Source of the DNA: Polynucleobacter meluiroseus
GTDB taxonomy: Bacteria; Pseudomonadota; Gammaproteobacteria; Burkholderiales; Burkholderiaceae
Assembly: GCA_945881875.1 (NCBI GenBank)
Contig: CAMCVH010000002.1
Coordinates: 124,001-188,000 of the forward strand
Reading direction: 5' to 3'
DNA length: 64,000 nucleotides
Within the stretch, counting starts at the first letter, position 1; each line of letters opens with the position of its first letter. The notes beneath the pieces are model-generated. The model was not told the origin of the DNA and did no database searches. It saw only the letters and a program-made list of their open reading frames with translations. Shown one piece after another: positions 1 through 64,000 of this stretch. The position numbers and the translations under genes were made by a program.

Positions 1-267
1 TGGGCCAAAATGGCGCATCGTGATATTGAACGTGTTCAGATTGACAGCTTAGAAGGTCGTGTCACAGCCATGTTGGTAACGCCTTACCCTCCAGGTATTC
101 CGTTATTGATTCCTGGTGAGCGATTCAATAAACGAATTGTTGATTACCTAAAATTTACTCGCGACTTTAATGAACAGTTCCCTGGATTTGAGACTGATGT
201 TCATGGTCTTGTTAAAGGTGAGCTCAACGGTCGTAAAGAGTATTACGTTGATTGCGTCAAAAGCTAA
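1..267 (+). CDS. Orn/Lys/Arg decarboxylase, C-terminal end (5' partial)
   Basis: The frame is open from base 1, so only the last 89 or so residues of a larger gene lie in the window. They read as the C-terminal domain of the fold-III PLP-dependent ornithine/lysine/arginine decarboxylases: the stretch PYPPGIPLLIPGE is the characteristic end-of-protein motif. The catalytic PLP lysine lies upstream of the window, so the substrate cannot be told. In this family the enzyme produces a polyamine or agmatine in the cytoplasm. The gene ends at a bidirectional terminator shared with convergent argH. The family call is firm; the substrate is open. Confidence 0.85.
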   Translation, partial: WAKMAHRDIERVQIDSLEGRVTAMLVTPYPPGIPLLIPGERFNKRIVDYLKFTRDFNEQFPGFETDVHGLVKGELNGRKEYYVDCVKS

Positions 268-292
268 TTTATTCAATGCAAGCAACTTAAAT

Positions 293-320
293 AAAAAGGC
301 TCACTGATGTGAGCCTTTTT
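293..320. terminator. Bidirectional terminator between decarboxylase and argH
   Basis: A 12-bp perfect stem (293-304 with 309-320) and a TGAT loop. The arms begin with an A run and end with a T run, so it can act as a rho-independent terminator on both strands between the two convergent genes. Confidence 0.85.
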
Positions 321-342
321 ATTTTGTTGATCTAAAAAATCA

Positions 343-1779
343 TTAACCCAAAGTTTTTCTATAAGCAGCAATAGCTTTTTTGACTTGCTCGGGTGCAGTG
401 CCACCAATGTGATTTCGGCTATTAACAGAACCTTCGAGCGTTAAAAATTCAAATGCATCTTGTTCAATTAAATGAGCGTTACTGCCAAGACCGCATGCTA
501 TACGCAAATCTTCTAAAGATAGATCTGATAGATCACAGCCTTTGTTAGAGCAAGCTTTAACTGCGTGCGCCACAGCTTCATGGGCATCACGGAATGGTAG
601 TCCTTTTTTAACTAGGTAATCAGCCAGATCAGTAGCCGTTGCAAAACCTTGAAGAGCGGCAGCCCTCATAGCCTCTGCTTTGACTTGAATGTGGGGCACC
701 ATATCTGCAAAGATACGTAAGGTGTCACGTAAGGTATCCGCAGAATCAAACAAAGGCTCTTTATCTTCTTGATTATCTTTGTTGTAGGCCAGAGGCTGAC
801 CTTTCATCAAAGTTAACAATGCAATGAGATTGCCATTGACGCGACCAGTTTTGCCACGAGCTAATTCTGGAACATCAGGGTTCTTTTTCTGAGGCATGAT
901 GGAGCTACCAGTACAGAAGCGATCAGGTAAATCAATAAATCCGACACGTGGGTTCATCCAAAGAATTAACTCTTCAGATAAACGTGATATGTGAGTCATG
1001 GCTAAAGAGGCTGCAGCGCAAAACTCTATGGCGAAGTCTCTGTCAGAGACCGCATCTAAAGAGTTATGACAAACGCCATCAAAACCTAATGTCTTAGCAA
1101 CGCGTTCACGATCGATGGGGTAGCTGGTTCCTGCTAATGCTGCTGAACCAAGGGGTAAACGATTAACCCGTTTACGGCAATCCGTTAAACGTTCAGCATC
1201 ACGAGCAAACATCTCCGCATAAGCCATCATGTGGTGACCGAAGGTGATAGGTTGAGCTACTTGAAGATGAGTAAAGCCTGGCATGATTGTTTCAGCATGC
1301 TTTTCAGCTAAGTTAACCATTCCTGATCTAAGTGCAGTCAGTTCAGTTTGGATGTCATCAATCGCGCCACGTAACCATAAACGAATATCAGTAGCAACTT
1401 GGTCGTTACGTGAGCGACCTGTGTGTAGACGTTTACCGGCATCGCCAACCAGTTTAGTTAAGCGTGCTTCAATATTTAAATGGACGTCTTCAAGGGCAAG
1501 CTCCCACGTAAAGGTGCCATCTTTCATTTCAGAAAGTATCTGAGACATGCCTTTTTGGATCTGCGCATAATCTTCCGCACTGATAATCTTTTGTGCAGCA
1601 AGCATTTCAGCGTGAGCTAATGAGCCTTGTATATCCACTAGAGCCATGCGTTTGTCGAAACCAACAGAGGCGGTATATCTTTGCACGAGCTCCGCAACAG
1701 GCTCAGCAAAACGCGCTGACCATGCCTGATCTTTATTGTCTAAAGAGTTTTTATTTTTATCTAAATCTGCCATAAACAT
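343..1779 (-). CDS. argH: Argininosuccinate lyase
   Basis: This enzyme cleaves argininosuccinate to arginine and fumarate, the last step of arginine synthesis, as a cytoplasmic homotetramer. The 478 residues match the usual length. The fumarase/aspartase superfamily signature [12 protein letters not shown] is present, as are [12 protein letters not shown] near the N-terminus and the HTHLQ-like segment [16 protein letters not shown]. Two in-frame ATGs lie at 1779 and 1773; the first has a GAGG about 10 bases upstream and is used here. It is divergent from hemC with about 30 bp between starts, so their promoters must overlap or lie inside each other's coding region. Confidence 0.96.
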
Positions 1780-1808
1780 TAGTATATTGCCTCAAAGGCT
1801 TTATTCTT

Positions 1809-2759
1809 ATGGTTATGACACAAATTTCTTATCCTAAAAAATTAGTTATTGCCTCACGGGAGAGCCGTTTGGCTATGTGGCAGGCTGAATATGTTCGCGA
1901 TTGCTTGAAAAAGCTCTACCCAGACTGTGATGTCAGCATTTTAGGAATGACGACCCGCGGGGACCAAATTTTGGACCAAACACTATCAAAAGTGGGAGGT
2001 AAAGGGTTATTTGTAAAGGAATTAGAGGTGGCTTTGGAGGATGGGTGTGCTGATTTGGCGGTTCATTCCCTCAAAGACGTACCCATGCAACTGCCAGAGG
2101 GTTTTGACCTAGCTTGCATCATGGAACGTGAAGATGCCAGAGACGCTTTTGTTTCGAACGATTATGGTCAATTGGCAGATTTACCGGTTGGCGCTGTTGT
2201 GGGCACTGCCAGCTTAAGACGTGAAGCATCCCTTAGATCAAAATATCCTCATCTTAATATCCAGCCTTTAAGAGGTAATTTGGATACCCGTTTAGGCAAG
2301 CTAGATAAGGGTGAGTATGCCGCCATCATTTTGGCTGCGGCAGGCTTAAAACGTTTAGATATGGCTGATCGCATACGTAGCTTATTGAGCCCTGAAGATA
2401 GTTTGCCGGCAGCTGGCCAAGGTGCTTTGGGTATTGAAATTAGAGCAGGAAGGCCTGAGATTCAGGCATGTTTGGCGCCACTCAACCATGCTCCCTCAGC
2501 AATGGCTGTGACAGCAGAAAGAGCTGTTTCTAAAGCATTAGGGGGGTCTTGCGACGTACCTTTGGCTGCCTACGCTACTTGGGAGGGGGCGGACTCTTTA
2601 TATCTGCGCTCCTTTGTGTCCAGTACTGATGGTCAAAGTATTTGCCGATCTGAAAAGAGACTTTCATTGAACTCAATGGCAGAGGCAAACGCTTTAGGCT
2701 TATCAGTGGCGAATGATTTGATTAATCAAGGTGCCATGTCTTTACTGCCGCCGAGGTAA
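1809..2759 (+). CDS. hemC: Porphobilinogen deaminase (hydroxymethylbilane synthase)
   Basis: It polymerises four porphobilinogen molecules to hydroxymethylbilane in tetrapyrrole synthesis. It is 316 residues long, normal for the family. The N-terminal [14 protein letters not shown], the central VHSLKDVP and GTASLRREA segments and the cofactor-site motif [12 protein letters not shown] are all present; the Cys in the last holds the dipyrromethane primer. It starts the run hemC-hemD-hemX-hemY; hemD begins 4 bases after the stop, so the two are probably translationally coupled. ATG at 1815 is an alternative start. Confidence 0.96.
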
Positions 2760-2763
2760 CAAA

Positions 2764-3558
2764 ATGCCGACCATTGTTCTTACTCGTCCTATTGGTCAGA
2801 ACCATACTCTAAGTGATTTACTGAGGGAGCAATTGCCAGAGCTAGATCAAATCGAGCTCCCATTGTTGTCCATTGTGCCTAATCAGGATCCTGCTGAAGG
2901 AGCCAAGCTAAAAGAAATGATGAAGTTAGCAAACTTAGCTATTTTCATAAGTCCTAATGCTATCGAATGCAGTATGCGTTTATTAGATTTTGAATGGCCT
3001 AAAAGCCTACCCATTGCGGTAATTGGTGGCGGCAGCGCTGAGGCACTCGAACGCCGAGGCATAACTATTGAGCAGGGATATCAAATTGATTACCCAAAGA
3101 ATTCTGAACAATGGGATTCTGAAGGTCTATGGGATCAACTGAACTCTAAAAAAACAAACTGGGCCAATAAGGAAATATTATTTCTTAAAGGGTCGGGCGG
3201 TAGAGAGTGGTTAGGTCATCAATTTCTAGACCAGGGCGCCAAAATTCACCAAGTGATGACTTACCGTCGAATGCCTTTAAATATTGAAGCCCCCATTTGG
3301 GAAACACTACGACAACAAACTCCAGGAAAAACAGCTTTTTTCCTCAACTCCTCCGAGGCAGTACGACATTTGTCAGAAGTGTTACATCAGACAGCACTTT
3401 GGAACCCGATCTGGATTGATTCTGTAACCCTCATTTGCTCTCATGAGCGAATTGCTAAGACGGCACAAGAGACTGGATTTAAGCAAGTAGAATGTTGTTT
3501 ACCAGGGAATGAATATGCATTAGTTGCCCTACAAGATTGGCTGAAGTCCATTAGTTAA
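2764..3558 (+). CDS. hemD: Uroporphyrinogen-III synthase
   Basis: It cyclises hydroxymethylbilane with inversion of ring D to give uroporphyrinogen III. The 264 residues begin MPTIVLTRPIGQN, the normal opening of HemD (VTRP-type motif). The sequence is otherwise poorly conserved, as usual for this family. FISPNAIECS, GGGSAEALERRG and FLKGSGGREWL fit the two-domain fold. A longer in-frame start at 2731 lies inside hemC and lacks similarity to the family, so ATG 2764 is preferred. It is followed by a 50-bp gap before hemX. Confidence 0.93.
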   Translation: MPTIVLTRPIGQNHTLSDLLREQLPELDQIELPLLSIVPNQDPAEGAKLKEMMKLANLAIFISPNAIECSMRLLDFEWPKSLPIAVIGGGSAEALERRGITIEQGYQIDYPKNSEQWDSEGLWDQLNSKKTNWANKEILFLKGSGGREWLGHQFLDQGAKIHQVMTYRRMPLNIEAPIWETLRQQTPGKTAFFLNSSEAVRHLSEVLHQTALWNPIWIDSVTLICSHERIAKTAQETGFKQVECCLPGNEYALVALQDWLKSIS

Positions 3559-3608
3559 ATTCCAAAGACAAGAAACTAGAAACGAAAAGATAAAAGCGAG
3601 ATATCTGA

Positions 3609-4322
3609 ATGACGAATGAATCAAAAGATCATGCCTTGAGTGAATCTAACAAAGAAAAATCAGAAGCCCTTGGAAAAAGCTTATGGAAAGCTTTATGGAT
3701 TGCCATTGCTATTTGTATTCTTTGGTTAATCATTGAAGGTGGTTTTCGTTTGTTTCAGCGCCCAGCTATCTTGGATGCAAGAGTCAGTGAGCTAGAAAAG
3801 AAGATCAGTGCTGTTGAAAGTCTAGATACAAAATTAGAGTCGTCATTAAAAAGAAGCTCAGAGTCTCAAAAAGCTTTGGTATCTGTAGCTGGAAAAATAT
3901 CAGAAATGATAAACAGTGTTCCAAATTTGCCGATGACAGCCCTGCCTGTTAAAAGCCCAGGCTTAAATATGATTGCTGATGAGTCTCAAAAAAGCCCATG
4001 GCTTAAAAGAGTATTTGATCAGATCCAGCTATTGGGAGATCGATTAGTCAGAGTTCAGGTTGTTGGTGATGTGAAAGATGTTGCATTAACCCCAGCAGCT
4101 CAAGATTTAATTCGGCAGCAACTAAAGCTACATTTATTAAGTGCGCGTATTGCATGGCTATCTGACTTGCCACAAACTTGTAAGGATGACTTGAATCAGG
4201 CGCAGGCTATCTTAGCCAAGCATTTTCAGGCGCAAGCGACTTCAGTTGTTAAGTTTGAAAAAGCCCTCATCGAGTTAAAGGCTGAAGTTGAAAAAACTTC
4301 TGCCATCGTGAAGGCTCAATAG
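3609..4322 (+). CDS. hemX: HemX-like membrane protein (uroporphyrinogen operon)
   Basis: A 237-residue protein with a charged cytoplasmic N-terminus, one membrane segment near residues 26-46 and a coiled-coil stretch rich in Glu/Lys/Ser after it (ARVSELEKKISAVESLDTKL). The C-terminal part carries the HemX motif region with RLVRVQVVGD. HemX is often annotated as a uroporphyrin-III C-methyltransferase, but it lacks a methyltransferase domain; its role in heme synthesis is unsettled. It sits between hemD and hemY, with only two bases to hemY, as in other beta- and gammaproteobacteria. Confidence 0.88.
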   Translation: MTNESKDHALSESNKEKSEALGKSLWKALWIAIAICILWLIIEGGFRLFQRPAILDARVSELEKKISAVESLDTKLESSLKRSSESQKALVSVAGKISEMINSVPNLPMTALPVKSPGLNMIADESQKSPWLKRVFDQIQLLGDRLVRVQVVGDVKDVALTPAAQDLIRQQLKLHLLSARIAWLSDLPQTCKDDLNQAQAILAKHFQAQATSVVKFEKALIELKAEVEKTSAIVKAQ

Positions 4323-4324
4323 TC

Positions 4325-5530
4325 ATGCGAGGCGCACTTTGGATAACTTTCTTATTTGCAATTGCAGTCATAGTGGCATTGTTTGCCAGCAGTAACGGTG
4401 GGCACATCACGATCTACTTTCCGCCTTATCGTCTAGATACTAGTCTCAACCTCTTTATTGCCAGCATCTTGGGGATCTTTATTGTCAGTTTGTTGGCATG
4501 GCGAACATTTGCGGCTGTTTTAGATTTACCAAAGCAAGCTGCAGCTTATCGTAGAAAACAAAGAGAGACTCGATCAATCGGATTTCTATCAGAGGCCATA
4601 GAAGATATTTTTGCCGGCCGTTTTTCAAAAGCACTTAAATCAGCTGAGGCAGCAACCGCTAATTCTGCTTTAGCTGAAACAGCGGCATTATTGGCAGCGC
4701 GCTCTGCACACCGCATGAATCAATTTGATGTGAGAGATCGATGGTTATTAAAGATTCAGTCGCCTGAAAAGCGCCAAGCAAAATTAGTAGCGACTGCTGA
4801 TATGCAAATGGATGCTCATGATGCAGAGGGTGCATTAGCAACTATTGAACAGTTGCAAAAAGGTGATGCACGCCAGTTACTAGTTCAAAGAATCGCTCTT
4901 AAAGCGAATCAGCAATTAAAAAATTGGAGTGAGGTTTTAAAGTTAACCCATAGCCTTTCGAAAAGAGAGGCTTTACATCCAGTAGTAGCTCAGAAATATA
5001 TCCAAGAGGCGATTGCTAAGTTAGTTCAAGAAAAATCAACTGACCATGAAGCCTTATTGCGCATTTGGAAAACCTTACCCACAGAGAGTCGTAAAGCTTC
5101 CAAGATTGCTTTGGTAATGGCTCAGGGTTTATTGTCTGTATCCCAATACGATGTAGCTAGAGGATTAGTTGAAGAATCTTTAGATGCTCAGTGGGATGAA
5201 GCCTTGATAGATATTTATCCAAAGTGCGTAATACCAGGAACAAGCAATTTAAGCTTGGCTCAAAAGCTTGAGTCATGGATGATTAAGTACCCTGGTGAGC
5301 CAGCACTATCTTTAGCTTTGGCAAGAATTTGTTTGGATCAGCAATTATGGGGTAAGGCTAAATCAAGTTTGGTTGGAGTTATACGAGATCCTAAAACCAA
5401 ACCCCCTATGAAAGCTGCTGCTCACATGGCCATGGCGCAGTTGCATGAATCTTTAAATGAGTCTGCCGAGGCGGCTGGCGAGTATGAGTTGGCGGCTAAG
5501 ATTTACAGCAAAATCGTTATTGATCGTTAA
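4325..5530 (+). CDS. hemY: HemY, TPR membrane protein of the heme operon
   Basis: A 401-residue protein with two N-terminal membrane segments (about residues 5-25 and 40-60) followed by a helical, TPR-like cytoplasmic region (LAETAALLAARSAHRMNQFD and later repeats). This is the proteobacterial HemY that follows hemX, not the Gram-positive protoporphyrinogen oxidase of the same name. Its exact function is unknown; proposals link it to coordinating late heme enzymes. Its stop codon lies one base from the stop of the convergent aldehyde dehydrogenase gene, and no terminator hairpin separates them. Confidence 0.9.
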   Translation: MRGALWITFLFAIAVIVALFASSNGGHITIYFPPYRLDTSLNLFIASILGIFIVSLLAWRTFAAVLDLPKQAAAYRRKQRETRSIGFLSEAIEDIFAGRFSKALKSAEAATANSALAETAALLAARSAHRMNQFDVRDRWLLKIQSPEKRQAKLVATADMQMDAHDAEGALATIEQLQKGDARQLLVQRIALKANQQLKNWSEVLKLTHSLSKREALHPVVAQKYIQEAIAKLVQEKSTDHEALLRIWKTLPTESRKASKIALVMAQGLLSVSQYDVARGLVEESLDAQWDEALIDIYPKCVIPGTSNLSLAQKLESWMIKYPGEPALSLALARICLDQQLWGKAKSSLVGVIRDPKTKPPMKAAAHMAMAQLHESLNESAEAAGEYELAAKIYSKIVIDR

Positions 5531-5531
5531 C

Positions 5532-6932
5532 TCACTTACCCATGCGGCGTATTATTTTTTCAATACTTGAACCATAAGGTGGGTGGACTAAGTTGGTGCC
5601 CATCCACTTCTTAATACCCCATAAAGGCTTCACATCTAAGACTGGTTTTTGATGACTGAAAGCATCAAAGCCTGCTTTGCCATGATATGAGCCCATACCG
5701 CTGGCACCAATTCCGCCGAAAGGTAGGTTTTCAACACTTGCATGCAATAAGGTATCGTTAATACAAACACCGCCTGCATGTGTTCTAGTGATAATTTCTT
5801 TCAGAACTTTTTTATCTTTACCAAACCAGTAAAGAGCTAATGGGCGGTCTTTACTGTTCACATAGTTGATGGCATCTTCTGTAGAGTCAATTCCAATGAT
5901 TGGCAATATGGGACCAAATATTTCTTCATGCATGATCAATGCATTTTTAGGAACCTGGCTCATTATCACTGGAGTAAAAGATCTAGATTCAGAGGGAGCC
6001 AAAAGCTCTTTGATTTGAGCACCTTTGTTAGCGGCATCATTGACTAAATTCATCCAGCGGATTGTTTGAGCTTGATCAATTGGGCTAGTCAGCAAAGATT
6101 CATTAGAAAACATGAGTCGGGCCGCATCTTGAAGCTCTTTTTCAAGTGCAGGTATTTTTTCATGTTTGATTAGGACGTAATCTGGCGCAATACAGGTTTG
6201 CCCACCATTAATTAATTTGCCATAAATAATTTTTTTAGCTACTTCTTTCAGTGAGGCATCAGAGTGAACAATTGCCGGAGACTTACCACCCAGTTCCAGA
6301 GTAATGGATGTTAAGTTATATGATGCAGCACGCATCACTTTTTTACCAGTTGCAGTTGAACCAGTAAAAAATAGATGGTCAAACGGTAAGGCAGAAAAAT
6401 CACTTGCTACTGTGGCATCCCCAGTTGTAACTGAAAATTCCAAGGGGTGGAAATATTCAGCCACCATCGTAGAAAGATACCCTGATGTTCTAAGAGAGCG
6501 TTCAGAAGGTTTAAGCCAAACTCGGTTACCAGCTGCAATGGCGGAAATAGCAGGCGCAAGTGCTAAAAGAATAGGGTAGTTCCAAGGGCTCATTATTCCG
6601 ACAACACCCCGAGCCTGCGGTTGTAGCCAGGCTTTTGAGGATCGAAGTTGGAAAGGAAGCTCGACTGCCTGGGGTTTCATCCAAGCTTTTAAGTGTTTGA
6701 TGGTGTGTTTTGCTGCCTGCTTAACGGAGTTCAACTCAATTAATCGAGTTTCTACTGTATGTCGAACTCCAAAATCAGCGGAAACCACTTTGCAAATATT
6801 TTCTTCATACTTATTGATCATGGCAACAATACGAAGGATACGTTCCTTGCGAACCTCAAAACTAGGATAAGGTTCGTGATGGTAGGCTTTCTTGAGTTCT
6901 TCAAGATGTAGATTGAGCATGACTAAATTCAT
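5532..6932 (-). CDS. Aldehyde dehydrogenase, coniferyl-aldehyde dehydrogenase type
   Basis: A 466-residue NAD(P)-dependent aldehyde dehydrogenase. The glutamate motif LELGGKSPAIV, the catalytic-cysteine motif NGGQTCIAPDYVL and the C-terminal LPFGGIGASGMGSYHG are intact. The short length, absence of an N-terminal extension and the segment GVVGIMSPWNYP place it with the class-3-like coniferyl-aldehyde dehydrogenase group (CalB). The true substrate, an aromatic or long-chain aldehyde, cannot be read from sequence. ATG at 6920 is an alternative start. It overlaps nothing functionally related. Confidence 0.9.
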   Translation of the reverse strand: MNLVMLNLHLEELKKAYHHEPYPSFEVRKERILRIVAMINKYEENICKVVSADFGVRHTVETRLIELNSVKQAAKHTIKHLKAWMKPQAVELPFQLRSSKAWLQPQARGVVGIMSPWNYPILLALAPAISAIAAGNRVWLKPSERSLRTSGYLSTMVAEYFHPLEFSVTTGDATVASDFSALPFDHLFFTGSTATGKKVMRAASYNLTSITLELGGKSPAIVHSDASLKEVAKKIIYGKLINGGQTCIAPDYVLIKHEKIPALEKELQDAARLMFSNESLLTSPIDQAQTIRWMNLVNDAANKGAQIKELLAPSESRSFTPVIMSQVPKNALIMHEEIFGPILPIIGIDSTEDAINYVNSKDRPLALYWFGKDKKVLKEIITRTHAGGVCINDTLLHASVENLPFGGIGASGMGSYHGKAGFDAFSHQKPVLDVKPLWGIKKWMGTNLVHPPYGSSIEKIIRRMGK

Positions 6933-7008
6933 GAAAATATTATCTCAGATTTGGATTTTCAAAAGGAGGTCTCTGCACAAAAATCACAGAAGCAGTAGGA
7001 TATTACTC

Positions 7009-7575
7009 ATGAATGAAAAGAATGAAATGACTGCTAAAAATATAGAGCTAAAACAAGCTTCCTTAGGTGGGGGCTGTTTTTGGTGTTTAGAAGCCGTTTA
7101 TCAACAGGTCAAAGGGGTTGTCCATGTTGAGTCAGGTTACACCGGCGGACAAACGTTAAATCCAGACTATGATTCCGTTTGCTCTGGTAGGTCAGGTCAC
7201 GCAGAAGTTGTCCAAATTCACTATGACCCTCAGTTAATCACTTTTAAGCAACTGCTTGAAGTTTTCTTTGTGATCCATGATCCTACGACTTTAAATCGCC
7301 AAGGTAATGATGTGGGTACTCAATACCGTTCAGTTATCTACTACCATGATCATGATCAAAAATCACAGGCCTCTGAGATGATCCGTGATTTAAATCAGCC
7401 TGATGCCCTCAATGGCGCAGTAGTAACTGAGTTAAGCGAGTTACCTACTTATTACAAAGCCGAAGCCTATCACCAGAATTATTTTGTTAATCATCCTGAT
7501 CAAGGATATTGCGCTTTTGTGGTTAGTCCCAAGGTGGAAAAATTCAGAAAAACTTTCTCGGCCTTGATCCGCTGA
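7009..7575 (+). CDS. msrA: Peptide-methionine (S)-S-oxide reductase
   Basis: It reduces methionine-S-sulfoxide in proteins, a repair enzyme of the cytoplasm. The 188 residues contain the active-site motif GGCFWCLEAVY (nucleophile Cys23), and the middle GYTGG and C-terminal YHQNYF segments typical of MsrA. The open frame extends upstream to 6892, but that part runs antisense inside the aldehyde dehydrogenase gene. ATG 7009 has the ribosome-binding sequence AGTAGGA 8 bases before it. ATG 7027 is a further alternative. Confidence 0.95.
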   Translation: MNEKNEMTAKNIELKQASLGGGCFWCLEAVYQQVKGVVHVESGYTGGQTLNPDYDSVCSGRSGHAEVVQIHYDPQLITFKQLLEVFFVIHDPTTLNRQGNDVGTQYRSVIYYHDHDQKSQASEMIRDLNQPDALNGAVVTELSELPTYYKAEAYHQNYFVNHPDQGYCAFVVSPKVEKFRKTFSALIR

Positions 7576-7592
7576 ATTCCGCTGAAGTCTCC

Positions 7593-8228
7593 TTAGGGAG
7601 CCAGCCTCTGTATCTTCCAAGAGTCATTATGCAAAACGTATTGAATACGGTCATGAAGACGAGATGGTCGACCTTGCCAAAACTCTAATAGCTCTGGTTT
7701 GACTCTAAAGCCACCCCAATGTGGTGGTCTAGGAGGATTCAAGGCAAATTTAAGTGCGTACTCTGCAGCATTTGTAACTAATTGCGTTCTGCTGGAGATA
7801 ACCCGACTCTGAGGTGATGCCCAAGCGCCAATTCTTGAGTCTAAAGGTCTCGAGTGAAAGTAATCATCACTCTCTTGATCTGAAAGCTTTTCAACTGATC
7901 CTTCAACCCTGATCTGTCTCTCTAGTTCTGGCCAAAAGAATAGTAGGGCTGCATGAGGATGACTAATCAGCGCCAAACCCTTACGACTCTCATAATTTGT
8001 AAAAAATACAAATCCTGCCGGAGTCACTTCCTTGATTAAAACAGTTCTTGCGCTGGGCTTACCATCCGCATCCACTGAAGCAACGGTCATAGCATTAGGT
8101 TCTGGTAAATCGGCATTCTGAGCTTGATCAAACCATAGATGAAACTGATCTATTGGGTTGGGTTGGACATCCTCTTCTGAAAGGCTGCCCTTCATATAGG
8201 ATTTTCTGAGGTCGGCTAAATTAGTCAT
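7593..8228 (-). CDS. pdxH: Pyridoxamine 5'-phosphate oxidase
   Basis: An FMN enzyme that oxidises pyridoxine/pyridoxamine 5'-phosphate to pyridoxal 5'-phosphate, the last step of PLP synthesis and salvage. It has the normal length (211). Visible signatures: N-terminal [16 protein letters not shown], the FMN-contact segment [11 protein letters not shown], and the C-terminal dimerisation and substrate motif [19 protein letters not shown], ending in RLAP. It is convergent with msrA (17 bp between stops, no hairpin) and divergent from tcdA. Confidence 0.95.
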
Positions 8229-8333
8229 GTGATCAGTATATATAGACTCAAGCTTATTTTCTAGAGATCAAATGAGACGACAAAGACACATAACCCCAGA
8301 ATAAATAAATCAAACCCTTTTTCTTATATAGTC

Positions 8334-9119
8334 ATGGCTATGGAAGTTAATCAGAATAGACGTTTTGGTGGTGTTGCCCGTTTGTACGGTGAAGAGGGCT
8401 TAGAAGCGTTCGAAAAAGCCCATGTGCTCGTTGCCGGTTTAGGCGGTGTTGGTTCTTGGGCCGCTGAGGCACTTGCTAGGAGTGCGATTGCTGAAATAAC
8501 TTTAGTTGATTTTGATCACATTGCTGAAAGTAATGTTAATCGCCAATTACATGCTGTAGAGGGATCATTTGGCAAATCGAAGGTAGATGCTATGGCCGAG
8601 CGCCTTATCTCAATCAATCCTAATTTAAGAATTAATATTATTGATGACTTTTTAACACCTGATAACTTAAGTAAGATATTAGGTGAGCATGCCGCTAATC
8701 CACTATTTGCAATTCTTGATGCTACTGATGATGTGAAGATGAAAATCGCGCTAGCAAACTATTGCAAAAAGAACATCGCATTGATCCTATGTGGTGGAGC
8801 AGGAGGAAAGCTTGATCCAAGTCGCATTAAGGCTTGCGATTTATCAAAAACAACCCAAGATCCTCTGCTCTCCAAAATACGTTACACCCTTCGTAAGGAA
8901 TATGGATTTACCTCTGATCCTAAAAAGAAACTTGGATTAACTGCCATCTTTTCAGACGAGCCCAGGCAGGGTGTTGCAAGTGGTGGCTTGGCCTGTTCTG
9001 GTTATGGGTCTGGTGTAACAGTGACCGCTAGCTTTGGATTCATAGCAGCAGCTGAAGTGCTGAAGATTATTCAGCAGAGATACTTAAAATATTTGAAGCA
9101 ATTAAATTCAGAGAAATAA
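8334..9119 (+). CDS. tcdA: tRNA threonylcarbamoyladenosine dehydratase
   Basis: An E1-like ATP-dependent enzyme that converts t6A37 to its cyclic form (ct6A) in tRNAs reading ANN codons. The 261 residues show the ThiF/MoeB Rossmann motif VAGLGGVGSWAAEALARS (about 33-50), the DFD nucleotide segment with NVNRQ, and the family stretch CGGAGGKLDPSRIKACDLSK. These and the length separate it from MoeB and ThiF, which carry zinc Cys pairs. ATG 8340 is an alternative start. It is convergent with cphA. Confidence 0.93.
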   Translation: MAMEVNQNRRFGGVARLYGEEGLEAFEKAHVLVAGLGGVGSWAAEALARSAIAEITLVDFDHIAESNVNRQLHAVEGSFGKSKVDAMAERLISINPNLRINIIDDFLTPDNLSKILGEHAANPLFAILDATDDVKMKIALANYCKKNIALILCGGAGGKLDPSRIKACDLSKTTQDPLLSKIRYTLRKEYGFTSDPKKKLGLTAIFSDEPRQGVASGGLACSGYGSGVTVTASFGFIAAAEVLKIIQQRYLKYLKQLNSEK

Positions 9120-9145
9120 CTGTAATTAATTAGCTAACTAAATAA

Positions 9146-11722
9146 TTAACCCATAGTTGCTTGAACTCGTTGACGAATATAAGCGAGTGCTTCATCTACT
9201 TGATCTATAAGTATCAAGCAAATATCGCCCGCCTGAACTTGTTCAAGAGCCTTATCAATCGCCAGAAACTCGCCTCTAAACTCTTCAATCTTTTTAACTT
9301 TTTTAGAATTGGTGAGTCCACCGCGCATGATGGCAGTTATTTCTCCATCAGGTCTACCACGCTGACATTGATCTTCATACAAAATGACATGATCAAATGA
9401 CTGCCCTAAGATTTCTGTCTGACGTCTTAAATCTTCATCGCGCCGATCGCCTGCGCCACTGATAACAGCTATTCTTTTTTTAGCAGGCATGCCGCTAATA
9501 GTTTCGGAAAGAGCAAGGATGGCGTCAGGATTATGGCCATAGTCGGCGATGATCGTAGCGCCAGCATGTTTAAAAATATTAAATCGACCCGGCACAGTAT
9601 TTGAGTCACTCTCAAAGCTATTTAATCCATCTGCAATGACAGTCCATGGGATATTCAGCGCCCATGCAGCACCTACAACCCCAAGAACATTTTCAACTTG
9701 GAAGCCGATAGTGCCCTCAGCGGTCATTGGAACTTGATCAAGATTGATATGGAATTCTTTTTTACCTTCAGAAGCAATCACTTTGTTATCTTTTACAAAT
9801 ATGACACGCTTACCTTGGGCACGATGCTTAGCCATAATGGGGTGATTAACATCTCTTGCAAAAAACGTTACATCACCAGGACAGGTTTTTGCCATCTTCA
9901 CCACATTTGCATCTGCTGCATTAAGAACTGCCATACCGTCAGGTGCAACGTTTTGAACAATGACCCGTTTTACAGCAGCAAGATCGGCTGTGGTGTTGAT
10001 GTAGTTCATACCTAAGTGATCGCCTACGCCAATATTCGTGACAATGGCAACTTGGCATCGATCAAACCCTAGACCTTCTCTGAGGATTCCACCGCGGGCT
10101 GTTTCTAGAACCGCTGCATCAACATCGGGGTGCATCAATACATTACGAGCGCTCTTAGGTCCGCTGCAATCACCTGTATCAATTCTCTTACCACTGATAT
10201 AAACACCATCAGTACCAGTATGACCCACTCTCAAACCATTTTTTTCAAACAAATGACTCATGAGTTTGACGGTTGTGGTTTTTCCGTTAGTGCCAGTTAC
10301 AGCTACAACTGGAATACGCCCATCATCATCTTTACCAAACATAGTAGAAATAATGGCTTCACCAACAGGGCGGCCTTTGCCATATGACGGATGTAAATGC
10401 ATTCTGAGGCCGGGTGCCGCATTAACTTCAACAATACCGCCACCTTGTTCTTCAAGAGGGCGGTAGACGTTATCGCAAACCACATCAACGCCGCAAATAT
10501 CTAAACCGATCATTTGCGCTGCTGAAATAGCAGAAGCTGCTAGATCAGGGTGCACATCATCTGTCACATCAGTGGCAGTGCCACCAGTGCTTAAGTTGGC
10601 GTTATTTCTGAGGGTCACTCTAAGACCTTTAGCCGGAATAGAGTCTAACGTTAAGTTTTGATTTTTAAGTGTTGCAAGTGCTATTTCATCAATTTTGATT
10701 TTACTGAGCGGGGTTGCATGACCGTCACCTCGATTGGGATCTTTGTTGATTTCTTCAACTAATTGGCCAACAGTATGTTTGGCATCACCAATGACATATG
10801 GAGGTTCTCTTCTTGCTGCAGCTATTAATTGGTTACCAATAACCAATAAGCGGTGATCATGACCAGGCATATAGCGTTCAACAATCACATCTGAAGAAAT
10901 CTTAGATGCGGCATTAAAAGCAATGTCAATTTGCTCTCGGGTATTAATGTTGACAGCGACACCTTTGCCTTGATTGCCATCTCTTGGTTTAATTGCAACG
11001 GAAGTATTAATTTTTTTAAAAGCTTCCCAAGCTTCGTCAGCCGTTCTAACAATACTTCCAATGGGGACTGAAACACCAGCTGCATGAAGTAAATTTTTTG
11101 TGAGTTCTTTGTCTTGTGCGATGGACTCAGCAATAGCGCTGGTAGAGCTTGTTTCAGCTGCTTGTATGCGGCGCTGTTTACTTCCCCAACCAAATTGAAC
11201 CATGCTACCTTCGGTTAAGCGACGGTAAGGTATGCCTCGAGCAACAGCTGCGTCAACAATTGATCCTGTGCTTGGTCCTAGGCGAATGCTTTCATCTAAG
11301 TCACGGAGTTGCTGTAAGTACTCTTCAACGTGAGATCCATTATCAATGAGGGCTGATCGGCAAAGCTTCATGGCTAACTCTAGCGCTAGGCGACCAACTT
11401 TTTCTTCTGTGTATTCAACCACAACGATATAAACACCATCATCTGGAGTCGACATTGTTCTACTAAAAGTAATAGGGCAACCCGCTTGAGCCTGTAAGTC
11501 TCTTGAGCAAACTTCAAGAGCGTGAGCTAGAGATACTGTTTCATTTTGACCATAAGGCCTAACTGGACCAAGCTGTGGGAATCTTGATCTTAAGCGTGTT
11601 TCAAATCCGAAAATGTTAGTGATGACTTTTTCGCTCTCTTCGCATTTAACTAATGCCTCTAGAGCTGTGTGCTTACCCCACAAATTAGGTCCTCTTAGAG
11701 CGCGGATGCGGGTTAGTTCCAT
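9146..11722 (-). CDS. cphA: Cyanophycin synthetase
   Basis: This enzyme makes the nitrogen reserve polymer cyanophycin by adding Asp and then Arg to a growing chain with ATP. The 858 residues are full length: an N-terminal domain (1-160), an ATP-grasp domain (about 200-460; VAIKPRDGNQGKGVAV and VEVNAAPGLRMHLHPSYG) and a Mur-ligase-like domain with P-loop GTNGKTTT (477-484), ETARGGIL (540-547) and a complete C-terminal lid region (VPGRFNIFKHAGATIIADYGHNPDA). In the N-terminal domain the EHxxLELQ stretch of CphA' is replaced by HALEVCSRDLQ. It lies 7 bp downstream of cphA' in one transcript. Confidence 0.95.
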   Translation of the reverse strand: MELTRIRALRGPNLWGKHTALEALVKCEESEKVITNIFGFETRLRSRFPQLGPVRPYGQNETVSLAHALEVCSRDLQAQAGCPITFSRTMSTPDDGVYIVVVEYTEEKVGRLALELAMKLCRSALIDNGSHVEEYLQQLRDLDESIRLGPSTGSIVDAAVARGIPYRRLTEGSMVQFGWGSKQRRIQAAETSSTSAIAESIAQDKELTKNLLHAAGVSVPIGSIVRTADEAWEAFKKINTSVAIKPRDGNQGKGVAVNINTREQIDIAFNAASKISSDVIVERYMPGHDHRLLVIGNQLIAAARREPPYVIGDAKHTVGQLVEEINKDPNRGDGHATPLSKIKIDEIALATLKNQNLTLDSIPAKGLRVTLRNNANLSTGGTATDVTDDVHPDLAASAISAAQMIGLDICGVDVVCDNVYRPLEEQGGGIVEVNAAPGLRMHLHPSYGKGRPVGEAIISTMFGKDDDGRIPVVAVTGTNGKTTTVKLMSHLFEKNGLRVGHTGTDGVYISGKRIDTGDCSGPKSARNVLMHPDVDAAVLETARGGILREGLGFDRCQVAIVTNIGVGDHLGMNYINTTADLAAVKRVIVQNVAPDGMAVLNAADANVVKMAKTCPGDVTFFARDVNHPIMAKHRAQGKRVIFVKDNKVIASEGKKEFHINLDQVPMTAEGTIGFQVENVLGVVGAAWALNIPWTVIADGLNSFESDSNTVPGRFNIFKHAGATIIADYGHNPDAILALSETISGMPAKKRIAVISGAGDRRDEDLRRQTEILGQSFDHVILYEDQCQRGRPDGEITAIMRGGLTNSKKVKKIEEFRGEFLAIDKALEQVQAGDICLILIDQVDEALAYIRQRVQATMG

Positions 11723-11729
11723 ATATTCT

Positions 11730-13880
11730 CTAATTAAAGGTTTGAAGACCAGCGACGATGATATCTTTAGGAGAGTTCAATGCCCACACTGCGCCTACTG
11801 CAGCCAAAACATTCTCTAGTGCATTTGTTTTGTTGCTCGACTGAAGAAGCGGAATATTACTTAGATCAATTAAAGTTTGTCGATCTTTGCCCTGCGCAAG
11901 AATGATTTGATTGTTTTCTGTGAACAGTGCACGCCCACCATTTTTTAAATGGTTTTGGGTTGCGTCATTCAAGCCATACCGACTAAATAAAATAACTTCA
12001 CCATCAGACAGCTCTGCCATTTTGACAACAGCTTCATCATCAGCATTTAAAACAGCAGCTCCCGTTGGCAGAATCACGTCAACTTGTGTACGCATGACGT
12101 TATAAATTTGTTCAGGCTCAGTAATGGAGCATTCAGGAGCAACATCGTCAAGGTCAAGGTTGGTCACAATACCTACGCTACATCTATCGTAAGCAAGTCC
12201 TTCATTCAAAATAGTGTGATTGTCATTTTCAATAACAGCTGCTTCAACTTGACGATTCAACAGCAAGCGATTGGCACTGATCCAATTAGCGCAGTTACCT
12301 GAAGTTTGAAGGCGCTGATTAAAGTAAGCACCTTTGCTGCAAGCTAAGCCAACTTTCACGCCGGTCAGTTGAATGAGGTGGCTAACAAGTTGTGCAACCA
12401 TTGTTTTTCCACGGGAGCCAGCTACACCAACTATTGGAATTCGACCATTAGCTTGATTAGGGAACAAGTGTTCAATAATGGCAGAGCCAACGGGTTGGGG
12501 CTCACCTACGGCAGGCTTTAAGTGCATGATTAGGCCAGGCCCTGCATTGACCTCCACAATGGCACCACCTTGTTCTTCAAGCGGCCTGGAAATATCTTCG
12601 GCAACTATATCGACACCTGCAATATCTAAACCTATCACTCGTGCAGCTAATGCTGCTTGAGCCGCAACGTCAGGATGGACTAAGTGGGTTACTTCAAAAG
12701 CCATATTGCCAGAACCTTGAACTAAAACGTCTTGATCTTTTCTTGGTATTGAATCCAATGTCAATTTTTGACGTGCTAATTCAAGCTCAAGCTTTTTATC
12801 AAATACGACAGGGCTTAAGGGAAGTATTTCAGCATCACCTCGGCGAGGGTCCGTATTAATTTCTTCTTCGATTAATTGGCGAATATTTCTGATGCCATCA
12901 CCTTTAGCCCATGCTGACTCGCCTTTTGCAGCAGCCACAACTTTTTTACCTACCACTAACAGGCGGTGCTCATTACCCGGTATGAAGCGCTCGACCATCA
13001 CGCCACTGCCTTCTTCAAGAGCATCTTCAAATGCTTTTTCAATTTCACTTTGATTGCTTAAATTAGTAAAAACACCGCGAGCATGATTGCCGTCATAGGG
13101 TTTTACAACCACTGGTAGACCAATATCTTTCGCAGCTTCCCATGCATCCGCTGGACTTTCAACCATGCGACCTTCAGGAACTGGAACGCCACAAGAGGCT
13201 AATAATGATTTTGTTAAATCTTTATCTCTAGAGATACCTTCTGCGATAGCACTGGTTAATTCTGTTTCGGCTGTCCAAATACGTCTTTGTTGATTGCCGT
13301 AACCTAACTGAACCAAATTACCTTCTGAAAGACGCGTTGCTGGAATTTTTCTTTCTCTAGCAGCATCAACAATACAGCCAGTACTTGGGCCTAAATATAG
13401 GCTATCGACTAAATCTTCTATTTGTTTAATAGCTGCAGGGACATTAAACGTTTTGTTCTCTATGGCAGCCATGACTAAGTCACGAGCTAAATAAAGTGCT
13501 GTTTTAGTGATTTCTTCATGCCATGCACGAACAACTACTTTATAGACGCCACGTTTATTGGTTTCTCGAGCTTTACCAAATCCACCAGGCATACCGGCTA
13601 AATTCTGTAGTTCAAGGGTAATGTGCTCAAGGATATGGGCTGGCCAGGTACCCTCTTCAAGGCGCTTAATGAATCCACCGCGTTCACCGTAGCTGCAGCG
13701 GTGTTCAATTAAGCTTGGTAACCATGCGACTAAGCGGTCTGTGAATCCTGGGATGGTATTAGACGGACAATCTTCCAAATCGCCAATATCGACCCAGGCC
13801 TCTAAGACAGGGCTGTAGGTCCACATGCTGGGCCCTTTAAGGACCTTGATATCTATGATTTCTATTGTTTTTTTTGTCAT
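11730..13880 (-). CDS. cphA': Second, shorter cyanophycin synthetase CphA'
   Basis: 716 residues from ATG 13880; a TTG at 13898 with a weak AGGT upstream is the alternative. Domains: N-terminal domain with HILEHITLELQNLAGM (82-97), an ATP-grasp domain (about 220-460; VVVKPYDGNHARGV, IVEVNAGPGLIMHLKP) and a Mur-like core. The Mur core has a changed P-loop, GSRGKT (488-493), and ENDNHTIL (551-558) where CphA has ETARGGIL. The protein stops just after the Mur core, so the C-terminal lid is absent. Paired cphA'/cphA genes are known in Ralstonia-type bacteria, so this is a defined paralogue rather than a broken gene. Its Mur half is probably not a normal ligase (inference). Confidence 0.9.
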   Translation of the reverse strand: MTKKTIEIIDIKVLKGPSMWTYSPVLEAWVDIGDLEDCPSNTIPGFTDRLVAWLPSLIEHRCSYGERGGFIKRLEEGTWPAHILEHITLELQNLAGMPGGFGKARETNKRGVYKVVVRAWHEEITKTALYLARDLVMAAIENKTFNVPAAIKQIEDLVDSLYLGPSTGCIVDAARERKIPATRLSEGNLVQLGYGNQQRRIWTAETELTSAIAEGISRDKDLTKSLLASCGVPVPEGRMVESPADAWEAAKDIGLPVVVKPYDGNHARGVFTNLSNQSEIEKAFEDALEEGSGVMVERFIPGNEHRLLVVGKKVVAAAKGESAWAKGDGIRNIRQLIEEEINTDPRRGDAEILPLSPVVFDKKLELELARQKLTLDSIPRKDQDVLVQGSGNMAFEVTHLVHPDVAAQAALAARVIGLDIAGVDIVAEDISRPLEEQGGAIVEVNAGPGLIMHLKPAVGEPQPVGSAIIEHLFPNQANGRIPIVGVAGSRGKTMVAQLVSHLIQLTGVKVGLACSKGAYFNQRLQTSGNCANWISANRLLLNRQVEAAVIENDNHTILNEGLAYDRCSVGIVTNLDLDDVAPECSITEPEQIYNVMRTQVDVILPTGAAVLNADDEAVVKMAELSDGEVILFSRYGLNDATQNHLKNGGRALFTENNQIILAQGKDRQTLIDLSNIPLLQSSNKTNALENVLAAVGAVWALNSPKDIIVAGLQTFN

Positions 13881-13898
13881 GTGGGGCGAAAGTGCCAA

Positions 13899-13964
13899 AT
13901 TTACCTAATTGTACTTGTTCGATTAACGCCTAGGGGGTCTTTTAGTTGACAAAAAAAGGTAAAT
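13899..13964. promoter_or_regulatory. Divergent cph control region with an 8-bp inverted repeat
   Basis: The gap between cphA' and the ABC gene holds ATTTACCT (13899-13906) and its exact complement AGGTAAAT (13957-13964), plus a TTGACA at 13946-13951 that could be a -35 box for the rightward unit. I found no convincing -10 at 16-18 bp from it. The assignment is tentative. Confidence 0.3.
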
Positions 13965-14023
13965 ATTTTGTTTGTTAAATTTGAGATAATCGCTCACTAT
14001 TCAAGAACTAAGCAAAGCTTCCA

Positions 14024-16321
14024 TTGATAAATACCGACCCCAAACAACTGAACCGCCTGCCAAGTCATTGGCAAAATGCTCTCCCTCTTAAGGAGGGGGC
14101 TGGCGATGCGATGATCGCTTTCATAGAATTAGATTTAAATGGCGACCTTGAGTTTGAAAAAGGTTTAATTTATCTGACCGATCAGGGCTTGTATGCCTAT
14201 AAAAAGCATAATTTACCTAAATCTGACTCCTCTTCAAATTGGGAGCATTGGGCTTTTTCACAAGATCATCATTTAAAACTTCAAGATCACGCGGGTGTAG
14301 CAAGTTTAGAGTTGGTGAGTGAGAAGGGGCGCTTAGCGTCTTGGCGATTTACCTTAGCGCAAAATCCAGCTGCTAATCGACTCGTTCAGCAATACAACAT
14401 AGAAAAAAATAGATTTTTAGGTTTACATGACTCAAGTAAAGATTTAGTTGGGCAAACGGTTTGTCCTACTTGTTGGGTGCCACTGCCACCTGATCAAGAG
14501 GAGTGCCCGGCTTGTACTTCAGAGAATCTTGCGCCGCCATCCACATGGACCCTATTTCGTTTATGGAGATTTGCTAAACCTTACAGAGCTCAGTTATTAG
14601 CGGGATTTTTATTAACGCTAGCTTCCACCGCTGCAACCTTGGTACCGCCTTATTTAACGATGCCAATCATGGATGACATTTTGTTACCTTACCAAAGTGG
14701 GCAAGCGATTGATCAGCAACTCACCATTTTTTATTTAACAGCTTTATTTTTTGCTGCTTTATTGGCTTGGGGTTTGGGTTGGGCTAAGACATACATATTG
14801 GCGTTAGTCAGCGAGAGGATCGGCGCTGATTTAAGAACAAAAACATACGAGCACTTAATGAGATTGTCATTGGAGTATTTTGGTGGCAAAAGAACTGGCG
14901 ATTTAATGGCTAGGATTGGTTCTGAATCTGATCGTATTTGCTTGTTCTTATCAATGCATCTTTTAGATTTTGCGACCGATGTTCTGATGATCTTAATGAC
15001 AGCTATCATATTAGTCACTATTGATCCTTGGTTGGCTTTAGTGACTCTGACGCCATTACCTTTTATTGGTTGGGCTATTCATGTGGTGCGCGACAAACTA
15101 CGATTTGGATTTGAAAAGATTGATCGAACTTGGTCTGAAGTAACAAGTGTCTTAGCTGATACGATTCCAGGTATACGTGTGGTTAAAGCATTCGCTCAAG
15201 AGGAGCGTGAGACAGATCGATTCCGCTTAGCTAATCAACATAACCTAGCAGTCAATGATCGCGTTAATAGAGTTTGGGCTTTGTTTTCACCGACGATTAC
15301 TTTGTTAACTGAAATCGGCCTACTAGTTGTTTGGGCTTTTGGTATTTGGCAGATTTTACATGACGCTATTACTGTTGGCATGCTGACTGCCTGTTTAGCT
15401 TACATCGGGCGTTTTTATACTCGCCTAGATTCAATGAGTCGTATCGTCTCATTTACTCAGCAAGCCGCCACTGCCTCCAAGCGTATTTTTGACATTTTGG
15501 ATCATGTGTCCAGCGTTCCCGATCCAGCACAACCTGTCAAGCTTACTAATGTAAAGGGACGTATTGATGTACAAAACGTGGGCTTTCGGTATGGCAATCG
15601 TTCAGTTACAAAAGGTATTAATCTTGCGATAGCACCTGGTGAGATGATTGGTTTGGTGGGCCATAGCGGCTCTGGCAAGAGTACGCTTGTAAATTTGATT
15701 TGCCGTTTTTATGATGCTGCTGAAGGCACTATCAAGCTTGATGGTGTGGATATCCGCTCTATTGCAGTTGCTGATTACAGACGTCATATTGGACTTGTTC
15801 TACAAGAGCCATTTTTATTCTTCGGCACGATTGCCGAGAATATTGCCTATGGTAAGCCTCATTCAACTCGAGAAGAAATTATCTCTGCAGCAAGAGCTGC
15901 ACATGCTCATGAGTTTATTCTGCGTTTACCGCATGGATACGATTCGTTAGTAGGTGAGCGTGGACAATCACTTTCTGGCGGTGAGCGTCAGCGTATTTCA
16001 ATTGCAAGAGCTCTATTAATAGATCCTCAAATTCTAATTTTGGATGAAGCCACATCTTCAGTCGATAGCACTACTGAAAAAGAGATTCAAAAAGCTTTGG
16101 ATAATCTTGTAAAAGGCAGAACTACTATAGCGATAGCCCATCGGCTATCAACCCTTCGTAAAGCTGATCGCTTGATTGTTTTAGATAAAGGGCAGATCGT
16201 GGAAGAGGGAAGTCATGATCGGTTGATGGAGTTGCAAGGTGTCTATCGTAGGATGTATGATTCTCAGGCAAGACAAGCTATGGACGTAGTTGATGAAGAA
16301 CTAGGAGTACAGCGTGATTAA
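14024..16321 (+). CDS. Cyanophycin-associated ABC exporter (fused membrane and ATPase domains)
   Basis: 765 residues from a TTG start; no in-frame ATG exists before residue 29, and no clear Shine-Dalgarno is visible. Order: a unique N-terminal domain (about 1-140), a CxxC...CxxC zinc ribbon (VCPTCW and ECPACT, about 146-166), a six-helix type-1 exporter membrane domain (about 185-480) and an ATPase domain with GHSGSGKSTL, LSGGERQRISIARALL, ILILDEATSSVD and the H-loop IAHRLSTL. All ATPase motifs are intact. Proteins of this build next to cphA are catalogued as a cyanophycin-metabolism-associated ABC transporter (recalled); the cargo is unknown. It is coupled to the next gene by an 8-bp overlap. 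Confidence 0.88.
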   Translation: MINTDPKQLNRLPSHWQNALPLKEGAGDAMIAFIELDLNGDLEFEKGLIYLTDQGLYAYKKHNLPKSDSSSNWEHWAFSQDHHLKLQDHAGVASLELVSEKGRLASWRFTLAQNPAANRLVQQYNIEKNRFLGLHDSSKDLVGQTVCPTCWVPLPPDQEECPACTSENLAPPSTWTLFRLWRFAKPYRAQLLAGFLLTLASTAATLVPPYLTMPIMDDILLPYQSGQAIDQQLTIFYLTALFFAALLAWGLGWAKTYILALVSERIGADLRTKTYEHLMRLSLEYFGGKRTGDLMARIGSESDRICLFLSMHLLDFATDVLMILMTAIILVTIDPWLALVTLTPLPFIGWAIHVVRDKLRFGFEKIDRTWSEVTSVLADTIPGIRVVKAFAQEERETDRFRLANQHNLAVNDRVNRVWALFSPTITLLTEIGLLVVWAFGIWQILHDAITVGMLTACLAYIGRFYTRLDSMSRIVSFTQQAATASKRIFDILDHVSSVPDPAQPVKLTNVKGRIDVQNVGFRYGNRSVTKGINLAIAPGEMIGLVGHSGSGKSTLVNLICRFYDAAEGTIKLDGVDIRSIAVADYRRHIGLVLQEPFLFFGTIAENIAYGKPHSTREEIISAARAAHAHEFILRLPHGYDSLVGERGQSLSGGERQRISIARALLIDPQILILDEATSSVDSTTEKEIQKALDNLVKGRTTIAIAHRLSTLRKADRLIVLDKGQIVEEGSHDRLMELQGVYRRMYDSQARQAMDVVDEELGVQRD

Positions 16322-16790
16322 CTTAACTGTTTCGTTCGCCTTATCAAGAAATTCATTTGGACATCTTTGCCTGACAGATCAATCTGGACAGCTGCATGAG
16401 CATGTATTTCCAGTTCGATCATTTCCCATAAGCTCCCCTCATGAATTCATCGCCATTGTTGATCGTGATGGTCATGAACTGGTTTGGTTAGATCAACTTG
16501 ATCAAACAAGTCCAGAGAATCAGGTATTAATTAATGCTGAATTCGCTACCAGGGAATTCATGCCCGTTTTAACTGAGATCAAGTCGGTATCTTCTTTTAC
16601 AACCCCCAGCACCTGGCGGGTTGAGACTAGTCGTGGATCAACTGAGTTCACCTTGCGTGGTGAAGAAAATATCAGGCGAATTAATCCTACAACTTATTTG
16701 ATCGCTGATGCTCACGGTGTTCAATATCTGATTGAGGATATCAAAGCTTTAGATAAGCACACTCGCCGTTTATTAGATCGTTTTTTATAG
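16314..16790 (+). CDS. DUF1854 protein associated with cyanophycin metabolism
   Basis: 158 residues from a GTG start inside the end of the ABC gene; AGGAG lies at 16303-16307. It has no signal peptide or membrane segment. The conserved features visible are DRDGHELVWLDQLD, the central beta-rich TWRVETSRGSTEFTLRGEENIRR and the tail YLIEDIKALDKHTRRLLDRFL, which fit the DUF1854 family. The family is repeatedly found beside this type of ABC transporter in cph loci, but its molecular role is unknown. The overlap with the exporter gene suggests the two proteins are made in step and may form a complex. Confidence 0.82.
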   Translation: MINLTVSFALSRNSFGHLCLTDQSGQLHEHVFPVRSFPISSPHEFIAIVDRDGHELVWLDQLDQTSPENQVLINAEFATREFMPVLTEIKSVSSFTTPSTWRVETSRGSTEFTLRGEENIRRINPTTYLIADAHGVQYLIEDIKALDKHTRRLLDRFL

Positions 16791-16798
16791 GATTTAAT

Positions 16799-17944
16799 AT
16801 GAGCGAGAATCAACAAAAAATCTTTTTTGAAACTCGCGGAATTGAGTTTTGTTTATCAAATAAAAGTGATAAAGAAAATATAGTTACCCAAGTAATGAGC
16901 TATTTTAAGTTGCATGGTTTGGAAAATGCCATCAACCTAAGGGAAGCCACTCAAGACTCCTCTCTAGTTATCGCTTTTAGCCTCAAAGAAGATTATCAGG
17001 GTCAGTGGGCCCCTAACTGGGACACCACACAACTTTGTGAGATTCTTTCATTAAAGGGTTATAAAGAAAAAAATGATCTTAATAAAGAGATATTGGTGGG
17101 TATGTTACTCGCACCGATTCCTTTTCAATTTCCAAATTATGACGAGTTTCATTCCGCTATCCAGATAAGGCACCATACGGTTAATGCTGGCTACTTGGCC
17201 GCATTAAATTTTGATACGAGTGCAACAGAGCGTCCAGAAGACTACTGGCATTACGATGAGGATGCTGGTTTCTTACTCAAGCAAGGCCAATCAATCATCG
17301 ATGCCTTGATTAAGGCGACTCAACCAGAGAGCATGGAGAATGCTTATTCTTTCTCGTGTTATCGAGCAACAGAATATGTTATTTTGTTAGCGATTGCTCG
17401 TAAATTAAACAAGGTTAATCCTGAGCTATTAAAAAGTCTCGAGTCGCGCTCGCAAAAGAAAGCAATCCGCTCAGGTGAGTTCCATGAGGTTTTCTTAAAA
17501 GAGTATGGTTCTATAGAGCAACCACTACCAATGAAGTATTACGTGCCTGGCGATCGAGTATGGTTCCGCAATCCAGATAGCCGCTCTTCAGATATCCCTG
17601 GTTATGAAGGCTCATGGGTCATTTATTTGGGTAATAACTTATTTACTAACTTTTGGAAAAGAGATCAACCTTTTACCTTAGAGACTAAATGTGTGGAGAT
17701 CTACCATTGGAAAGATGGTGCGTACCTTGATGATAGTAGTGAGCTTCTAATGAATGAAAATGTTGTTGAGGCTTGCGTTGCTAAAACCCTAGCTGAACCA
17801 AAAGAATTTGAAAAGATTCTTCAGCGCATGATGAGATATCGTGATCCTAAAGGCGTATATGACCAAGGCGGTTGCATTGACACCTCAAGAGAATCACCTC
17901 GATTGGTTTGCCCTGGCACGAGTGACATCAAAATCTCACATTAA
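16799..17944 (+). CDS. Putative Tgl-like (spore transglutaminase fold) protein
   Basis: 381 residues, start ATG with TAGGA 7 bases upstream, 8 bp after the DUF1854 gene, so it is the third gene of the exporter unit. I do not recognise a named family member with certainty. The part from residue 160 to 290 resembles, from memory, Bacillus Tgl: NAYSFSCYRATEYVILLAIA (181-200; candidate nucleophile Cys187) and PGDRVWFRNPD (250-260) followed by YEGSWVIYLGNNLFTNFW (269-286). The expected His position appears to be Asn284 and the acidic position is displaced to Glu270, so activity may differ. The first 110 residues match nothing I know. No signal peptide. Confidence 0.5.
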   Translation: MSENQQKIFFETRGIEFCLSNKSDKENIVTQVMSYFKLHGLENAINLREATQDSSLVIAFSLKEDYQGQWAPNWDTTQLCEILSLKGYKEKNDLNKEILVGMLLAPIPFQFPNYDEFHSAIQIRHHTVNAGYLAALNFDTSATERPEDYWHYDEDAGFLLKQGQSIIDALIKATQPESMENAYSFSCYRATEYVILLAIARKLNKVNPELLKSLESRSQKKAIRSGEFHEVFLKEYGSIEQPLPMKYYVPGDRVWFRNPDSRSSDIPGYEGSWVIYLGNNLFTNFWKRDQPFTLETKCVEIYHWKDGAYLDDSSELLMNENVVEACVAKTLAEPKEFEKILQRMMRYRDPKGVYDQGGCIDTSRESPRLVCPGTSDIKISH

Positions 17945-17968
17945 CTCGGGAATATTGGCTGAATCAGA

Positions 17969-18020
17969 TGTAGGAAATTTCTGATTTTGTTGTAGGAAAC
18001 TTCTTATTCTTCTGTAGGAA
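17969..18020. repeat. Three direct repeats TGTAGGAA at 22-bp spacing
   Basis: TGTAGGAA occurs at 17969, 17991 and 18013, exactly 22 bp apart, in the gap between the Tgl-like gene and the permease gene. The first two copies continue into GAAATTTC and GAAACTTC, giving near-palindromic cores. Two-turn phasing suggests a multimeric regulator such as an Lrp/AsnC protein bound upstream of the permease-ald pair (inference). No Rho-independent terminator for the preceding gene is visible in this gap. Confidence 0.5.
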
Positions 18021-18187
18021 GACATCACCCGTAATTCTTTAAAGCCCCATTTTGATTGACTCTGTCAGATCTGACATTGCCATATTTTGTATTTCAAATA
18101 CTTTCACTAAATTCCAGCCATATACAACTTGAGTGTTGACTCCTATTCTCGTCATTCGATTTTCGATTGATAAAAATGGAGGTAAAA

Positions 18188-19561
18188 ATGGTTCATGACA
18201 ACCATGGATTAAAAAGAAGTTTGCAGCCAAGGCATATCAGATTAATGGCCTTGGGCTCAACGATTGGCGTTGGTTTATTTTTAGGATCAGCAACCGCAAT
18301 TCAGCTTGCAGGACCATCAATCATCTTAGGGTATATCTTGGCGGGATTTGTTGCCTTTATTGTCCTAAGATCATTGGGTGAGATGGCTGTTCATGAACCT
18401 GTCTCTGGTTCTTTTTCTCATTACGCAACCCGTTATATAGGACCTTTAGCAGGCTATCTGGTTGGATGGGGTTACTGGACCTACTGGATTGTTGTGGGGT
18501 TAGCTGAAATTACTGCAGTAGGCGTTTACATGACGCTTTGGTTCCCTGATACACCGCAGTGGATATGGGCTTTAGCATCGATCCTAGCTATGGGCGGTAT
18601 TAATTTCGTCGCAGTAAAAGTTTTTGGTGAGTTTGAATTTTGGTTCTCGCTAATTAAGGTAGTTGCTATTGTTGCAATGATTGCTATTGGTTGTTCCATG
18701 ATTTTCTTGGGTATTGGTAATGGCGGTGTACCAATTGGTGTAGCTAACCTATGGCAGCATGGCGGCGTATTCCCCAATGGTGTTGAAGGATTCTTACTCT
18801 CATTGCAAATGGTTTTATTTGCCTATGTGGGTATTGAGATGATTGGTTTATCTGCTGGTGAAGCTAAAGATCCGACTCGCACCATCCCTATGGCCATTAA
18901 TTCATTATCTTGGCGCATTCTGATTTTTTATGTGGGCTCACTCTTTGTCATCTTGGCGATCTTCCCATGGCATCAAGTAGGTCAGAACGGAAGCCCATTT
19001 GTTGCTATGTTTGAGAGTATGGGTTTGCGTGAAGCAGCCGGTGTCATTAACTTTGTAGTTATTACAGCAGCCCTGTCTTCTTGTAATGCAGGCATCTTCA
19101 GTGGTGGTCGTTTGCTTTTAGGTTTATCTAAGAGCGGTAACGCACCAAAGTATTTATCAGAAATATCCTCCGCGGGTGTTCCAGTCAAGGCTATTTGCCT
19201 CACAATCATGGTTCCAACTGTTGGCGTTGCTATTAACTACTTTGTTCCAGAAAAAGCATTTCAGTGGATTACCGCTGCTGTAACACTGATTGGCCTATTG
19301 GTTTGGGTTGCCATCCTTTATACCCAAATACGTTTTAGAAAGAGCCTCACTCATGAAGGTGTAAAAGCATTGCCATACCGAGCCATTTTTTGGCCATATG
19401 GATCATGGTTTGCCATCTTATTTGTATTTTTCGTAATCGGTCTGATGGCTTATTCAGAGGCAACCAGAATGGCTTTTTATGTAGGGCCACCGATTTTGAT
19501 TGGATTAACGATTTTGTATTTTATTTTTGGCTTACATAAAAGAGAGAGGAACATATCATGA
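18188..19561 (+). CDS. Amino-acid permease (APC superfamily, AAT family)
   Basis: 457 residues from ATG 18188, which has GGAGG 5 bases upstream; ATG 18176 and TTG 18167 are longer alternatives with poorer spacing. The N-terminus GLKRSLQPRHIRLMALGSTIGVGLFLGS is the hallmark of the proton-driven amino-acid transporter family (ProY, CycA, AroP). About twelve membrane segments follow, with the consensus helix GPSIILGYILAGFVAF. It overlaps ald by ATGA, so alanine or a related small amino acid is the likely cargo (inference from context only). Confidence 0.9.
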   Translation: MVHDNHGLKRSLQPRHIRLMALGSTIGVGLFLGSATAIQLAGPSIILGYILAGFVAFIVLRSLGEMAVHEPVSGSFSHYATRYIGPLAGYLVGWGYWTYWIVVGLAEITAVGVYMTLWFPDTPQWIWALASILAMGGINFVAVKVFGEFEFWFSLIKVVAIVAMIAIGCSMIFLGIGNGGVPIGVANLWQHGGVFPNGVEGFLLSLQMVLFAYVGIEMIGLSAGEAKDPTRTIPMAINSLSWRILIFYVGSLFVILAIFPWHQVGQNGSPFVAMFESMGLREAAGVINFVVITAALSSCNAGIFSGGRLLLGLSKSGNAPKYLSEISSAGVPVKAICLTIMVPTVGVAINYFVPEKAFQWITAAVTLIGLLVWVAILYTQIRFRKSLTHEGVKALPYRAIFWPYGSWFAILFVFFVIGLMAYSEATRMAFYVGPPILIGLTILYFIFGLHKRERNIS

Positions 19562-20673
19562 TAGTTGGCGTACCTAAAGAAGTTAAAAACAATGAATACC
19601 GAGTTGGCCTAACTCCAGATCAAGTGTTTGAGTTGAAAAAATTCGGTCATCAGGTATTGATCGAAAAAAATGCAGGGCATGGAATTGGCTTTCTTGATGA
19701 TCACTATGTCATGGCAGGTGCTGAGATAGTTGATCATGCCAAGCATATTTTCGAGAGATCTAATTTGGTCGTTAAAGTAAAAGAGCCTCAGCCAGAAGAA
19801 TGCCAAATGCTCAAGGCAGGCCAAACTTTATTTACTTATTTACATTTGGCACCTGATCCAATTCAAACGCAGGCTTTGCTGAAGTCTCATGCGACTTGTA
19901 TCGCTTATGAAACTGTTACCAGCTCTACTGGCCGCCTACCTTTGTTGGCACCCATGAGTGAGGTGGCTGGAAGAATGTCGATACAAGCTGCTGCACACCA
20001 TTTAGAAAAATCTCAGGGTGGTAGAGGTTTACTTTTGGCAGGTGTGCCAGGGGTCAGCGCTGCTCAAGTTGTTATTTTAGGAGCTGGAGTTGTAGGTTCA
20101 TCAGCACTTCAAATAGCAGTTGGAATGGGTGCTGATGTCACAATCATTGATAAAAATATTGAGCGTTTGAGAGAGTTAGATGCGCTTTATGGCAACCGTA
20201 TCCACACTCTATATTCAAACGCATCCAATATCGAGCGTGCCGTTATCAATGCTGATGTAGTGATTGGTAGTGTTTTGATTCCTGGGGCTTCTGCACCTAA
20301 GTTAGTCAGTAAGCTTTTAGTTTCTAAAATGCATCCGGGTAGTGTATTGGTCGATGTGGCAATTGATCAGGGTGGTTGTTTTGAGACTTCTCGTCCAACA
20401 ACTCATCAAGATCCAACTTACCTAGTTGATGATGTCATTCACTATTGTGTGGCCAATATGCCTGGTGCAGTTGCCAGAACCTCTACGATTGGCCTTACTA
20501 ATGCCACGATGCCATTTGTTCTAGACTTGGCTAATCTTGGAACAGAAGCTGCATTAACTAGAGACCACCATTTAATGAATGGCTTAAATATCTATCAAGG
20601 CCATGTTTGCTGTAAGGCAGTTGCCATTGCCCAGGGTCTAGATTATGTTGATCCTAAGACTTTGATTCATTAA
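19558..20673 (+). CDS. ald: Alanine dehydrogenase
   Basis: It oxidatively deaminates L-alanine to pyruvate and ammonium with NAD+. The 371 residues have the opening MIVGVPKEVKNNEYRVGLTP, the NAD-binding VVILGAGVVGSSALQIAVGM and the C-terminal YCVANMPGAVARTSTIGLTN, all diagnostic for Ald. The start overlaps the permease stop (ATGA) and has AGGA 7 bases upstream. With the permease it forms an uptake-and-catabolism pair that would feed pyruvate and nitrogen. A strong terminator follows. Confidence 0.95.
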   Translation: MIVGVPKEVKNNEYRVGLTPDQVFELKKFGHQVLIEKNAGHGIGFLDDHYVMAGAEIVDHAKHIFERSNLVVKVKEPQPEECQMLKAGQTLFTYLHLAPDPIQTQALLKSHATCIAYETVTSSTGRLPLLAPMSEVAGRMSIQAAAHHLEKSQGGRGLLLAGVPGVSAAQVVILGAGVVGSSALQIAVGMGADVTIIDKNIERLRELDALYGNRIHTLYSNASNIERAVINADVVIGSVLIPGASAPKLVSKLLVSKMHPGSVLVDVAIDQGGCFETSRPTTHQDPTYLVDDVIHYCVANMPGAVARTSTIGLTNATMPFVLDLANLGTEAALTRDHHLMNGLNIYQGHVCCKAVAIAQGLDYVDPKTLIH

Positions 20674-20696
20674 CTAAGAAACTCCTTTAAAAAAGC

Positions 20697-20725
20697 AAAA
20701 GCCCACTCTTAAGAGTGGGCTTTTT
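20697..20725. terminator. Bidirectional terminator between ald and fbp
   Basis: A perfect palindrome of 14-base half-sites (AAAAGCCCACTCTT and its complement) flanked by A and T runs. It lies between the convergent ald and fbp genes and can serve both. Confidence 0.88.
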
Positions 20726-20758
20726 GTTATCTGATGAATGTACAGTTAACTTAGCTCA

Positions 20759-21745
20759 TTACTTACTCAGATGGTATTTCTGCAGTAAATCAACCTCATT
20801 TCTAGACCCGAGGATCACTGAGACTCTTTGGTGTAATTGTTCTGCTGGCAAAGACATGATGCGTTCTTGACCATTAATGGATGCACCACCTGCTTGTTCA
20901 ACTAAAAAGCTCATTGGATTGGCTTCATACATCAAACGTAACTTGCCCGGTTTTTTAGGGTCACGCTTATCCCATGGGTACATGAATAAACCCCCGCGGC
21001 AAAGGATGCGATGAACATCAGCAACCATGGAGGCAATCCAACGCATATTAAAGTCTTTTTCACGAACACCTTCAGTGCCAGCTAAACACTCATCAACATA
21101 GCGTTTAACGGGTTGATCCCAATGACGCATATTAGACATATTGATAGCAAATTCTTTGGTATCTGCTGATATTTGAATATTCTCTTTAATTAATAAGAAC
21201 TCACCAGTTTCATGATCTAGCGTGAACATGTGAACGCCTTGGCCGGTTGTATAAACCAAAGTAGTTTGGGGGCCATAAACAACATATCCAGCTGCTACTT
21301 GCGCAGTACCAGATTGTAAAAAATCTTTTTCAGAGGCGGAGCCTTGATGTTGCTTTTTAAGAATTGAAAAAATAGTGCCGATCGAAACATTCACATCAAT
21401 ATTGGATGAGCCATCTAATGGGTCGAATAAGAGTAAAAACTTTCCTGCATCATTAGCGGGATATATCGTTTCCATCTCTTCAGATGCCATGGCTGCAAGC
21501 GTTGCGTCTTTGCCGCAAGCCTCCAAAAGCATGTCGTTAGAAATGATGTCTAATTTTTGTTGCGTCTCACCTTGCACGTTACCGCTACCAGCTGATCCAA
21601 TAATGCCAGCTAGTGCACCCTGTTCAACTTGCTTTGCAATGAGTTTGCATGCGTTAGCAACTGAAATTAACAATGAGCTCGGAATTTCAGAATTGCTTTT
21701 TGCGCAATCTGAAATGTATTTAGTGAAAGTAGTGCCTTGTGACAT
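20759..21745 (-). CDS. fbp: Fructose-1,6-bisphosphatase, class I
   Basis: It hydrolyses fructose-1,6-bisphosphate in gluconeogenesis, in the cytoplasm with Mg2+. The 328 residues contain the metal-binding [20 protein letters not shown], the upstream [11 protein letters not shown] and the C-terminal [21 protein letters not shown], all standard for class I FBPase. The gene lies 13 bp downstream of pepN on the same strand and is probably co-transcribed with it. It ends at the terminator shared with ald. Confidence 0.95.
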
Positions 21746-21758
21746 AAATGACTTTCTT

Positions 21759-24353
21759 TTAGCTATTGAGAGCTTTATTAATTACCTCAGCAACATCTGA
21801 AGATAAATTTTTATGCTCAGACACGAATTTTAGTGCTGATTTCATATGATTTTGATAACTTGGTGAAAATTGTTTCCAACGATTGAGTGCTCTGGCCAAT
21901 CTAGCAGCTACTTGAGGGTTGATTTCATTCAGTTCAACGACTTGTTGAGCCCAAAATTGATAACTTTTGCCATCCGGTTGATGAAAGGCTCCAGGATTAT
22001 TCATACAAAAGGCATGAATTAGGCTTCTTGCTCTGTTGGGATTCTTAATATGAAAATCAGGATGTTGTCGGAGTTGAATAACATGGGCTAAAACACTTGA
22101 TGGGTTGTTGAGCTCAGGTTGGCGTGAAGCTTGTAAACCAAACCACTTATCAATCACCAAAGCATCACTTTCAAAATATTGATGGAAATGATCCAAACAC
22201 TCTTTGGCATATCCTGATGCATTTTGAACCATGGCTGAAAGAGCGCCATAACGATCAGTCATGTTGTTGGCTGATTGATATTGCTCAAGGGCAAGCTTTT
22301 GAGATGCTTCATGTTGACTATCCAGCAACATATTTAAAGATAGATTCTTCAATGATCGTTTACCAGCGCTTATAGCATCCGCCTTGTAAGACTCTGTTGA
22401 ACTATTTTTTTGATAAGTCTTTAGCCATTCGCCCTGAAGATTTAAAGCTAACTGAGATCGAACTTTTCTCCGAGATTGATGAATGAGTTGAGGATCAATG
22501 ACATCCACTTGTTCATACAAATAGCTCTCTGCTGGTAATGTGAAAACCAAATCCTTGAATGCAGCATCCAGTTTTTCATCATTTAAAACGGAGCGAAGTG
22601 CTTCGATCAATGCTGGATCAAGATCACGATTATTTAAAATAGCCTGAATGAAAAGCTTTTGAGCGGATTCCCAACGATTAAAAGCATCGTCATCTTCTCT
22701 TAATAAAGTCAGTAATTCTTCTTCGCTTTGCTCAAAATCTAAAATAATGGGAGCAGAAAAGTGGCGATTGATAGATAGAGTGGGTTTTTTACTGAGACCT
22801 TTAAACGTCAATGTTTGTTTTTCATCGCGTAATTCAAATAAATTTTCTTGCCCGACTTGATCAGTACCGATCAATTTATAAAGTAGCGGTATATGAAATG
22901 GCAGTTTTTTATCCTGACCAGGCGTGGCAGCGCAAGATTGTGTGAAGTGCACTTGATAGGTATTTCCATCAAAGGATTCTTTCACATGAACTCTTGGCGT
23001 GCCAGCTTGGCTATACCAACGCTTAAATTGCTCTAAATCTTTATGGTTGGCATCAGCCATTGCCGCCACAAAATCATCGCAAGTGACTGCTTGCCCATCA
23101 TGTCTCTTAAAGTAGAGGTCCATACCCTTACGGAAGCCATCTTGCCCGAGAAGCGTTTGCTGCATTCGAACAATTTCAGCACCTTTTTCATAAACAGTGA
23201 CTGTATAAAAGTTATTAATTTCTTGATAGCTATCTGGGCGAATAGGGTGAGCCATTGGTCCCGCATCTTCTGGGAACTGTACTTGTCTTAAAAGTCTGAC
23301 ATCTTCAATTCGCTTTACAGCTTTGCCGGAATCGCTACCCATCTGATCAGCTGAGAATTCTTGATCTCTAAATACGGTTAAACCTTCTTTTAAAGAGAGT
23401 TGGAACCAATCTCTACAAGTAACACGGTTACCAGTCCAGTTGTGGAAATACTCGTGTGCAACAACACTTTCCACGTTTGCATAATCAACATCTGTGGCAG
23501 TTTCTGGATTAGCTAAGACAAACTTGGTATTAAAGATATTTAAACCTTTATTTTCCATGGCTCCCATATTGAAGTCACCAACAGCCACAATCATGAAGCG
23601 ATCGAGATCTAATTCAAGTCCATATCTCTTTTCATCCCATCTAATTGATGCAATAAGTGACTCCATGGCATGTTCTGTTTTTTCGAGATCTTTTGCCTCA
23701 ACCCAAACTTGTAATAATTTATCTTTCCCAGATTGACTCTTAATGACTCGCTCTATAGCCGTCAGCTTTCCTGCTACTAAGGCAAACAAATAAGAGGGTT
23801 TTGGAAATGGATCTTCCCAAACGGCGGCATGCCAGCCATTACCCAACTCTTCTTCTTTAATCAGATTGCCATTAGATAAGAGGACTGGAAAGTCAGTCTT
23901 TAAAGCTCTCAATGTAACTTGGTAAGTGGCCATCACGTCAGGGCGATCTAAGAAATATGTAATCTTCCGGAACCCTTCGGCTTCACATTGCGTAAAGAAG
24001 TTACCATTTGAAATATAAAGACCCATGAGTGAGGTGTTCTTGTCAGGGGCACAAGTGCTTGTGATGCTGAGTTCAAACTCATCAGGAAGATCATGAAGTG
24101 TTAGCGTTTCAGGAGTCAGCTCATACCCACGGTATGGCTCATCATTAATTCTGACGCTCACTAATTCTTGTTCTTGACCATTCAAGACAAGTGTTGAGTT
24201 CACGCCAACCAACTTCTTACTGACCATCATCCGATTAACGACAATTGTTTTTGCTGGATTTAAAGCAATATCTAATTTGACGGATTTAATACTGAAAGCA
24301 GATTCTTGATAATCACTTCGTAAAAAAGTTACTGAATTTTCTGTGCGTGCCAT
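21759..24353 (-). CDS. pepN: Aminopeptidase N
   Basis: An M1-family zinc aminopeptidase that removes N-terminal residues from peptides in the cytoplasm. The 864 residues carry the exopeptidase motif [11 protein letters not shown] and the zinc motif [13 protein letters not shown] (HExxH with the downstream Glu in the [13 protein letters not shown] segment). Length and C-terminal helical domain ([15 protein letters not shown]) match E. coli PepN rather than the shorter eukaryote-like M1 enzymes. There is no signal peptide. Confidence 0.95.
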
Positions 24354-24377
24354 AAATATTTTCTTAAATGTTGATTA

Positions 24378-24953
24378 CTAGTAAAAGAAGATCGTCACCA
24401 AGCCTATGATGATAAAAATAATAGCTGCTATTGCATGAACCCACTTAATTGGAAGTGAATTTGTAAACTTTTGGCCTAACCAAACTGCGGGAGCATTGGC
24501 AATCATCATACCAACCGTTGTCCCCAAAACCACTGCCATTAAATCATCATAACGAGCCCCAAGCGCTACTGTAGCAACTTGGGTTTTATCTCCCATCTCA
24601 GCTATAAAAAATAAGGATGTCGTGATGGTAAAAACCTTCCAAGAGCTATGAGCTATAGGTGTTTTTTCACCATCATCTAATTTGTCGGGGACCAAGAGCC
24701 ATATCCCTAGAGCTATGAATCCACCCGCTATGATCCATCTCATGAGTTCAGGGTTGACCCATTGCGCTAGGGCGCTACCAAGCCAGGCTGCAATTGCATG
24801 ATTGAATACTGTGGAGACAAAAATACCCGCAACAATAGCCCAATGGTGAGTTTTGTATTTTGCGGCCAATAACAGGGATAAAAGCTGGGTTTTATCGCCC
24901 ATTTCAGCTAGAGCAACAATGCTGCTTGCCAGAAGGAAAGAATTTAAATCCAT
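24378..24953 (-). CDS. GDT1/TMEM165-type cation transporter (likely Mn2+ exporter)
   Basis: 191 residues with six predicted membrane segments in two inverted halves, each holding the family motif EMGDKTQ (17-23 and 119-125), whose acidic residues bind the cation. Bacterial members (MneA type) export manganese. The gene is transcribed toward pepN with 24 bp between, and away from rubrerythrin; both start within one 198-bp region. I looked for a yybP-ykoY manganese riboswitch upstream and found none. Confidence 0.88.
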   Translation of the reverse strand: MDLNSFLLASSIVALAEMGDKTQLLSLLLAAKYKTHHWAIVAGIFVSTVFNHAIAAWLGSALAQWVNPELMRWIIAGGFIALGIWLLVPDKLDDGEKTPIAHSSWKVFTITTSLFFIAEMGDKTQVATVALGARYDDLMAVVLGTTVGMMIANAPAVWLGQKFTNSLPIKWVHAIAAIIFIIIGLVTIFFY

Positions 24954-25057
24954 TTAAATCATGTATTTAGGTCTGTAAATTAGCTATAGTCAAAAGCTAT
25001 ATTAAAAATAAATAAATACAATTTAACTATTAGATGTTTTAGACCTAAAATTCTCTT

Positions 25058-25119
25058 GTCGGGTTAAGTTGCAGTTAAAGGTTTATCAGTAATAACCCGA
25101 TACTGCAATCGTAACCGAC
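25058..25119 (+). promoter_or_regulatory. Structured leader of the rubrerythrin operon with alternative pairings
   Basis: 25058-25075 pairs with 25102-25119 in an imperfect stem of about 16 bp (outer GTCGG-TTA, inner GTTGCAGT), with a smaller hairpin possible in the loop (GG...CC at 80-86/92-97). TCGGGTTA (25059-25066) is also the exact complement of TAACCCGA (25093-25100), so a second, mutually exclusive fold exists. It ends 32 bases before the rubrerythrin ATG. It could be an RNA switch or a pair of inverted protein-binding sites; it matches no riboswitch class I know. Confidence 0.5.
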
Positions 25120-25151
25120 TTAGAAATTTAATCTATCGATAGGAGCATTAA

Positions 25152-25583
25152 ATGCCAACATTAAAAGGTAGTAAAACAGAAGAGTGCTTGAAAGAAGCTT
25201 TCGCTGGTGAGTCAATGGCTAACCGCCGTTATTTGTATTTCGCGAACATGTGCGATATCGCTGGTGAGAACGACACAGCAGCATTGTTCCGTTCAACAGC
25301 TGAAGGCGAAACTGGCCACGCACACGGTCATATGGAGTTCTTGATCGACGGCGGCGCAGGCGAGCCAGGTACAGGTCTTCCAGGCCGTACACCTAAAGAA
25401 GCTTTAGAAGCTGCTGTTCACGGCGAGACACATGAGTACACAGATATGTACCCTGGTATGGCTAAGACAGCACGTGACGAAGGCTTTGACGAAGTTGCTG
25501 ATTGGTTCGAGACATTGGCAAAGGCTGAGCGTTCACACGCTAACCGTTACCAGAAGGCTTTGGACGCATTAGAAGCTGGCTAA
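25152..25583 (+). CDS. Rubrerythrin, diiron domain only
   Basis: A ferritin-like diiron protein that reduces peroxide. The 143 residues have the four-helix ligand pattern: Glu20 ([11 protein letters not shown]), Glu53-x-x-His56, Glu92/Glu95 and Glu126-x-x-His129. The C-terminal rubredoxin domain of classical rubrerythrin is missing, so electrons must come from another protein; the Fe-S protein encoded next is the obvious candidate (inference). The start has AGGAG at 25141-25145. Codons are richer in C-ending choices (GGC, AAC, CAC, ACA/CGT) than in most neighbours, suggesting high expression. Confidence 0.93.
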
Positions 25584-25618
25584 TCATTCATTGATTGCCA
25601 ACAAGGCTTTTTAAGGAT

Positions 25619-25646
25619 TCCCGGGGTTATTTTAATAACTTCGGGA
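25619..25646 (+). promoter_or_regulatory. Strong intercistronic hairpin after rubrerythrin
   Basis: A stem of 12 bp (with two G-T pairs) around a TTTA loop. It is not followed by a T run, so it looks like an mRNA-stabilising or partly attenuating structure rather than a full terminator. Confidence 0.5.
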
Positions 25647-25656
25647 CTCTCATAAA

Positions 25657-25676
25657 AAGTCTTCATGAGAAGACTT
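25657..25676 (+). promoter_or_regulatory. Second intercistronic hairpin
   Basis: AAGTCTTC and GAAGACTT form a perfect 8-bp stem with an ATGA loop, 10 bases after the first hairpin and about 40 bases before the Fe-S gene. Confidence 0.5.
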
Positions 25677-25714
25677 AAGTAAAAAATAGAAAATAGAGAA
25701 ATAGGAAAAGTAAC

Positions 25715-27061
25715 ATGAGCCAAAAAGAAGGCAACTTAGAAGCCCCAACGCGTCACGCACTGGATTGGAAAAATCCTGACTTTTATAACGAAGAATCGCT
25801 CAATAAAGAATTAGAGCGAGTTTTTGATATTTGTCATGGTTGCCGTCGTTGCGTTAGCTTGTGCGGTTCTTTCCCAGCGCTTTTTGACTTGGTTGATGCT
25901 ACTGAAGACGGTGAAGTTCACGGTGTTGATAAGAAAGACTACGATAAAGTAGTTGACCAATGTTACTTGTGCGACCTTTGCTACATGACAAAGTGTCCTT
26001 ACACACCACCACACGTGTGGAACTTGGACTTTCCACACTTGATGTTGCGTGCAAAAGCCCAAAAACACAAAAATGGTGAAACATCATTCCGTGACAACAT
26101 CTTGTCATCGACTGACAAGATGGGTAGCTTTGCAGGTATTCCGATTGTGACGCAAGCTGTGAATGCCGTGAATAGCACGAAAGTCATGCGAACAGTGATG
26201 GAAGCAACATTAGGTGTTGATAAGAATGCTTGGATTCCAAGCTATGCCCCAGAAACATTCAAACAAGTGGCAAAAGAATCTTCAGCATGGCCCGTTAAAG
26301 ATGGTGCTAAGACGCCAGGCAAAGTAGCTGTTTACTCAACATGCTTTATTAACTACAACGAGCCAGGTATTGGTCAAGATCTATTGAAGTTATTGGCTCA
26401 CAATGAGATCCCTTACAAGCTTGTTGAAAAAGAAGCTTGCTGCGGTATGCCTAAGTTAGAGTTGGGTGATCTTGAGTCTGTTGAAAAGAACAAAGATATC
26501 AATATTCCACAATTGGCTAAATTAGCAAAAGAGGGTTATGCAATCGTCACGCCTATCCCTTCTTGCACCTTGATGTTCAAACAAGAGTTGCCATTGATGT
26601 TCCCTGAGGAAGCAGATGTGCAATTGGTCAAAGCTGCGATGTGGGATCCATTTGAGTACATCGTAGCGCGTAACAAAGATGGTTTATTGAAAACTGACTT
26701 TAAGGTTGAGTTGGGTAAAGTGAGTTATCACGTGCCATGTCACTTGCGTGTTCAAAACGTTGGTAAGAAAACGGCTGAAACATTGCAAATGATTCCTGGT
26801 ACTGAGGTCAATGTGGTTGAACGTTGTTCAGGCCATGCAGGAACTTGGGGTGTTAAGAAAGAGTTCCACGAAATGGCTAAGAAAATTGGTAAGCCAGTAT
26901 TTAAAAATATGGCAAGCACTGAGCCGGATTACATCAGTTCTGATTGTCAGTTAGCTGGACATCATATTTCGCAGGGTATGGAAGAGAACAACTTGAAAAA
27001 GTCACAAATGGCTCACCCTATTACTCTTTTAGCTAAGGCATACGGCCTTACATCAAATTAA
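25715..27061 (+). CDS. GlpC/heterodisulfide-reductase-like Fe-S oxidoreductase
   Basis: 448 residues. The N-terminus has two cysteine clusters for [4Fe-4S] centres: Cys40/43/46/50 and Cys83/86/89/94. Two CCG-type domains follow: YSTCFINYNEPG with ACCGMPKLELGD, and YHVPCHLRVQN with ERCSGHAGTWG. This is the layout of GlpC and HdrB/D-like proteins, which pass electrons between flavoproteins, quinones or thiols. Here there is no GlpA/B partner; the neighbours are rubrerythrin and DUF3501, so it may be the reductase of rubrerythrin (inference). No membrane anchor is visible. Confidence 0.87.
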   Translation: MSQKEGNLEAPTRHALDWKNPDFYNEESLNKELERVFDICHGCRRCVSLCGSFPALFDLVDATEDGEVHGVDKKDYDKVVDQCYLCDLCYMTKCPYTPPHVWNLDFPHLMLRAKAQKHKNGETSFRDNILSSTDKMGSFAGIPIVTQAVNAVNSTKVMRTVMEATLGVDKNAWIPSYAPETFKQVAKESSAWPVKDGAKTPGKVAVYSTCFINYNEPGIGQDLLKLLAHNEIPYKLVEKEACCGMPKLELGDLESVEKNKDINIPQLAKLAKEGYAIVTPIPSCTLMFKQELPLMFPEEADVQLVKAAMWDPFEYIVARNKDGLLKTDFKVELGKVSYHVPCHLRVQNVGKKTAETLQMIPGTEVNVVERCSGHAGTWGVKKEFHEMAKKIGKPVFKNMASTEPDYISSDCQLAGHHISQGMEENNLKKSQMAHPITLLAKAYGLTSN

Positions 27062-27077
27062 TTAGGATAGGTAAAAA

Positions 27078-27674
27078 ATGGAGACAACAATGAGCAAGAT
27101 TAAAAGAGAAGATTTATTAACTCTTGAGGGTTACTACAAAGCTCGTCCAGAAATGCGCCAACGTGCTATCGCTGAGCGTAAGAAGCGCACAGTGATCTTA
27201 GGTGAGCATCTCAATATGATTTTCGAAAACAAGTTCTTGATGCAATATCAGATTCAAGAGATGTTACGTGTTGAGAAGATCTTTGAAGATGAAGGTATTC
27301 AAGACGAATTAAATACTTATAACGATTTAGTACCTGATGGTTCTAACTTCAAAGTAACGATGAAGTTGGAATACATCAACGAAGCTGATAGAAAAATTGC
27401 TTTGGCAAAGTTACTAGGTATTGAGCATCGTGTTTTCATTGAAGTTGAAGGTCAAGCACGTGTTTACGCCATTGCTAACGAAGATTTAGAGCGAACAACG
27501 GCTGATAAAACTTCATCAGTACACTTCTTGAGATTTGAGCTAACAGAAGATATGAAGAAGTCACTCAAAGCTGGCGCTCAATTGAAGGTGGGTTGTGACC
27601 ATAAAGAATACCCATTCCATCTTGAAGGCTTGCCAGAAGAAACTCTAGCTTCTTTCTTGGAAGACTTGTCTTAA
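27078..27674 (+). CDS. DUF3501 family protein
   Basis: A soluble 198-residue protein, start ATG 27078 with AGGATAGG upstream; ATG 27090 is a possible shorter start. Recognisable are RPEMRQRAIAERKKRTVILG and LQIQEMLRVEKIFEDEG-like helices, then a beta-rich second half (VHFLRFELTEDMKKSLKAGA). It has only one Cys and no known cofactor motif. Members of DUF3501 are encoded next to the same Fe-S protein and rubrerythrin in many proteobacteria (recalled). Its function is unknown; it may be a chaperone or an adaptor of the complex. Confidence 0.85.
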   Translation: METTMSKIKREDLLTLEGYYKARPEMRQRAIAERKKRTVILGEHLNMIFENKFLMQYQIQEMLRVEKIFEDEGIQDELNTYNDLVPDGSNFKVTMKLEYINEADRKIALAKLLGIEHRVFIEVEGQARVYAIANEDLERTTADKTSSVHFLRFELTEDMKKSLKAGAQLKVGCDHKEYPFHLEGLPEETLASFLEDLS

Positions 27675-27707
27675 TTAGTTACAGATCAAGTTAGTATCAA
27701 GAACAGC

Positions 27708-27734
27708 AAAAATGCCGCATTAGCGGCATTTTTT
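27708..27734. terminator. Bidirectional terminator overlapping the tupC stop codon
   Basis: The stem AAAATGCCGC/GCGGCATTTT with an ATTA loop, flanked by A and T runs. The tupC stop codon (27720-27722) lies in the loop, so the same bases end translation of tupC and terminate transcripts from both sides. Confidence 0.85.
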
Positions 27735-28469
27735 ATTGTTGATTCCAGCTAATTCATGTTGTATAAATTTCTGTGCATTTTTAGATGGTGGATTCTTGAA
27801 AAATGTTTCAGTATCTATTAGATCTGAGCACACACCCTCTGAAATAAAAACAACTTGATCCGCCAAGCGTTCAATTTGTGTAAGCTGATGAGACGTAAAA
27901 ATAATTGAACATCCTTGAGTCGCTAGATTCTTAATAATTTCTTCAACTTGATCTGTTGAGCCTGGATCTAAGTTGGCGGTGGGCTCGTCTAACAAAATAA
28001 CCTTAGCATTTTGCAGTTGAGCTCTTGCAAGGCTTAAGCGTTGACGTTCACCAGCTGACAGTTTAAGGCCCGGTTGATTAGCCAGGTGTGATAAGCCAAC
28101 GCTGGCTAACGCTGCATCAATGTCTTCATCACTGATATGACCTACTGACTCTGCATCTTTAATAATTTCTAAGTTAGTTTTAACGCTGGCCTTGATGAGA
28201 GGGGTATGGTGTAAAACCAAGGCTGAGTGTAAAACATCGGAGCCTGGTAAATATTTACCTGAATCAGGAGTAATAAGACCATGAAGCAATTTTAGAAGTG
28301 TTGTTTTACCGGAGCCATTCGGGCCAATCACAGCAGTAATGCCATTTAATGGGATGCTGATATTAGCGGATAATATTTTTCTATTACTTCTGAATACTTC
28401 AATATCTTGAAGGTCAATAGTTTTAGGTGTATTAGCTTGGGAAGTACTCATTGATAGCGGCTTATCCAT
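27720..28469 (-). CDS. tupC: Tungstate ABC transporter, ATP-binding protein
   Basis: 249 residues from ATG 28469, which has GGAG 8 bases upstream and overlaps the tupB stop by 8 bases; ATGs at 28484 and 28451 are alternatives. The ATPase motifs are complete: IGPNGSGKTTLLKLLHG (Walker A), LSAGERQRLSLARAQL (signature), VILLDEPTANLD (Walker B) and the H-loop FTSHQ. The tail is short, without the molybdate-binding (TOBE) domain of ModC, as expected for TupC. It energises uptake of tungstate with TupB and TupA. Confidence 0.88.
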   Translation of the reverse strand: MDKPLSMSTSQANTPKTIDLQDIEVFRSNRKILSANISIPLNGITAVIGPNGSGKTTLLKLLHGLITPDSGKYLPGSDVLHSALVLHHTPLIKASVKTNLEIIKDAESVGHISDEDIDAALASVGLSHLANQPGLKLSAGERQRLSLARAQLQNAKVILLDEPTANLDPGSTDQVEEIIKNLATQGCSIIFTSHQLTQIERLADQVVFISEGVCSDLIDTETFFKNPPSKNAQKFIQHELAGINNKKCR

Positions 28470-29157
28470 AACGTTTCTCCGCAATCGTCTTAATGATAAA
28501 AATTAAGAAATTCGCCACTATGACTACTAGTAATAGAACCATGCCGAGAGCCAAGGCCATAGGTAAATCGCCTTTGCTCATTTCAAGTGCGATGGCTGTT
28601 GTCATAGTCCTAGTAGATTGATCAATATTGCCACCCACGATCATGACTGCACCGACTTCTGATATAGCTCTTGCGAAGCCAGCTAGGAGAGCAATGGATA
28701 AAGAAAAACGAGTATCCCAAGTAAGCCACTTAAGTTTGGCTACAGTTTTTAATCGAAGGGCCGTGAAGGTTTCACCATGGATCTGCCAAGCATCTTCAAC
28801 AATCTGTCTAGTTAATGCTGCAATAAGAGGGATCGTTAAGCAGGATTGAGCCAAGATCATCCCCTTAACGGTAAAAAGCCAGTTCAGATCTCCCATGGGA
28901 CCGGTTCTTGATAATAGTAAGTAGATAACAACGCCCACAATCACCGTTGGCACACCCATTAAGCTATTCAGTAGAACTACAACAGCTTTTCTACCTGGAA
29001 ACTTATAAACAGCAACAGCTGCGCCAAGAGGAATGCCAATGAGGCAACCAACAAGTAATGCAGAAATGCTGACTTGGAGAGAGATAAAAACGATGCCAAT
29101 TAATTTGGCATCGAGTATTCCTAATAAATGAAAAGCATCGCTAAATGACGAAAACAT
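28462..29157 (-). CDS. tupB: Tungstate ABC transporter, permease
   Basis: A 231-residue inner-membrane protein with about five or six membrane segments and the binding-protein-dependent permease loop AISEVGAVMIVGGNIDQSTRTM (EAA motif). This loop and the start FHLLGILDAKLIGIVFISLQVSISALLVG fit TupB rather than the longer ModB or the sulfate permeases. It lies 32 bp after tupA and overlaps tupC. Confidence 0.88.
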   Translation of the reverse strand: MFSSFSDAFHLLGILDAKLIGIVFISLQVSISALLVGCLIGIPLGAAVAVYKFPGRKAVVVLLNSLMGVPTVIVGVVIYLLLSRTGPMGDLNWLFTVKGMILAQSCLTIPLIAALTRQIVEDAWQIHGETFTALRLKTVAKLKWLTWDTRFSLSIALLAGFARAISEVGAVMIVGGNIDQSTRTMTTAIALEMSKGDLPMALALGMVLLLVVIVANFLIFIIKTIAEKRYG

Positions 29158-29189
29158 GCCGATAGCTTAATGCTTTTATTGAAACAGGG

Positions 29190-30011
29190 TTATTTTTTGG
29201 CGTTTGCAAAAAATAACTGCTCGCCACCGACCTTGTAGCTATCAATTCTGTCTTGACCTTCTTTTGAGGCAAGCCAATCAATGAATGTTTGGCCTTCTTG
29301 TTTTTTGACGTGAGGGTGCTTTTCAGAACTAACTAGCATCACACCGTATTGATTAAATAGCTTCGGAACACCTTGAACCAAAATACTGAGTTCACCTCTA
29401 TTTTTAAAAGCCAACCATGTGCCACGGTCAGATAGGATGTATCCATTCATGCCTGATGCTGTATTTAGGGCAGGTCCCATGCCTGAGCCTGTCTCTTTAT
29501 ACCAATTCAAGTTAGGAGAAACTTCAATACCGGCGTCTTTCCAATAGCGGAGCTCAGCTGCATGTGTGCCACTCTTATCGCCGCGTGAAATAAAGTTAAC
29601 TTTGGCTGCGAAAATTTTCTGAAATGCAACAGTGATATCTTTGCCACCGTTGATTTTTGCAGGGTCTGCCTTAGGCCCGATTAAAACGAAATCGTTGTAC
29701 ATGATTTCAGTACGCTTGCTAGCGAAGCCTTGTTCAACAAATTTTTCTTCAGCTACTTTGTCGTGAACGAATACAACATCAGCATCGCCTCTGCGACCGA
29801 TATCTAATGCTTGACCAGTACCTACAGCAACCACTCTGACTTGAATGCCAGTCTTCTTCTCGAAAGCAGGAAGAATATGCGCGAATAAACCTGATTGTTC
29901 AGTCGATGTCGTTGAAGAGACCGTAATTAATTTTTGAGCATTTACAAAACCAATGCTCGCAACGACCAAAAGTGATGTTGCTGCTAATTTAAGAATGTTA
30001 CGAATTTGCAT
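29190..30011 (-). CDS. tupA: Tungstate-binding periplasmic protein
   Basis: 273 residues with a signal peptide (about 1-25, KLAATSLLVVASIGFVNAQ). The mature start has TTSTEQSGLFAHILPAF, the conserved TTS-type anion site of TupA, then GTGQALDIGRRGDADVVFVH and SRGDKSGTHAAELRYW, diagnostic for the TupA/WtpA-like branch and distinct from ModA. It captures tungstate with high affinity for delivery to TupB. Tungstate versus molybdate preference is by family, not provable here. Confidence 0.9.
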   Translation of the reverse strand: MQIRNILKLAATSLLVVASIGFVNAQKLITVSSTTSTEQSGLFAHILPAFEKKTGIQVRVVAVGTGQALDIGRRGDADVVFVHDKVAEEKFVEQGFASKRTEIMYNDFVLIGPKADPAKINGGKDITVAFQKIFAAKVNFISRGDKSGTHAAELRYWKDAGIEVSPNLNWYKETGSGMGPALNTASGMNGYILSDRGTWLAFKNRGELSILVQGVPKLFNQYGVMLVSSEKHPHVKKQEGQTFIDWLASKEGQDRIDSYKVGGEQLFFANAKK

Positions 30012-30037
30012 ATTGCCTCCTGAATAAATATGGCTAT

Positions 30038-30068
30038 ATCATCAACATTAATATAAAAATTATCAATA
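30038..30068. promoter_or_regulatory. Two direct repeats in the tupA/regulator promoter region
   Basis: ATCATCAACA (30038-30047) and ATTATCAATA (30059-30068) share 7 of 10 bases and are 21 bp apart, two helical turns, inside the 72-bp gap between the divergent tupA and regulator genes. They are candidate operator half-sites; the AT-rich context makes chance likely enough to keep confidence low. Confidence 0.25.
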
Positions 30069-30083
30069 TGCAAAAAATTACAT

Positions 30084-31109
30084 ATGCGAATTAAGATTAC
30101 CCCACTCATTTCTATTAGTAAAAAGACATCTTTTTCTGATGAGGATGTCGATTTGACCTCAGTTGCAATACTTCTGCGTGGGATAAAAGAAGGGCGTTCC
30201 TTGCAGTCGGCTGCAGATAGCTCCAATATCTCTTATAGAACCCTATGGAATAAATTAAAGGCAGTAGAGGAGTCACTTGGATGTAGTTTGCTACATAGCG
30301 TTAAAGGGCATGGATCTACATTGACAGATTTAGGAGCTGCTCTATTAAAAATGGTGGATGAAGTAGAAAGAGAATATAAAAATATCAATCAATCTCAGGC
30401 AGAGCGCTTTCAGGTGAAGCTAGATGGATTGGAAAGTTTTGATAAGAAAAAGTGGGTACTTTGTGCCAGTAACGATCCTCTATTAGAAGAGGCCATTTCG
30501 AAAAGTAATGCATTTGATTTAAAAACGATGGGGTCGGGACAATCCTTAGAGCGATTACTGTCAGGTGATGCTCATTTAGCTGGTTTCCATGTGCCAGATG
30601 ATCAAAGTATTCAGGGGGTAAGAGAACGTTTATCTTTAAATGGCATTAAGGCATATCCGGTGATGAAGCGTACCCAAGGACTCATGGTTCAAAAAGGCAA
30701 TCCACTAAGAATTCTTAAGTTAACCGACTTGGCCCGCCCAGAGGTGCGTTTCATTAATCGCCAAAAAGGTGCGGGAACTAGACTATTACTAGATAAATTA
30801 TTGGATTCTCAAAAACTTCCCGCAGAAAAAATTAGAGGTTATGGGCGCGAGGAGTTCACACACACTGCTGTAGCGACAGCCATTTTGGCTGGAACCGCTG
30901 ATGTGGGGCTAGGGCTTAAAAGTGTGGCTTTAGACCACGGCTTAGACTTTATAAGTTGGGGTCAAGAAACTTACTTTATCGCCATGAGCCCTGACATGGT
31001 GAAGCTCAGTGCAGTAAGTGAATTGATAAGACAAATCAGAAATGGCGCACGCGAAAAGATTGGCTATGAAGAAGTGAAATTGCGTAAGAATCAGATAAAA
31101 TCTAAGTGA
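30084..31109 (+). CDS. ModE-like HTH regulator with a TupA-like sensing domain
   Basis: 341 residues. The N-terminus (about 1-105) is a ModE/LysR-type winged helix (LLRGIKEGRSLQSAADSSNISYRTLWNKLKAVEES). The C-terminal 220 residues resemble a periplasmic-binding-protein fold used for sensing, with SGDAHLAGFHVPD, LMVQKGNPLRI and FINRQKGAGTRLLLDKLL. This resembles the regulators divergent from tup operons that respond to tungstate or molybdate. The frame begins at ATG 30084. It very likely controls tupABC from the shared 72-bp region. Confidence 0.85.
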   Translation: MRIKITPLISISKKTSFSDEDVDLTSVAILLRGIKEGRSLQSAADSSNISYRTLWNKLKAVEESLGCSLLHSVKGHGSTLTDLGAALLKMVDEVEREYKNINQSQAERFQVKLDGLESFDKKKWVLCASNDPLLEEAISKSNAFDLKTMGSGQSLERLLSGDAHLAGFHVPDDQSIQGVRERLSLNGIKAYPVMKRTQGLMVQKGNPLRILKLTDLARPEVRFINRQKGAGTRLLLDKLLDSQKLPAEKIRGYGREEFTHTAVATAILAGTADVGLGLKSVALDHGLDFISWGQETYFIAMSPDMVKLSAVSELIRQIRNGAREKIGYEEVKLRKNQIKSK

Positions 31110-31192
31110 ATGAAAAACTTACTTAAAAGACAAGTCATATCCTTATAAAAAATATATAAACGATTTACATCAAAAGAAAATTAGAAAATTAA

Positions 31193-31684
31193 ATGAAAAA
31201 ATTATTAAGCTCATTAGTAGTTCTAACTGTATTGATTTCAAGTGCTACTTATGCAAGCAATGAGACAAAAGTAGGAGCTTTAAAAATCGAATATGCTCAA
31301 GCGAGATCTACTGTACCTGCTCAAAAAATGAGTGGTGGTTTTATGAAGATTGAAAATGATAGTAATGCCGCTGACAAGCTCATTTCAGCATCTTCATCAG
31401 TCTCAAAATCCATGGAACTTCACACTATGTCCATGGATAACAATGTGATGAGGATGCGTGAGGTCAAGTCAATCGATCTTCCTGCCAAGTCAAAGGTTGA
31501 ACTAAAGCCGGGCGGCTTGCATTTGATGTTTATTGACTTAAATCAACAGTTAAAAGCTGGCGACACCATTCCTGTCAAACTCAAGTTTGAAAAAGCTGGC
31601 GAGGTGGAGGTTAAGTTTCAGGTGATGGGTACTAAACCTCCCGCTCATGGACAGCCAGGACATGATCACAAAAAAGATCATTAA
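31193..31684 (+). CDS. Periplasmic copper chaperone, PCu(A)C family
   Basis: 163 residues with a signal peptide (about 1-21, ending TYA). The copper-site motif H-x10-M-x21-H-x-M is met exactly by His77, Met88, His110 and Met112. The C-terminus is His-rich (GHDHKKDH), a likely extra metal-binding tail. The family delivers Cu(I) to the CuA or CuB site of cytochrome oxidases. No oxidase or Sco gene is adjacent; the gene is monocistronic and followed by a terminator. Confidence 0.92.
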   Translation: MKKLLSSLVVLTVLISSATYASNETKVGALKIEYAQARSTVPAQKMSGGFMKIENDSNAADKLISASSSVSKSMELHTMSMDNNVMRMREVKSIDLPAKSKVELKPGGLHLMFIDLNQQLKAGDTIPVKLKFEKAGEVEVKFQVMGTKPPAHGQPGHDHKKDH

Positions 31685-31704
31685 TCCTAACTAAAGCAAC
31701 AAAG

Positions 31705-31725
31705 AGCCGCAATTGCGGCTTTTTT
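31705..31725 (+). terminator. Terminator of the copper chaperone gene
   Basis: AGCCGC / GCGGCT stem with an AATT loop, followed directly by a T run. Confidence 0.82.
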
Positions 31726-31821
31726 ATTACTTGGTTAATCGATCTCTACATCGTCATCCCATGAGAAAATATCAAAAATACATTGGCTAATAGCCAGTTC
31801 ACTTAATTAATAAGGTTTTAC

Positions 31822-33036
31822 ATGTCTGATCAGCAATCACCATTGTGGGATGCCATCATTGTTGGAGCAGGTGCTGCTGGTTTGTTTTGTGCGGGTGTGG
31901 CTGGGCAACTTGGTAAAAAAGTATTGCTACTGGATCACGCTGAAGTCTTAGGTGAAAAAATAAGGATTAGTGGTGGTGGCAGATGTAATTTCACAAACAT
32001 GTATTCCAGCCCAGCTAATTTTTTATCTGAAAATCCTAATTTTGTAAAAAGTCCCTTATCTAAATACACATCTCAAGACTTCTTAAACTTGGTTAAAAGT
32101 TACAACATTCCTTTTCATGAGAAGCATAAAGGTCAATTATTTTGTGATGTATCAGCTAAGCAAATCATTGAAATGTTGTTTAGCGAATGCCAAAAGGGTG
32201 GTGTAGTTATTCGACATCCTGTTACCGTTGAGGGTATTGAGCAACTGGATGATCAAACTTGGATGGTGAATACCAATCAGGGTATAGAGAAATCAAAAGC
32301 TCTGGTGATGGCGACTGGGGGTTTACCGGTTCCAGCAATTGGCGCAACAGAATTCGCTCTAAAGATTGCAGAGCAATTTCATTTACCGATCATTCCTGTA
32401 AGGCCTGCATTAGTGCCATTGTCTTTTACATCAGAGGAGTTTGCTAATTTGAGTGAGCTCTCAGGCTTAAGCGTTCCGGTGAAGGTTGCTGCTGGCCAAA
32501 AAGGCCAGCGTTATGGTGCTTGTCATTTTGATGAAGATGTTTTGCTGACTCACAAGGGGTTGTCTGGACCAGCCATTCTTCAAGCCAGTAGTTATTGGCA
32601 CGAAGGTGAGGGGATCAAGATCAATTGGCTAAATGACATTGATTGCGATGAGCTCTTCAATGATGACGCTAACCGCCTCAAAACAACAGAAACAATCTTA
32701 GGTATGGTGTTCCCGCAACGACTCGCCAAGTCATTCGCGGAGCAGAAAAATCTTTTGGGTCGTAAATGGGCTGAAGTTGGTAAAAAAGATCGACAGGCAC
32801 TTAAAGACTTATTGACCCAATGGGCAGTAAAACCTGCCGGTACTCTTGGTTGGAAAAAAGCAGAAGTCATGTTGGGTGGTGTTGATACAAGGTCCCTCGA
32901 TGGGCAAACCATGATGTCTAAGCAACATCCAGGTTTGTATTTCATTGGAGAGTGTGTTGATGTGACAGGTCACTTAGGCGGTCACAATTTTCAATGGGCT
33001 TGGTCAAGCGGTTACGTTTGTGCCCATGCTATCTAA
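31822..33036 (+). CDS. YhiN/HI0933-family flavoprotein
   Basis: 404 residues, NAD(P)/FAD-dependent oxidoreductase-like. The N-terminal dinucleotide motif is AIIVGAGAAGLFCAGVAGQLG, followed by the family motif ISGGGRCNFTN (RCNxTN), the central LSGPAILQASSYW and the C-terminal YFIGECVDVTGHLGGHNFQWAWSSG. These identify the HI0933/YhiN group, whose physiological substrate is undefined in most bacteria. The gene is convergent with the beta-CASP nuclease gene; no hairpin separates them. Confidence 0.92.
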   Translation: MSDQQSPLWDAIIVGAGAAGLFCAGVAGQLGKKVLLLDHAEVLGEKIRISGGGRCNFTNMYSSPANFLSENPNFVKSPLSKYTSQDFLNLVKSYNIPFHEKHKGQLFCDVSAKQIIEMLFSECQKGGVVIRHPVTVEGIEQLDDQTWMVNTNQGIEKSKALVMATGGLPVPAIGATEFALKIAEQFHLPIIPVRPALVPLSFTSEEFANLSELSGLSVPVKVAAGQKGQRYGACHFDEDVLLTHKGLSGPAILQASSYWHEGEGIKINWLNDIDCDELFNDDANRLKTTETILGMVFPQRLAKSFAEQKNLLGRKWAEVGKKDRQALKDLLTQWAVKPAGTLGWKKAEVMLGGVDTRSLDGQTMMSKQHPGLYFIGECVDVTGHLGGHNFQWAWSSGYVCAHAI

Positions 33037-33068
33037 TTAAACCTAAAGCTGAAGCTAACCCTAAAGCA

Positions 33069-34481
33069 TCAGATCGGAAATAAATTACCGCGCTCTGGGG
33101 TAATGACATGCTCCCACTGCAATTCATCTTTGATGATGGCTGCAAAATTATGGGCGGCTTTTTCTTCACCGTGGATGATGAATACTTTGCCAGGAGCCTT
33201 CTTAAATCCTCTTAACCAACGCAGTAAACCTGCTTGATCAGCGTGGGCTGACAAACCTCCAATTGTATGAACTGAAGCTTTAACGCTTATTTCTTTACCC
33301 ATTACCTTAACCATAGGAGATTTATCAACTAGGCGTCTTCCTAGAGTACCCATTGCTTGGAAACCAGTCATCACAATGGCATTTTGACTATCTGGAGGAT
33401 TCCAGCGCAGGTGATGAACAATGCGACCTGCTTCGCACATGCCACTAGCTGAAATAATAATGGCGCCGCCTTTAATACGATTTAAAGCCTTCGACTCTTC
33501 AACATCCGCTACAAATTTTAAATTAACAGCACTAAGATTTTTCTGATACCAGGCATAGACATCCTGAGACTCCTCATCTAAGTCTTCTAAAAATTTCTCA
33601 GTAAGATGCGTGGCTGCTGTGGCCATCGGAGAATCAACCCAGATATTGAGATGAGGAAGTCGACCATTTTTAACTAAGCTAACCAATAGTAAAATGATCT
33701 CTTGGACTCTCCCAACAGCAAAAGCCGGCATCACAATATTGCCACCATGCCTCATGGTTTCAGTAATAACGGTAACAAGTTCCTCTTCTGTTTCTTTAAG
33801 GCTTCTATGAAGCCTGTCACCATAAGTGGATTCAACGAGCAAAATATCGGCTGATTCAATCAAATCAGGATCTGGCATTAAGAGACTGCCGAACATACCT
33901 AAATCACCAGAAGCTACAATCCTTTTTTTATTTTTATCCTCTTGAACATCAATCACCGCAATAGCCGACCCTAAAATATGTCCGGCATTTCTGAAATGAG
34001 CCTCAATACCTGGGATAGGTTCATACACTTGACCGTAGTCATATCGCTTGATTTGAGATAAACACTCTGTTGCTTGTTTAACACTGTACAAAACAGTCGG
34101 AAGTTCACCGCGCCATTTACCTAACTTTTGTTTGCGTTCCGCACGCTCAAAATCATTTTCTTGGATATGCGCACTATCTAATAGCAAAATCTTTATAAGA
34201 GCCTCTGTTGCTGGTATGCAATAGATGGGACCTTTAAAACCTTGCGCTGATAATCTTGGCAATAAACCACTATGGTCGATATGAGCATGCGTTAGGATCA
34301 CAAAATCAATTTCAGCAGGATTAAATGGTAAATCTGCTAAGTTTTTATCATCCGCATCTCTTCCACCTTGAAACATGCCATAGTCAATCATGAACTTGAA
34401 TGATTGACCATTGATTTCGCCTTCTAATAAATGGCGAGAACCTGTTACTTCTCCTGCGGCACCAAAAAATTGAATATGCAT
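33069..34481 (-). CDS. Metallo-beta-lactamase-fold beta-CASP RNA-processing protein
   Basis: 470 residues. The metal motif THAHIDHSGLLPRL, the downstream AGHILGSA and GDLG, the beta-CASP part with VESTYGDRLH and SASGMCEAGRIVHHL, and the C-terminal KASVHTIGGLSAHADQ define a CPSF73/YsH1-like nuclease of the RMMBL type. Bacterial relatives outside the RNase J group are often uncharacterised; an RNA endo- or exonuclease role is by family. The gene follows the LOG gene by 2 bp and is probably in one transcript with it. Confidence 0.9.
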   Translation of the reverse strand: MHIQFFGAAGEVTGSRHLLEGEINGQSFKFMIDYGMFQGGRDADDKNLADLPFNPAEIDFVILTHAHIDHSGLLPRLSAQGFKGPIYCIPATEALIKILLLDSAHIQENDFERAERKQKLGKWRGELPTVLYSVKQATECLSQIKRYDYGQVYEPIPGIEAHFRNAGHILGSAIAVIDVQEDKNKKRIVASGDLGMFGSLLMPDPDLIESADILLVESTYGDRLHRSLKETEEELVTVITETMRHGGNIVMPAFAVGRVQEIILLLVSLVKNGRLPHLNIWVDSPMATAATHLTEKFLEDLDEESQDVYAWYQKNLSAVNLKFVADVEESKALNRIKGGAIIISASGMCEAGRIVHHLRWNPPDSQNAIVMTGFQAMGTLGRRLVDKSPMVKVMGKEISVKASVHTIGGLSAHADQAGLLRWLRGFKKAPGKVFIIHGEEKAAHNFAAIIKDELQWEHVITPERGNLFPI

Positions 34482-34483
34482 AT

Positions 34484-35047
34484 TTATCTTGTGTTTGTAT
34501 TCATCAGTGAAGCTTTAAGTGTGTCAACAATATCTTCCACACTATTAAGGATAGTTATGCCATCTAAATGATCACCACTTAAAAAACCTTGGTGATCCGC
34601 TTGTTGTAAAAATGACAATAACTTGTTGTAGTAACCATCCCAATTACCAATGATGATTGGTTTGTTATGGGCTTTGATCTGACGTCCCGTCCAAACTTCA
34701 AATAACTCATCCAAAGTACCAAGACCGCCTGGTAGGATCAGAAAAGCATCAGACTTATCAATCATCAAACGTTTTCTTTCGATAATGTCATCCACCACAA
34801 ACAATTCGGTTAGTTCTAGTTGGACTGGTTCCCGTGAAGTTAACCCTGTTGGAATGATGCCAATGACGCGTCCATTCGATTCAATCGCAGCTCTTGCGAC
34901 ACTGCCCATCAAGCCAAACCTGCCGCCACCAAAAACTATACTGAAGCCTTCCTCTGCTAGGGCACGACCTAAATCTGCTGCTTTTGCAATGGTATTGAGG
35001 TTGTCACCGTCTTTGGAGCCACAGAAAACACAAATAGTTTTATTCAT
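34484..35047 (-). CDS. LOG-family nucleotide phosphoribohydrolase (TIGR00730)
   Basis: 187 residues with the two LOG motifs: GGGRFGLMG and PGGLGTLDELFE (PGGxGTxxE), both part of the active site. Members cleave the N-glycosidic bond of (modified) nucleoside monophosphates; plant homologues activate cytokinins, bacterial ones act as AMP/CMP-type nucleosidases or housekeeping enzymes. It is soluble, without a signal. It is divergent from crcB. Confidence 0.9.
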   Translation of the reverse strand: MNKTICVFCGSKDGDNLNTIAKAADLGRALAEEGFSIVFGGGRFGLMGSVARAAIESNGRVIGIIPTGLTSREPVQLELTELFVVDDIIERKRLMIDKSDAFLILPGGLGTLDELFEVWTGRQIKAHNKPIIIGNWDGYYNKLLSFLQQADHQGFLSGDHLDGITILNSVEDIVDTLKASLMNTNTR

Positions 35048-35148
35048 GACTCAAGCATAATCCATGCTGATTACCATTTTGTGTTTATGGTCACAAATAT
35101 ATAATTAGCTAAGTTGCACTGTGTCCTCGATTGATTCATTAGGAAAAC

Positions 35149-35526
35149 ATGATTTCTTCAGTTATTGCCATCAGCGTTGGAGCTTCCCTGGGAGCGGTAT
35201 CACGCTGGTTGCTAGGCATTTGCTTTAACGCTGTGTGGGCAACGATGCCCTTAGGCACTCTAATAGCTAATTTAGTGGGTGGATATTTAGTAGGACTTTC
35301 AGCCAGTTTCTTTGAGGCTCAAGGTCATTTGCCGCCAGAGTTAAAATTATTAGTGATTACTGGATTTTTGGGAGGCTTAACGACCTTTTCAGCATTTAGT
35401 GCAGAAGTGGTTTTGGTGATGCAATCAGGTGATTATTTAAAAGCTTTCTTAACGATTGCTTTTCATTTACTAGGTTCTTTGGCTCTCACCATGTTGGGGA
35501 TAGCAACCTATAATTGGTTGAAATAA
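35149..35526 (+). CDS. crcB: Fluoride exporter CrcB (Fluc)
   Basis: A 125-residue membrane protein with four membrane segments. GASLGAVSRWLLG, the pore motif GTLIANLVGGYLVG and the segment GFLGGLTTFSAFSAEVV (TTFSTF-type) are the Fluc signature. It works as a dual-topology dimer channel that lets fluoride out. The start follows TTAGGAAAAC. I see no fluoride riboswitch upstream. Confidence 0.95.
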   Translation: MISSVIAISVGASLGAVSRWLLGICFNAVWATMPLGTLIANLVGGYLVGLSASFFEAQGHLPPELKLLVITGFLGGLTTFSAFSAEVVLVMQSGDYLKAFLTIAFHLLGSLALTMLGIATYNWLK

Positions 35527-35541
35527 TTTATTAAGGAAAAT

Positions 35542-35841
35542 ATGATTTTAGAAATCGTTGATATTAGTATTGATCCAGCTAAAAAAGCTGATTTTGAAAA
35601 AGCAGTTAGTGCTGGTGTTACAGAGGCTATTGCTCCGGCAAAAGGTTTTCGTGGCTACAAACTCAATGCCGGTATTGAAAATCCAGGTAGATATATTTTG
35701 ATGATCTATTGGGATACCTTAGAAAACCACACTGTTGACTTTAGAGGGTCTGAGGCTTTCACTCAATGGCGCTCTCATGTGGGACCATTCTTTTTGCAAG
35801 CACCTACTGTGGAACATTTCACATTAGCCAGCAAATCATAA
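35542..35841 (+). CDS. Antibiotic-biosynthesis-monooxygenase (ABM) fold protein
   Basis: 99 residues in the dimeric ferredoxin-like ABM family (ILEIVDISIDPAKKADFEKA, the beta-strand YILMIYWDTLENHTVDF and FTQWRSHVGPFF). The conserved Trp/His pattern is typical of small cofactor-free members whose substrates are mostly unknown. It starts 15 bp after crcB with AAGGAAAA upstream and probably shares its transcript. A bidirectional terminator follows. Confidence 0.85.
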   Translation: MILEIVDISIDPAKKADFEKAVSAGVTEAIAPAKGFRGYKLNAGIENPGRYILMIYWDTLENHTVDFRGSEAFTQWRSHVGPFFLQAPTVEHFTLASKS

Positions 35842-35883
35842 AACTTTAGTTCTTAAGTTATTTAGTTCTTAAGATCTCATAGT

Positions 35884-35915
35884 AAAAAAGCCTTGATAGT
35901 TATCAAGGCTTTTTT
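35884..35915. terminator. Bidirectional terminator between the ABM gene and trhP
   Basis: AAGCCTTGA / TCAAGGCTT stem with further A-T pairs on both sides, between convergent genes. Confidence 0.85.
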
Positions 35916-35938
35916 GTATTTAAAGAGAACTTATTGAA

Positions 35939-37240
35939 TCAAGATTCCATAACCGGAATTTGCTCTAGTTTTGATGCATTCTCTTGCGTCAGGTAACGTG
36001 CTAAGAAAGCGCCTTCAGAAGAAAGTGGCAACTTGACCCAAACTGTATAGCCATTGCCTGGTACTACTCGCATCGGCTCTCCATTAGTACTAAAAATCTC
36101 TTCTATAACAATATCAGTGGTACCGCTTGGTTGGATGATTTCAAGCTTATCACCAACTGCAAACTTATTCTTTACTTCGACCCTAGCAAGGCCTCTTGCG
36201 GCATCCACCTCAAGCACATTGCCAACGTAAATACTGCGACCTGATAAAGAAAAACCACGTAGATAGTTTTGATAATCTTGATCATGATGGCGAACATAGA
36301 AGCCATCGGTGTAGCCGCGATTAGCAAGACCTTCTAGGTGACCCAATAAGACAGGATTGAATGGTCGACCTGCTACGGCATCATCAATCGCTGAGCGATA
36401 AGCTTGAGCTGTTCTTGCTACGTAATAAGGCGACTTGGTTCTTCCTTCAATCTTCAATGAGTCAACACCCATTTCAGTTAAGCGTTGAACGTGTTCAATA
36501 GCACGCAAGTCTTTAGAATTCAAAATATAGGTGCCGTGCATATCTTCTTCAATCGGCATCCATTCACCAGGACGATTACCTTCTTCAAGAAGATAGATAT
36601 CGCCAGTCGCATCCTCATCAGCTTTCGCTACTTTGTAGTCCCAGCGGCAAGAGTTCGTGCAAGTACCTTGGTTAGGGTCACGATGATTGAAGTAACCGGA
36701 CAACAAGCAACGACCAGAGTAAGCAATACACAATGCGCCGTGGATGAAAACTTCTATTTCCATTTCTGGACAGTCTTGGCGAACAGATTCAATTTCATCT
36801 AGAGACAACTCGCGCGACAAAATCACTCGGCTGATACCGACTGAGCGCCAAAATCTTGCAGCTTGACCATTGACCGTATTGGCTTGAACAGATAAATGGA
36901 TCGGCATATCTGGCCAGTTTTCACGAACTAACAGGATCAAGCCCGGATCAGACATGATCAAAGCATCTGGTTTGAGCGCCATAACAGGGGCCATATCTTG
37001 TACATACGTGCGTGTTTTTGCGCCATGAGGCAAGATATTAGAAACAAGGTAAAAGTTTTTGCCTTGAGCGTGAGCCGTTTCAATGCCCTCACGTAAAACG
37101 TCAATACTGCCAAAGTCATTATTACGGACGCGCAAAGAATAACGAGGCTGACCCGCATAAACAGCGGTGGCGCCAAAATCAAAGGCGGTATTAAGCATGG
37201 CTAGGCTACCCGCAGGTGCCAAAAGTTCAGGTGTTTTCAT
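35939..37240 (-). CDS. trhP: tRNA uridine-34 hydroxylation protein, peptidase U32 family
   Basis: 433 residues matching E. coli YegQ/TrhP: start ELLAPAGSLAMLNTAFDFGA, AVYAGQPRYSLRVRNNDF, the U32 signature EVFIHGALCIAYSGRCLLSG and the Cys-containing NQGTCTNSCRWDYKV (likely Fe-S ligands). In E. coli TrhP forms 5-hydroxyuridine at the wobble position of tRNAs, using prephenate, which the pheA/tyrA genes of this window draw on. The gene is monocistronic. Confidence 0.93.
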   Translation of the reverse strand: MKTPELLAPAGSLAMLNTAFDFGATAVYAGQPRYSLRVRNNDFGSIDVLREGIETAHAQGKNFYLVSNILPHGAKTRTYVQDMAPVMALKPDALIMSDPGLILLVRENWPDMPIHLSVQANTVNGQAARFWRSVGISRVILSRELSLDEIESVRQDCPEMEIEVFIHGALCIAYSGRCLLSGYFNHRDPNQGTCTNSCRWDYKVAKADEDATGDIYLLEEGNRPGEWMPIEEDMHGTYILNSKDLRAIEHVQRLTEMGVDSLKIEGRTKSPYYVARTAQAYRSAIDDAVAGRPFNPVLLGHLEGLANRGYTDGFYVRHHDQDYQNYLRGFSLSGRSIYVGNVLEVDAARGLARVEVKNKFAVGDKLEIIQPSGTTDIVIEEIFSTNGEPMRVVPGNGYTVWVKLPLSSEGAFLARYLTQENASKLEQIPVMES

Positions 37241-37371
37241 AGCCCGTATTTTAGGGGTTTTCAGGCGATTTAGCTCTTAAACAGCATAAAACTAAAGGGA
37301 TTTTTCAGATAATGAGTAAAAAATGATAGTTTTAATTAGATAAAACGACCAGAACCAATCTAAAAACTATC

Positions 37372-38106
37372 TTAGAAGCGCTCTGTAGGACCGATGTGGC
37401 GCCACTGACCAACTGGCAAACTACCTAATGGGATTTGTCCAATCCGGATGCGTTTCAAACCCACAACATGTAAATCTACTAATTCACACATGCGACGAAT
37501 TTGACGCTTTTTACCTTCACGCAATACAAATCTCAATTGATCTGTATTTTGCCAACCCACTTTTGCAGGCTTAAGAGCCACATCATCGAGTGACAGTCCG
37601 TGGTTAAGAAGGCGCAAACCTTCCGGTGTCAAAGTGCCTTCAACACGAACTAAATACTCTTTTTCAATCGGGCTGTTTTCACCGATGAGTAGTTTGGCAA
37701 TTCTGCCATCTTGAGTCAGTACGAGGAGGCCGCTTGAGTCGATGTCCAAACGCCCTGCAGGTGCTAAGCCACGGGTATTAAACTTTCCCGGTAGGTGTGC
37801 TGATAACTGATGAACAAATTGATTCTCCGGGATGATCAATGATGCCGCAGGTTGGTATTCACGATCTTCATCAAAATGAGAGATAAAACCTACAGGCTTA
37901 TTCAAGATGATGGTGTAACGCAAAGCTTGCTGAGCAACAGCAGCTTTCTTGAGTTCAATTTTTTGATTGGGAAACGCGCGGGCACCTAGTTCACTGACTA
38001 CCTCACCATCAACCAATACCAAGCCTTGCTCGATATAGTTGTCTGCCTCGCGTCGTGAGCAAATTCCTTGCTCAGACATTAATTTTGATATGCGTACTTT
38101 TTCCAC
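37372..38106 (-). CDS. 23S rRNA pseudouridine synthase, RluB/RluF type
   Basis: 244 residues: an N-terminal S4 RNA-binding domain (ISKLMSEQGICSRREADNYIEQG, 6-28) and a RsuA-family catalytic domain with the aspartate motif GRLDIDSSGLLVLTQDG and the C-terminal EGKKRQIRRMCELV. The family isomerises a specific uridine of large-subunit rRNA. The motif set fits RluB/RluF; the exact site is not readable. It lies 15 bp downstream of the antiporter gene on the same strand. Confidence 0.9.
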   Translation of the reverse strand: MEKVRISKLMSEQGICSRREADNYIEQGLVLVDGEVVSELGARAFPNQKIELKKAAVAQQALRYTIILNKPVGFISHFDEDREYQPAASLIIPENQFVHQLSAHLPGKFNTRGLAPAGRLDIDSSGLLVLTQDGRIAKLLIGENSPIEKEYLVRVEGTLTPEGLRLLNHGLSLDDVALKPAKVGWQNTDQLRFVLREGKKRQIRRMCELVDLHVVGLKRIRIGQIPLGSLPVGQWRHIGPTERF

Positions 38107-38121
38107 AGATGTGATTATCTC

Positions 38122-39903
38122 TTATTGTGGTGGCTTATTTTGACTATTTTCTTTAAATGACTCTGTTAATGCGATTTGGAGCTTGGCGTGTATTTTCACC
38201 AGTTGCTTACGAAGCAAGTAAATAACACTGGCCATCAAAACTCCTAAAACAAGCAACATACCAGCTGGCGGCAAAATACTAGAGCTGAGTGCTGATACCA
38301 AGATCAATAAAGCAATGACAGCTAAGACCGGCATCAGTTGAGAGAATAATTGATGGATAGCAGCTCTTTCACCTGCAGAGTATTCGCCTGAATGAAGGCG
38401 CACATCAGCCAATATCATCCCTAGTGCTTCTAGCTTTCTGTAGATGGCAAACAAGAAAGGTGCCGATAGCAAAATACTCATGGCCCACATCACTGCTTGT
38501 TGATAAGCTTCTCCGAACCAATCTAAATGACTGGTATCGATGTAATGATTGAGAAGTGTGAATAACTTAGAAGCAGATAAAAATAGGGCGATCACGATAC
38601 AAGCATTAACAAATACGTGAAAAGTGATTCTTCTTACAAATGGACGAATATCGTTACGCAGCTGATTGTCAGAGCGAATCTGACTGATCCATTCAGAATA
38701 CTGAATAAAGACGTTTTTAATCGGGCTTGGAATTAATGATCCTACTTTTTGACTGAATGGATCAGAGGCTTTGATCAAATAGGGTGTAAAAAATGTAGTG
38801 ATGGTTGAGACAGCCACTACTATGGGGTAGAGAAAATCGCTAGTGACAGAAAGTGTTAATCCCAAGGTGGCGATGATGAATGAAAATTCACCAATTTGAG
38901 CTTTACCCATACCGACACGCATCGATGTTTTGCCATCATGCCCTGTGATAAATGTGCCCATACTGCAAGATAGAACTTTGCCAACAATTACAGCAATGCT
39001 GATGATCGTAATGGGTAGGGCATATTGCCAAATGATGGATGGATCTAAAAGCAAACCAATTGTTACAAAGAAAATAGCAATAAACATATCTTTGACGGGT
39101 TCAATTAATTTCTCAATCGTATGGATGTGTCTTGATTCTGCCATGATGGCGCCAATTAAGAAGGCACCTAAGGCAACGCTGTACTCCAGTTGAATCACGA
39201 TCAAACAAAAGCCAAAGCAAAGACCAAGAACCGTGACAAGTAGCATTTCTTTTCTTTGGAACTTGGCTACTACATTAAGAAGGCGTGGCACTAATAAAAT
39301 ACCTACCGCCAAAGAGACTGTCATAAATAAAACCAATTCACCAATCGTCATGGCAGCATCGATTGGCTCTAATTGACCTGTGGTCGCAATACCGGTGAGC
39401 ATCACAATCAAACTAATAGCCAAAATATCTTCCACAATCAAAATGCCATAAATAAGAGTGGCAAACTTTTCTTTCTTAAGCCCTAACTCTTCTAGTGCTC
39501 TAACGGTAATCGTGGTCGATGAGATCGCCATCATGGCTCCCAAGAACAAGGAGTCCATCGAACTCCATGAGAAAAATCGACCAATTTCATAGCCCACCCA
39601 GATTAATAAAACAATTTGAGAAATGGCTGCTACGAAAGCAGTGGCACCTACTTTGGCTAGTTTGCGAAGACTAAATTCGAGCCCTAAGCCAAACATCAAA
39701 AATACAACTCCAAGTTCTCCTAGAGTCTTAATTGTCTTTTCATCAGAAATAAATGGAAAAGGAGTGGCATAAGGGCCGATAATGAGGCCCGCAATGATGT
39801 AACCCAAAACAACTGGTTGTTTGAGGTAATGAAATATGACGGTAACAAACCCAGCAACCAACATGATCACTGCTAAGTCTTTAATAAAATCCACACCGTG
39901 CAT
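38122..39903 (-). CDS. CPA2-family cation:proton antiporter
   Basis: 593 residues, inner membrane. The first 390 residues have the Na+/H+ exchanger domain of the Kef/CPA2 group (GYIIAGLIIGPYATPFPF, GVVFLMFGLGLEFSLRKL). The usual C-terminal TrkA-N (RCK) nucleotide-binding domain is absent. Instead there is a second hydrophobic block (about 415-580) with four or so membrane segments and a charged tail. It could be a K+ or Na+/H+ antiporter; the cargo is not readable. It is divergent from uup with about 40 bp between starts. Confidence 0.87.
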   Translation of the reverse strand: MHGVDFIKDLAVIMLVAGFVTVIFHYLKQPVVLGYIIAGLIIGPYATPFPFISDEKTIKTLGELGVVFLMFGLGLEFSLRKLAKVGATAFVAAISQIVLLIWVGYEIGRFFSWSSMDSLFLGAMMAISSTTITVRALEELGLKKEKFATLIYGILIVEDILAISLIVMLTGIATTGQLEPIDAAMTIGELVLFMTVSLAVGILLVPRLLNVVAKFQRKEMLLVTVLGLCFGFCLIVIQLEYSVALGAFLIGAIMAESRHIHTIEKLIEPVKDMFIAIFFVTIGLLLDPSIIWQYALPITIISIAVIVGKVLSCSMGTFITGHDGKTSMRVGMGKAQIGEFSFIIATLGLTLSVTSDFLYPIVVAVSTITTFFTPYLIKASDPFSQKVGSLIPSPIKNVFIQYSEWISQIRSDNQLRNDIRPFVRRITFHVFVNACIVIALFLSASKLFTLLNHYIDTSHLDWFGEAYQQAVMWAMSILLSAPFLFAIYRKLEALGMILADVRLHSGEYSAGERAAIHQLFSQLMPVLAVIALLILVSALSSSILPPAGMLLVLGVLMASVIYLLRKQLVKIHAKLQIALTESFKENSQNKPPQ

Positions 39904-39944
39904 CGTTTTTTCTTTCTTTTTAATTCAACCGCGATAATGTCATT

Positions 39945-41873
39945 ATGGCTTTAATTGTTATAACTAACGCAAAACTGGCATTTGGCCACGTTGACTTGCT
40001 AGCAAACACTTCCTTTTCTCTAGAATCTGGCGAGAGGATGGGTCTCATTGGCCGCAACGGTACTGGTAAATCCTCTTTATTGAAAATTCTAGCGGGTCTA
40101 GAAAAGCTTGATGATGGAACCTTGCAGTATCAACAGGGTTTACGTATGGCTTATGTTGCTCAAGAGCCCATATTTGACTTACAAGAGACTGTTTTTGATG
40201 CTGTTGCCAAAGGCGTTACAGAAGTTAAAGCTTTAAGAGAAGAATACGAAGAATTAAGTGTGGCCGAATGGAATGATGACTCTCATCATCGGTTAGATGA
40301 GATTCAATCGAAATTAGAATCTATGAGTGGATGGAACTGGGAACAACGTGTTCATGAAACGCTTGATCGCCTGCATCTAAACCCTGAGATTGCTATCGGT
40401 GATCTATCGGGGGGTAATCGTAAGCGAGTTGCCTTGGCCCAAGCTTTGGTAGCTGTTCCCGATGTCCTGTTTCTAGATGAGCCTACTAACCACTTAGACT
40501 TAGATTCAATCACTTGGTTAGAGGAACTACTAAAGGCTTTTAAAGGTTCAGTTGTTCTCATTACTCATGATCGAGCATTCTTAGATGCGGTGAGCACTCA
40601 AATTGTGGAATTAGATCGAGGCATCTTAAGAACTTATCCGGGTAACTTTTCAGCCTACGAAGTTTTAAAAGAACAAGAGATTGCATCTGAAGGTCTTGCA
40701 AATGCCAGAGCAGATAAGCTCTTAGCGCAAGAAGAGGTATGGATACGTAAAGGGGTTGAGGCGAGAAGAACGCGAAGCGTAGGACGTATTGCGCGCTTAG
40801 AAAAACTACGTGTCATTCGATCTGAGCGCCGAGATGCCATGGGGCAAATTAAGTTAGCGGTTTCTTCAGGTGATCGCAGCGGCAAAATCGTGGCTGATCT
40901 AGAAAATGTCAGCAAGTCTTACGATCGTCCGATTGTCAAAGACTTCACCGCAACTATATTGAGAGGCGACAAGGTTGGTTTACTCGGCCCAAATGGTGCA
41001 GGTAAAACGACCTTACTTAAATTAATCCTAGGAACCATCCAACCAGATAGCGGTACAGCCACCATGGGTTCCAGAATCGATGTGGCTTACTTCGATCAAA
41101 TGCGTGAGGGACTAGATCTCAATGCCACACTTGAAGACTACATTAGTCCTGGTAGTGAGTGGATTGAGATTAACGGTAACCGTAAACATGTCAAAAGTTA
41201 TTTAAATGATTTCTTATTTTCTCCAGAGAGAGCGGGCTCACCCGTATCAACCCTTTCAGGCGGAGAAAGAAATCGACTTTTACTAGCCAGATTATTTGCA
41301 AGACCGGCTAACGTCCTTGTTTTAGATGAGCCTACCAACGACTTAGATATTGACACGCTCGAGCTACTAGAGCAATTGCTACAAGACTACAAAGGAACGG
41401 TTTTCTTAGTGAGTCACGATCGTGCGTTCTTAGATAACGTGGTGACGAGCATCATTGCTTATGAAGGTGATGGTTTCTGGCGTGAGTACGAGGGTGGTTA
41501 CGAGGATTGGAAGATCCAGAAAAAGCGCACTGAAGAATACAGAGCAGCCCAATCTAATGGGACCCTGCAGGTGCAGGTTGCCGATCAGTCTAAGTCTGAT
41601 AAGACTGTCGCATCAAAAGATGTATCCACACCCAAGTCAAAATCTAATGTTCAAAAACTAAATAGCAAAGAGCGCCAAGAGTTAGAGGAAATACCCGCAA
41701 AGATTGATGCGCTTGAAAAAGAGCAAGCTGAAATTGGTGTGAGTTTGGGAGATGCTGATCTTTATAAAAATAAACCTGATCAAGTCATTGAATTCCAAGG
41801 GCGCCTAAAAGTGATTGAAGATCAGCTATCAAAACTAATGGCTAGATGGGAAGAATTACTTGAGCGATGCTAA
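39945..41873 (+). CDS. uup: ABC-F ATPase Uup
   Basis: 642 residues: two ATPase domains and no membrane segment. Walker A GRNGTGKSSLLKIL and GPNGAGKTTLLKLI; signatures LSGGNRKRVALAQALV and LSGGERNRLLLARLFA; Walker B VLFLDEPTNHLDLD and VLVLDEPTNDLDID. A linker of about 80 residues lies between them, and a C-terminal coiled coil (SNVQKLNSKERQELEEIPAK) is diagnostic of Uup. ABC-F proteins act on the ribosome; Uup is also tied to transposon excision and DNA-end stability. Confidence 0.94.
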   Translation: MALIVITNAKLAFGHVDLLANTSFSLESGERMGLIGRNGTGKSSLLKILAGLEKLDDGTLQYQQGLRMAYVAQEPIFDLQETVFDAVAKGVTEVKALREEYEELSVAEWNDDSHHRLDEIQSKLESMSGWNWEQRVHETLDRLHLNPEIAIGDLSGGNRKRVALAQALVAVPDVLFLDEPTNHLDLDSITWLEELLKAFKGSVVLITHDRAFLDAVSTQIVELDRGILRTYPGNFSAYEVLKEQEIASEGLANARADKLLAQEEVWIRKGVEARRTRSVGRIARLEKLRVIRSERRDAMGQIKLAVSSGDRSGKIVADLENVSKSYDRPIVKDFTATILRGDKVGLLGPNGAGKTTLLKLILGTIQPDSGTATMGSRIDVAYFDQMREGLDLNATLEDYISPGSEWIEINGNRKHVKSYLNDFLFSPERAGSPVSTLSGGERNRLLLARLFARPANVLVLDEPTNDLDIDTLELLEQLLQDYKGTVFLVSHDRAFLDNVVTSIIAYEGDGFWREYEGGYEDWKIQKKRTEEYRAAQSNGTLQVQVADQSKSDKTVASKDVSTPKSKSNVQKLNSKERQELEEIPAKIDALEKEQAEIGVSLGDADLYKNKPDQVIEFQGRLKVIEDQLSKLMARWEELLERC

Positions 41874-41999
41874 CTCTAGCAAACTCGGCTAAGTTAAAGG
41901 GCAGGGCAGTTAGAATTTCATAACCCCATTATTATTCTTTATAAATGTAATTTCTAGCATTTAGCGTACATATTTTATTAATCTTATTTTGAGACTTTC

Positions 42000-42968
42000 A
42001 TGAAAACTTTTTGTGCTGCGCCTCCTGTATCAGCTTTTGCAATGGTCATGGGTCTATCAGGATTATCTTTGGCATGGACAAAATTCTCGCACGTGACCCA
42101 ACTGAGCTATGCCCAAGAATTTGCTCTTGCTTTTGGTGCTTTAGCAACGATTGTCTTCATTGTTTTAGCTTTGGGCTTACTTCGCAAGCAAATTCAGCAA
42201 CCCGAAAAATTAATAGAAGAGTGGAACCATCCCGTTAAGTCATCATTTTTTGGTGCCATTTCAGTTGGGGTTTGTTTACTTTCAGCAGTGATCTTTAACT
42301 ATTCACCCATCATCGCTGATTATGTCTGGATTTTTGGAGCATCACTTCATTTGATTGCCATGTTGGCAGTCTTAAACGCTTGGGTTCATCGTGAGTCTTT
42401 ACAATCTTCACATGCATGTCCAGTTTGGTTTATCCCTGCCGTTGGTAATGTGGTTATACCTTTGGGAGGTGTGAAGCTAGGCTACATAGAAATTTCTTGG
42501 TCCTTCTTTAGTGTGGGACTTATCTTCTGGTTGGTGTTGTTATCCCTAGTGATGTATCGCTTGATGTTTGTTCAGCCACCTTTGCCTGATCGACTAAAGC
42601 CAACTATGGCGATATTCTTGGCGCCACCCACAGTAGCTTTTTCATCTTGGTTAGCTTTGACATCACAAACTGGTGATCAGCCTTTAGACCCAGTAGGACA
42701 TCTTTTAATTGGGATAGGTTTTTTCTTTGCGTTCTTTTTATTAACCCAGTTCAAAAAATTTGCGCAACTACCTTTTTTCATGTCATGGTGGGCTTACTCT
42801 TTCCCGGCAGCATCTTTCACAATTGCTGTATTTAACTATGCCCAGTTTTCTCCATCAGCTATATACGCTGCCTACGCCTCAATTATTTTCACAACGATAT
42901 TAATCTCAGGCTTATTTATTAGAACTTTGCTGGCTATCAAGATGAAAGATCCACAGTGGGTAGATTGA
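42000..42968 (+). CDS. SLAC1/TehA-type anion channel or transporter
   Basis: 322 residues with about ten membrane segments. The opening PPVSAFAMVMGLSGLSLAW matches the TDT/SLAC1 family (PxSxFxxVMG). The family includes TehA and C4-dicarboxylate or anion channels; the ion is unknown here. It stands alone; 126 bp upstream and 154 bp downstream hold no other gene. Confidence 0.88.
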   Translation: MKTFCAAPPVSAFAMVMGLSGLSLAWTKFSHVTQLSYAQEFALAFGALATIVFIVLALGLLRKQIQQPEKLIEEWNHPVKSSFFGAISVGVCLLSAVIFNYSPIIADYVWIFGASLHLIAMLAVLNAWVHRESLQSSHACPVWFIPAVGNVVIPLGGVKLGYIEISWSFFSVGLIFWLVLLSLVMYRLMFVQPPLPDRLKPTMAIFLAPPTVAFSSWLALTSQTGDQPLDPVGHLLIGIGFFFAFFLLTQFKKFAQLPFFMSWWAYSFPAASFTIAVFNYAQFSPSAIYAAYASIIFTTILISGLFIRTLLAIKMKDPQWVD

Positions 42969-43029
42969 TACCCACACGTCTCTAAATTAAAAAATCAAGA
43001 TAGACCCTTTATTGGGAATAGTTATTTGT

Positions 43030-43044
43030 TGAGAATGGTTCTCA
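43030..43044. promoter_or_regulatory. Fur box upstream of hemS
   Basis: TGAGAATGGTTCTCA fits the 7-1-7 Fur core (consensus TGATAAT-N-ATTATCA) with one mismatch between arms. It lies 79 bases upstream of the hemS start, a normal place to repress it when iron is plentiful. Confidence 0.65.
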
Positions 43045-43122
43045 TGTAATATCTTCATTGATTCAGCACAAGCCAGCCATACCCCCTCTAGCGAGCCAGT
43101 GCCTATTGCTATAGGAGCGTGT

Positions 43123-44238
43123 ATGTGCAGTCAAGTCATTGATATTCGTCAGAGTTTTGCTTCTTTAAGGCTCGAAAAAAAACTCAGACATCGAGAAATT
43201 TCCAAGTTTCTTGGGATCACCGAAGCGGAGTTGATTGACGCTCATGTGGGAGTTTCTAGGCTCACGGCTATGAAGTCATCCCCGCATCTTGCCAGAGCAA
43301 CTCGTTTAAAAAAACCTTATTGCGAACTCATATCCCAAATGGAAGGATTAGGAGAGGTCTTAGCTTTAACTAGAAATGAATACGGTGTTCATGAAAAGGT
43401 AGGTACATACCAACATGTCTCAAAGCAAGGTGATGTTGGTGTCGTTCATGGTGATTTAATTGATCTTCGCCTTTTTTATAAACATTGGGAGTTTGCATAT
43501 GCCTTTGAGGAAGGTAAGGGCGATGCTCTGCAACGCAGTATCCAATTCTTTGATGAGTTTGGAACTGCAATACATAAGATATTTCTTTTGTCGACCAGTG
43601 AACATGATTATTTTGAACAATTAGTGGATGACTTTTCTGAAGTCAATCAAGATTCAGGGATTCATGTGCAGGAAAAATTACAAGACACATCCTCATGCAA
43701 AGTAATTTTTCCGGAGGACTTTTCTTTGGAAGAATTTAAACATGACTGGTCTCAAATGGCAGATACACATGAATTCTTTGATCTTCTTAAGAAGCATGGG
43801 CTTAATCGATTGCAAGCTTTACAGTCCATTGGTAATCACTATGCACAAGCATTGACTCAATCGTCGATGTGTCAGGTTTTTGAATCAGTAAAAGATCAAA
43901 AAATATCTTTAATGATTTTTGTTGGTAATCGGGGAGCTATACAGATCCATTCAGGCATCATTTATCGGATAGTGGATGTCAAAGCTTGGTTCAATATCCT
44001 AGATCATGGATTTAATCTTCATTTGGATATTGAGAAAATTCATCAGATTTGGTTGGTTAGAAAACCTAGCCAAGATGGCTTGATTACTTCAATGGAGCTT
44101 TTGGATAACCAAGGAGAGATGATTGCTTTGGTGTTTGGCGAGCGAAAATTGGGTGAGCCTGAATTGCCAGCATGGCGTCATTTAGTAGAGGGCGCCTTGG
44201 AGGATCAATCTAATCAAGAGTTAAGCATGGCAGATTGA
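43123..44238 (+). CDS. Hemin-degrading factor (HemS/HmuS family)
   Basis: 371 residues from ATG 43123 with AGGAG 5 bases upstream; a GTG at 43099 is a longer alternative with poor spacing. The two-repeat HemS structure is visible: VLALTRNEYGVHEKVGTYQHVS in the first half and MIFVGNRGAIQIHSGIIYRIVDV in the second. It binds and degrades or delivers heme in the cytoplasm. No TonB receptor, ABC importer or other heme-uptake gene is adjacent, so it is an orphan in this window. A Fur box lies upstream. Confidence 0.88.
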   Translation: MCSQVIDIRQSFASLRLEKKLRHREISKFLGITEAELIDAHVGVSRLTAMKSSPHLARATRLKKPYCELISQMEGLGEVLALTRNEYGVHEKVGTYQHVSKQGDVGVVHGDLIDLRLFYKHWEFAYAFEEGKGDALQRSIQFFDEFGTAIHKIFLLSTSEHDYFEQLVDDFSEVNQDSGIHVQEKLQDTSSCKVIFPEDFSLEEFKHDWSQMADTHEFFDLLKKHGLNRLQALQSIGNHYAQALTQSSMCQVFESVKDQKISLMIFVGNRGAIQIHSGIIYRIVDVKAWFNILDHGFNLHLDIEKIHQIWLVRKPSQDGLITSMELLDNQGEMIALVFGERKLGEPELPAWRHLVEGALEDQSNQELSMAD

Positions 44239-44302
44239 TCAAGTAAGAATCCGGCATTTTTTTGATAAAAGGCTTAAAATGGAGTTCTGATATGCGTATA
44301 TC

Positions 44303-44661
44303 GGGGCCGACATGGTTTCGACGTGGATTGCAAAGCATTGAGGGCATACCGAGGACCCGTCATCTCGTAAAACAATGGGACTGCAATAACTGCAAACGAC
44401 GAACGTTTCGCACTAGCCGCTTAATTGCGGTTGCCCCTGAACTGATTCTCTCTTGGGTCAGCTAACGCAAGTTAGATCAGGGTCATTTACAAGAGATAAG
44501 GTTACATAATGTCACGATGTGTAACTCGAAAATTTAGTGAATCGCTAATTGGTAACGTGTTGGTCCGTGACTAATTGGTTAAACTAAATGACACAACTAA
44601 GTATGTAGAACTCTATGTGGAGGATTTGCGGACGCGGGTTCGATCCCCGCCGGCTCCACCA
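44303..44661 (+). ncRNA. ssrA: tmRNA (one-piece)
   Basis: The 359-nt RNA begins GGGGCCGACATGG and ends CGGCTCCACCA; the 5' GGGGCCG pairs with 3' CGGCTCC to close the tRNA-like acceptor stem, and TTCGATCC gives the T arm. The tag frame (44392-44424) reads ANDERFALAA and then TAA. It is one-piece, not permuted as in alphaproteobacteria. It rescues ribosomes stalled on broken mRNA with SmpB, which is not encoded here. Confidence 0.97.
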
Positions 44662-44666
44662 ACACT

Positions 44667-44696
44667 AAAAGCCAACCTTAACCGGTTGGCTTTTTT
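44667..44696. terminator. Terminator of ssrA and the convergent methyltransferase gene
   Basis: AAAAGCCAACC / GGTTGGCTTTT stem with a TTAACC loop, followed by a T run; it works in both directions. Confidence 0.85.
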
Positions 44697-44706
44697 CATT
44701 GAAGTA

Positions 44707-45930
44707 TTAAACAGCTAATCTCCAAAGAGATGTAACTTCTGCTGCGCGAGCACGATACAAAGGATCCTGTGTGTCTAATGCTTTTGCATGAGTAGGCCTT
44801 ACGTCGTAGCGGCCCATCACCTTCAAGCCTCCCGCTTCAATCCAAGCTAATAAATCAGCTCTCGTTCGAAGACCAAGATGTTCTCCGAGATCTGACAAAA
44901 TTAACCAGCCTTCACCACCAGCAGTTAAGTGCTCTGCTAATCCAGATATAAAACCCTTGAGCATTTGACTGTCGGGATCGTACACAGCGTATTCAATGGG
45001 TGAGCTTGGTCTTGCAGGAACCCATGGGGGGTTACAAACAATTAATGGTGCTTTACCCTCGGGGAACAGATCAGCTTTCATGAGTTTGACAGTTTTCTTA
45101 ATGCCAAGACCCTCTATATTTTCTTCAGCACATTCCAGAGCGCGATCATCCTGATCGGTGGCAATAATTTTCTGAACGCCTCGTTGCGCCAGTACTGCTG
45201 CTAAAACGCCAGTACCTGTACCGATATCAAATGCTAAAGAATTGCCAGTCATAGCGGCAGGGAACGGCGCTTTTTCTAAAAGACCTAAGTACTCAGAGCG
45301 AACGGGGGCAAAAACACCATAGTGAGGATGGATGCGACCATCACCCAAATCTTTAATGGCATCAATGGCCATACCGTTCTTGCGCCACTCTAGTGAACCA
45401 ATAAATCCCAAGAGTTCTCTCAGCGATGTGACATACGGCTCGGTTACTTCACCATAAACCGCTGAGCAAGCCTCTTTAACATCAGGAGCGCGGCGCAATG
45501 GAATACTGTGATCAGGTTCAAACTGAATCAGCAACATACCTAAGGTGCGACTTCTCTGTGATTGAGCTTGGCGATGTAAGTGGAATATTTCTGACATCGG
45601 CTTTGCCAATGGAATCAGACCTTCACCGGGTTGACGAGCTTTTGATTTATTTCTGACACTTTTCTTAGATGGTTTGTCAGCACGCCTAGCCAATGCCTGG
45701 AGAAGCTGTTTGGCATTTTGAAAATCACCACGCCAAATAATTCCGGTACCTTCACAAGCTAATGTATAGGCCTCATCTGCAGTGAGCGTGTCATCAGCAA
45801 TAATTAATTTTTTAGGTGCTGGAGTACCTTTTTCTGAACGCCAGCGGCAAGAGTGAGTGACATCTCCTTCATCCCAAGTGATGATCGGTTGATCTGATTC
45901 GTGAAGATATGATTTATGCACGGTGTTCAC
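44707..45930 (-). CDS. Class I SAM-dependent methyltransferase (NPPW motif)
   Basis: 407 residues. An N-terminal region (about 1-200) of unclear fold is followed by a Rossmann methyltransferase domain with FDIGTGTGVLAAVLAQRG, ATDQDDRALECAEENIEGLG and the catalytic-type VCNPPWVP, as used by N-methyltransferases on bases or glutamine side chains (RlmG, PrmC). The target is not readable. Its start overlaps the end of mnmH by 17 bases, so it is in the same transcript. The N-terminal Cys/His are not in metal motifs. Confidence 0.8.
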   Translation of the reverse strand: MNTVHKSYLHESDQPIITWDEGDVTHSCRWRSEKGTPAPKKLIIADDTLTADEAYTLACEGTGIIWRGDFQNAKQLLQALARRADKPSKKSVRNKSKARQPGEGLIPLAKPMSEIFHLHRQAQSQRSRTLGMLLIQFEPDHSIPLRRAPDVKEACSAVYGEVTEPYVTSLRELLGFIGSLEWRKNGMAIDAIKDLGDGRIHPHYGVFAPVRSEYLGLLEKAPFPAAMTGNSLAFDIGTGTGVLAAVLAQRGVQKIIATDQDDRALECAEENIEGLGIKKTVKLMKADLFPEGKAPLIVCNPPWVPARPSSPIEYAVYDPDSQMLKGFISGLAEHLTAGGEGWLILSDLGEHLGLRTRADLLAWIEAGGLKVMGRYDVRPTHAKALDTQDPLYRARAAEVTSLWRLAV

Positions 45931-46972
45931 CTGCCAAAATTTGTGTCGCTAAAATTTCAATTCCTTTGGCAGATAAGTCTGCAGTGGTGAAGCAAGGCGC
46001 TTTTTCGTAATGAATATAGTTAGAGTTCTGAGAGCGTTTGTAAAGGGCGTCGTAGTGTTTCTCAAGCAACTCAGAAACGAGCTGGGTCCATTCTTGATTG
46101 AGAATGAGATTCCTCCATTGCTCTAAAGTTTCTTTGCCGTGCAATTCTTTTAGAAAATCTATCGTGCGTATTAGATTATCAGGCTGATTAATGAAATAAG
46201 GGTAGTCATTAATTAAAAAACTCACGCGCGCCTCTGTACTTGCCTCAATTCGGAGACAAGGACTGCCTCTCATACAATTGAGCAAAACATCAGGCACATG
46301 AACAGATCCAATTTTCCTGCTTTCAGATTCAACAAACACTATTTGTTCAGGATCTAATTCTTTTAATTGAGTCAGGATCAATGTCTCAAACATTTTTTGA
46401 CTGGGTTGAGGTGAGTCGGGAAGATTGCCTAAAACAGAGCCTTTATGTTGGGCTAAGTTTTCTAAATCTAAAACCTGAGCGCCTAGTTCAAGTAACTTCT
46501 CTAAAACCTTGCTCTTACCACTGCCAGTCATACCGGTGATTACTTGAAATTTAAATTGAGTTGGTAGCAAATCAAGTTGATCAATAACATCACGTCTGTA
46601 AGACTTATAGCCGCCATCTAAGATATGTGCATTCCAACCAATCTGTCGGAAGATATGCGTCATGGAACCACTTCTTTTGCCACCCCTCCAACAATAGATC
46701 AGCGGCTTCCAGTCTTTGGGTTTATCAAGGAAGTTGTTTTCAATATAGTGAGCAATTTTTTTAGCAACGTATGCAGCACCCAATTTTTTAGCTTCAAAAG
46801 CTGATACCTGTTTATACATAGTGCCAATCACGATGCGTTCTTCATTAGTTAATACTGGAAAATTAATGGCACCAGGTATGTGATCATCGGCAAATTCATC
46901 AGGTGTGCGAACGTCTATAACTTCATCAAATTCTTGAAGTTGGGTGACGTTAGCGGTGATGGGTGATTTCAT
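45914..46972 (-). CDS. mnmH: tRNA 2-selenouridine(34) synthase
   Basis: 352 residues: a rhodanese domain (1-130) with the reactive Cys94 in YCWRGGKRSGSM, and a P-loop domain with ITGMTGSGKSKVLEKL (about 145-160). MnmH replaces the sulfur of 2-thiouridine at the tRNA wobble base with selenium via a geranylated intermediate. It needs selenophosphate from SelD; no selD gene is in this window. Confidence 0.93.
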   Translation of the reverse strand: MKSPITANVTQLQEFDEVIDVRTPDEFADDHIPGAINFPVLTNEERIVIGTMYKQVSAFEAKKLGAAYVAKKIAHYIENNFLDKPKDWKPLIYCWRGGKRSGSMTHIFRQIGWNAHILDGGYKSYRRDVIDQLDLLPTQFKFQVITGMTGSGKSKVLEKLLELGAQVLDLENLAQHKGSVLGNLPDSPQPSQKMFETLILTQLKELDPEQIVFVESESRKIGSVHVPDVLLNCMRGSPCLRIEASTEARVSFLINDYPYFINQPDNLIRTIDFLKELHGKETLEQWRNLILNQEWTQLVSELLEKHYDALYKRSQNSNYIHYEKAPCFTTADLSAKGIEILATQILAGEHRA

Positions 46973-47069
46973 TGAAGTATTAGGTGCGTGATCGTGGCTT
47001 GCCTCAATTCTCCCACGGCCATGACCATTACCGGAAAAACTCTGACTAATTCAGCTTTGGATTTAGATA

Positions 47070-47747
47070 TTAAGGAAAAATAATGGCGTGAAGTTCATTG
47101 GGGTGATGAATGATGAAATCTGCTCCCCAATCTGAGACGTGCTCATCACAGCCGCAATAACCGTAAGCCGCCGCAACCGTCTTCATGCCAGCAGCGCGAC
47201 CAGCCTCAACATCTCTTAAGTCATCTCCAACATACAAACATTGTTCTGGATTCAAACTGCAGAGCTCTGCAGCTCTCAGAACTGGAGCAGGGTGAGGTTT
47301 AGCAAATGGGGTCGTATCACCGCTGATATTGGCTTGACTGCGTTGGTCCAAACCCATCAACTTTAATAAAGGCGTTGTATATCGTTCAACTTTATTAGTC
47401 ACAATACCCCAAGCCACTTGTTGCTGTTCTAGTTGAGTCAGAAGCTCATCCATGCCCTCGAAGAGTTGGCTATGAACACAAATATTCTGAGCATAGTTAT
47501 TTAGAAATTCATCGCGCAAAGTTTCAAAGTCAGCATGATCAGGACCATAACCAAACGCCCCCTGAATCAGTCCTCTTGCTCCAGCAGAAGCTCGTGGGCG
47601 TAATTCTGTAAAAGGAAGTTCAGGCAGACCTCTTGAGGTTCTTAGAAGATTGGCGGCTGCAACTAAGTCAGGAGCGGTATCTGCCAAGGTGCCATCTAAA
47701 TCAAAAAAAACACCCTTAAATAAGGGTGAAGAAGAGGTATGTTTCAT
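47070..47747 (-). CDS. gph: Phosphoglycolate phosphatase
   Basis: A 225-residue HAD-family hydrolase. FFDLDGTLADTAPDLVAAANLLR is motif I with the nucleophile Asp; ITNK-type motif II is IVTNKVERYT; YVGDDLRDVEAGRAAGM is motif IV. The KPHPAPVL segment and the pairing with ubiG (1 bp apart) are typical of beta-proteobacterial Gph. It removes 2-phosphoglycolate arising from DNA repair or oxygenation reactions. Confidence 0.88.
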   Translation of the reverse strand: MKHTSSSPLFKGVFFDLDGTLADTAPDLVAAANLLRTSRGLPELPFTELRPRASAGARGLIQGAFGYGPDHADFETLRDEFLNNYAQNICVHSQLFEGMDELLTQLEQQQVAWGIVTNKVERYTTPLLKLMGLDQRSQANISGDTTPFAKPHPAPVLRAAELCSLNPEQCLYVGDDLRDVEAGRAAGMKTVAAAYGYCGCDEHVSDWGADFIIHHPNELHAIIFP

Positions 47748-47748
47748 A

Positions 47749-48441
47749 TTATTTTTTAGTACAGGCGATCATGTAGTTAACGTCTGTATCGCGACCTAAT
47801 GAATAAACCTGCGTGATAGGGTTGTAACTAAGACCAATGATTTCATTCATTTCAAAACCAGCTTCTCTGACATATTCACCTAGCTCTGAAGGTTTGATGA
47901 ACTTCTTGTAGTCATGAGTACCTTTGGGAAGTAAATTCAAAATATATTCAGCGCCAATAATCGCAAACAAATAAGATTTTGGATTTCTATTCAGGGTGCT
48001 AAAGAATACGCGGCCACCTGGTTTAACTAACTGAGCACAGGCTTTGATAATACTGAGCGGTTCTGGGACGTGCTCGAGCATTTCCATACAAGTAACGACA
48101 TCATATTGCCCAGGCTCTTTCAAAGCTAAATCCTCGGCGCTGATGTATTCATATTCAACTTTTACGCCGCTTTCTAGACCGTGAAGATCTGCAACTTTGA
48201 GAGCTTTTTCTGATAAATCAACTCCTTTTGCCGTTGCACCTGCTCTAGCCATGGCTTCAGTTAATATGCCGCCGCCACAGCCAACATCCAATACTTTCTT
48301 GCCTGTAATTGGAATGTGCTTCTGTATCCAGTCCAGGCGAAGAGGGTTAATGGCGTGGAGAGGCTTAAATTCGCTAGTTGGATCCCACCAGCGGTGGGCT
48401 AGAGCGCTAAATTTATCTAATTCGTTTTGATCTGCATTCAT
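47749..48441 (-). CDS. ubiG: Ubiquinone biosynthesis O-methyltransferase
   Basis: 230 residues. It performs both O-methylations of the ubiquinone ring. The start [31 protein letters not shown] is diagnostic of UbiG, followed by the SAM motif [20 protein letters not shown] and the [11 protein letters not shown] segment. It lies directly upstream of gph on the same strand and is probably co-transcribed with it. Confidence 0.95.
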
Positions 48442-48537
48442 GGGTCTATTCTAAACAAGCCTCGGATTAATTGTTCAAATCGTATTGAGACAGACTTACA
48501 GGCCCAGTCAGGTCAACAAACGTCAATTTTTAGGTAT

Positions 48538-48568
48538 AAAAAAACCCGGTTAAAACAACCGGGTTTCC
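48538..48568 (-). terminator. Terminator of the OmpA-like gene
   Basis: On the minus strand AACCCGGTT / AACCGGGTT form a stem with a short T-rich loop, followed by a run of T, 16 or so bases after the stop codon. Confidence 0.85.
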
Positions 48569-48583
48569 TTGGGTTGGTAAGAA

Positions 48584-49156
48584 TTAATTCTTACGTGTAC
48601 CGATGACTTCGATCTGAACGCGACGGTTCTTAGCACGACCATCATCTGTCTTGTTATCAGCAACTGGCTGTGATTCGCCCTTGCCTTCGATTTGGATACG
48701 ATTGTTAGCAATACCTTTACTTACCAAGTGCTTCTTAACCGCTTCTGCACGACGTACTGAAAGTTTCTGGTTGTAGGCATCTGTACCAACTGAGTCAGTA
48801 TGTCCAGTAGCGATGATCACTTCTAAAGCCAGGCTCTTGATTTGGCCAACTAAGTTATCCAAGCTTGTGATAGCGGCTGGTTTCAATGCTGATTTATCAA
48901 AGTCGAACAAAGCGTCAGCTGTGAAAGTCACCTTAGCGGCTACTGCTGCTGGACCTGCTGCTGCTTTTGCAATGGCACCGTCACAACCTGGAGCAGCTGT
49001 TGCTGGAGTCCAGTTAGCATTACGCCAGCAAAGTTCATTGGTACCGTTTTTCCAAACTGTACCTGAACTGTTAACCCAGTTATCAACGTTTTGTGCAGAA
49101 ACGCTGGCACTGATTGAAATACTTGCAATAGCTAAAAGTTGTAGTAGTTTTTTCAT
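48584..49156 (-). CDS. OmpA-family outer-membrane-associated protein
   Basis: 190 residues with a signal peptide (about 1-21, ending VSA). It has no beta-barrel of OmpA type. After a variable region rich in Ala, an OmpA-like peptidoglycan-binding domain (about 75-185) shows LFDFDKSALKPAAI, the ATGHTDSVGTDAYNQKLSVRRAEAVKKHL core and the closing GRAKNRRVQIEV. The Asp and Arg of this core bind diaminopimelate in the family. Two Cys before the domain could form a disulfide. It is divergent from gyrA with a 102-bp gap. Confidence 0.9.
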   Translation of the reverse strand: MKKLLQLLAIASISISASVSAQNVDNWVNSSGTVWKNGTNELCWRNANWTPATAAPGCDGAIAKAAAGPAAVAAKVTFTADALFDFDKSALKPAAITSLDNLVGQIKSLALEVIIATGHTDSVGTDAYNQKLSVRRAEAVKKHLVSKGIANNRIQIEGKGESQPVADNKTDDGRAKNRRVQIEVIGTRKN

Positions 49157-49207
49157 TTTTCTCTCTTGTTATCTGTGTTGAAGCCAATCGAATGTGTACT
49201 CGAGTAG

Positions 49208-49250
49208 TTTATCACTATAAATAGTATAAATAGCACCGGGGAGTGATAAA
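49208..49250 (+). promoter_or_regulatory. 9-bp inverted repeat in the gyrA leader
   Basis: TTTATCACT (49208-49216) and AGTGATAAA (49242-49250) are exact complements, with 25 bases between. The second arm ends 8 bases before the gyrA ATG and follows GGGGAG. It may be an operator or an mRNA hairpin. Confidence 0.4.
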
Positions 49251-49258
49251 ATTGTTGT

Positions 49259-51991
49259 ATGGAAATCACACAAAATAACGCTGCAAAAGAGACTTTACCA
49301 ATATCCCTAGAAGACGAAATGCGTCGTTCTTACCTCGATTACGCTATGAGCGTAATTGTGGGTCGTGCTTTACCCGATGTGAGGGATGGCTTAAAGCCAG
49401 TTCACCGCCGAGTTTTGTTCTCCATGCATGAGCTCAATAATGACTGGAACCGTGCCTACAAGAAGTCCGCCCGTATTGTGGGTGACGTGATCGGTAAGTA
49501 CCACCCTCACGGCGACTCAGCTGTTTACGACACGATTGTTCGTATGGCTCAGAACTTCTCCCTAAGGTACATGTTAGTAGATGGCCAGGGTAACTTCGGT
49601 TCGGTAGACGGTGATAACGCTGCTGCGATGCGTTATACCGAGATCCGTTTGGCAAAGATAGCCCATCAGCTACTAGACGATCTGGATAAAGAAACAGTCG
49701 ATTTCGGCCCTAACTACGACGGTAGCGAAAAAGAGCCACTCATACTTCCGGCAAAAATCCCTAACCTACTGATCAATGGTTCTTCAGGTATTGCGGTGGG
49801 TATGGCGACAAATATCCCGCCTCACAACTTGGATGAAGTGATTTCAGCCTGTTTACATTTGTTGAGTAACCCAGAGTGCACCATTGATGATTTGATGGAA
49901 ATCATTCCTGCTCCTGATTTCCCAACAGCCGGCATCATTTACGGTATCCAAGGCGTTAAAGATGGTTACCGCACAGGCCGTGGTCGTGTTGTGATGCGTG
50001 CTAAAACTCACTTTGAAGATATGGAACGTGGCTCACGCCAATCCATCATCGTTGATGAGTTGCCATACCAAGTTAATAAAAAGACTTTGCTTGAGCGCAT
50101 CGCTGAATTGATTACTGAGAAAAAAGTCGAGGGTATTTCTGATATTCGTGACGAGTCTGATAAATCCGGTATGCGCGTTGTGATTGAACTCAAGCGCGGT
50201 GAAGTTCCGGAAGTGGTTCTCAACAATCTATACAAATACACACAACTACAGGACACCTTTGGTATGAACATGGTGGCATTGGTGGATAACCAGCCGCGTT
50301 TGTTAAACCTCAAGCAGATGTTGGAGTGTTTTCTTTCTCACAGAAGAGAAGTGGTTACTCGTCGTACTGTATTTGAACTACGCAAGGCTCGTGATCGTGG
50401 TCACGTATTGGAAGGTTTGGCAGTTGCATTGGCGAACATTGATGAATTCATTCGCATCATTAAAGCTGCGCCAACGCCGCCTGAAGCAAAACGCGAATTG
50501 CTACTTAAATCATGGGACTCAGAAGTCGTTCGTGAAATGTTATCTCGCGCGGAAAAAGATGCGCCTGGTGGCTATAACGCTTTCCGACCTGAAGACTTAG
50601 ATCCTGCAGTAGGTATGCAGGCTGATGGCTTGTACCGTTTATCCGACGATCAAGCTCAAGAAATTTTACAAATGCGTTTGCAACGTCTAACAGGTCTTGA
50701 GCAAAACAAGATTGTTGATGAGTACAAAGAAGTCATGTTGGTCATTGCTAATTTATTAGATATCTTGGCAAAGCCAGAGCGCATTACAGTCATCATCACA
50801 GAAGAGCTTAACGCTGTTCAAGCTGAATTTGGTCAGGCAGGAAGTGACAACGGTCGTCGCTCACGCATTGAAATGAATGCGACTGAATTATTTACCGAAG
50901 ATTTAATTACGCCTCAAGATCTTGTTGTGACTTTATCGCACGGTGGCTACATGAAGAGCCAGCCATTATCTGAGTATCGTGCTCAGAAACGTGGTGGTCG
51001 CGGTAAGCAAGCAACAGCAACCAAAGATGAAGATTGGATTGACACATTATTCGTAGCTAATACTCATGACACCATCCTATGCTTCTCGGATCGTGGGCGC
51101 ATGTACTGGTTGAAGGTTTGGGAGTTACCGCAAGGTGGTCGTGCTTCACGCGGCAAGCCAATCGTGAACATCTTCCCATTGGTTGAAGGTGAGAAGATCA
51201 CTGTGATTCTTCCAATCAAAGCTTACGAAGAAAATAAATATGTTTTCATGGCAACTCAAAAGGGTGTTGTGAAGAAGTCTCGTTTATCTGATTTTTCAAA
51301 CCCACGTAAAGCCGGCATCATTGCTGTGGATTTAGATGAGGGTGATCACTTAGTGGGCGCCGCTATTACTGATGGTCGACATGATGTCATGCTCTTCTCT
51401 GATGCAGGCAAAGCAGTTCGCTTTGATGAGAATGATGTGCGTCCAATGGGCCGAACAGCTCGCGGTGTGCGTGGTATGAACTTAGATAAGACTCACGGTG
51501 TTATCGCTATGTTAGTCGCGCCTGCTGAGATCGAAGGTCAGGAAGCTAATCCAGAAGAGCCAAGCATTCTTCCAAGTAGCGTTTTAACTGCTACTGAAAA
51601 CGGCTTTGGTAAACGTACGCCTATTTCTGAGTACACACGACATGGTCGCGGTACGAAAGGCATGATTGCTATTCAGACAACTGAGCGTAACGGTAAAGTA
51701 GTTGCGGCTGTGCTTGTTTCTGAACAAGATCAGATCATGTTGATTACAACAGGCGGTATCTTGGTGCGCACACGTATATCTGAGATTCGTGAGATGGGCC
51801 GTGCTACTCAGGGTGTCACATTGATCAACGTCGATGAGGGTACGCAGCTATCTGGTCTTCAGCGTGTTGCTGAGAGTGACGACGATGAAGAGGATGAATT
51901 TGATTCAGAAGAGCAAACAACTTCAGACCAAGCTGTAGCCGCTGATCCCGCCCTATCAGGAAATGAGGGCGTGGAGCCGGAGAATGGTTGA
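49259..51991 (+). CDS. gyrA: DNA gyrase subunit A
   Basis: 910 residues. It cuts and rejoins DNA in gyrase with GyrB (not in the window), introducing negative supercoils. The catalytic Tyr126 lies in MRYTEIRL. The quinolone-determining segment [17 protein letters not shown] carries Ser87 and Asp91, equal to the sensitive E. coli Ser83/Asp87. The C-terminal wheel has the GyrA box as KRGGRGK, and the protein ends in an acidic tail ([12 protein letters not shown]). It begins a co-directional run; the ATG lacks a well-placed Shine-Dalgarno (GGGGAG is 15 bases away). Confidence 0.97.
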
Positions 51992-53075
51992 TCATCGGGT
52001 TTTTAACTTCGCTCCTGGACCGGCAACGCTCCCGGAGGAAGTTTTAAAACAAGCCGCTGATGAAATGCTCAACTGGCAAGGTTTGGGCATGGGTGTAATG
52101 GAAGTCAGTCATCGTGGTAAAGCTTTTATGGCTTGCTACGAAGAGGTAGTTGCTGACTTGCGCGAGCTCATGAATATTCCTGACACCTATGCTGTTTTGT
52201 TTTTACAGGGTGGTGCCATTGGTGAAAATGCAGCCATCCCTATGAACCTCATGCCTCTTGCAAAAAATGGCCCTAAGGCTGATTTTGTTCTAACAGGTAT
52301 TTGGACTGAAAAGTCTGCTAAAGAAGCAGCTAAATACGGTCAAGTCAATATTGCCGCCTCCAGCGCAGCTGACGGTTTTAACTCTATTTCCGATCAAAAA
52401 GACTGGCAGCTATCCGATGATGCTGCCTATGTACACATTTGCACGAATGAAACAGTGGGTGGTGTTGAATTCCAGTACGTTCCTAAATTAAAAAAACCAC
52501 TAGTAGCCGACGTTTCAAGCAATATCTTGTCTCGCGTTTGGGACATTAACGATTTTGGTGTTTTATTTGGCGGAGCTCAAAAGAACATTGGTCCAGCTGG
52601 CTTAAGCATTGTGATTGTCCGCAAAGAGTTATTAGGTAATGCAATGCCAATCACGCCAATGGTGTGGGATTGGGCTAAGCAATCTGAACATGATTCCATG
52701 CTGAATACGCCTCCGACATACAGCATCTATTTGGCAGGGCTTGTATTTAAATGGTTAAAGCGTCAGGGCGGTGTTGCTGCCATGGAAAAGCAAAATATTG
52801 CTAAATCTAATTTGCTCTACAACTACATTGACCAAAGCAGTTTATTTACAAGTAAAGTGAAGTCAAACTGTCGCTCTAGAATGAATGTCACTTTCTTCCT
52901 CAAAGATGAAAGTTTGAATGACGCATTTGTTGAAGGTGCTGCTAAAGTCGGCTTAGTGAGTATCAAAGGACATAAGAGTGTCGGTGGTATGCGTGCAAGT
53001 ATTTATAACGCTATGCCGATGAAGGGTGTTGAAACTTTGGTCGATTACATGAAGGAGTTCGAACGTGGCTGCTGA
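51984..53075 (+). CDS. serC: Phosphoserine aminotransferase
   Basis: 363 residues, PLP-dependent. It makes 3-phosphoserine for serine synthesis and takes part in pyridoxine synthesis. [16 protein letters not shown] is the canonical start; the PLP lysine is Lys200 in [15 protein letters not shown] 51984 overlaps the gyrA stop by 8 bases and has GGAG 7 bases before it; the in-frame ATG at 51963 lies deeper inside gyrA and adds residues not seen in the family. It overlaps pheA. Confidence 0.95.
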
Positions 53076-54150
53076 TGATAAAGACCTTGCACCTTTACGT
53101 GCTCGTATTGATACGATCGATCAACAACTTCTAGATCTTTTAGCGCAACGTGCTGAAGCAGCTCAAGCCGTTGGAAAAGTAAAGCATGCTATCGATGCAA
53201 AAGCGCCGGTCTTTCGTCCTGAGCGCGAAAAACAAGTCGTTGAAAATTTAATAGCAAAGAACAAAGGTCCATTGACATCTGATGGCATTGCTTACATCTG
53301 GCGAGAAATCATGTCAGCATGTCGCGCCCTTGAAGCGCCAGTTCGAGTGGCCTATTTAGGCCCTCAGGGTACTTTTTCTGAGCAAGCCGCTTTTGCGCAA
53401 TTTGGACAATCTATTCAAGGTGTTCCATGCGCCAATATTGACGATGTATTCAGGGCTGTCGATGCGGGTTCGGCTGACTTTGGTGTTGTCCCTGTAGAAA
53501 ACTCTTCTGAGGGCGCCATTTCTAGAACGCTTGATTTATTGTTAGATACAGATCTCAATATTACGGGTGAGGTATCTCACATCATCCAGCATCATCTATT
53601 AACTAAGACCGGTGATTTAAATGGGGTCACTCGTGTTTGTGCACATCCTCAGGCTTTGGCCCAATGCCAGCGTTGGTTATCCAATAACCTTCCTAAGTTA
53701 GAGCGCCAGGCTGTTAGCAGTAATGGTGAGGCAGCTCGTATGGCTTCCTCTGATGCAACGATAGCTGCTATTGCAGGCACGTCAGCACAGCAACAATATG
53801 GTTTACTACCTGTTCATAATTTAATTCAAGATGATCCGCATAATCGTACACGTTTCGTTGTAATCAGTCGTGGTGCTTGTGAGGCATCAGGTAAAGATCA
53901 AACGTCTGTGATTTTGTCAGTTGATAACAAGCCAGGTGCGGTTCATCAACTTTTAGCGCCTTTGGCTAAACACGGTGTTTCAATGAATCGTTTAGAGTCT
54001 CGCCCTGCGAGACGTGGTACCTGGGAATATTTTTTCTACATTGATATGGATGGTCATGCCAATGATCCTAAGGTAGCCGCAGCTTTAGCTGAGTTACAAA
54101 AAGAAGCGGCATTCTTTAAGAAGCTGGGCTCATACCCTCGTAGTCACTAA
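53065..54150 (+). CDS. pheA: Bifunctional chorismate mutase / prephenate dehydratase
   Basis: 361 residues, GTG start with AAGGAG 7 bases upstream, overlapping the serC stop. Domains: AroQ-type chorismate mutase (about 8-95; LRARIDTIDQQLLDLLAQRA), prephenate dehydratase (about 98-270; VAYLGPQGTFSEQAA, VPVENSSEGAI, HNRTRFVVI) and an ACT regulatory domain (about 280-355; with MNRLESRPARRGTWEYFF). It makes phenylpyruvate from chorismate and is normally feedback-inhibited by phenylalanine through the ESRP motif. Confidence 0.95.
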   Translation: MAADDKDLAPLRARIDTIDQQLLDLLAQRAEAAQAVGKVKHAIDAKAPVFRPEREKQVVENLIAKNKGPLTSDGIAYIWREIMSACRALEAPVRVAYLGPQGTFSEQAAFAQFGQSIQGVPCANIDDVFRAVDAGSADFGVVPVENSSEGAISRTLDLLLDTDLNITGEVSHIIQHHLLTKTGDLNGVTRVCAHPQALAQCQRWLSNNLPKLERQAVSSNGEAARMASSDATIAAIAGTSAQQQYGLLPVHNLIQDDPHNRTRFVVISRGACEASGKDQTSVILSVDNKPGAVHQLLAPLAKHGVSMNRLESRPARRGTWEYFFYIDMDGHANDPKVAAALAELQKEAAFFKKLGSYPRSH

Positions 54151-54167
54151 ATCAAGAAAGAGTTGCG

Positions 54168-55292
54168 ATGACCGATAAGCTGGATCAAAAAATTGGTTTG
54201 AGTTACGTGCGCGAGATCGCACCGTACGTTGGCGGTCGCCCAATCAGTGAAGTCGCTCGTGAGTTTGGTTTAGACGAAACAAAAATTGTTAAGCTGGCCT
54301 CGAATGAAAATCCTTTGGGTATGCCGGATTCAGCAAAAAAAGCGATGCTAAAAGCCGCTGAGGATTTAGCGCGCTACCCAGACTCCAACGGTTTTGAATT
54401 AAAAAATGTACTGGCTAAAAAGTTTTCAGTACCGTTCGAGTGGATCACTCTAGGTAACGGTAGCAACGATATTCTTGAGCTAACCACCAGAGCAGTTGCT
54501 CACGAAGGTGATGAGATCGTGTTTTCAAGACATGCTTTTGCTGTTTATCCACTGGCTACTCAGGCAGTTGGAGCTAAGGCAGTTGAAGTGCCCGCTACTT
54601 CAGAGCTTGGTCATGATTTACCTGCCATGTTAAAGGCTATCAACGCTAAAACACGTTTGGTATTTGTCGCTAATCCTAATAATCCAACGGGTAGCTTTTT
54701 AACTGCAAAAGCGATTGAGCAATTCATTGAGCAAGTGCCAGCACATGTGGTGGTTGTGGTCGATGAGGCTTATAACGAATTCCTGACTCCCGAGCAGCAA
54801 TACAACGCTGTTGATTGGGTGCGCCGCTTTCCGAATGTGATTGTTTCTAGAAGTTTTTCAAAAGCCTATGGCTTAGCTGGACTTCGGATTGGTTATGGCA
54901 TTGCGCAAAACAATCTAACGGATTTGTTAAATAGAATCCGTCAGCCTTTTAATGTCAATAGCTTAGCTCAGGCAGCGGCTATTGCAGCTTTGGGCGATCA
55001 AGAATTCTTAAAAAAATGCTATGACTTGAATCAAGCTGGCTATATCCAGTTAACCCAAGCATTTGATCAAATGGGTTTGAAATACATTCCTTCATCAGGT
55101 AACTTTGTTTTAGTGAAGGTGGGTGATCAGGCTGACTCAGGACCTAAGGTCAATCTAGAGTTATTAAAAGCGGGTGTGATTGTTCGACCTGTTGGAAATT
55201 ATGGGTTGCCTGAGTGGTTGCGCATTTCGATTGGCTTGCCAGAAGAAAATGAAGTCTTCATAAAAGCACTAAAAAATATATTAAATAAATGA
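54168..55292 (+). CDS. hisC: Histidinol-phosphate aminotransferase (aromatic cluster copy)
   Basis: 374 residues, fold-I PLP enzyme. The PLP lysine is Lys232 in SRSFSKAYGLAGLRIGYG; YPDSNGFELK and VANPNNPTGSF are also typical. It lies between pheA and tyrA, as in other Burkholderiaceae, where this copy is thought to transaminate aromatic keto acids as well as, or instead of, imidazole acetol phosphate (inference from context). Its stop overlaps the tyrA start. Confidence 0.92.
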   Translation: MTDKLDQKIGLSYVREIAPYVGGRPISEVAREFGLDETKIVKLASNENPLGMPDSAKKAMLKAAEDLARYPDSNGFELKNVLAKKFSVPFEWITLGNGSNDILELTTRAVAHEGDEIVFSRHAFAVYPLATQAVGAKAVEVPATSELGHDLPAMLKAINAKTRLVFVANPNNPTGSFLTAKAIEQFIEQVPAHVVVVVDEAYNEFLTPEQQYNAVDWVRRFPNVIVSRSFSKAYGLAGLRIGYGIAQNNLTDLLNRIRQPFNVNSLAQAAAIAALGDQEFLKKCYDLNQAGYIQLTQAFDQMGLKYIPSSGNFVLVKVGDQADSGPKVNLELLKAGVIVRPVGNYGLPEWLRISIGLPEENEVFIKALKNILNK

Positions 55293-56179
55293 GCTCAACT
55301 TCAAGCACCCTCTCAGCAAATAAAAACCTCACCTTAGGTATTGTGGGCGTGGGTCTAATTGGCGCATCCCTTGGTTTAGCGCAACGAGAAGCCAATACAT
55401 TTACAAAAATCTTAGGCGTAGGCCGCTCAAAAGCTAATTTAGACCAGGCTCTAAAAATGGGAGCCATTGATCAAGCTGTCAGTCTTGAGGAGTGTGCCAA
55501 GCAAGCGGACGTGATTGTGGTGTGTGTGCCAGTGGCTCAGACATTTTCAGTACTGCATGCAATCGAGCCTCATATCAAAGCAAACACATTAATCACTGAC
55601 GCAGGAAGTACTAAGTCTGATGTGATCATGGCAGCTAAAACTGCTTTGGGTGACAAGGTTGCCCAATTTGTACCTGCTCACCCGATAGCAGGTGGTGCTC
55701 AACATGGTGCAGAAGCAGCTAAAGCTAACTTGTATCAAGGTAAAGAAGTTGTTCTTTGCCCTATTCAAGAAAATCACCCAGAAGCTGTTCAGCTGATGGA
55801 TGATTTCTGGCAAGCAACAGGGGCAGTCACTAGCAGAATGTCATCTTTGCAGCATGATGCGATTTTTGCGTCTATTTCACATTTGCCACATATTCTTTCT
55901 TATGCATTGATGCTGCAAGTTGCTAATTCAGAAGACGCTGCCATGAAGTTAGATCTTGCTGGTGCCGGCTTTAGAGACTTCACTAGAATTGCAGCATCTA
56001 GCCCAGAAATGTGGCGCGATATTTGTTTAGCTAATAAGACCGCTATTCTTAAAGAGTTGGATAACTACTTAGTACTTACTAAAAATCTTAGAGAGATGAT
56101 TGCTAAAGAAGATAGCGATTCACTTTTAAAAGCATTCACAAGAGCTAGCGCGGAACGTCAAAAATGGGAAGGTCGTTGA
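55289..56179 (+). CDS. tyrA: Prephenate dehydrogenase
   Basis: 296 residues. It oxidatively decarboxylates prephenate to 4-hydroxyphenylpyruvate for tyrosine. The NAD motif is [33 protein letters not shown] holds the catalytic His; [12 protein letters not shown] and [19 protein letters not shown] are typical. No chorismate-mutase fusion. The start overlaps hisC (ATGA) and the stop overlaps aroA. Confidence 0.94.
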
Positions 56180-57510
56180 TGACGACTTCTTCCGGATTAA
56201 ATTCTGACTGTATTGATTTAGGTCCATTCAAAAAAGCTGAGGGTGTTGTAGCGTTACCCGGATCAAAAAGTATTTCTAATCGCGTTTTACTTCTATCTGC
56301 TTTAGCTAGTGGTACAACTCGCTTAAAAGGTTTGTTAGATGCTGATGACACCCAAGTGATGCGTGATGCGCTTAAGACTTTGGGTGTTCGTGTGGACGAG
56401 TCAGATGGTGATTGTGTTGTGACTGGTTGTTTAGGCCGCTTTCCAAAAGATACGGCTGATTTATTTATGGGTAATGCGGGTACGGCGATTCGTCCATTAA
56501 CAGCGGCCTTAGCTATTCTCGGTGGTGACTATCGCTTACATGGTGTTCCACGGATGCACGAAAGACCTATTGGTGATTTGGTAGATGGTCTTCGTATGGT
56601 GGGAGCAAAAGTAGCTTATGAAAAAAATGAAGGCTACCCCCCGCTAAAAATATCAAAAGGTCAAATACGTACGGATGAAATTATTCGAGTACGTGGTGAT
56701 GTATCTAGTCAGTTCTTAACAGCACTTTTGATGGCTTTGCCATTGGTAGCAAAAAATGAAATCTGTATTGAAGTGGTTGGAGAGTTAATTTCAAAACCCT
56801 ATATTGATATCACCTTGAAGTTGATGAGTCGCTTTGGCGTTGAAGTGCGCAATGATCATTGGCAGCACTTTTATATCCCGGCTAATCAAGGGAATCCTTA
56901 TGCTAGTCCTGGAACATTGCATGTTGAGGGTGACGCCTCATCAGCATCTTATTTTTTAGCGGCAGGTGCAATCGCCAACGGTCCAGTTCGAGTGACGGGT
57001 GTTGGTCGTAATAGTATTCAAGGGGATGTGGCATTTGCTGAGGCGCTCAATCAGATGGGCGCTAATGTCATGGCTGGAGATGATTGGATTGAGGTAAGAG
57101 GTGTGGATACACCGAGCGGTCGCTTACAAGGGATTGAACTTAATTGTTTGGCTATCCCTGATGCGGCGATGACTTTGGCGGTGGCAGCATTATTTGCAGA
57201 AGGCTCGACCAAGTTAACAGGCATTGCTAGTTGGAAAGTGAAAGAGACTGATCGCATTGCTGCTATGGCAAAAGAATTACAAAAGATGGGAGCTTTGGTT
57301 GAATCAGGAGACGACTTTATAAAAGTCACGCCACCCATCAATTGGCAGACTCCGGAATCTGGCATTGATACTTACGATGATCACCGCATGGCCATGTGTT
57401 TTTCTCTGGTGGCGTTCGGGTCGCATGCAGTTCGGATTAATGAACCTGATTGTGTGGCTAAAACTTTCCCTGATTTTTTCAAGGCTTTTGGGCAAATAGC
57501 CCATTCATAA
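56179..57510 (+). CDS. aroA: 3-phosphoshikimate 1-carboxyvinyltransferase (EPSP synthase)
   Basis: 443 residues from ATG 56179, which shares one base with the tyrA stop and has GGAAGG 7 bases upstream. Phosphoshikimate-binding [16 protein letters not shown] (Lys30), [14 protein letters not shown], the [13 protein letters not shown] segment and [14 protein letters not shown] are all intact. It joins phosphoenolpyruvate to shikimate-3-phosphate. The [12 protein letters not shown] segment is of the normal class I type with Gly at the position linked to glyphosate sensitivity. Confidence 0.96.
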
Positions 57511-57646
57511 AGCCAATAAAAACCCAAATTGGTATGTCAAAATCAGCCAAAATTACCTTTTTCCAGAATCCAATATTCCACATTAAGAAATATTTATACT
57601 TATTAGAGACCCTTAATTGGGCTCAAAAACCTAAAATTCATCAAAA

Positions 57647-58318
57647 ATGACCCAAAACACCAACACTCATACCCCAGTTATTGCCATCGATGGACCTACT
57701 GCATCGGGTAAGGGAACTGTTGCGCAGAAAGTGGCCGAGCATTTGGGTTATCACTATTTAGATAGTGGTGCGCTGTACCGATTGGTCGGTTTAGCAAGCT
57801 TTAAAAAGGGTATTTCAACTGCTTCTGAGCATGATTTAACCCCTATTGCAAAAGATTTAAACGTTATCTTTCAAGGGGATAGGATAATTCTTGAGGGCGA
57901 AGACGTGAGTGATCAGATTCGCGAGGAAGAGATGGGTAGAAGGGCTTCTGAAGTGGCTATCCATCCTATGGTTCGCCAAGCCTTAGTAGCCAGACAGCGT
58001 ACTTTTAGACAAAAACCGGGTTTAGTGGCTGATGGCAGAGATATGGCCAGTGTTATTTTTACGGATGCTGTGACCAAGGTCTATTTGACAGCCAGCGCCG
58101 AGGCGAGAGCTGAACGGCGCTTTAAACAATTGATAGCTAAGGGCTTTTCTGCTAATATTCAAGTCCTTTTACAAGATTTACTTGACCGAGACGAACGCGA
58201 TGCAAATCGCGGTAACTCGCCACTTAAGGCTGTTGAAGGGGCTCACCACCTTGACACGACGTCTATGACGATTGAAGAGGCAGTGAATCAAATTCTGAAG
58301 TGGCATCAAGTTAACTAA
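57647..58318 (+). CDS. cmk: Cytidylate (CMP) kinase
   Basis: 223 residues. It phosphorylates CMP and dCMP. P-loop [30 protein letters not shown], the central [20 protein letters not shown] and [13 protein letters not shown] are diagnostic. The ATG follows an A-rich stretch without a Shine-Dalgarno. The 136-bp gap after aroA shows no clear hairpin, so cmk may have its own promoter there. Confidence 0.95.
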
Positions 58319-58393
58319 ATTTAGCTAACTGAGAAACTGAGGATTTATAGGAGTCAGTCCTTGCAACGCGAGTACTGGCATTTGCAATCTAAC

Positions 58394-58412
58394 CCGTCAA
58401 GACTTTTGACGG
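58394..58412 (+). promoter_or_regulatory. Hairpin in the rpsA leader
   Basis: CCGTCAA / TTGACGG stem with a 5-base loop, ending 17 bases before the rpsA start. There is no Shine-Dalgarno between the hairpin and the ATG. In E. coli, S1 represses its own mRNA through leader hairpins of this kind; the same is plausible here. Confidence 0.5.
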
Positions 58413-58429
58413 CTTTATAGTGAAAACAC

Positions 58430-60106
58430 ATGTCTGAATCATTTGCAGCTCTATTTGAAGAATCCCTAGCCCGTTCTAATATGAAGGCAGGCCAAGTTAT
58501 TTCCGCTGAAGTTGTGCGTATCGATCACAACTTTGTAGTGGTAAATGCCGGTTTGAAATCTGAAGCTTTTATCTCTGTTGAGGAATTCCTTAACGATCAA
58601 GGTGAAGTTGAAGTTCAACCAGGCGATTTCGTTTCTGTTGCGATTGACGCATTAGAAAACGGTTACGGTGACACAGTGTTGTCACGTGACAAAGCGAAGC
58701 GTTTAGCTTCTTGGTTAAACCTAGAGAAGGCCTTAGAACAAGGTGAACTCGTAACTGGTTCTGTAACAGGAAAAGTTAAAGGTGGTTTAACTGTGATGGT
58801 TAACGGCATCCGTGCTTTCTTGCCAGGTTCTTTGTTGGATACGCGTCCTATTAAGGACACTTCTCCATACGAAGGCAAGACTATGGAATTCAAGGTTATC
58901 AAGCTCGACCGTAAACGCAACAACGTTGTGTTGTCACGTCGTGCTGTTGTTGAAGCTAGCCAAGGTGAAGAGCGCGCTAAGTTGCTCTCTAATCTTAAAG
59001 AAGGTACTGTGGTTCAGGGTATTGTTAAAAACATTACTGACTACGGCGCGTTCGTTGACCTCGGCGGTGTTGACGGCTTGTTGCACATCACTGACTTGGC
59101 ATGGCGTCGTGTACGTCACCCGAGCGAGATGTTGACTGTTGGTCAAGAAGTGACCGCTAAGATCCTTAAGTATGATCAAGACAAGAACCGTGTTTCATTG
59201 GGTATCAAGCAATTAGGTGATGATCCATGGGTTGGTATCGCTCGTCGTTACCCACCAAACACACGTTTATTCGGTAAGGTGACAAATCTTACTGACTACG
59301 GTTCATTCGTTGAAATCGAAACAGGTATCGAAGGTTTGGTTCACGTTTCTGAAATGGATTGGACTAATAAGAACGTTGCTCCAAGCAAAATCGTTCAGCT
59401 AGGTCTAGAAGTTGAAGTCATGGTTCTTGATATTGATGAAGACAAGCGTCGTATTAGCTTGGGCATGAAGCAATGTAAAGCTAACCCATGGGACGAATTC
59501 GCTCGCATCCACCAAAAAGGTGAGAAGTTAAGCGGTGCGATCAAGTCTATTACTGACTTTGGCGTATTCATTGGTTTGCCAGGCGGCATCGACGGTCTAG
59601 TTCACTTGTCTGATTTGTCATGGCAAGAGACTGGCGAAGAAGCTGTTCGCAAGTACAAAAAAGGTGACGAAGTTGAGACTGTTGTTTTAGCTATCGACGT
59701 TGAGAAAGAGCGCATCTCTTTGGGTATCAAACAAATGTCTGGTGACCCATTCAATAACTACACATCTACTAGCGACAAAGGCAGTATTGTTGACGGTACT
59801 GTGAAGAGTGTTGATGCTAAGGGTGCTGTGATTCATTTGGCTGATGAAGTTGAGGGCTATTTGCGCGCTTCTGAGATCTCAACTGACCGCGTTGAAGATG
59901 CTCGTAACTTACTAAAAGAAGGTGACGCTGTTAACGCAATGATCATCAATATTGACCGTAAGTCACGCAACATCAACTTGTCAATTAAAGCTAAAGACAG
60001 TGCTGATCAGCAACAGACTATGAACAAGATGCAGAACGAAAGTAGCGCAGGTACGACGAATTTAGGTGCCTTGTTAAAAGCTAAGATGGATAATCAGGGT
60101 AACTAA
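58430..60106 (+). CDS. rpsA: 30S ribosomal protein S1
   Basis: 558 residues with six S1 (OB-fold) repeats, seen from recurring segments such as [44 protein letters not shown] and [22 protein letters not shown]. The first two repeats are the divergent ribosome-docking ones. It binds mRNA and helps initiation. Codon choice (CGT, GGT, AAC, GTT) is that of a strongly expressed gene. Confidence 0.97.
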
Positions 60107-60133
60107 TTAATACCTTGGTTTAATGTAACGGAA

Positions 60134-60162
60134 AATCTCCATTCTTTTTTAGAATGGGGATT
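60134..60162 (+). promoter_or_regulatory. Hairpin between rpsA and ihfB
   Basis: AATCTCCATTCT / AGAATGGGGATT pair over 12 bp (one G-T) around a T5 loop. No T run follows, so it may reduce rather than stop read-through to ihfB. Confidence 0.45.
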
Positions 60163-60195
60163 CTCAAAACTAGAAAAAAAGAATATTGTTGAGTT

Positions 60196-60531
60196 ATGGA
60201 CGATTTAGAACGCAGTGATTCTTCCACGATCACACGATCAGAATTGGTAGAGCGTTTAGCTCAGGCTTTCCCGCAGCTTTTGCCGCGGGATGTGGAGCAA
60301 GCCGTTAAAACATTGCTTGATACCATGTCACAAGCCTTAGCTGAAGGTAAGCGCATTGAATTGCGAGGTTTTGGTAGTTTCGTCATGCATCACCGTCCAC
60401 CTCGTCAGGGTCGCAACCCTAAGTCTGGAGAAGCCGTTATGGTTCCAGAAAAGCATGTTCCTCACTTTAAGCCTGGCAAAGAATTAAGAGAGAGAGTTGA
60501 TTTTCCTAAAAAGGATGACTTTTTAGAATGA
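60196..60531 (+). CDS. ihfB: Integration host factor, beta subunit
   Basis: 111 residues, HU/IHF family. The DNA-bending arm segment [22 protein letters not shown] (split here: GFGSFVMHH and [11 protein letters not shown]) contains the intercalating proline, and the start [14 protein letters not shown] and C-terminal [12 protein letters not shown] fit IHF-beta. It forms a heterodimer with IHF-alpha (not in the window). It is about 15 residues longer than E. coli IHF-beta, mainly at both ends. The rpsA-ihfB order is the usual one. Confidence 0.94.
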
Positions 60532-60767
60532 TGGCGTTTCTTAATGCCGCAATGAAATCTTTGCGGATCATTGGGCGAATCATCTTATTTACTCTTTTAG
60601 TATTACTCGCCTTAGGCAATACCCAAGAGATTAGCTTTCAATTGATTCCCGGTTTAGTTTGGGAAACCCCTCTTATATTGGTTCTATTTGTGGCATTTGC
60701 CTGTGGTATTTTGCTGACGCTATTGAGTGGGATCTCATTAAGCCGCTTTAAAAAAAGTCGTTCATAA
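60528..60767 (+). CDS. lapA: LapA-family inner-membrane protein
   Basis: 79 residues, start overlapping the ihfB stop (ATGA); ATG 60531 is an alternative. Two membrane segments (about 14-32 and 46-68) with the LapA signature [20 protein letters not shown] between them. LapA works with LapB (next gene) in controlling LPS synthesis, at least in enterobacteria, by helping regulate LpxC breakdown. Confidence 0.9.
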
Positions 60768-60770
60768 ATC

Positions 60771-61985
60771 GTGTTGAAAATTGAAACCTGGTGGTTGTTC
60801 GCCCTTCCTATTATTTTTGGCTTGGGATGGATTGGCGCTCGTTGGGATATGCGTTTAGAAAAACGCGAAGATGAAATTGATCGCTTAGCCCAGCAGAAAT
60901 CTACTTTTAAAGGTCTCAATTTATTACTCAATGAAGAACCTGATAAAGCCATTGATGCCTTGGTTCAAATTGCACAGCTAGACCCTGAGACCACTGAGTT
61001 GCATTTCGCGTTGGGTAGCTTATTTCGTCGTCGTGGTGAAACAGAGCGGGCTATTCGAGTCCATCAGCATCTAGCGAGCCGTGAAGATTTACTATCAAGT
61101 CACCGAGACCATGCTGCTTATGAATTAGGCCGAGATTTTTTAAGGGCTGGTTTATTGGATCGAGCTGAAAGCTCTCTTCGCCAAGTAGGAAGTCAAAGTA
61201 AATTTGGCATTCCTGCTAAAGAAAGTCTTTTGGAGATGTATCAGATCGAAAAAGACTGGGTACAAGCCATTAATTCTTCAAAAGAGCTAGAAGTTCTTCA
61301 AGGTAAAAGTCTTCATAAAGAAATTGCGCACTTTAATTGTCAGTTGGCTGAAGAGGCGCTGCAGGCTAAAAAGAGCGATCAGGCCTTGGAGTATATCCAA
61401 CAAGCTATGACAGCAATTCCTAATCACCCTCGTGCCAGGATCTTGAAGGGGGATTGGTTGGTTACTCAAAATCAATTACAAAAAGCCTTAGATACATGGT
61501 CTGACATTGCAAAAAACCATGTGGCTTATTTACCATTAGTAGCTGATCGTTGGATTGATGTACATAAAGCTCTTGGTAAGCCGCAAGAGGGTTTGCAAGT
61601 CCTGATAGATGCTTTACAGACTCAAGCTGGTGGTGAGTTATTAGATATCACTTTCAAACACGTCATGGCTATACAAGGAGTTCCTCAAGCAGAAACCTTG
61701 ATGACGCGTGTCATGGACCATACGCCCAGCTTAACTGCTATGGCCTTAAGAGCGCAAGCCCGACTGATGTTGGCTGAAGTTGCTCAAAATGACAAAGCTA
61801 CCCAAGAGATCAAAGCTTCATTGGGATTGTTAAAACATAGAACCAATTCTTTAGCCCGTTACACTTGTGGTAACTGTGGTTTTAGAGCAAGACGTTTTTA
61901 TTGGCAGTGTCCAGGTTGTAATTACTGGGAATCCTATTCACCAACACGCGGCGAGGGTGCGGCTCCATCTGGACGCTCGATGTAA
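60771..61985 (+). CDS. lapB: LPS assembly protein LapB (YciM)
   Basis: 404 residues from a GTG start 3 bases after lapA. One N-terminal membrane segment (about 5-23), TPR repeats through the middle (TTELHFALGSLFRRRGETERA), and a C-terminal rubredoxin-like metal site with Cys366, Cys369, Cys380 and Cys383 (CGNCGFRARRFYWQCPGC). LapB couples LPS production to LpxC proteolysis by FtsH in E. coli. Its place next to hldA-hldD fits an LPS role. Confidence 0.94.
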   Translation: MLKIETWWLFALPIIFGLGWIGARWDMRLEKREDEIDRLAQQKSTFKGLNLLLNEEPDKAIDALVQIAQLDPETTELHFALGSLFRRRGETERAIRVHQHLASREDLLSSHRDHAAYELGRDFLRAGLLDRAESSLRQVGSQSKFGIPAKESLLEMYQIEKDWVQAINSSKELEVLQGKSLHKEIAHFNCQLAEEALQAKKSDQALEYIQQAMTAIPNHPRARILKGDWLVTQNQLQKALDTWSDIAKNHVAYLPLVADRWIDVHKALGKPQEGLQVLIDALQTQAGGELLDITFKHVMAIQGVPQAETLMTRVMDHTPSLTAMALRAQARLMLAEVAQNDKATQEIKASLGLLKHRTNSLARYTCGNCGFRARRFYWQCPGCNYWESYSPTRGEGAAPSGRSM

Positions 61986-62023
61986 GTAAGATATCAACTT
62001 AAAGTTATTAGAAAATATAGATC

Positions 62024-62965
62024 ATGGACATCCAATTATCTGCAACTGATATTCAGCAATTTCGCCAAGCTAGATTACTAGTGGTGGGGGATGTCATGTT
62101 GGATCGTTATTGGTTTGGTGATACTGAAAGAATTTCCCCTGAGGCCCCAGTACCTGTTGTCCACGTTAGTAAAGTGGATGAGCGCTTAGGTGGTGCTGCC
62201 AACGTCGCACGCAATGCAGCCAGTATGGGTGCTCAAATATCAATCTTAGGTGTTGTTGGTGATGATGAGCCTGGAAGACGGATTGAAGAGTTGCTCAAAG
62301 CTCAAGGTGTGAAGAGCTTCTTACAAAGAGATGCAAGTCTACCTACAACCGTTAAGTTGAGAGTTGTAGCACGCCAACAGCAATTAATTCGTTTAGATTT
62401 TGAGCAAACTCCCACTCATGAAGCCCTGCTCAATAAATTAGAGCAATTTCAGTCATTATTAAAAGATGTAGATGCCGTTATTTTCTCTGACTACGGTAAG
62501 GGTGGTTTAACGCATGTCACCCAAATGATTGCTGCAGCAAGAGCTGCTGGTAAGGTTGTATTGGTTGATCCAAAAGGTGACGAATACAGTAAATATCAAG
62601 GCGCCTCTATTATTACCCCCAATCGTTCTGAGTTAAGGCAGGTCATTGGCCGCTGGAAGGATGAGTCTGAGTTAACTCTTAAGGCACAACAATTAAGAGA
62701 ACAATTAAAACTCGATGCGCTCTTATTGACAAGATCCGAAGAGGGTATGAGTTTGTTTACGGCTGCTGGCGTTGAACACGTTAAAGCCGATGCTCGTGAG
62801 GTATTTGACGTCTCAGGTGCTGGTGATACGGTTATTGCAACGATGGCAGTGGCACTCGCTGCTAAGTGGCCAGCTGGCCAAGCTATGAAGCTGGCTAATA
62901 AAGCAGGTGGTATCGTAGTTGGTAAATTAGGTACAGCAACAGTCTCTTTAGAGGAATTGCAATGA
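62024..62965 (+). CDS. hldA: D-glycero-beta-D-manno-heptose-7-phosphate kinase
   Basis: 313 residues: only the kinase half of the bifunctional HldE (RfaE domain I). PfkB-family motifs: [28 protein letters not shown] and the catalytic [19 protein letters not shown]. The nucleotidyltransferase half (HldC/RfaE domain II) is not fused, as in other betaproteobacteria, and is not in the window. It phosphorylates heptose-7-phosphate for LPS core heptose. It overlaps hldD by ATGA. Confidence 0.92.
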
Positions 62966-63981
62966 CGTATATCGTAACTGGCGCAGCTGGATTCATTGGA
63001 GCGAACATTGTCCAAGCTCTCAATCTGCGCGGCATCAAAAATGTGATTGCGGTTGATGAACTAAAGCCTGCTGATAAATATCGCAATCTTGCTGATTTAG
63101 AGATCTCCGATTATTTGGATAAGTCTGAATTTGTTGAGGCGTTTGCCAAGGGTAAGTTTGGCAAAGTAGAGGCTGTCTTTCATGAGGGTGCCTGCTCGGA
63201 CACTATGGAAACTGATGGCCAATACATGATGGCCAATAATTATCGATATTCACTAGATTTATTAGATATCTGTACTTCTCACAGAGTACCTTTTTTATAT
63301 GCATCTTCAGCAGCTACTTATGGCGGCTCAGACATATTTAAAGAAAGTCGTGAGTTTGAAAAGCCACTGAATGTTTATGGCTACTCTAAGTTTTTATTTG
63401 ATCAAGTGGTACGTCAACGTATAGCTAATGAGCAAACATCAGCTCAAGTTGTTGGATTCCGTTACTTCAACGTTTACGGACCACGTGAGTCTCACAAGGG
63501 GCGGATGGCTTCGGTTGCATTCCATCACTACCACCAATTCTTAGAGTCTGGCACTGTCAAACTATTTGGTGAATATGGTGGATATACTGAAGGTGAGCAA
63601 AAAAGAGACTTCATATCCGTAGAAGACGTCGTCAAAGTTAATTTATTCTTTCATGAGCATCCAGAGAAGAGTGGTATTTTTAACTTAGGGACTGGCCGTG
63701 CGCAGCCTTTTAATGATGTTGCTAGATCCGTGATCAATTCTTTGAGAGCGCATAAAGGCGAAAAAGAATTTTCATTGCACGAGTTGGTCGATGAACACTT
63801 AATTGAGTACACAGCTTTTCCAGAAGCATTGAGAGGTAAGTACCAATCATTTACGCAAGCAGATTTAACTCATTTGAGAGCAGCTGGATATACAGCAGAC
63901 TTCTTAACGGTTGAACAGGGCGTCAGAAAATACATCAATTGGTTGTCAGATAATTCTGATTATTTAGCTCAACCCATTTAA
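62962..63981 (+). CDS. hldD: ADP-glyceromanno-heptose 6-epimerase
   Basis: 339 residues, short-chain dehydrogenase fold. It converts ADP-D-glycero-D-manno-heptose to the L-glycero form for LPS inner core. The NADP motif is [16 protein letters not shown], and the catalytic Tyr-x-x-x-Lys lies in [32 protein letters not shown] is diagnostic of HldD. GAGG sits 7 bases before the start, inside hldA. The gene is complete and ends 19 bases before the window edge. Confidence 0.95.
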
Positions 63982-64000
63982 GCGTTAATTTTTGTCAACT

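Follow-up and report, generated by a model that had tools for sequence, protein, structure and literature searches.

We suggest that the two adjoining cyanophycin synthetase-like genes of a 64,000-nucleotide stretch of Polynucleobacter meluiroseus DNA (the window) encode a polymer-cutting and a polymer-building enzyme. From its residues, CphA' is probably a dedicated endo-cyanophycinase that cuts the polymer of its neighbor CphA into primers, and the pair would descend from a duplicated trifunctional synthetase whose copies lost different sites. We consider this the most likely explanation because the hydrolase site is found in one of the two proteins and missing from the other throughout the family, the tree traces the pair to one duplication, two M-domain polymer-contact positions are fixed in CphA', and the site is kept in lone CphAs.

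The cphA' and cphA reading frames are intact and lie head to tail, 7 bp apart (Table 1), and their products match solved CphA1 structures along the whole length (best E-values of 2e-136 for CphA' and 3e-188 for CphA). The nearest named loci to the pair are those of Polynucleobacter. CphA is located downstream of CphA' in 79 of the 80 named CphA' loci, the remaining locus being at a contig end, and the two genes run in the same direction with an estimated gap of ≤100 nt in 72/78 loci. A gene similar to that of the ABC protein is present in 77/80 and a DUF1854-like gene in 72/80 of the relatives' loci. The window also encodes a 381-aa protein (16799-17944) with a weak likeness to PRK03187 (E 5e-10, below the cut-off), and a similar gene occurs in just 7/80 loci. 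The AlphaFold model of CphA' (mean pLDDT 74, <50 for the first 35 residues) was too weak for use.

Table 1 Features of the cphA'-cphA locus, in window coordinates; residue equivalences are in SuCphA1 numbering.
Feature	Position	Strand	Description
CphA'	11730..13880	-	716-aa pseudo-synthetase: N-domain hydrolase site intact, G domain altered, M core degenerate, Mur lid absent
CphA' hydrolase site	13611..13703	-	H60, C62, R73, H82, E85, H86, E90 (HxCx19HxxEHxxxE)
CphA' N392	12705..12707	-	Equals SuCphA1 N394, retained; CphA1 loop residues S396-G399 after N394 deleted
CphA' M-domain P-loop	12402..12419	-	Degenerate, GSRGKT
CphA	9146..11722	-	858-aa cyanophycin synthetase; R323, N394, S396, R458, M active site and Mur lid retained; H267Q; N-domain hydrolase site degenerate
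CphA N-domain helix	11492..11524	-	HALEVCSRDLQ, degenerate (H83 replaced by V; H57 and C59 deleted upstream)
Exporter-type ABC protein	14024..16321	+	Divergent gene; NCBIfam NF052233, cyanophycin metabolism-associated
DUF1854 protein	16314..16790	+	NCBIfam NF052234, cyanophycin metabolism-associated

Loci beyond the 80 named ones came from samples of the order (399 genomes), the class (369) and the phylum (398). In these surveys two candidates per genome were scored, and 'two matches' therefore means at least two; in a separate set of 15 genomes, every candidate was scored. A motif-less CphA next to a motif-bearing CphA' was verified in 111 genomes, 108 of which are in the order sample (24 families, 50 genera). 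We read 25 further genomes, 17 of which have CphA' only partly on the fetched stretch, while no CphA' was recognized on the fetched stretch in five (G005, G051, G158, G287 and G383); the other three are G358 without CphA', G030 with CphA' alone, and G928 with a one-gene form described below. In G358 (87% complete), CphA has a transposase gene in the position of CphA'. Upstream of this CphA, a 719-aa reading frame (L278:3190-5349) encodes both a DDE transposase and a DruA (Druantia) domain. Some loci are common to both genome collections, and the counts were redone after thinning. Reading frames shorter than 600 aa were dropped from the pattern count, and those truncated by a locus end or not reaching the N domain were dropped from the identity calculation and the aligned sets; the pattern count and the site table also cover loci L089-L168, which lie outside the aligned sets of 188 CphA' and 193 CphA. 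Each list of 120 database proteins used below holds the best matches out of 8000 scored (for one list, 7999 were reported).

The N domain of SuCphA1 is a metal hydrolase, its metal tentatively assigned as zinc, which cuts cyanophycin at a low rate into primers, mainly (beta-Asp-Arg)4; the metal ligands are C59, H79 and H83, E82 acts as the base, and H57 and E87 have a supporting role (PMC9262961; this and the other papers are cited from excerpts). The initial annotation had noticed that CphA' keeps HILEHITLELQ (residues 82-92) where CphA has HALEVCSRDLQ (67-77), and both segments are found exactly there. It had also considered that the EHxxLELQ residues might lie away from any active site, but in the metallopeptidase-like N-domain site the stretch belongs to the active-site helix, which carries H79, E82, H83 and E87 (PMC9262961). 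The window CphA' has the full motif, metal-site cysteine included, whereas in CphA one deletion spans H57 and C59 and H83 is lost as well. Judged by its residues, CphA' would be a CphA1 N-domain hydrolase (Cx19HxxEH together with H57, R70 and E87), and its proposed part as carrier of the primer-making site is borne out to the extent that all metal, base and supporting residues of SuCphA1 are matched.

This split is family-wide and far above chance. With exact duplicates removed, the motif was found by pattern in 189/189 CphA' vs 1/212 CphA, the sole motif-bearing CphA being that of the one-gene module (L159/L281). Among database proteins (best 120 of 8000 scored for each list), the motif is present in 117/120 CphA', the three misses being N-terminally cut sequences, vs 0/120 CphA. 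When the sequences were thinned to 80% identity, all 100 CphA' retained the motif and all 86 CphA lacked C59. Residues H57, C59, F67, R70, H79, E82, H83 and E87 are jointly kept in 81/81 aligned CphA', and all 188 have an unbroken cutting site. The polymer contact E90 (SuCphA1 numbering), however, is kept in 0/81 CphA'.

The building sites show the opposite distribution. Besides the aspartate-site residues R323, N394, S396 and R458, the window CphA has the M-site residues N497, K499, D585 and H586 and the lid. The four aspartate-site residues are kept in 193/193 CphA, and all eight in 181/181 CphA after thinning at 98%. The score of CphA for the TIGR02068 equivalog (969.6 bits) is over the cut-off of 850. 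These data agree with the initial view of CphA as the polymer maker, as far as conserved residues can tell. CphA deviates from cyanophycin synthetase 1 at one defining residue, H267, which is Q in the window protein and in 191/193 CphA; E215 is absent from the window CphA and from 193/193. H267 is critical in cyanobacterial CphA1, and the E215A change removed most of the activity of TeCphA1 and about half of that of SuCphA1 (PMC9427784). We rejected the idea that H267Q decisively shows the G domain of CphA to be inactive: among the relatives of the L281 protein (best 120 of 8000), residue 267 is Q in 86, H in 33 and K in 1, and since these relatives, whose other sites are intact, mostly have Q, the substitution alone does not necessarily imply an inactive G domain. 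E215 is present in 24/120 of the same relatives and in 16/29 lone CphAs.

In contrast to CphA, the window CphA' lacks R323, R458 and loop 396-399 of the aspartate site as well as the M-domain P-loop and the lid, while N394 is retained. R323, R458 and loop residues 396-398 are absent in 188/188 aligned CphA'. As already seen in the initial annotation, CphA' has GSRGKT for the GTNGKT and ENDNHTIL for the ETARGGIL of CphA, and it ends before the Mur lid. Its TIGR02068 score (748.9 bits) is under the cut-off of 850; CphA' scores 1032.1 bits (cut-off 877) for the NCBIfam subfamily NF010623 'cyanophycin synthetase', a homology subfamily whose score does not probe the synthetase sites. The M site and lid are together absent in 153/188 CphA', including the window protein, and together present in 35/188, two of which have only about half a lid; this presence or absence changed at least six times on the tree. 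The identities by domain (6000 sampled pairs from 186 loci) are 0.68 for N, 0.69 for G and 0.49 for the M core in CphA', and 0.62, 0.72 and 0.69, respectively, in CphA, which fits a loss of the building sites in CphA' and of the cutting site in CphA. The lost aspartate-site residues led us to discard the idea of CphA' as another complete synthetase, and the lid-less open frames with an invariant cutting site, which occur in 153/188, led us to discard that of a truncated pseudogene.

The degenerate M core of CphA' may have a role of its own. In SuCphA1, S603 and E607 of the M domain hold the polymer at the N-domain site (PMC9262961). If the M core of CphA' is kept for cutting, positions 603 and 607 are expected to be constant even where the M catalytic site has changed. 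Position 603 is R and 607 is D in 188/188 CphA', and the two are among just seven invariant positions of the 238 in the M core of the 153 lid-less CphA', for which the chance is 42/(238x237)=0.0007. The same seven positions are invariant in 93 rows thinned to 80%. Both letters differ from those of SuCphA1 and agree with the motif-bearing L281 relatives (best 120 of 8000), which have R603 in 118/120 and D607 in 84 or E607 in 36. The fit is less neat elsewhere: the 29 lone CphAs have R603 in 15, D607 in 10 and E607 in 14, and the 193 CphA have R603 in 162 and Q607 in 115, E607 in 67 and D607 in none.

The cutting site is kept in 29/29 typical lone CphAs, nine with Cx19 and 20 with Cx21 spacing. 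This count omits the split fragments L126/L127 and four motif-less, divergent proteins, L106 and L125 (under the family cut-off), L128 (matched at 439 bits), and L279, which is additional to the pair in its genome. L279 (genome G056) lies ~4 kb from a cyanophycinase gene. Eight lone-CphA genomes of the order (L129-L135 and L138, genera g46 and g65) encode, close to CphA, a separate Mur-ligase-like protein and also a cyanophycinase. In the Magnetococcales MAG of L281, the module consists of DUF1854, ABC and a single CphA in the position of the pair, and in this CphA the cutting site, the M site and the residues of the aspartate site are all intact. We found no second CphA in that genome, whose contig ends inside the gene and whose assembly is 8% contaminated, and no other CphA among 48 genomes searched in the class of G928. 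All three sites are intact in 120/120 relatives of the L281 protein (best 120 of 8000). In a G-domain tree of 86 rows, a quick tree with some long branches, CphA and CphA' (27 rows each) form single clades with SH-aLRT values of 97 and 93, respectively. Together with L159, which sits at the base of CphA, they form one clade (SH-aLRT 98), and the lone CphAs fall outside. By this tree, CphA and CphA' are sister clades from one duplication.

From these results, we propose a duplication of one trifunctional cyanophycin synthetase, after which different sites were lost from the two copies. CphA would be a primer-dependent synthetase that builds the polymer, and CphA' would cut some of it in trans into short primers, as N+G-M- SuCphA1 did for TmCphA1, its M core having presumably been retained as one wall of the cutting site. 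In that experiment, TmCphA1 no longer depends on primer when either a SuCphA1 inactive in both G and M or just the N domain is supplied in trans (PMC9262961), and by analogy the pair is most likely a natural version of it. TmCphA1 shows that a motif-less CphA is functional once a primer is supplied, and a hydrolase carried by the partner protomer is somewhat less effective than one on the same chain in heterodimers of SuCphA1 (PMC9262961). The earlier claim that both proteins would be needed holds as far as the co-occurrence of the pair goes; the partner may not be strictly needed, because enzymes such as TmCphA1, which lack the N site, were proposed to use left-over strands (PMC9262961). Both copies are evenly expressed in Accumulibacter (PMC10687191). 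Points against the proposal are that no cyanophycin was observed in wild-type Ralstonia eutropha, which has two homologues (PMC11362209), and that G358 has CphA without CphA'.

CphA' might also mobilize the polymer, to judge from its intact cutting site. Cyanophycinase is already known to be rare in beta-proteobacteria, being present in 2.8% of 903 with CphA1 (PMC10206079). In the order sample, cyanophycinase (TIGR02069) is over the cut-off in 10/132 genomes with at least two CphA matches (outside genus g46; 108 of them verified by sequence), or in 13/132 if any match at 1e-15 is counted, vs 11/11 lone-CphA genomes; these 11 come from only two families, so the contrast reflects few independent events. 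TIGR02069 has no match anywhere in the window's genome at E 0.01, CphA' included, and neither Asparaginase_2/IaaA (PF01112) nor IadA (TIGR01975) has one at E 0.001. A tentative extension is that CphA' is the missing beta-proteobacterial cyanophycinase, both priming and mobilizing, in which case the CphA'-CphA-ABC-DUF1854 module might be a self-contained make-and-cut (possibly export) unit replacing cphB. We find it rather unlikely that CphA' is chiefly a depolymerase that mobilizes stored polymer, with priming as a by-product. The scarcity of cyanophycinase keeps this idea alive, since CphA' is the sole recognized cyanophycin-cutting candidate in the window's genome, but the few independent events behind the lone-CphA contrast, the position of cphA' directly upstream of the synthetase gene with its short gap, and the slow N-domain activity with its preference for tetramers (PMC9262961) argue against it.

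CphA' may do more than cut, because the equivalents of the G-domain ATP-site residues K220, K261, H267, R309, E450 and N452 are all kept in 183/188 CphA'; K220, K261, R309, E450 and N452 are kept in both window proteins. This conservation, and the fact that Gcore is the dimer interface in TeCphA1 (PMC9427784), would suit a regulatory or structural hetero-oligomer partner that uses its ATP site for something besides aspartate addition. We regard such a partner as improbable, given that the ATP site is broken in 5/188 CphA' (L255, L272, L276, L277 and L280), and H267 also in the CphA' of L109 and L111, outside the 188, while the cutting site is intact throughout. The CphA' of L277, L280, L109 and L111 have decayed G-domain residues. 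That CphA' trims primers and also performs one amidation step, as initially suggested, is very improbable: 26/81 CphA' (Achromobacter, Bordetella, Cupriavidus, Ralstonia, Pandoraea and L066, a MAG named to phylum only) have an intact M site and lid, with which they may be able to add arginine, but the window CphA' has neither, and R323, R458 and loop 396-398 are gone from the whole aligned set.

If the proposed role of CphA' as a primer-making cutter is true, it accounts for two adjoining synthetase genes, rare cyanophycinase and one broken-looking copy in beta-proteobacteria, and the laboratory trick of supplying the N domain in trans would be a natural, widespread system, with 108 verified genomes from 24 families in one order sample. 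It also suggests co-expressing both genes for cyanophycin production with beta-proteobacterial enzymes.

The tandem cphA genes of R. eutropha and other non-cyanobacteria are the same kind of gene pair, and neighboring cphA copies were already noted by Fueser and Steinbuechel 2007 (as cited in PMC10687191). In excerpts of open-licence PMC papers, we found no link between the tandem pair and the N-domain primer site. The ABC and DUF1854 families had already been named cyanophycin metabolism-associated (NCBIfam), and in the L281 module both accompany a single gene. Structures 8fxh and 7ta5, which we take to be CphA2, are matched over a span as long as that of CphA1, so that, by span lengths only, the loop deletion of CphA' is seemingly not shared with CphA2. 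CphA2 resembles CphA' as a CphA1 relative with a reduced reaction set but lacks the N-domain motif (PMC9262961), and we therefore rejected CphA' as a CphA2-like enzyme (cyanophycin synthetase 2). The primer-dependent TmCphA1 is, like the window CphA, a synthetase without the N-domain motif; the excerpts of PMC9262961 mention no CphA'-like partner for it, whereas the window CphA has an adjoining one. With the N-domain hydrolase of SuCphA1, CphA' shares every metal, base and supporting residue and the spacing HxCx19HxxEHxxxE. Unlike in SuCphA1, the site is on a separate product that lost residues of the aspartate site (and, in the window, the M site), adjoining a synthetase that has no hydrolase site.
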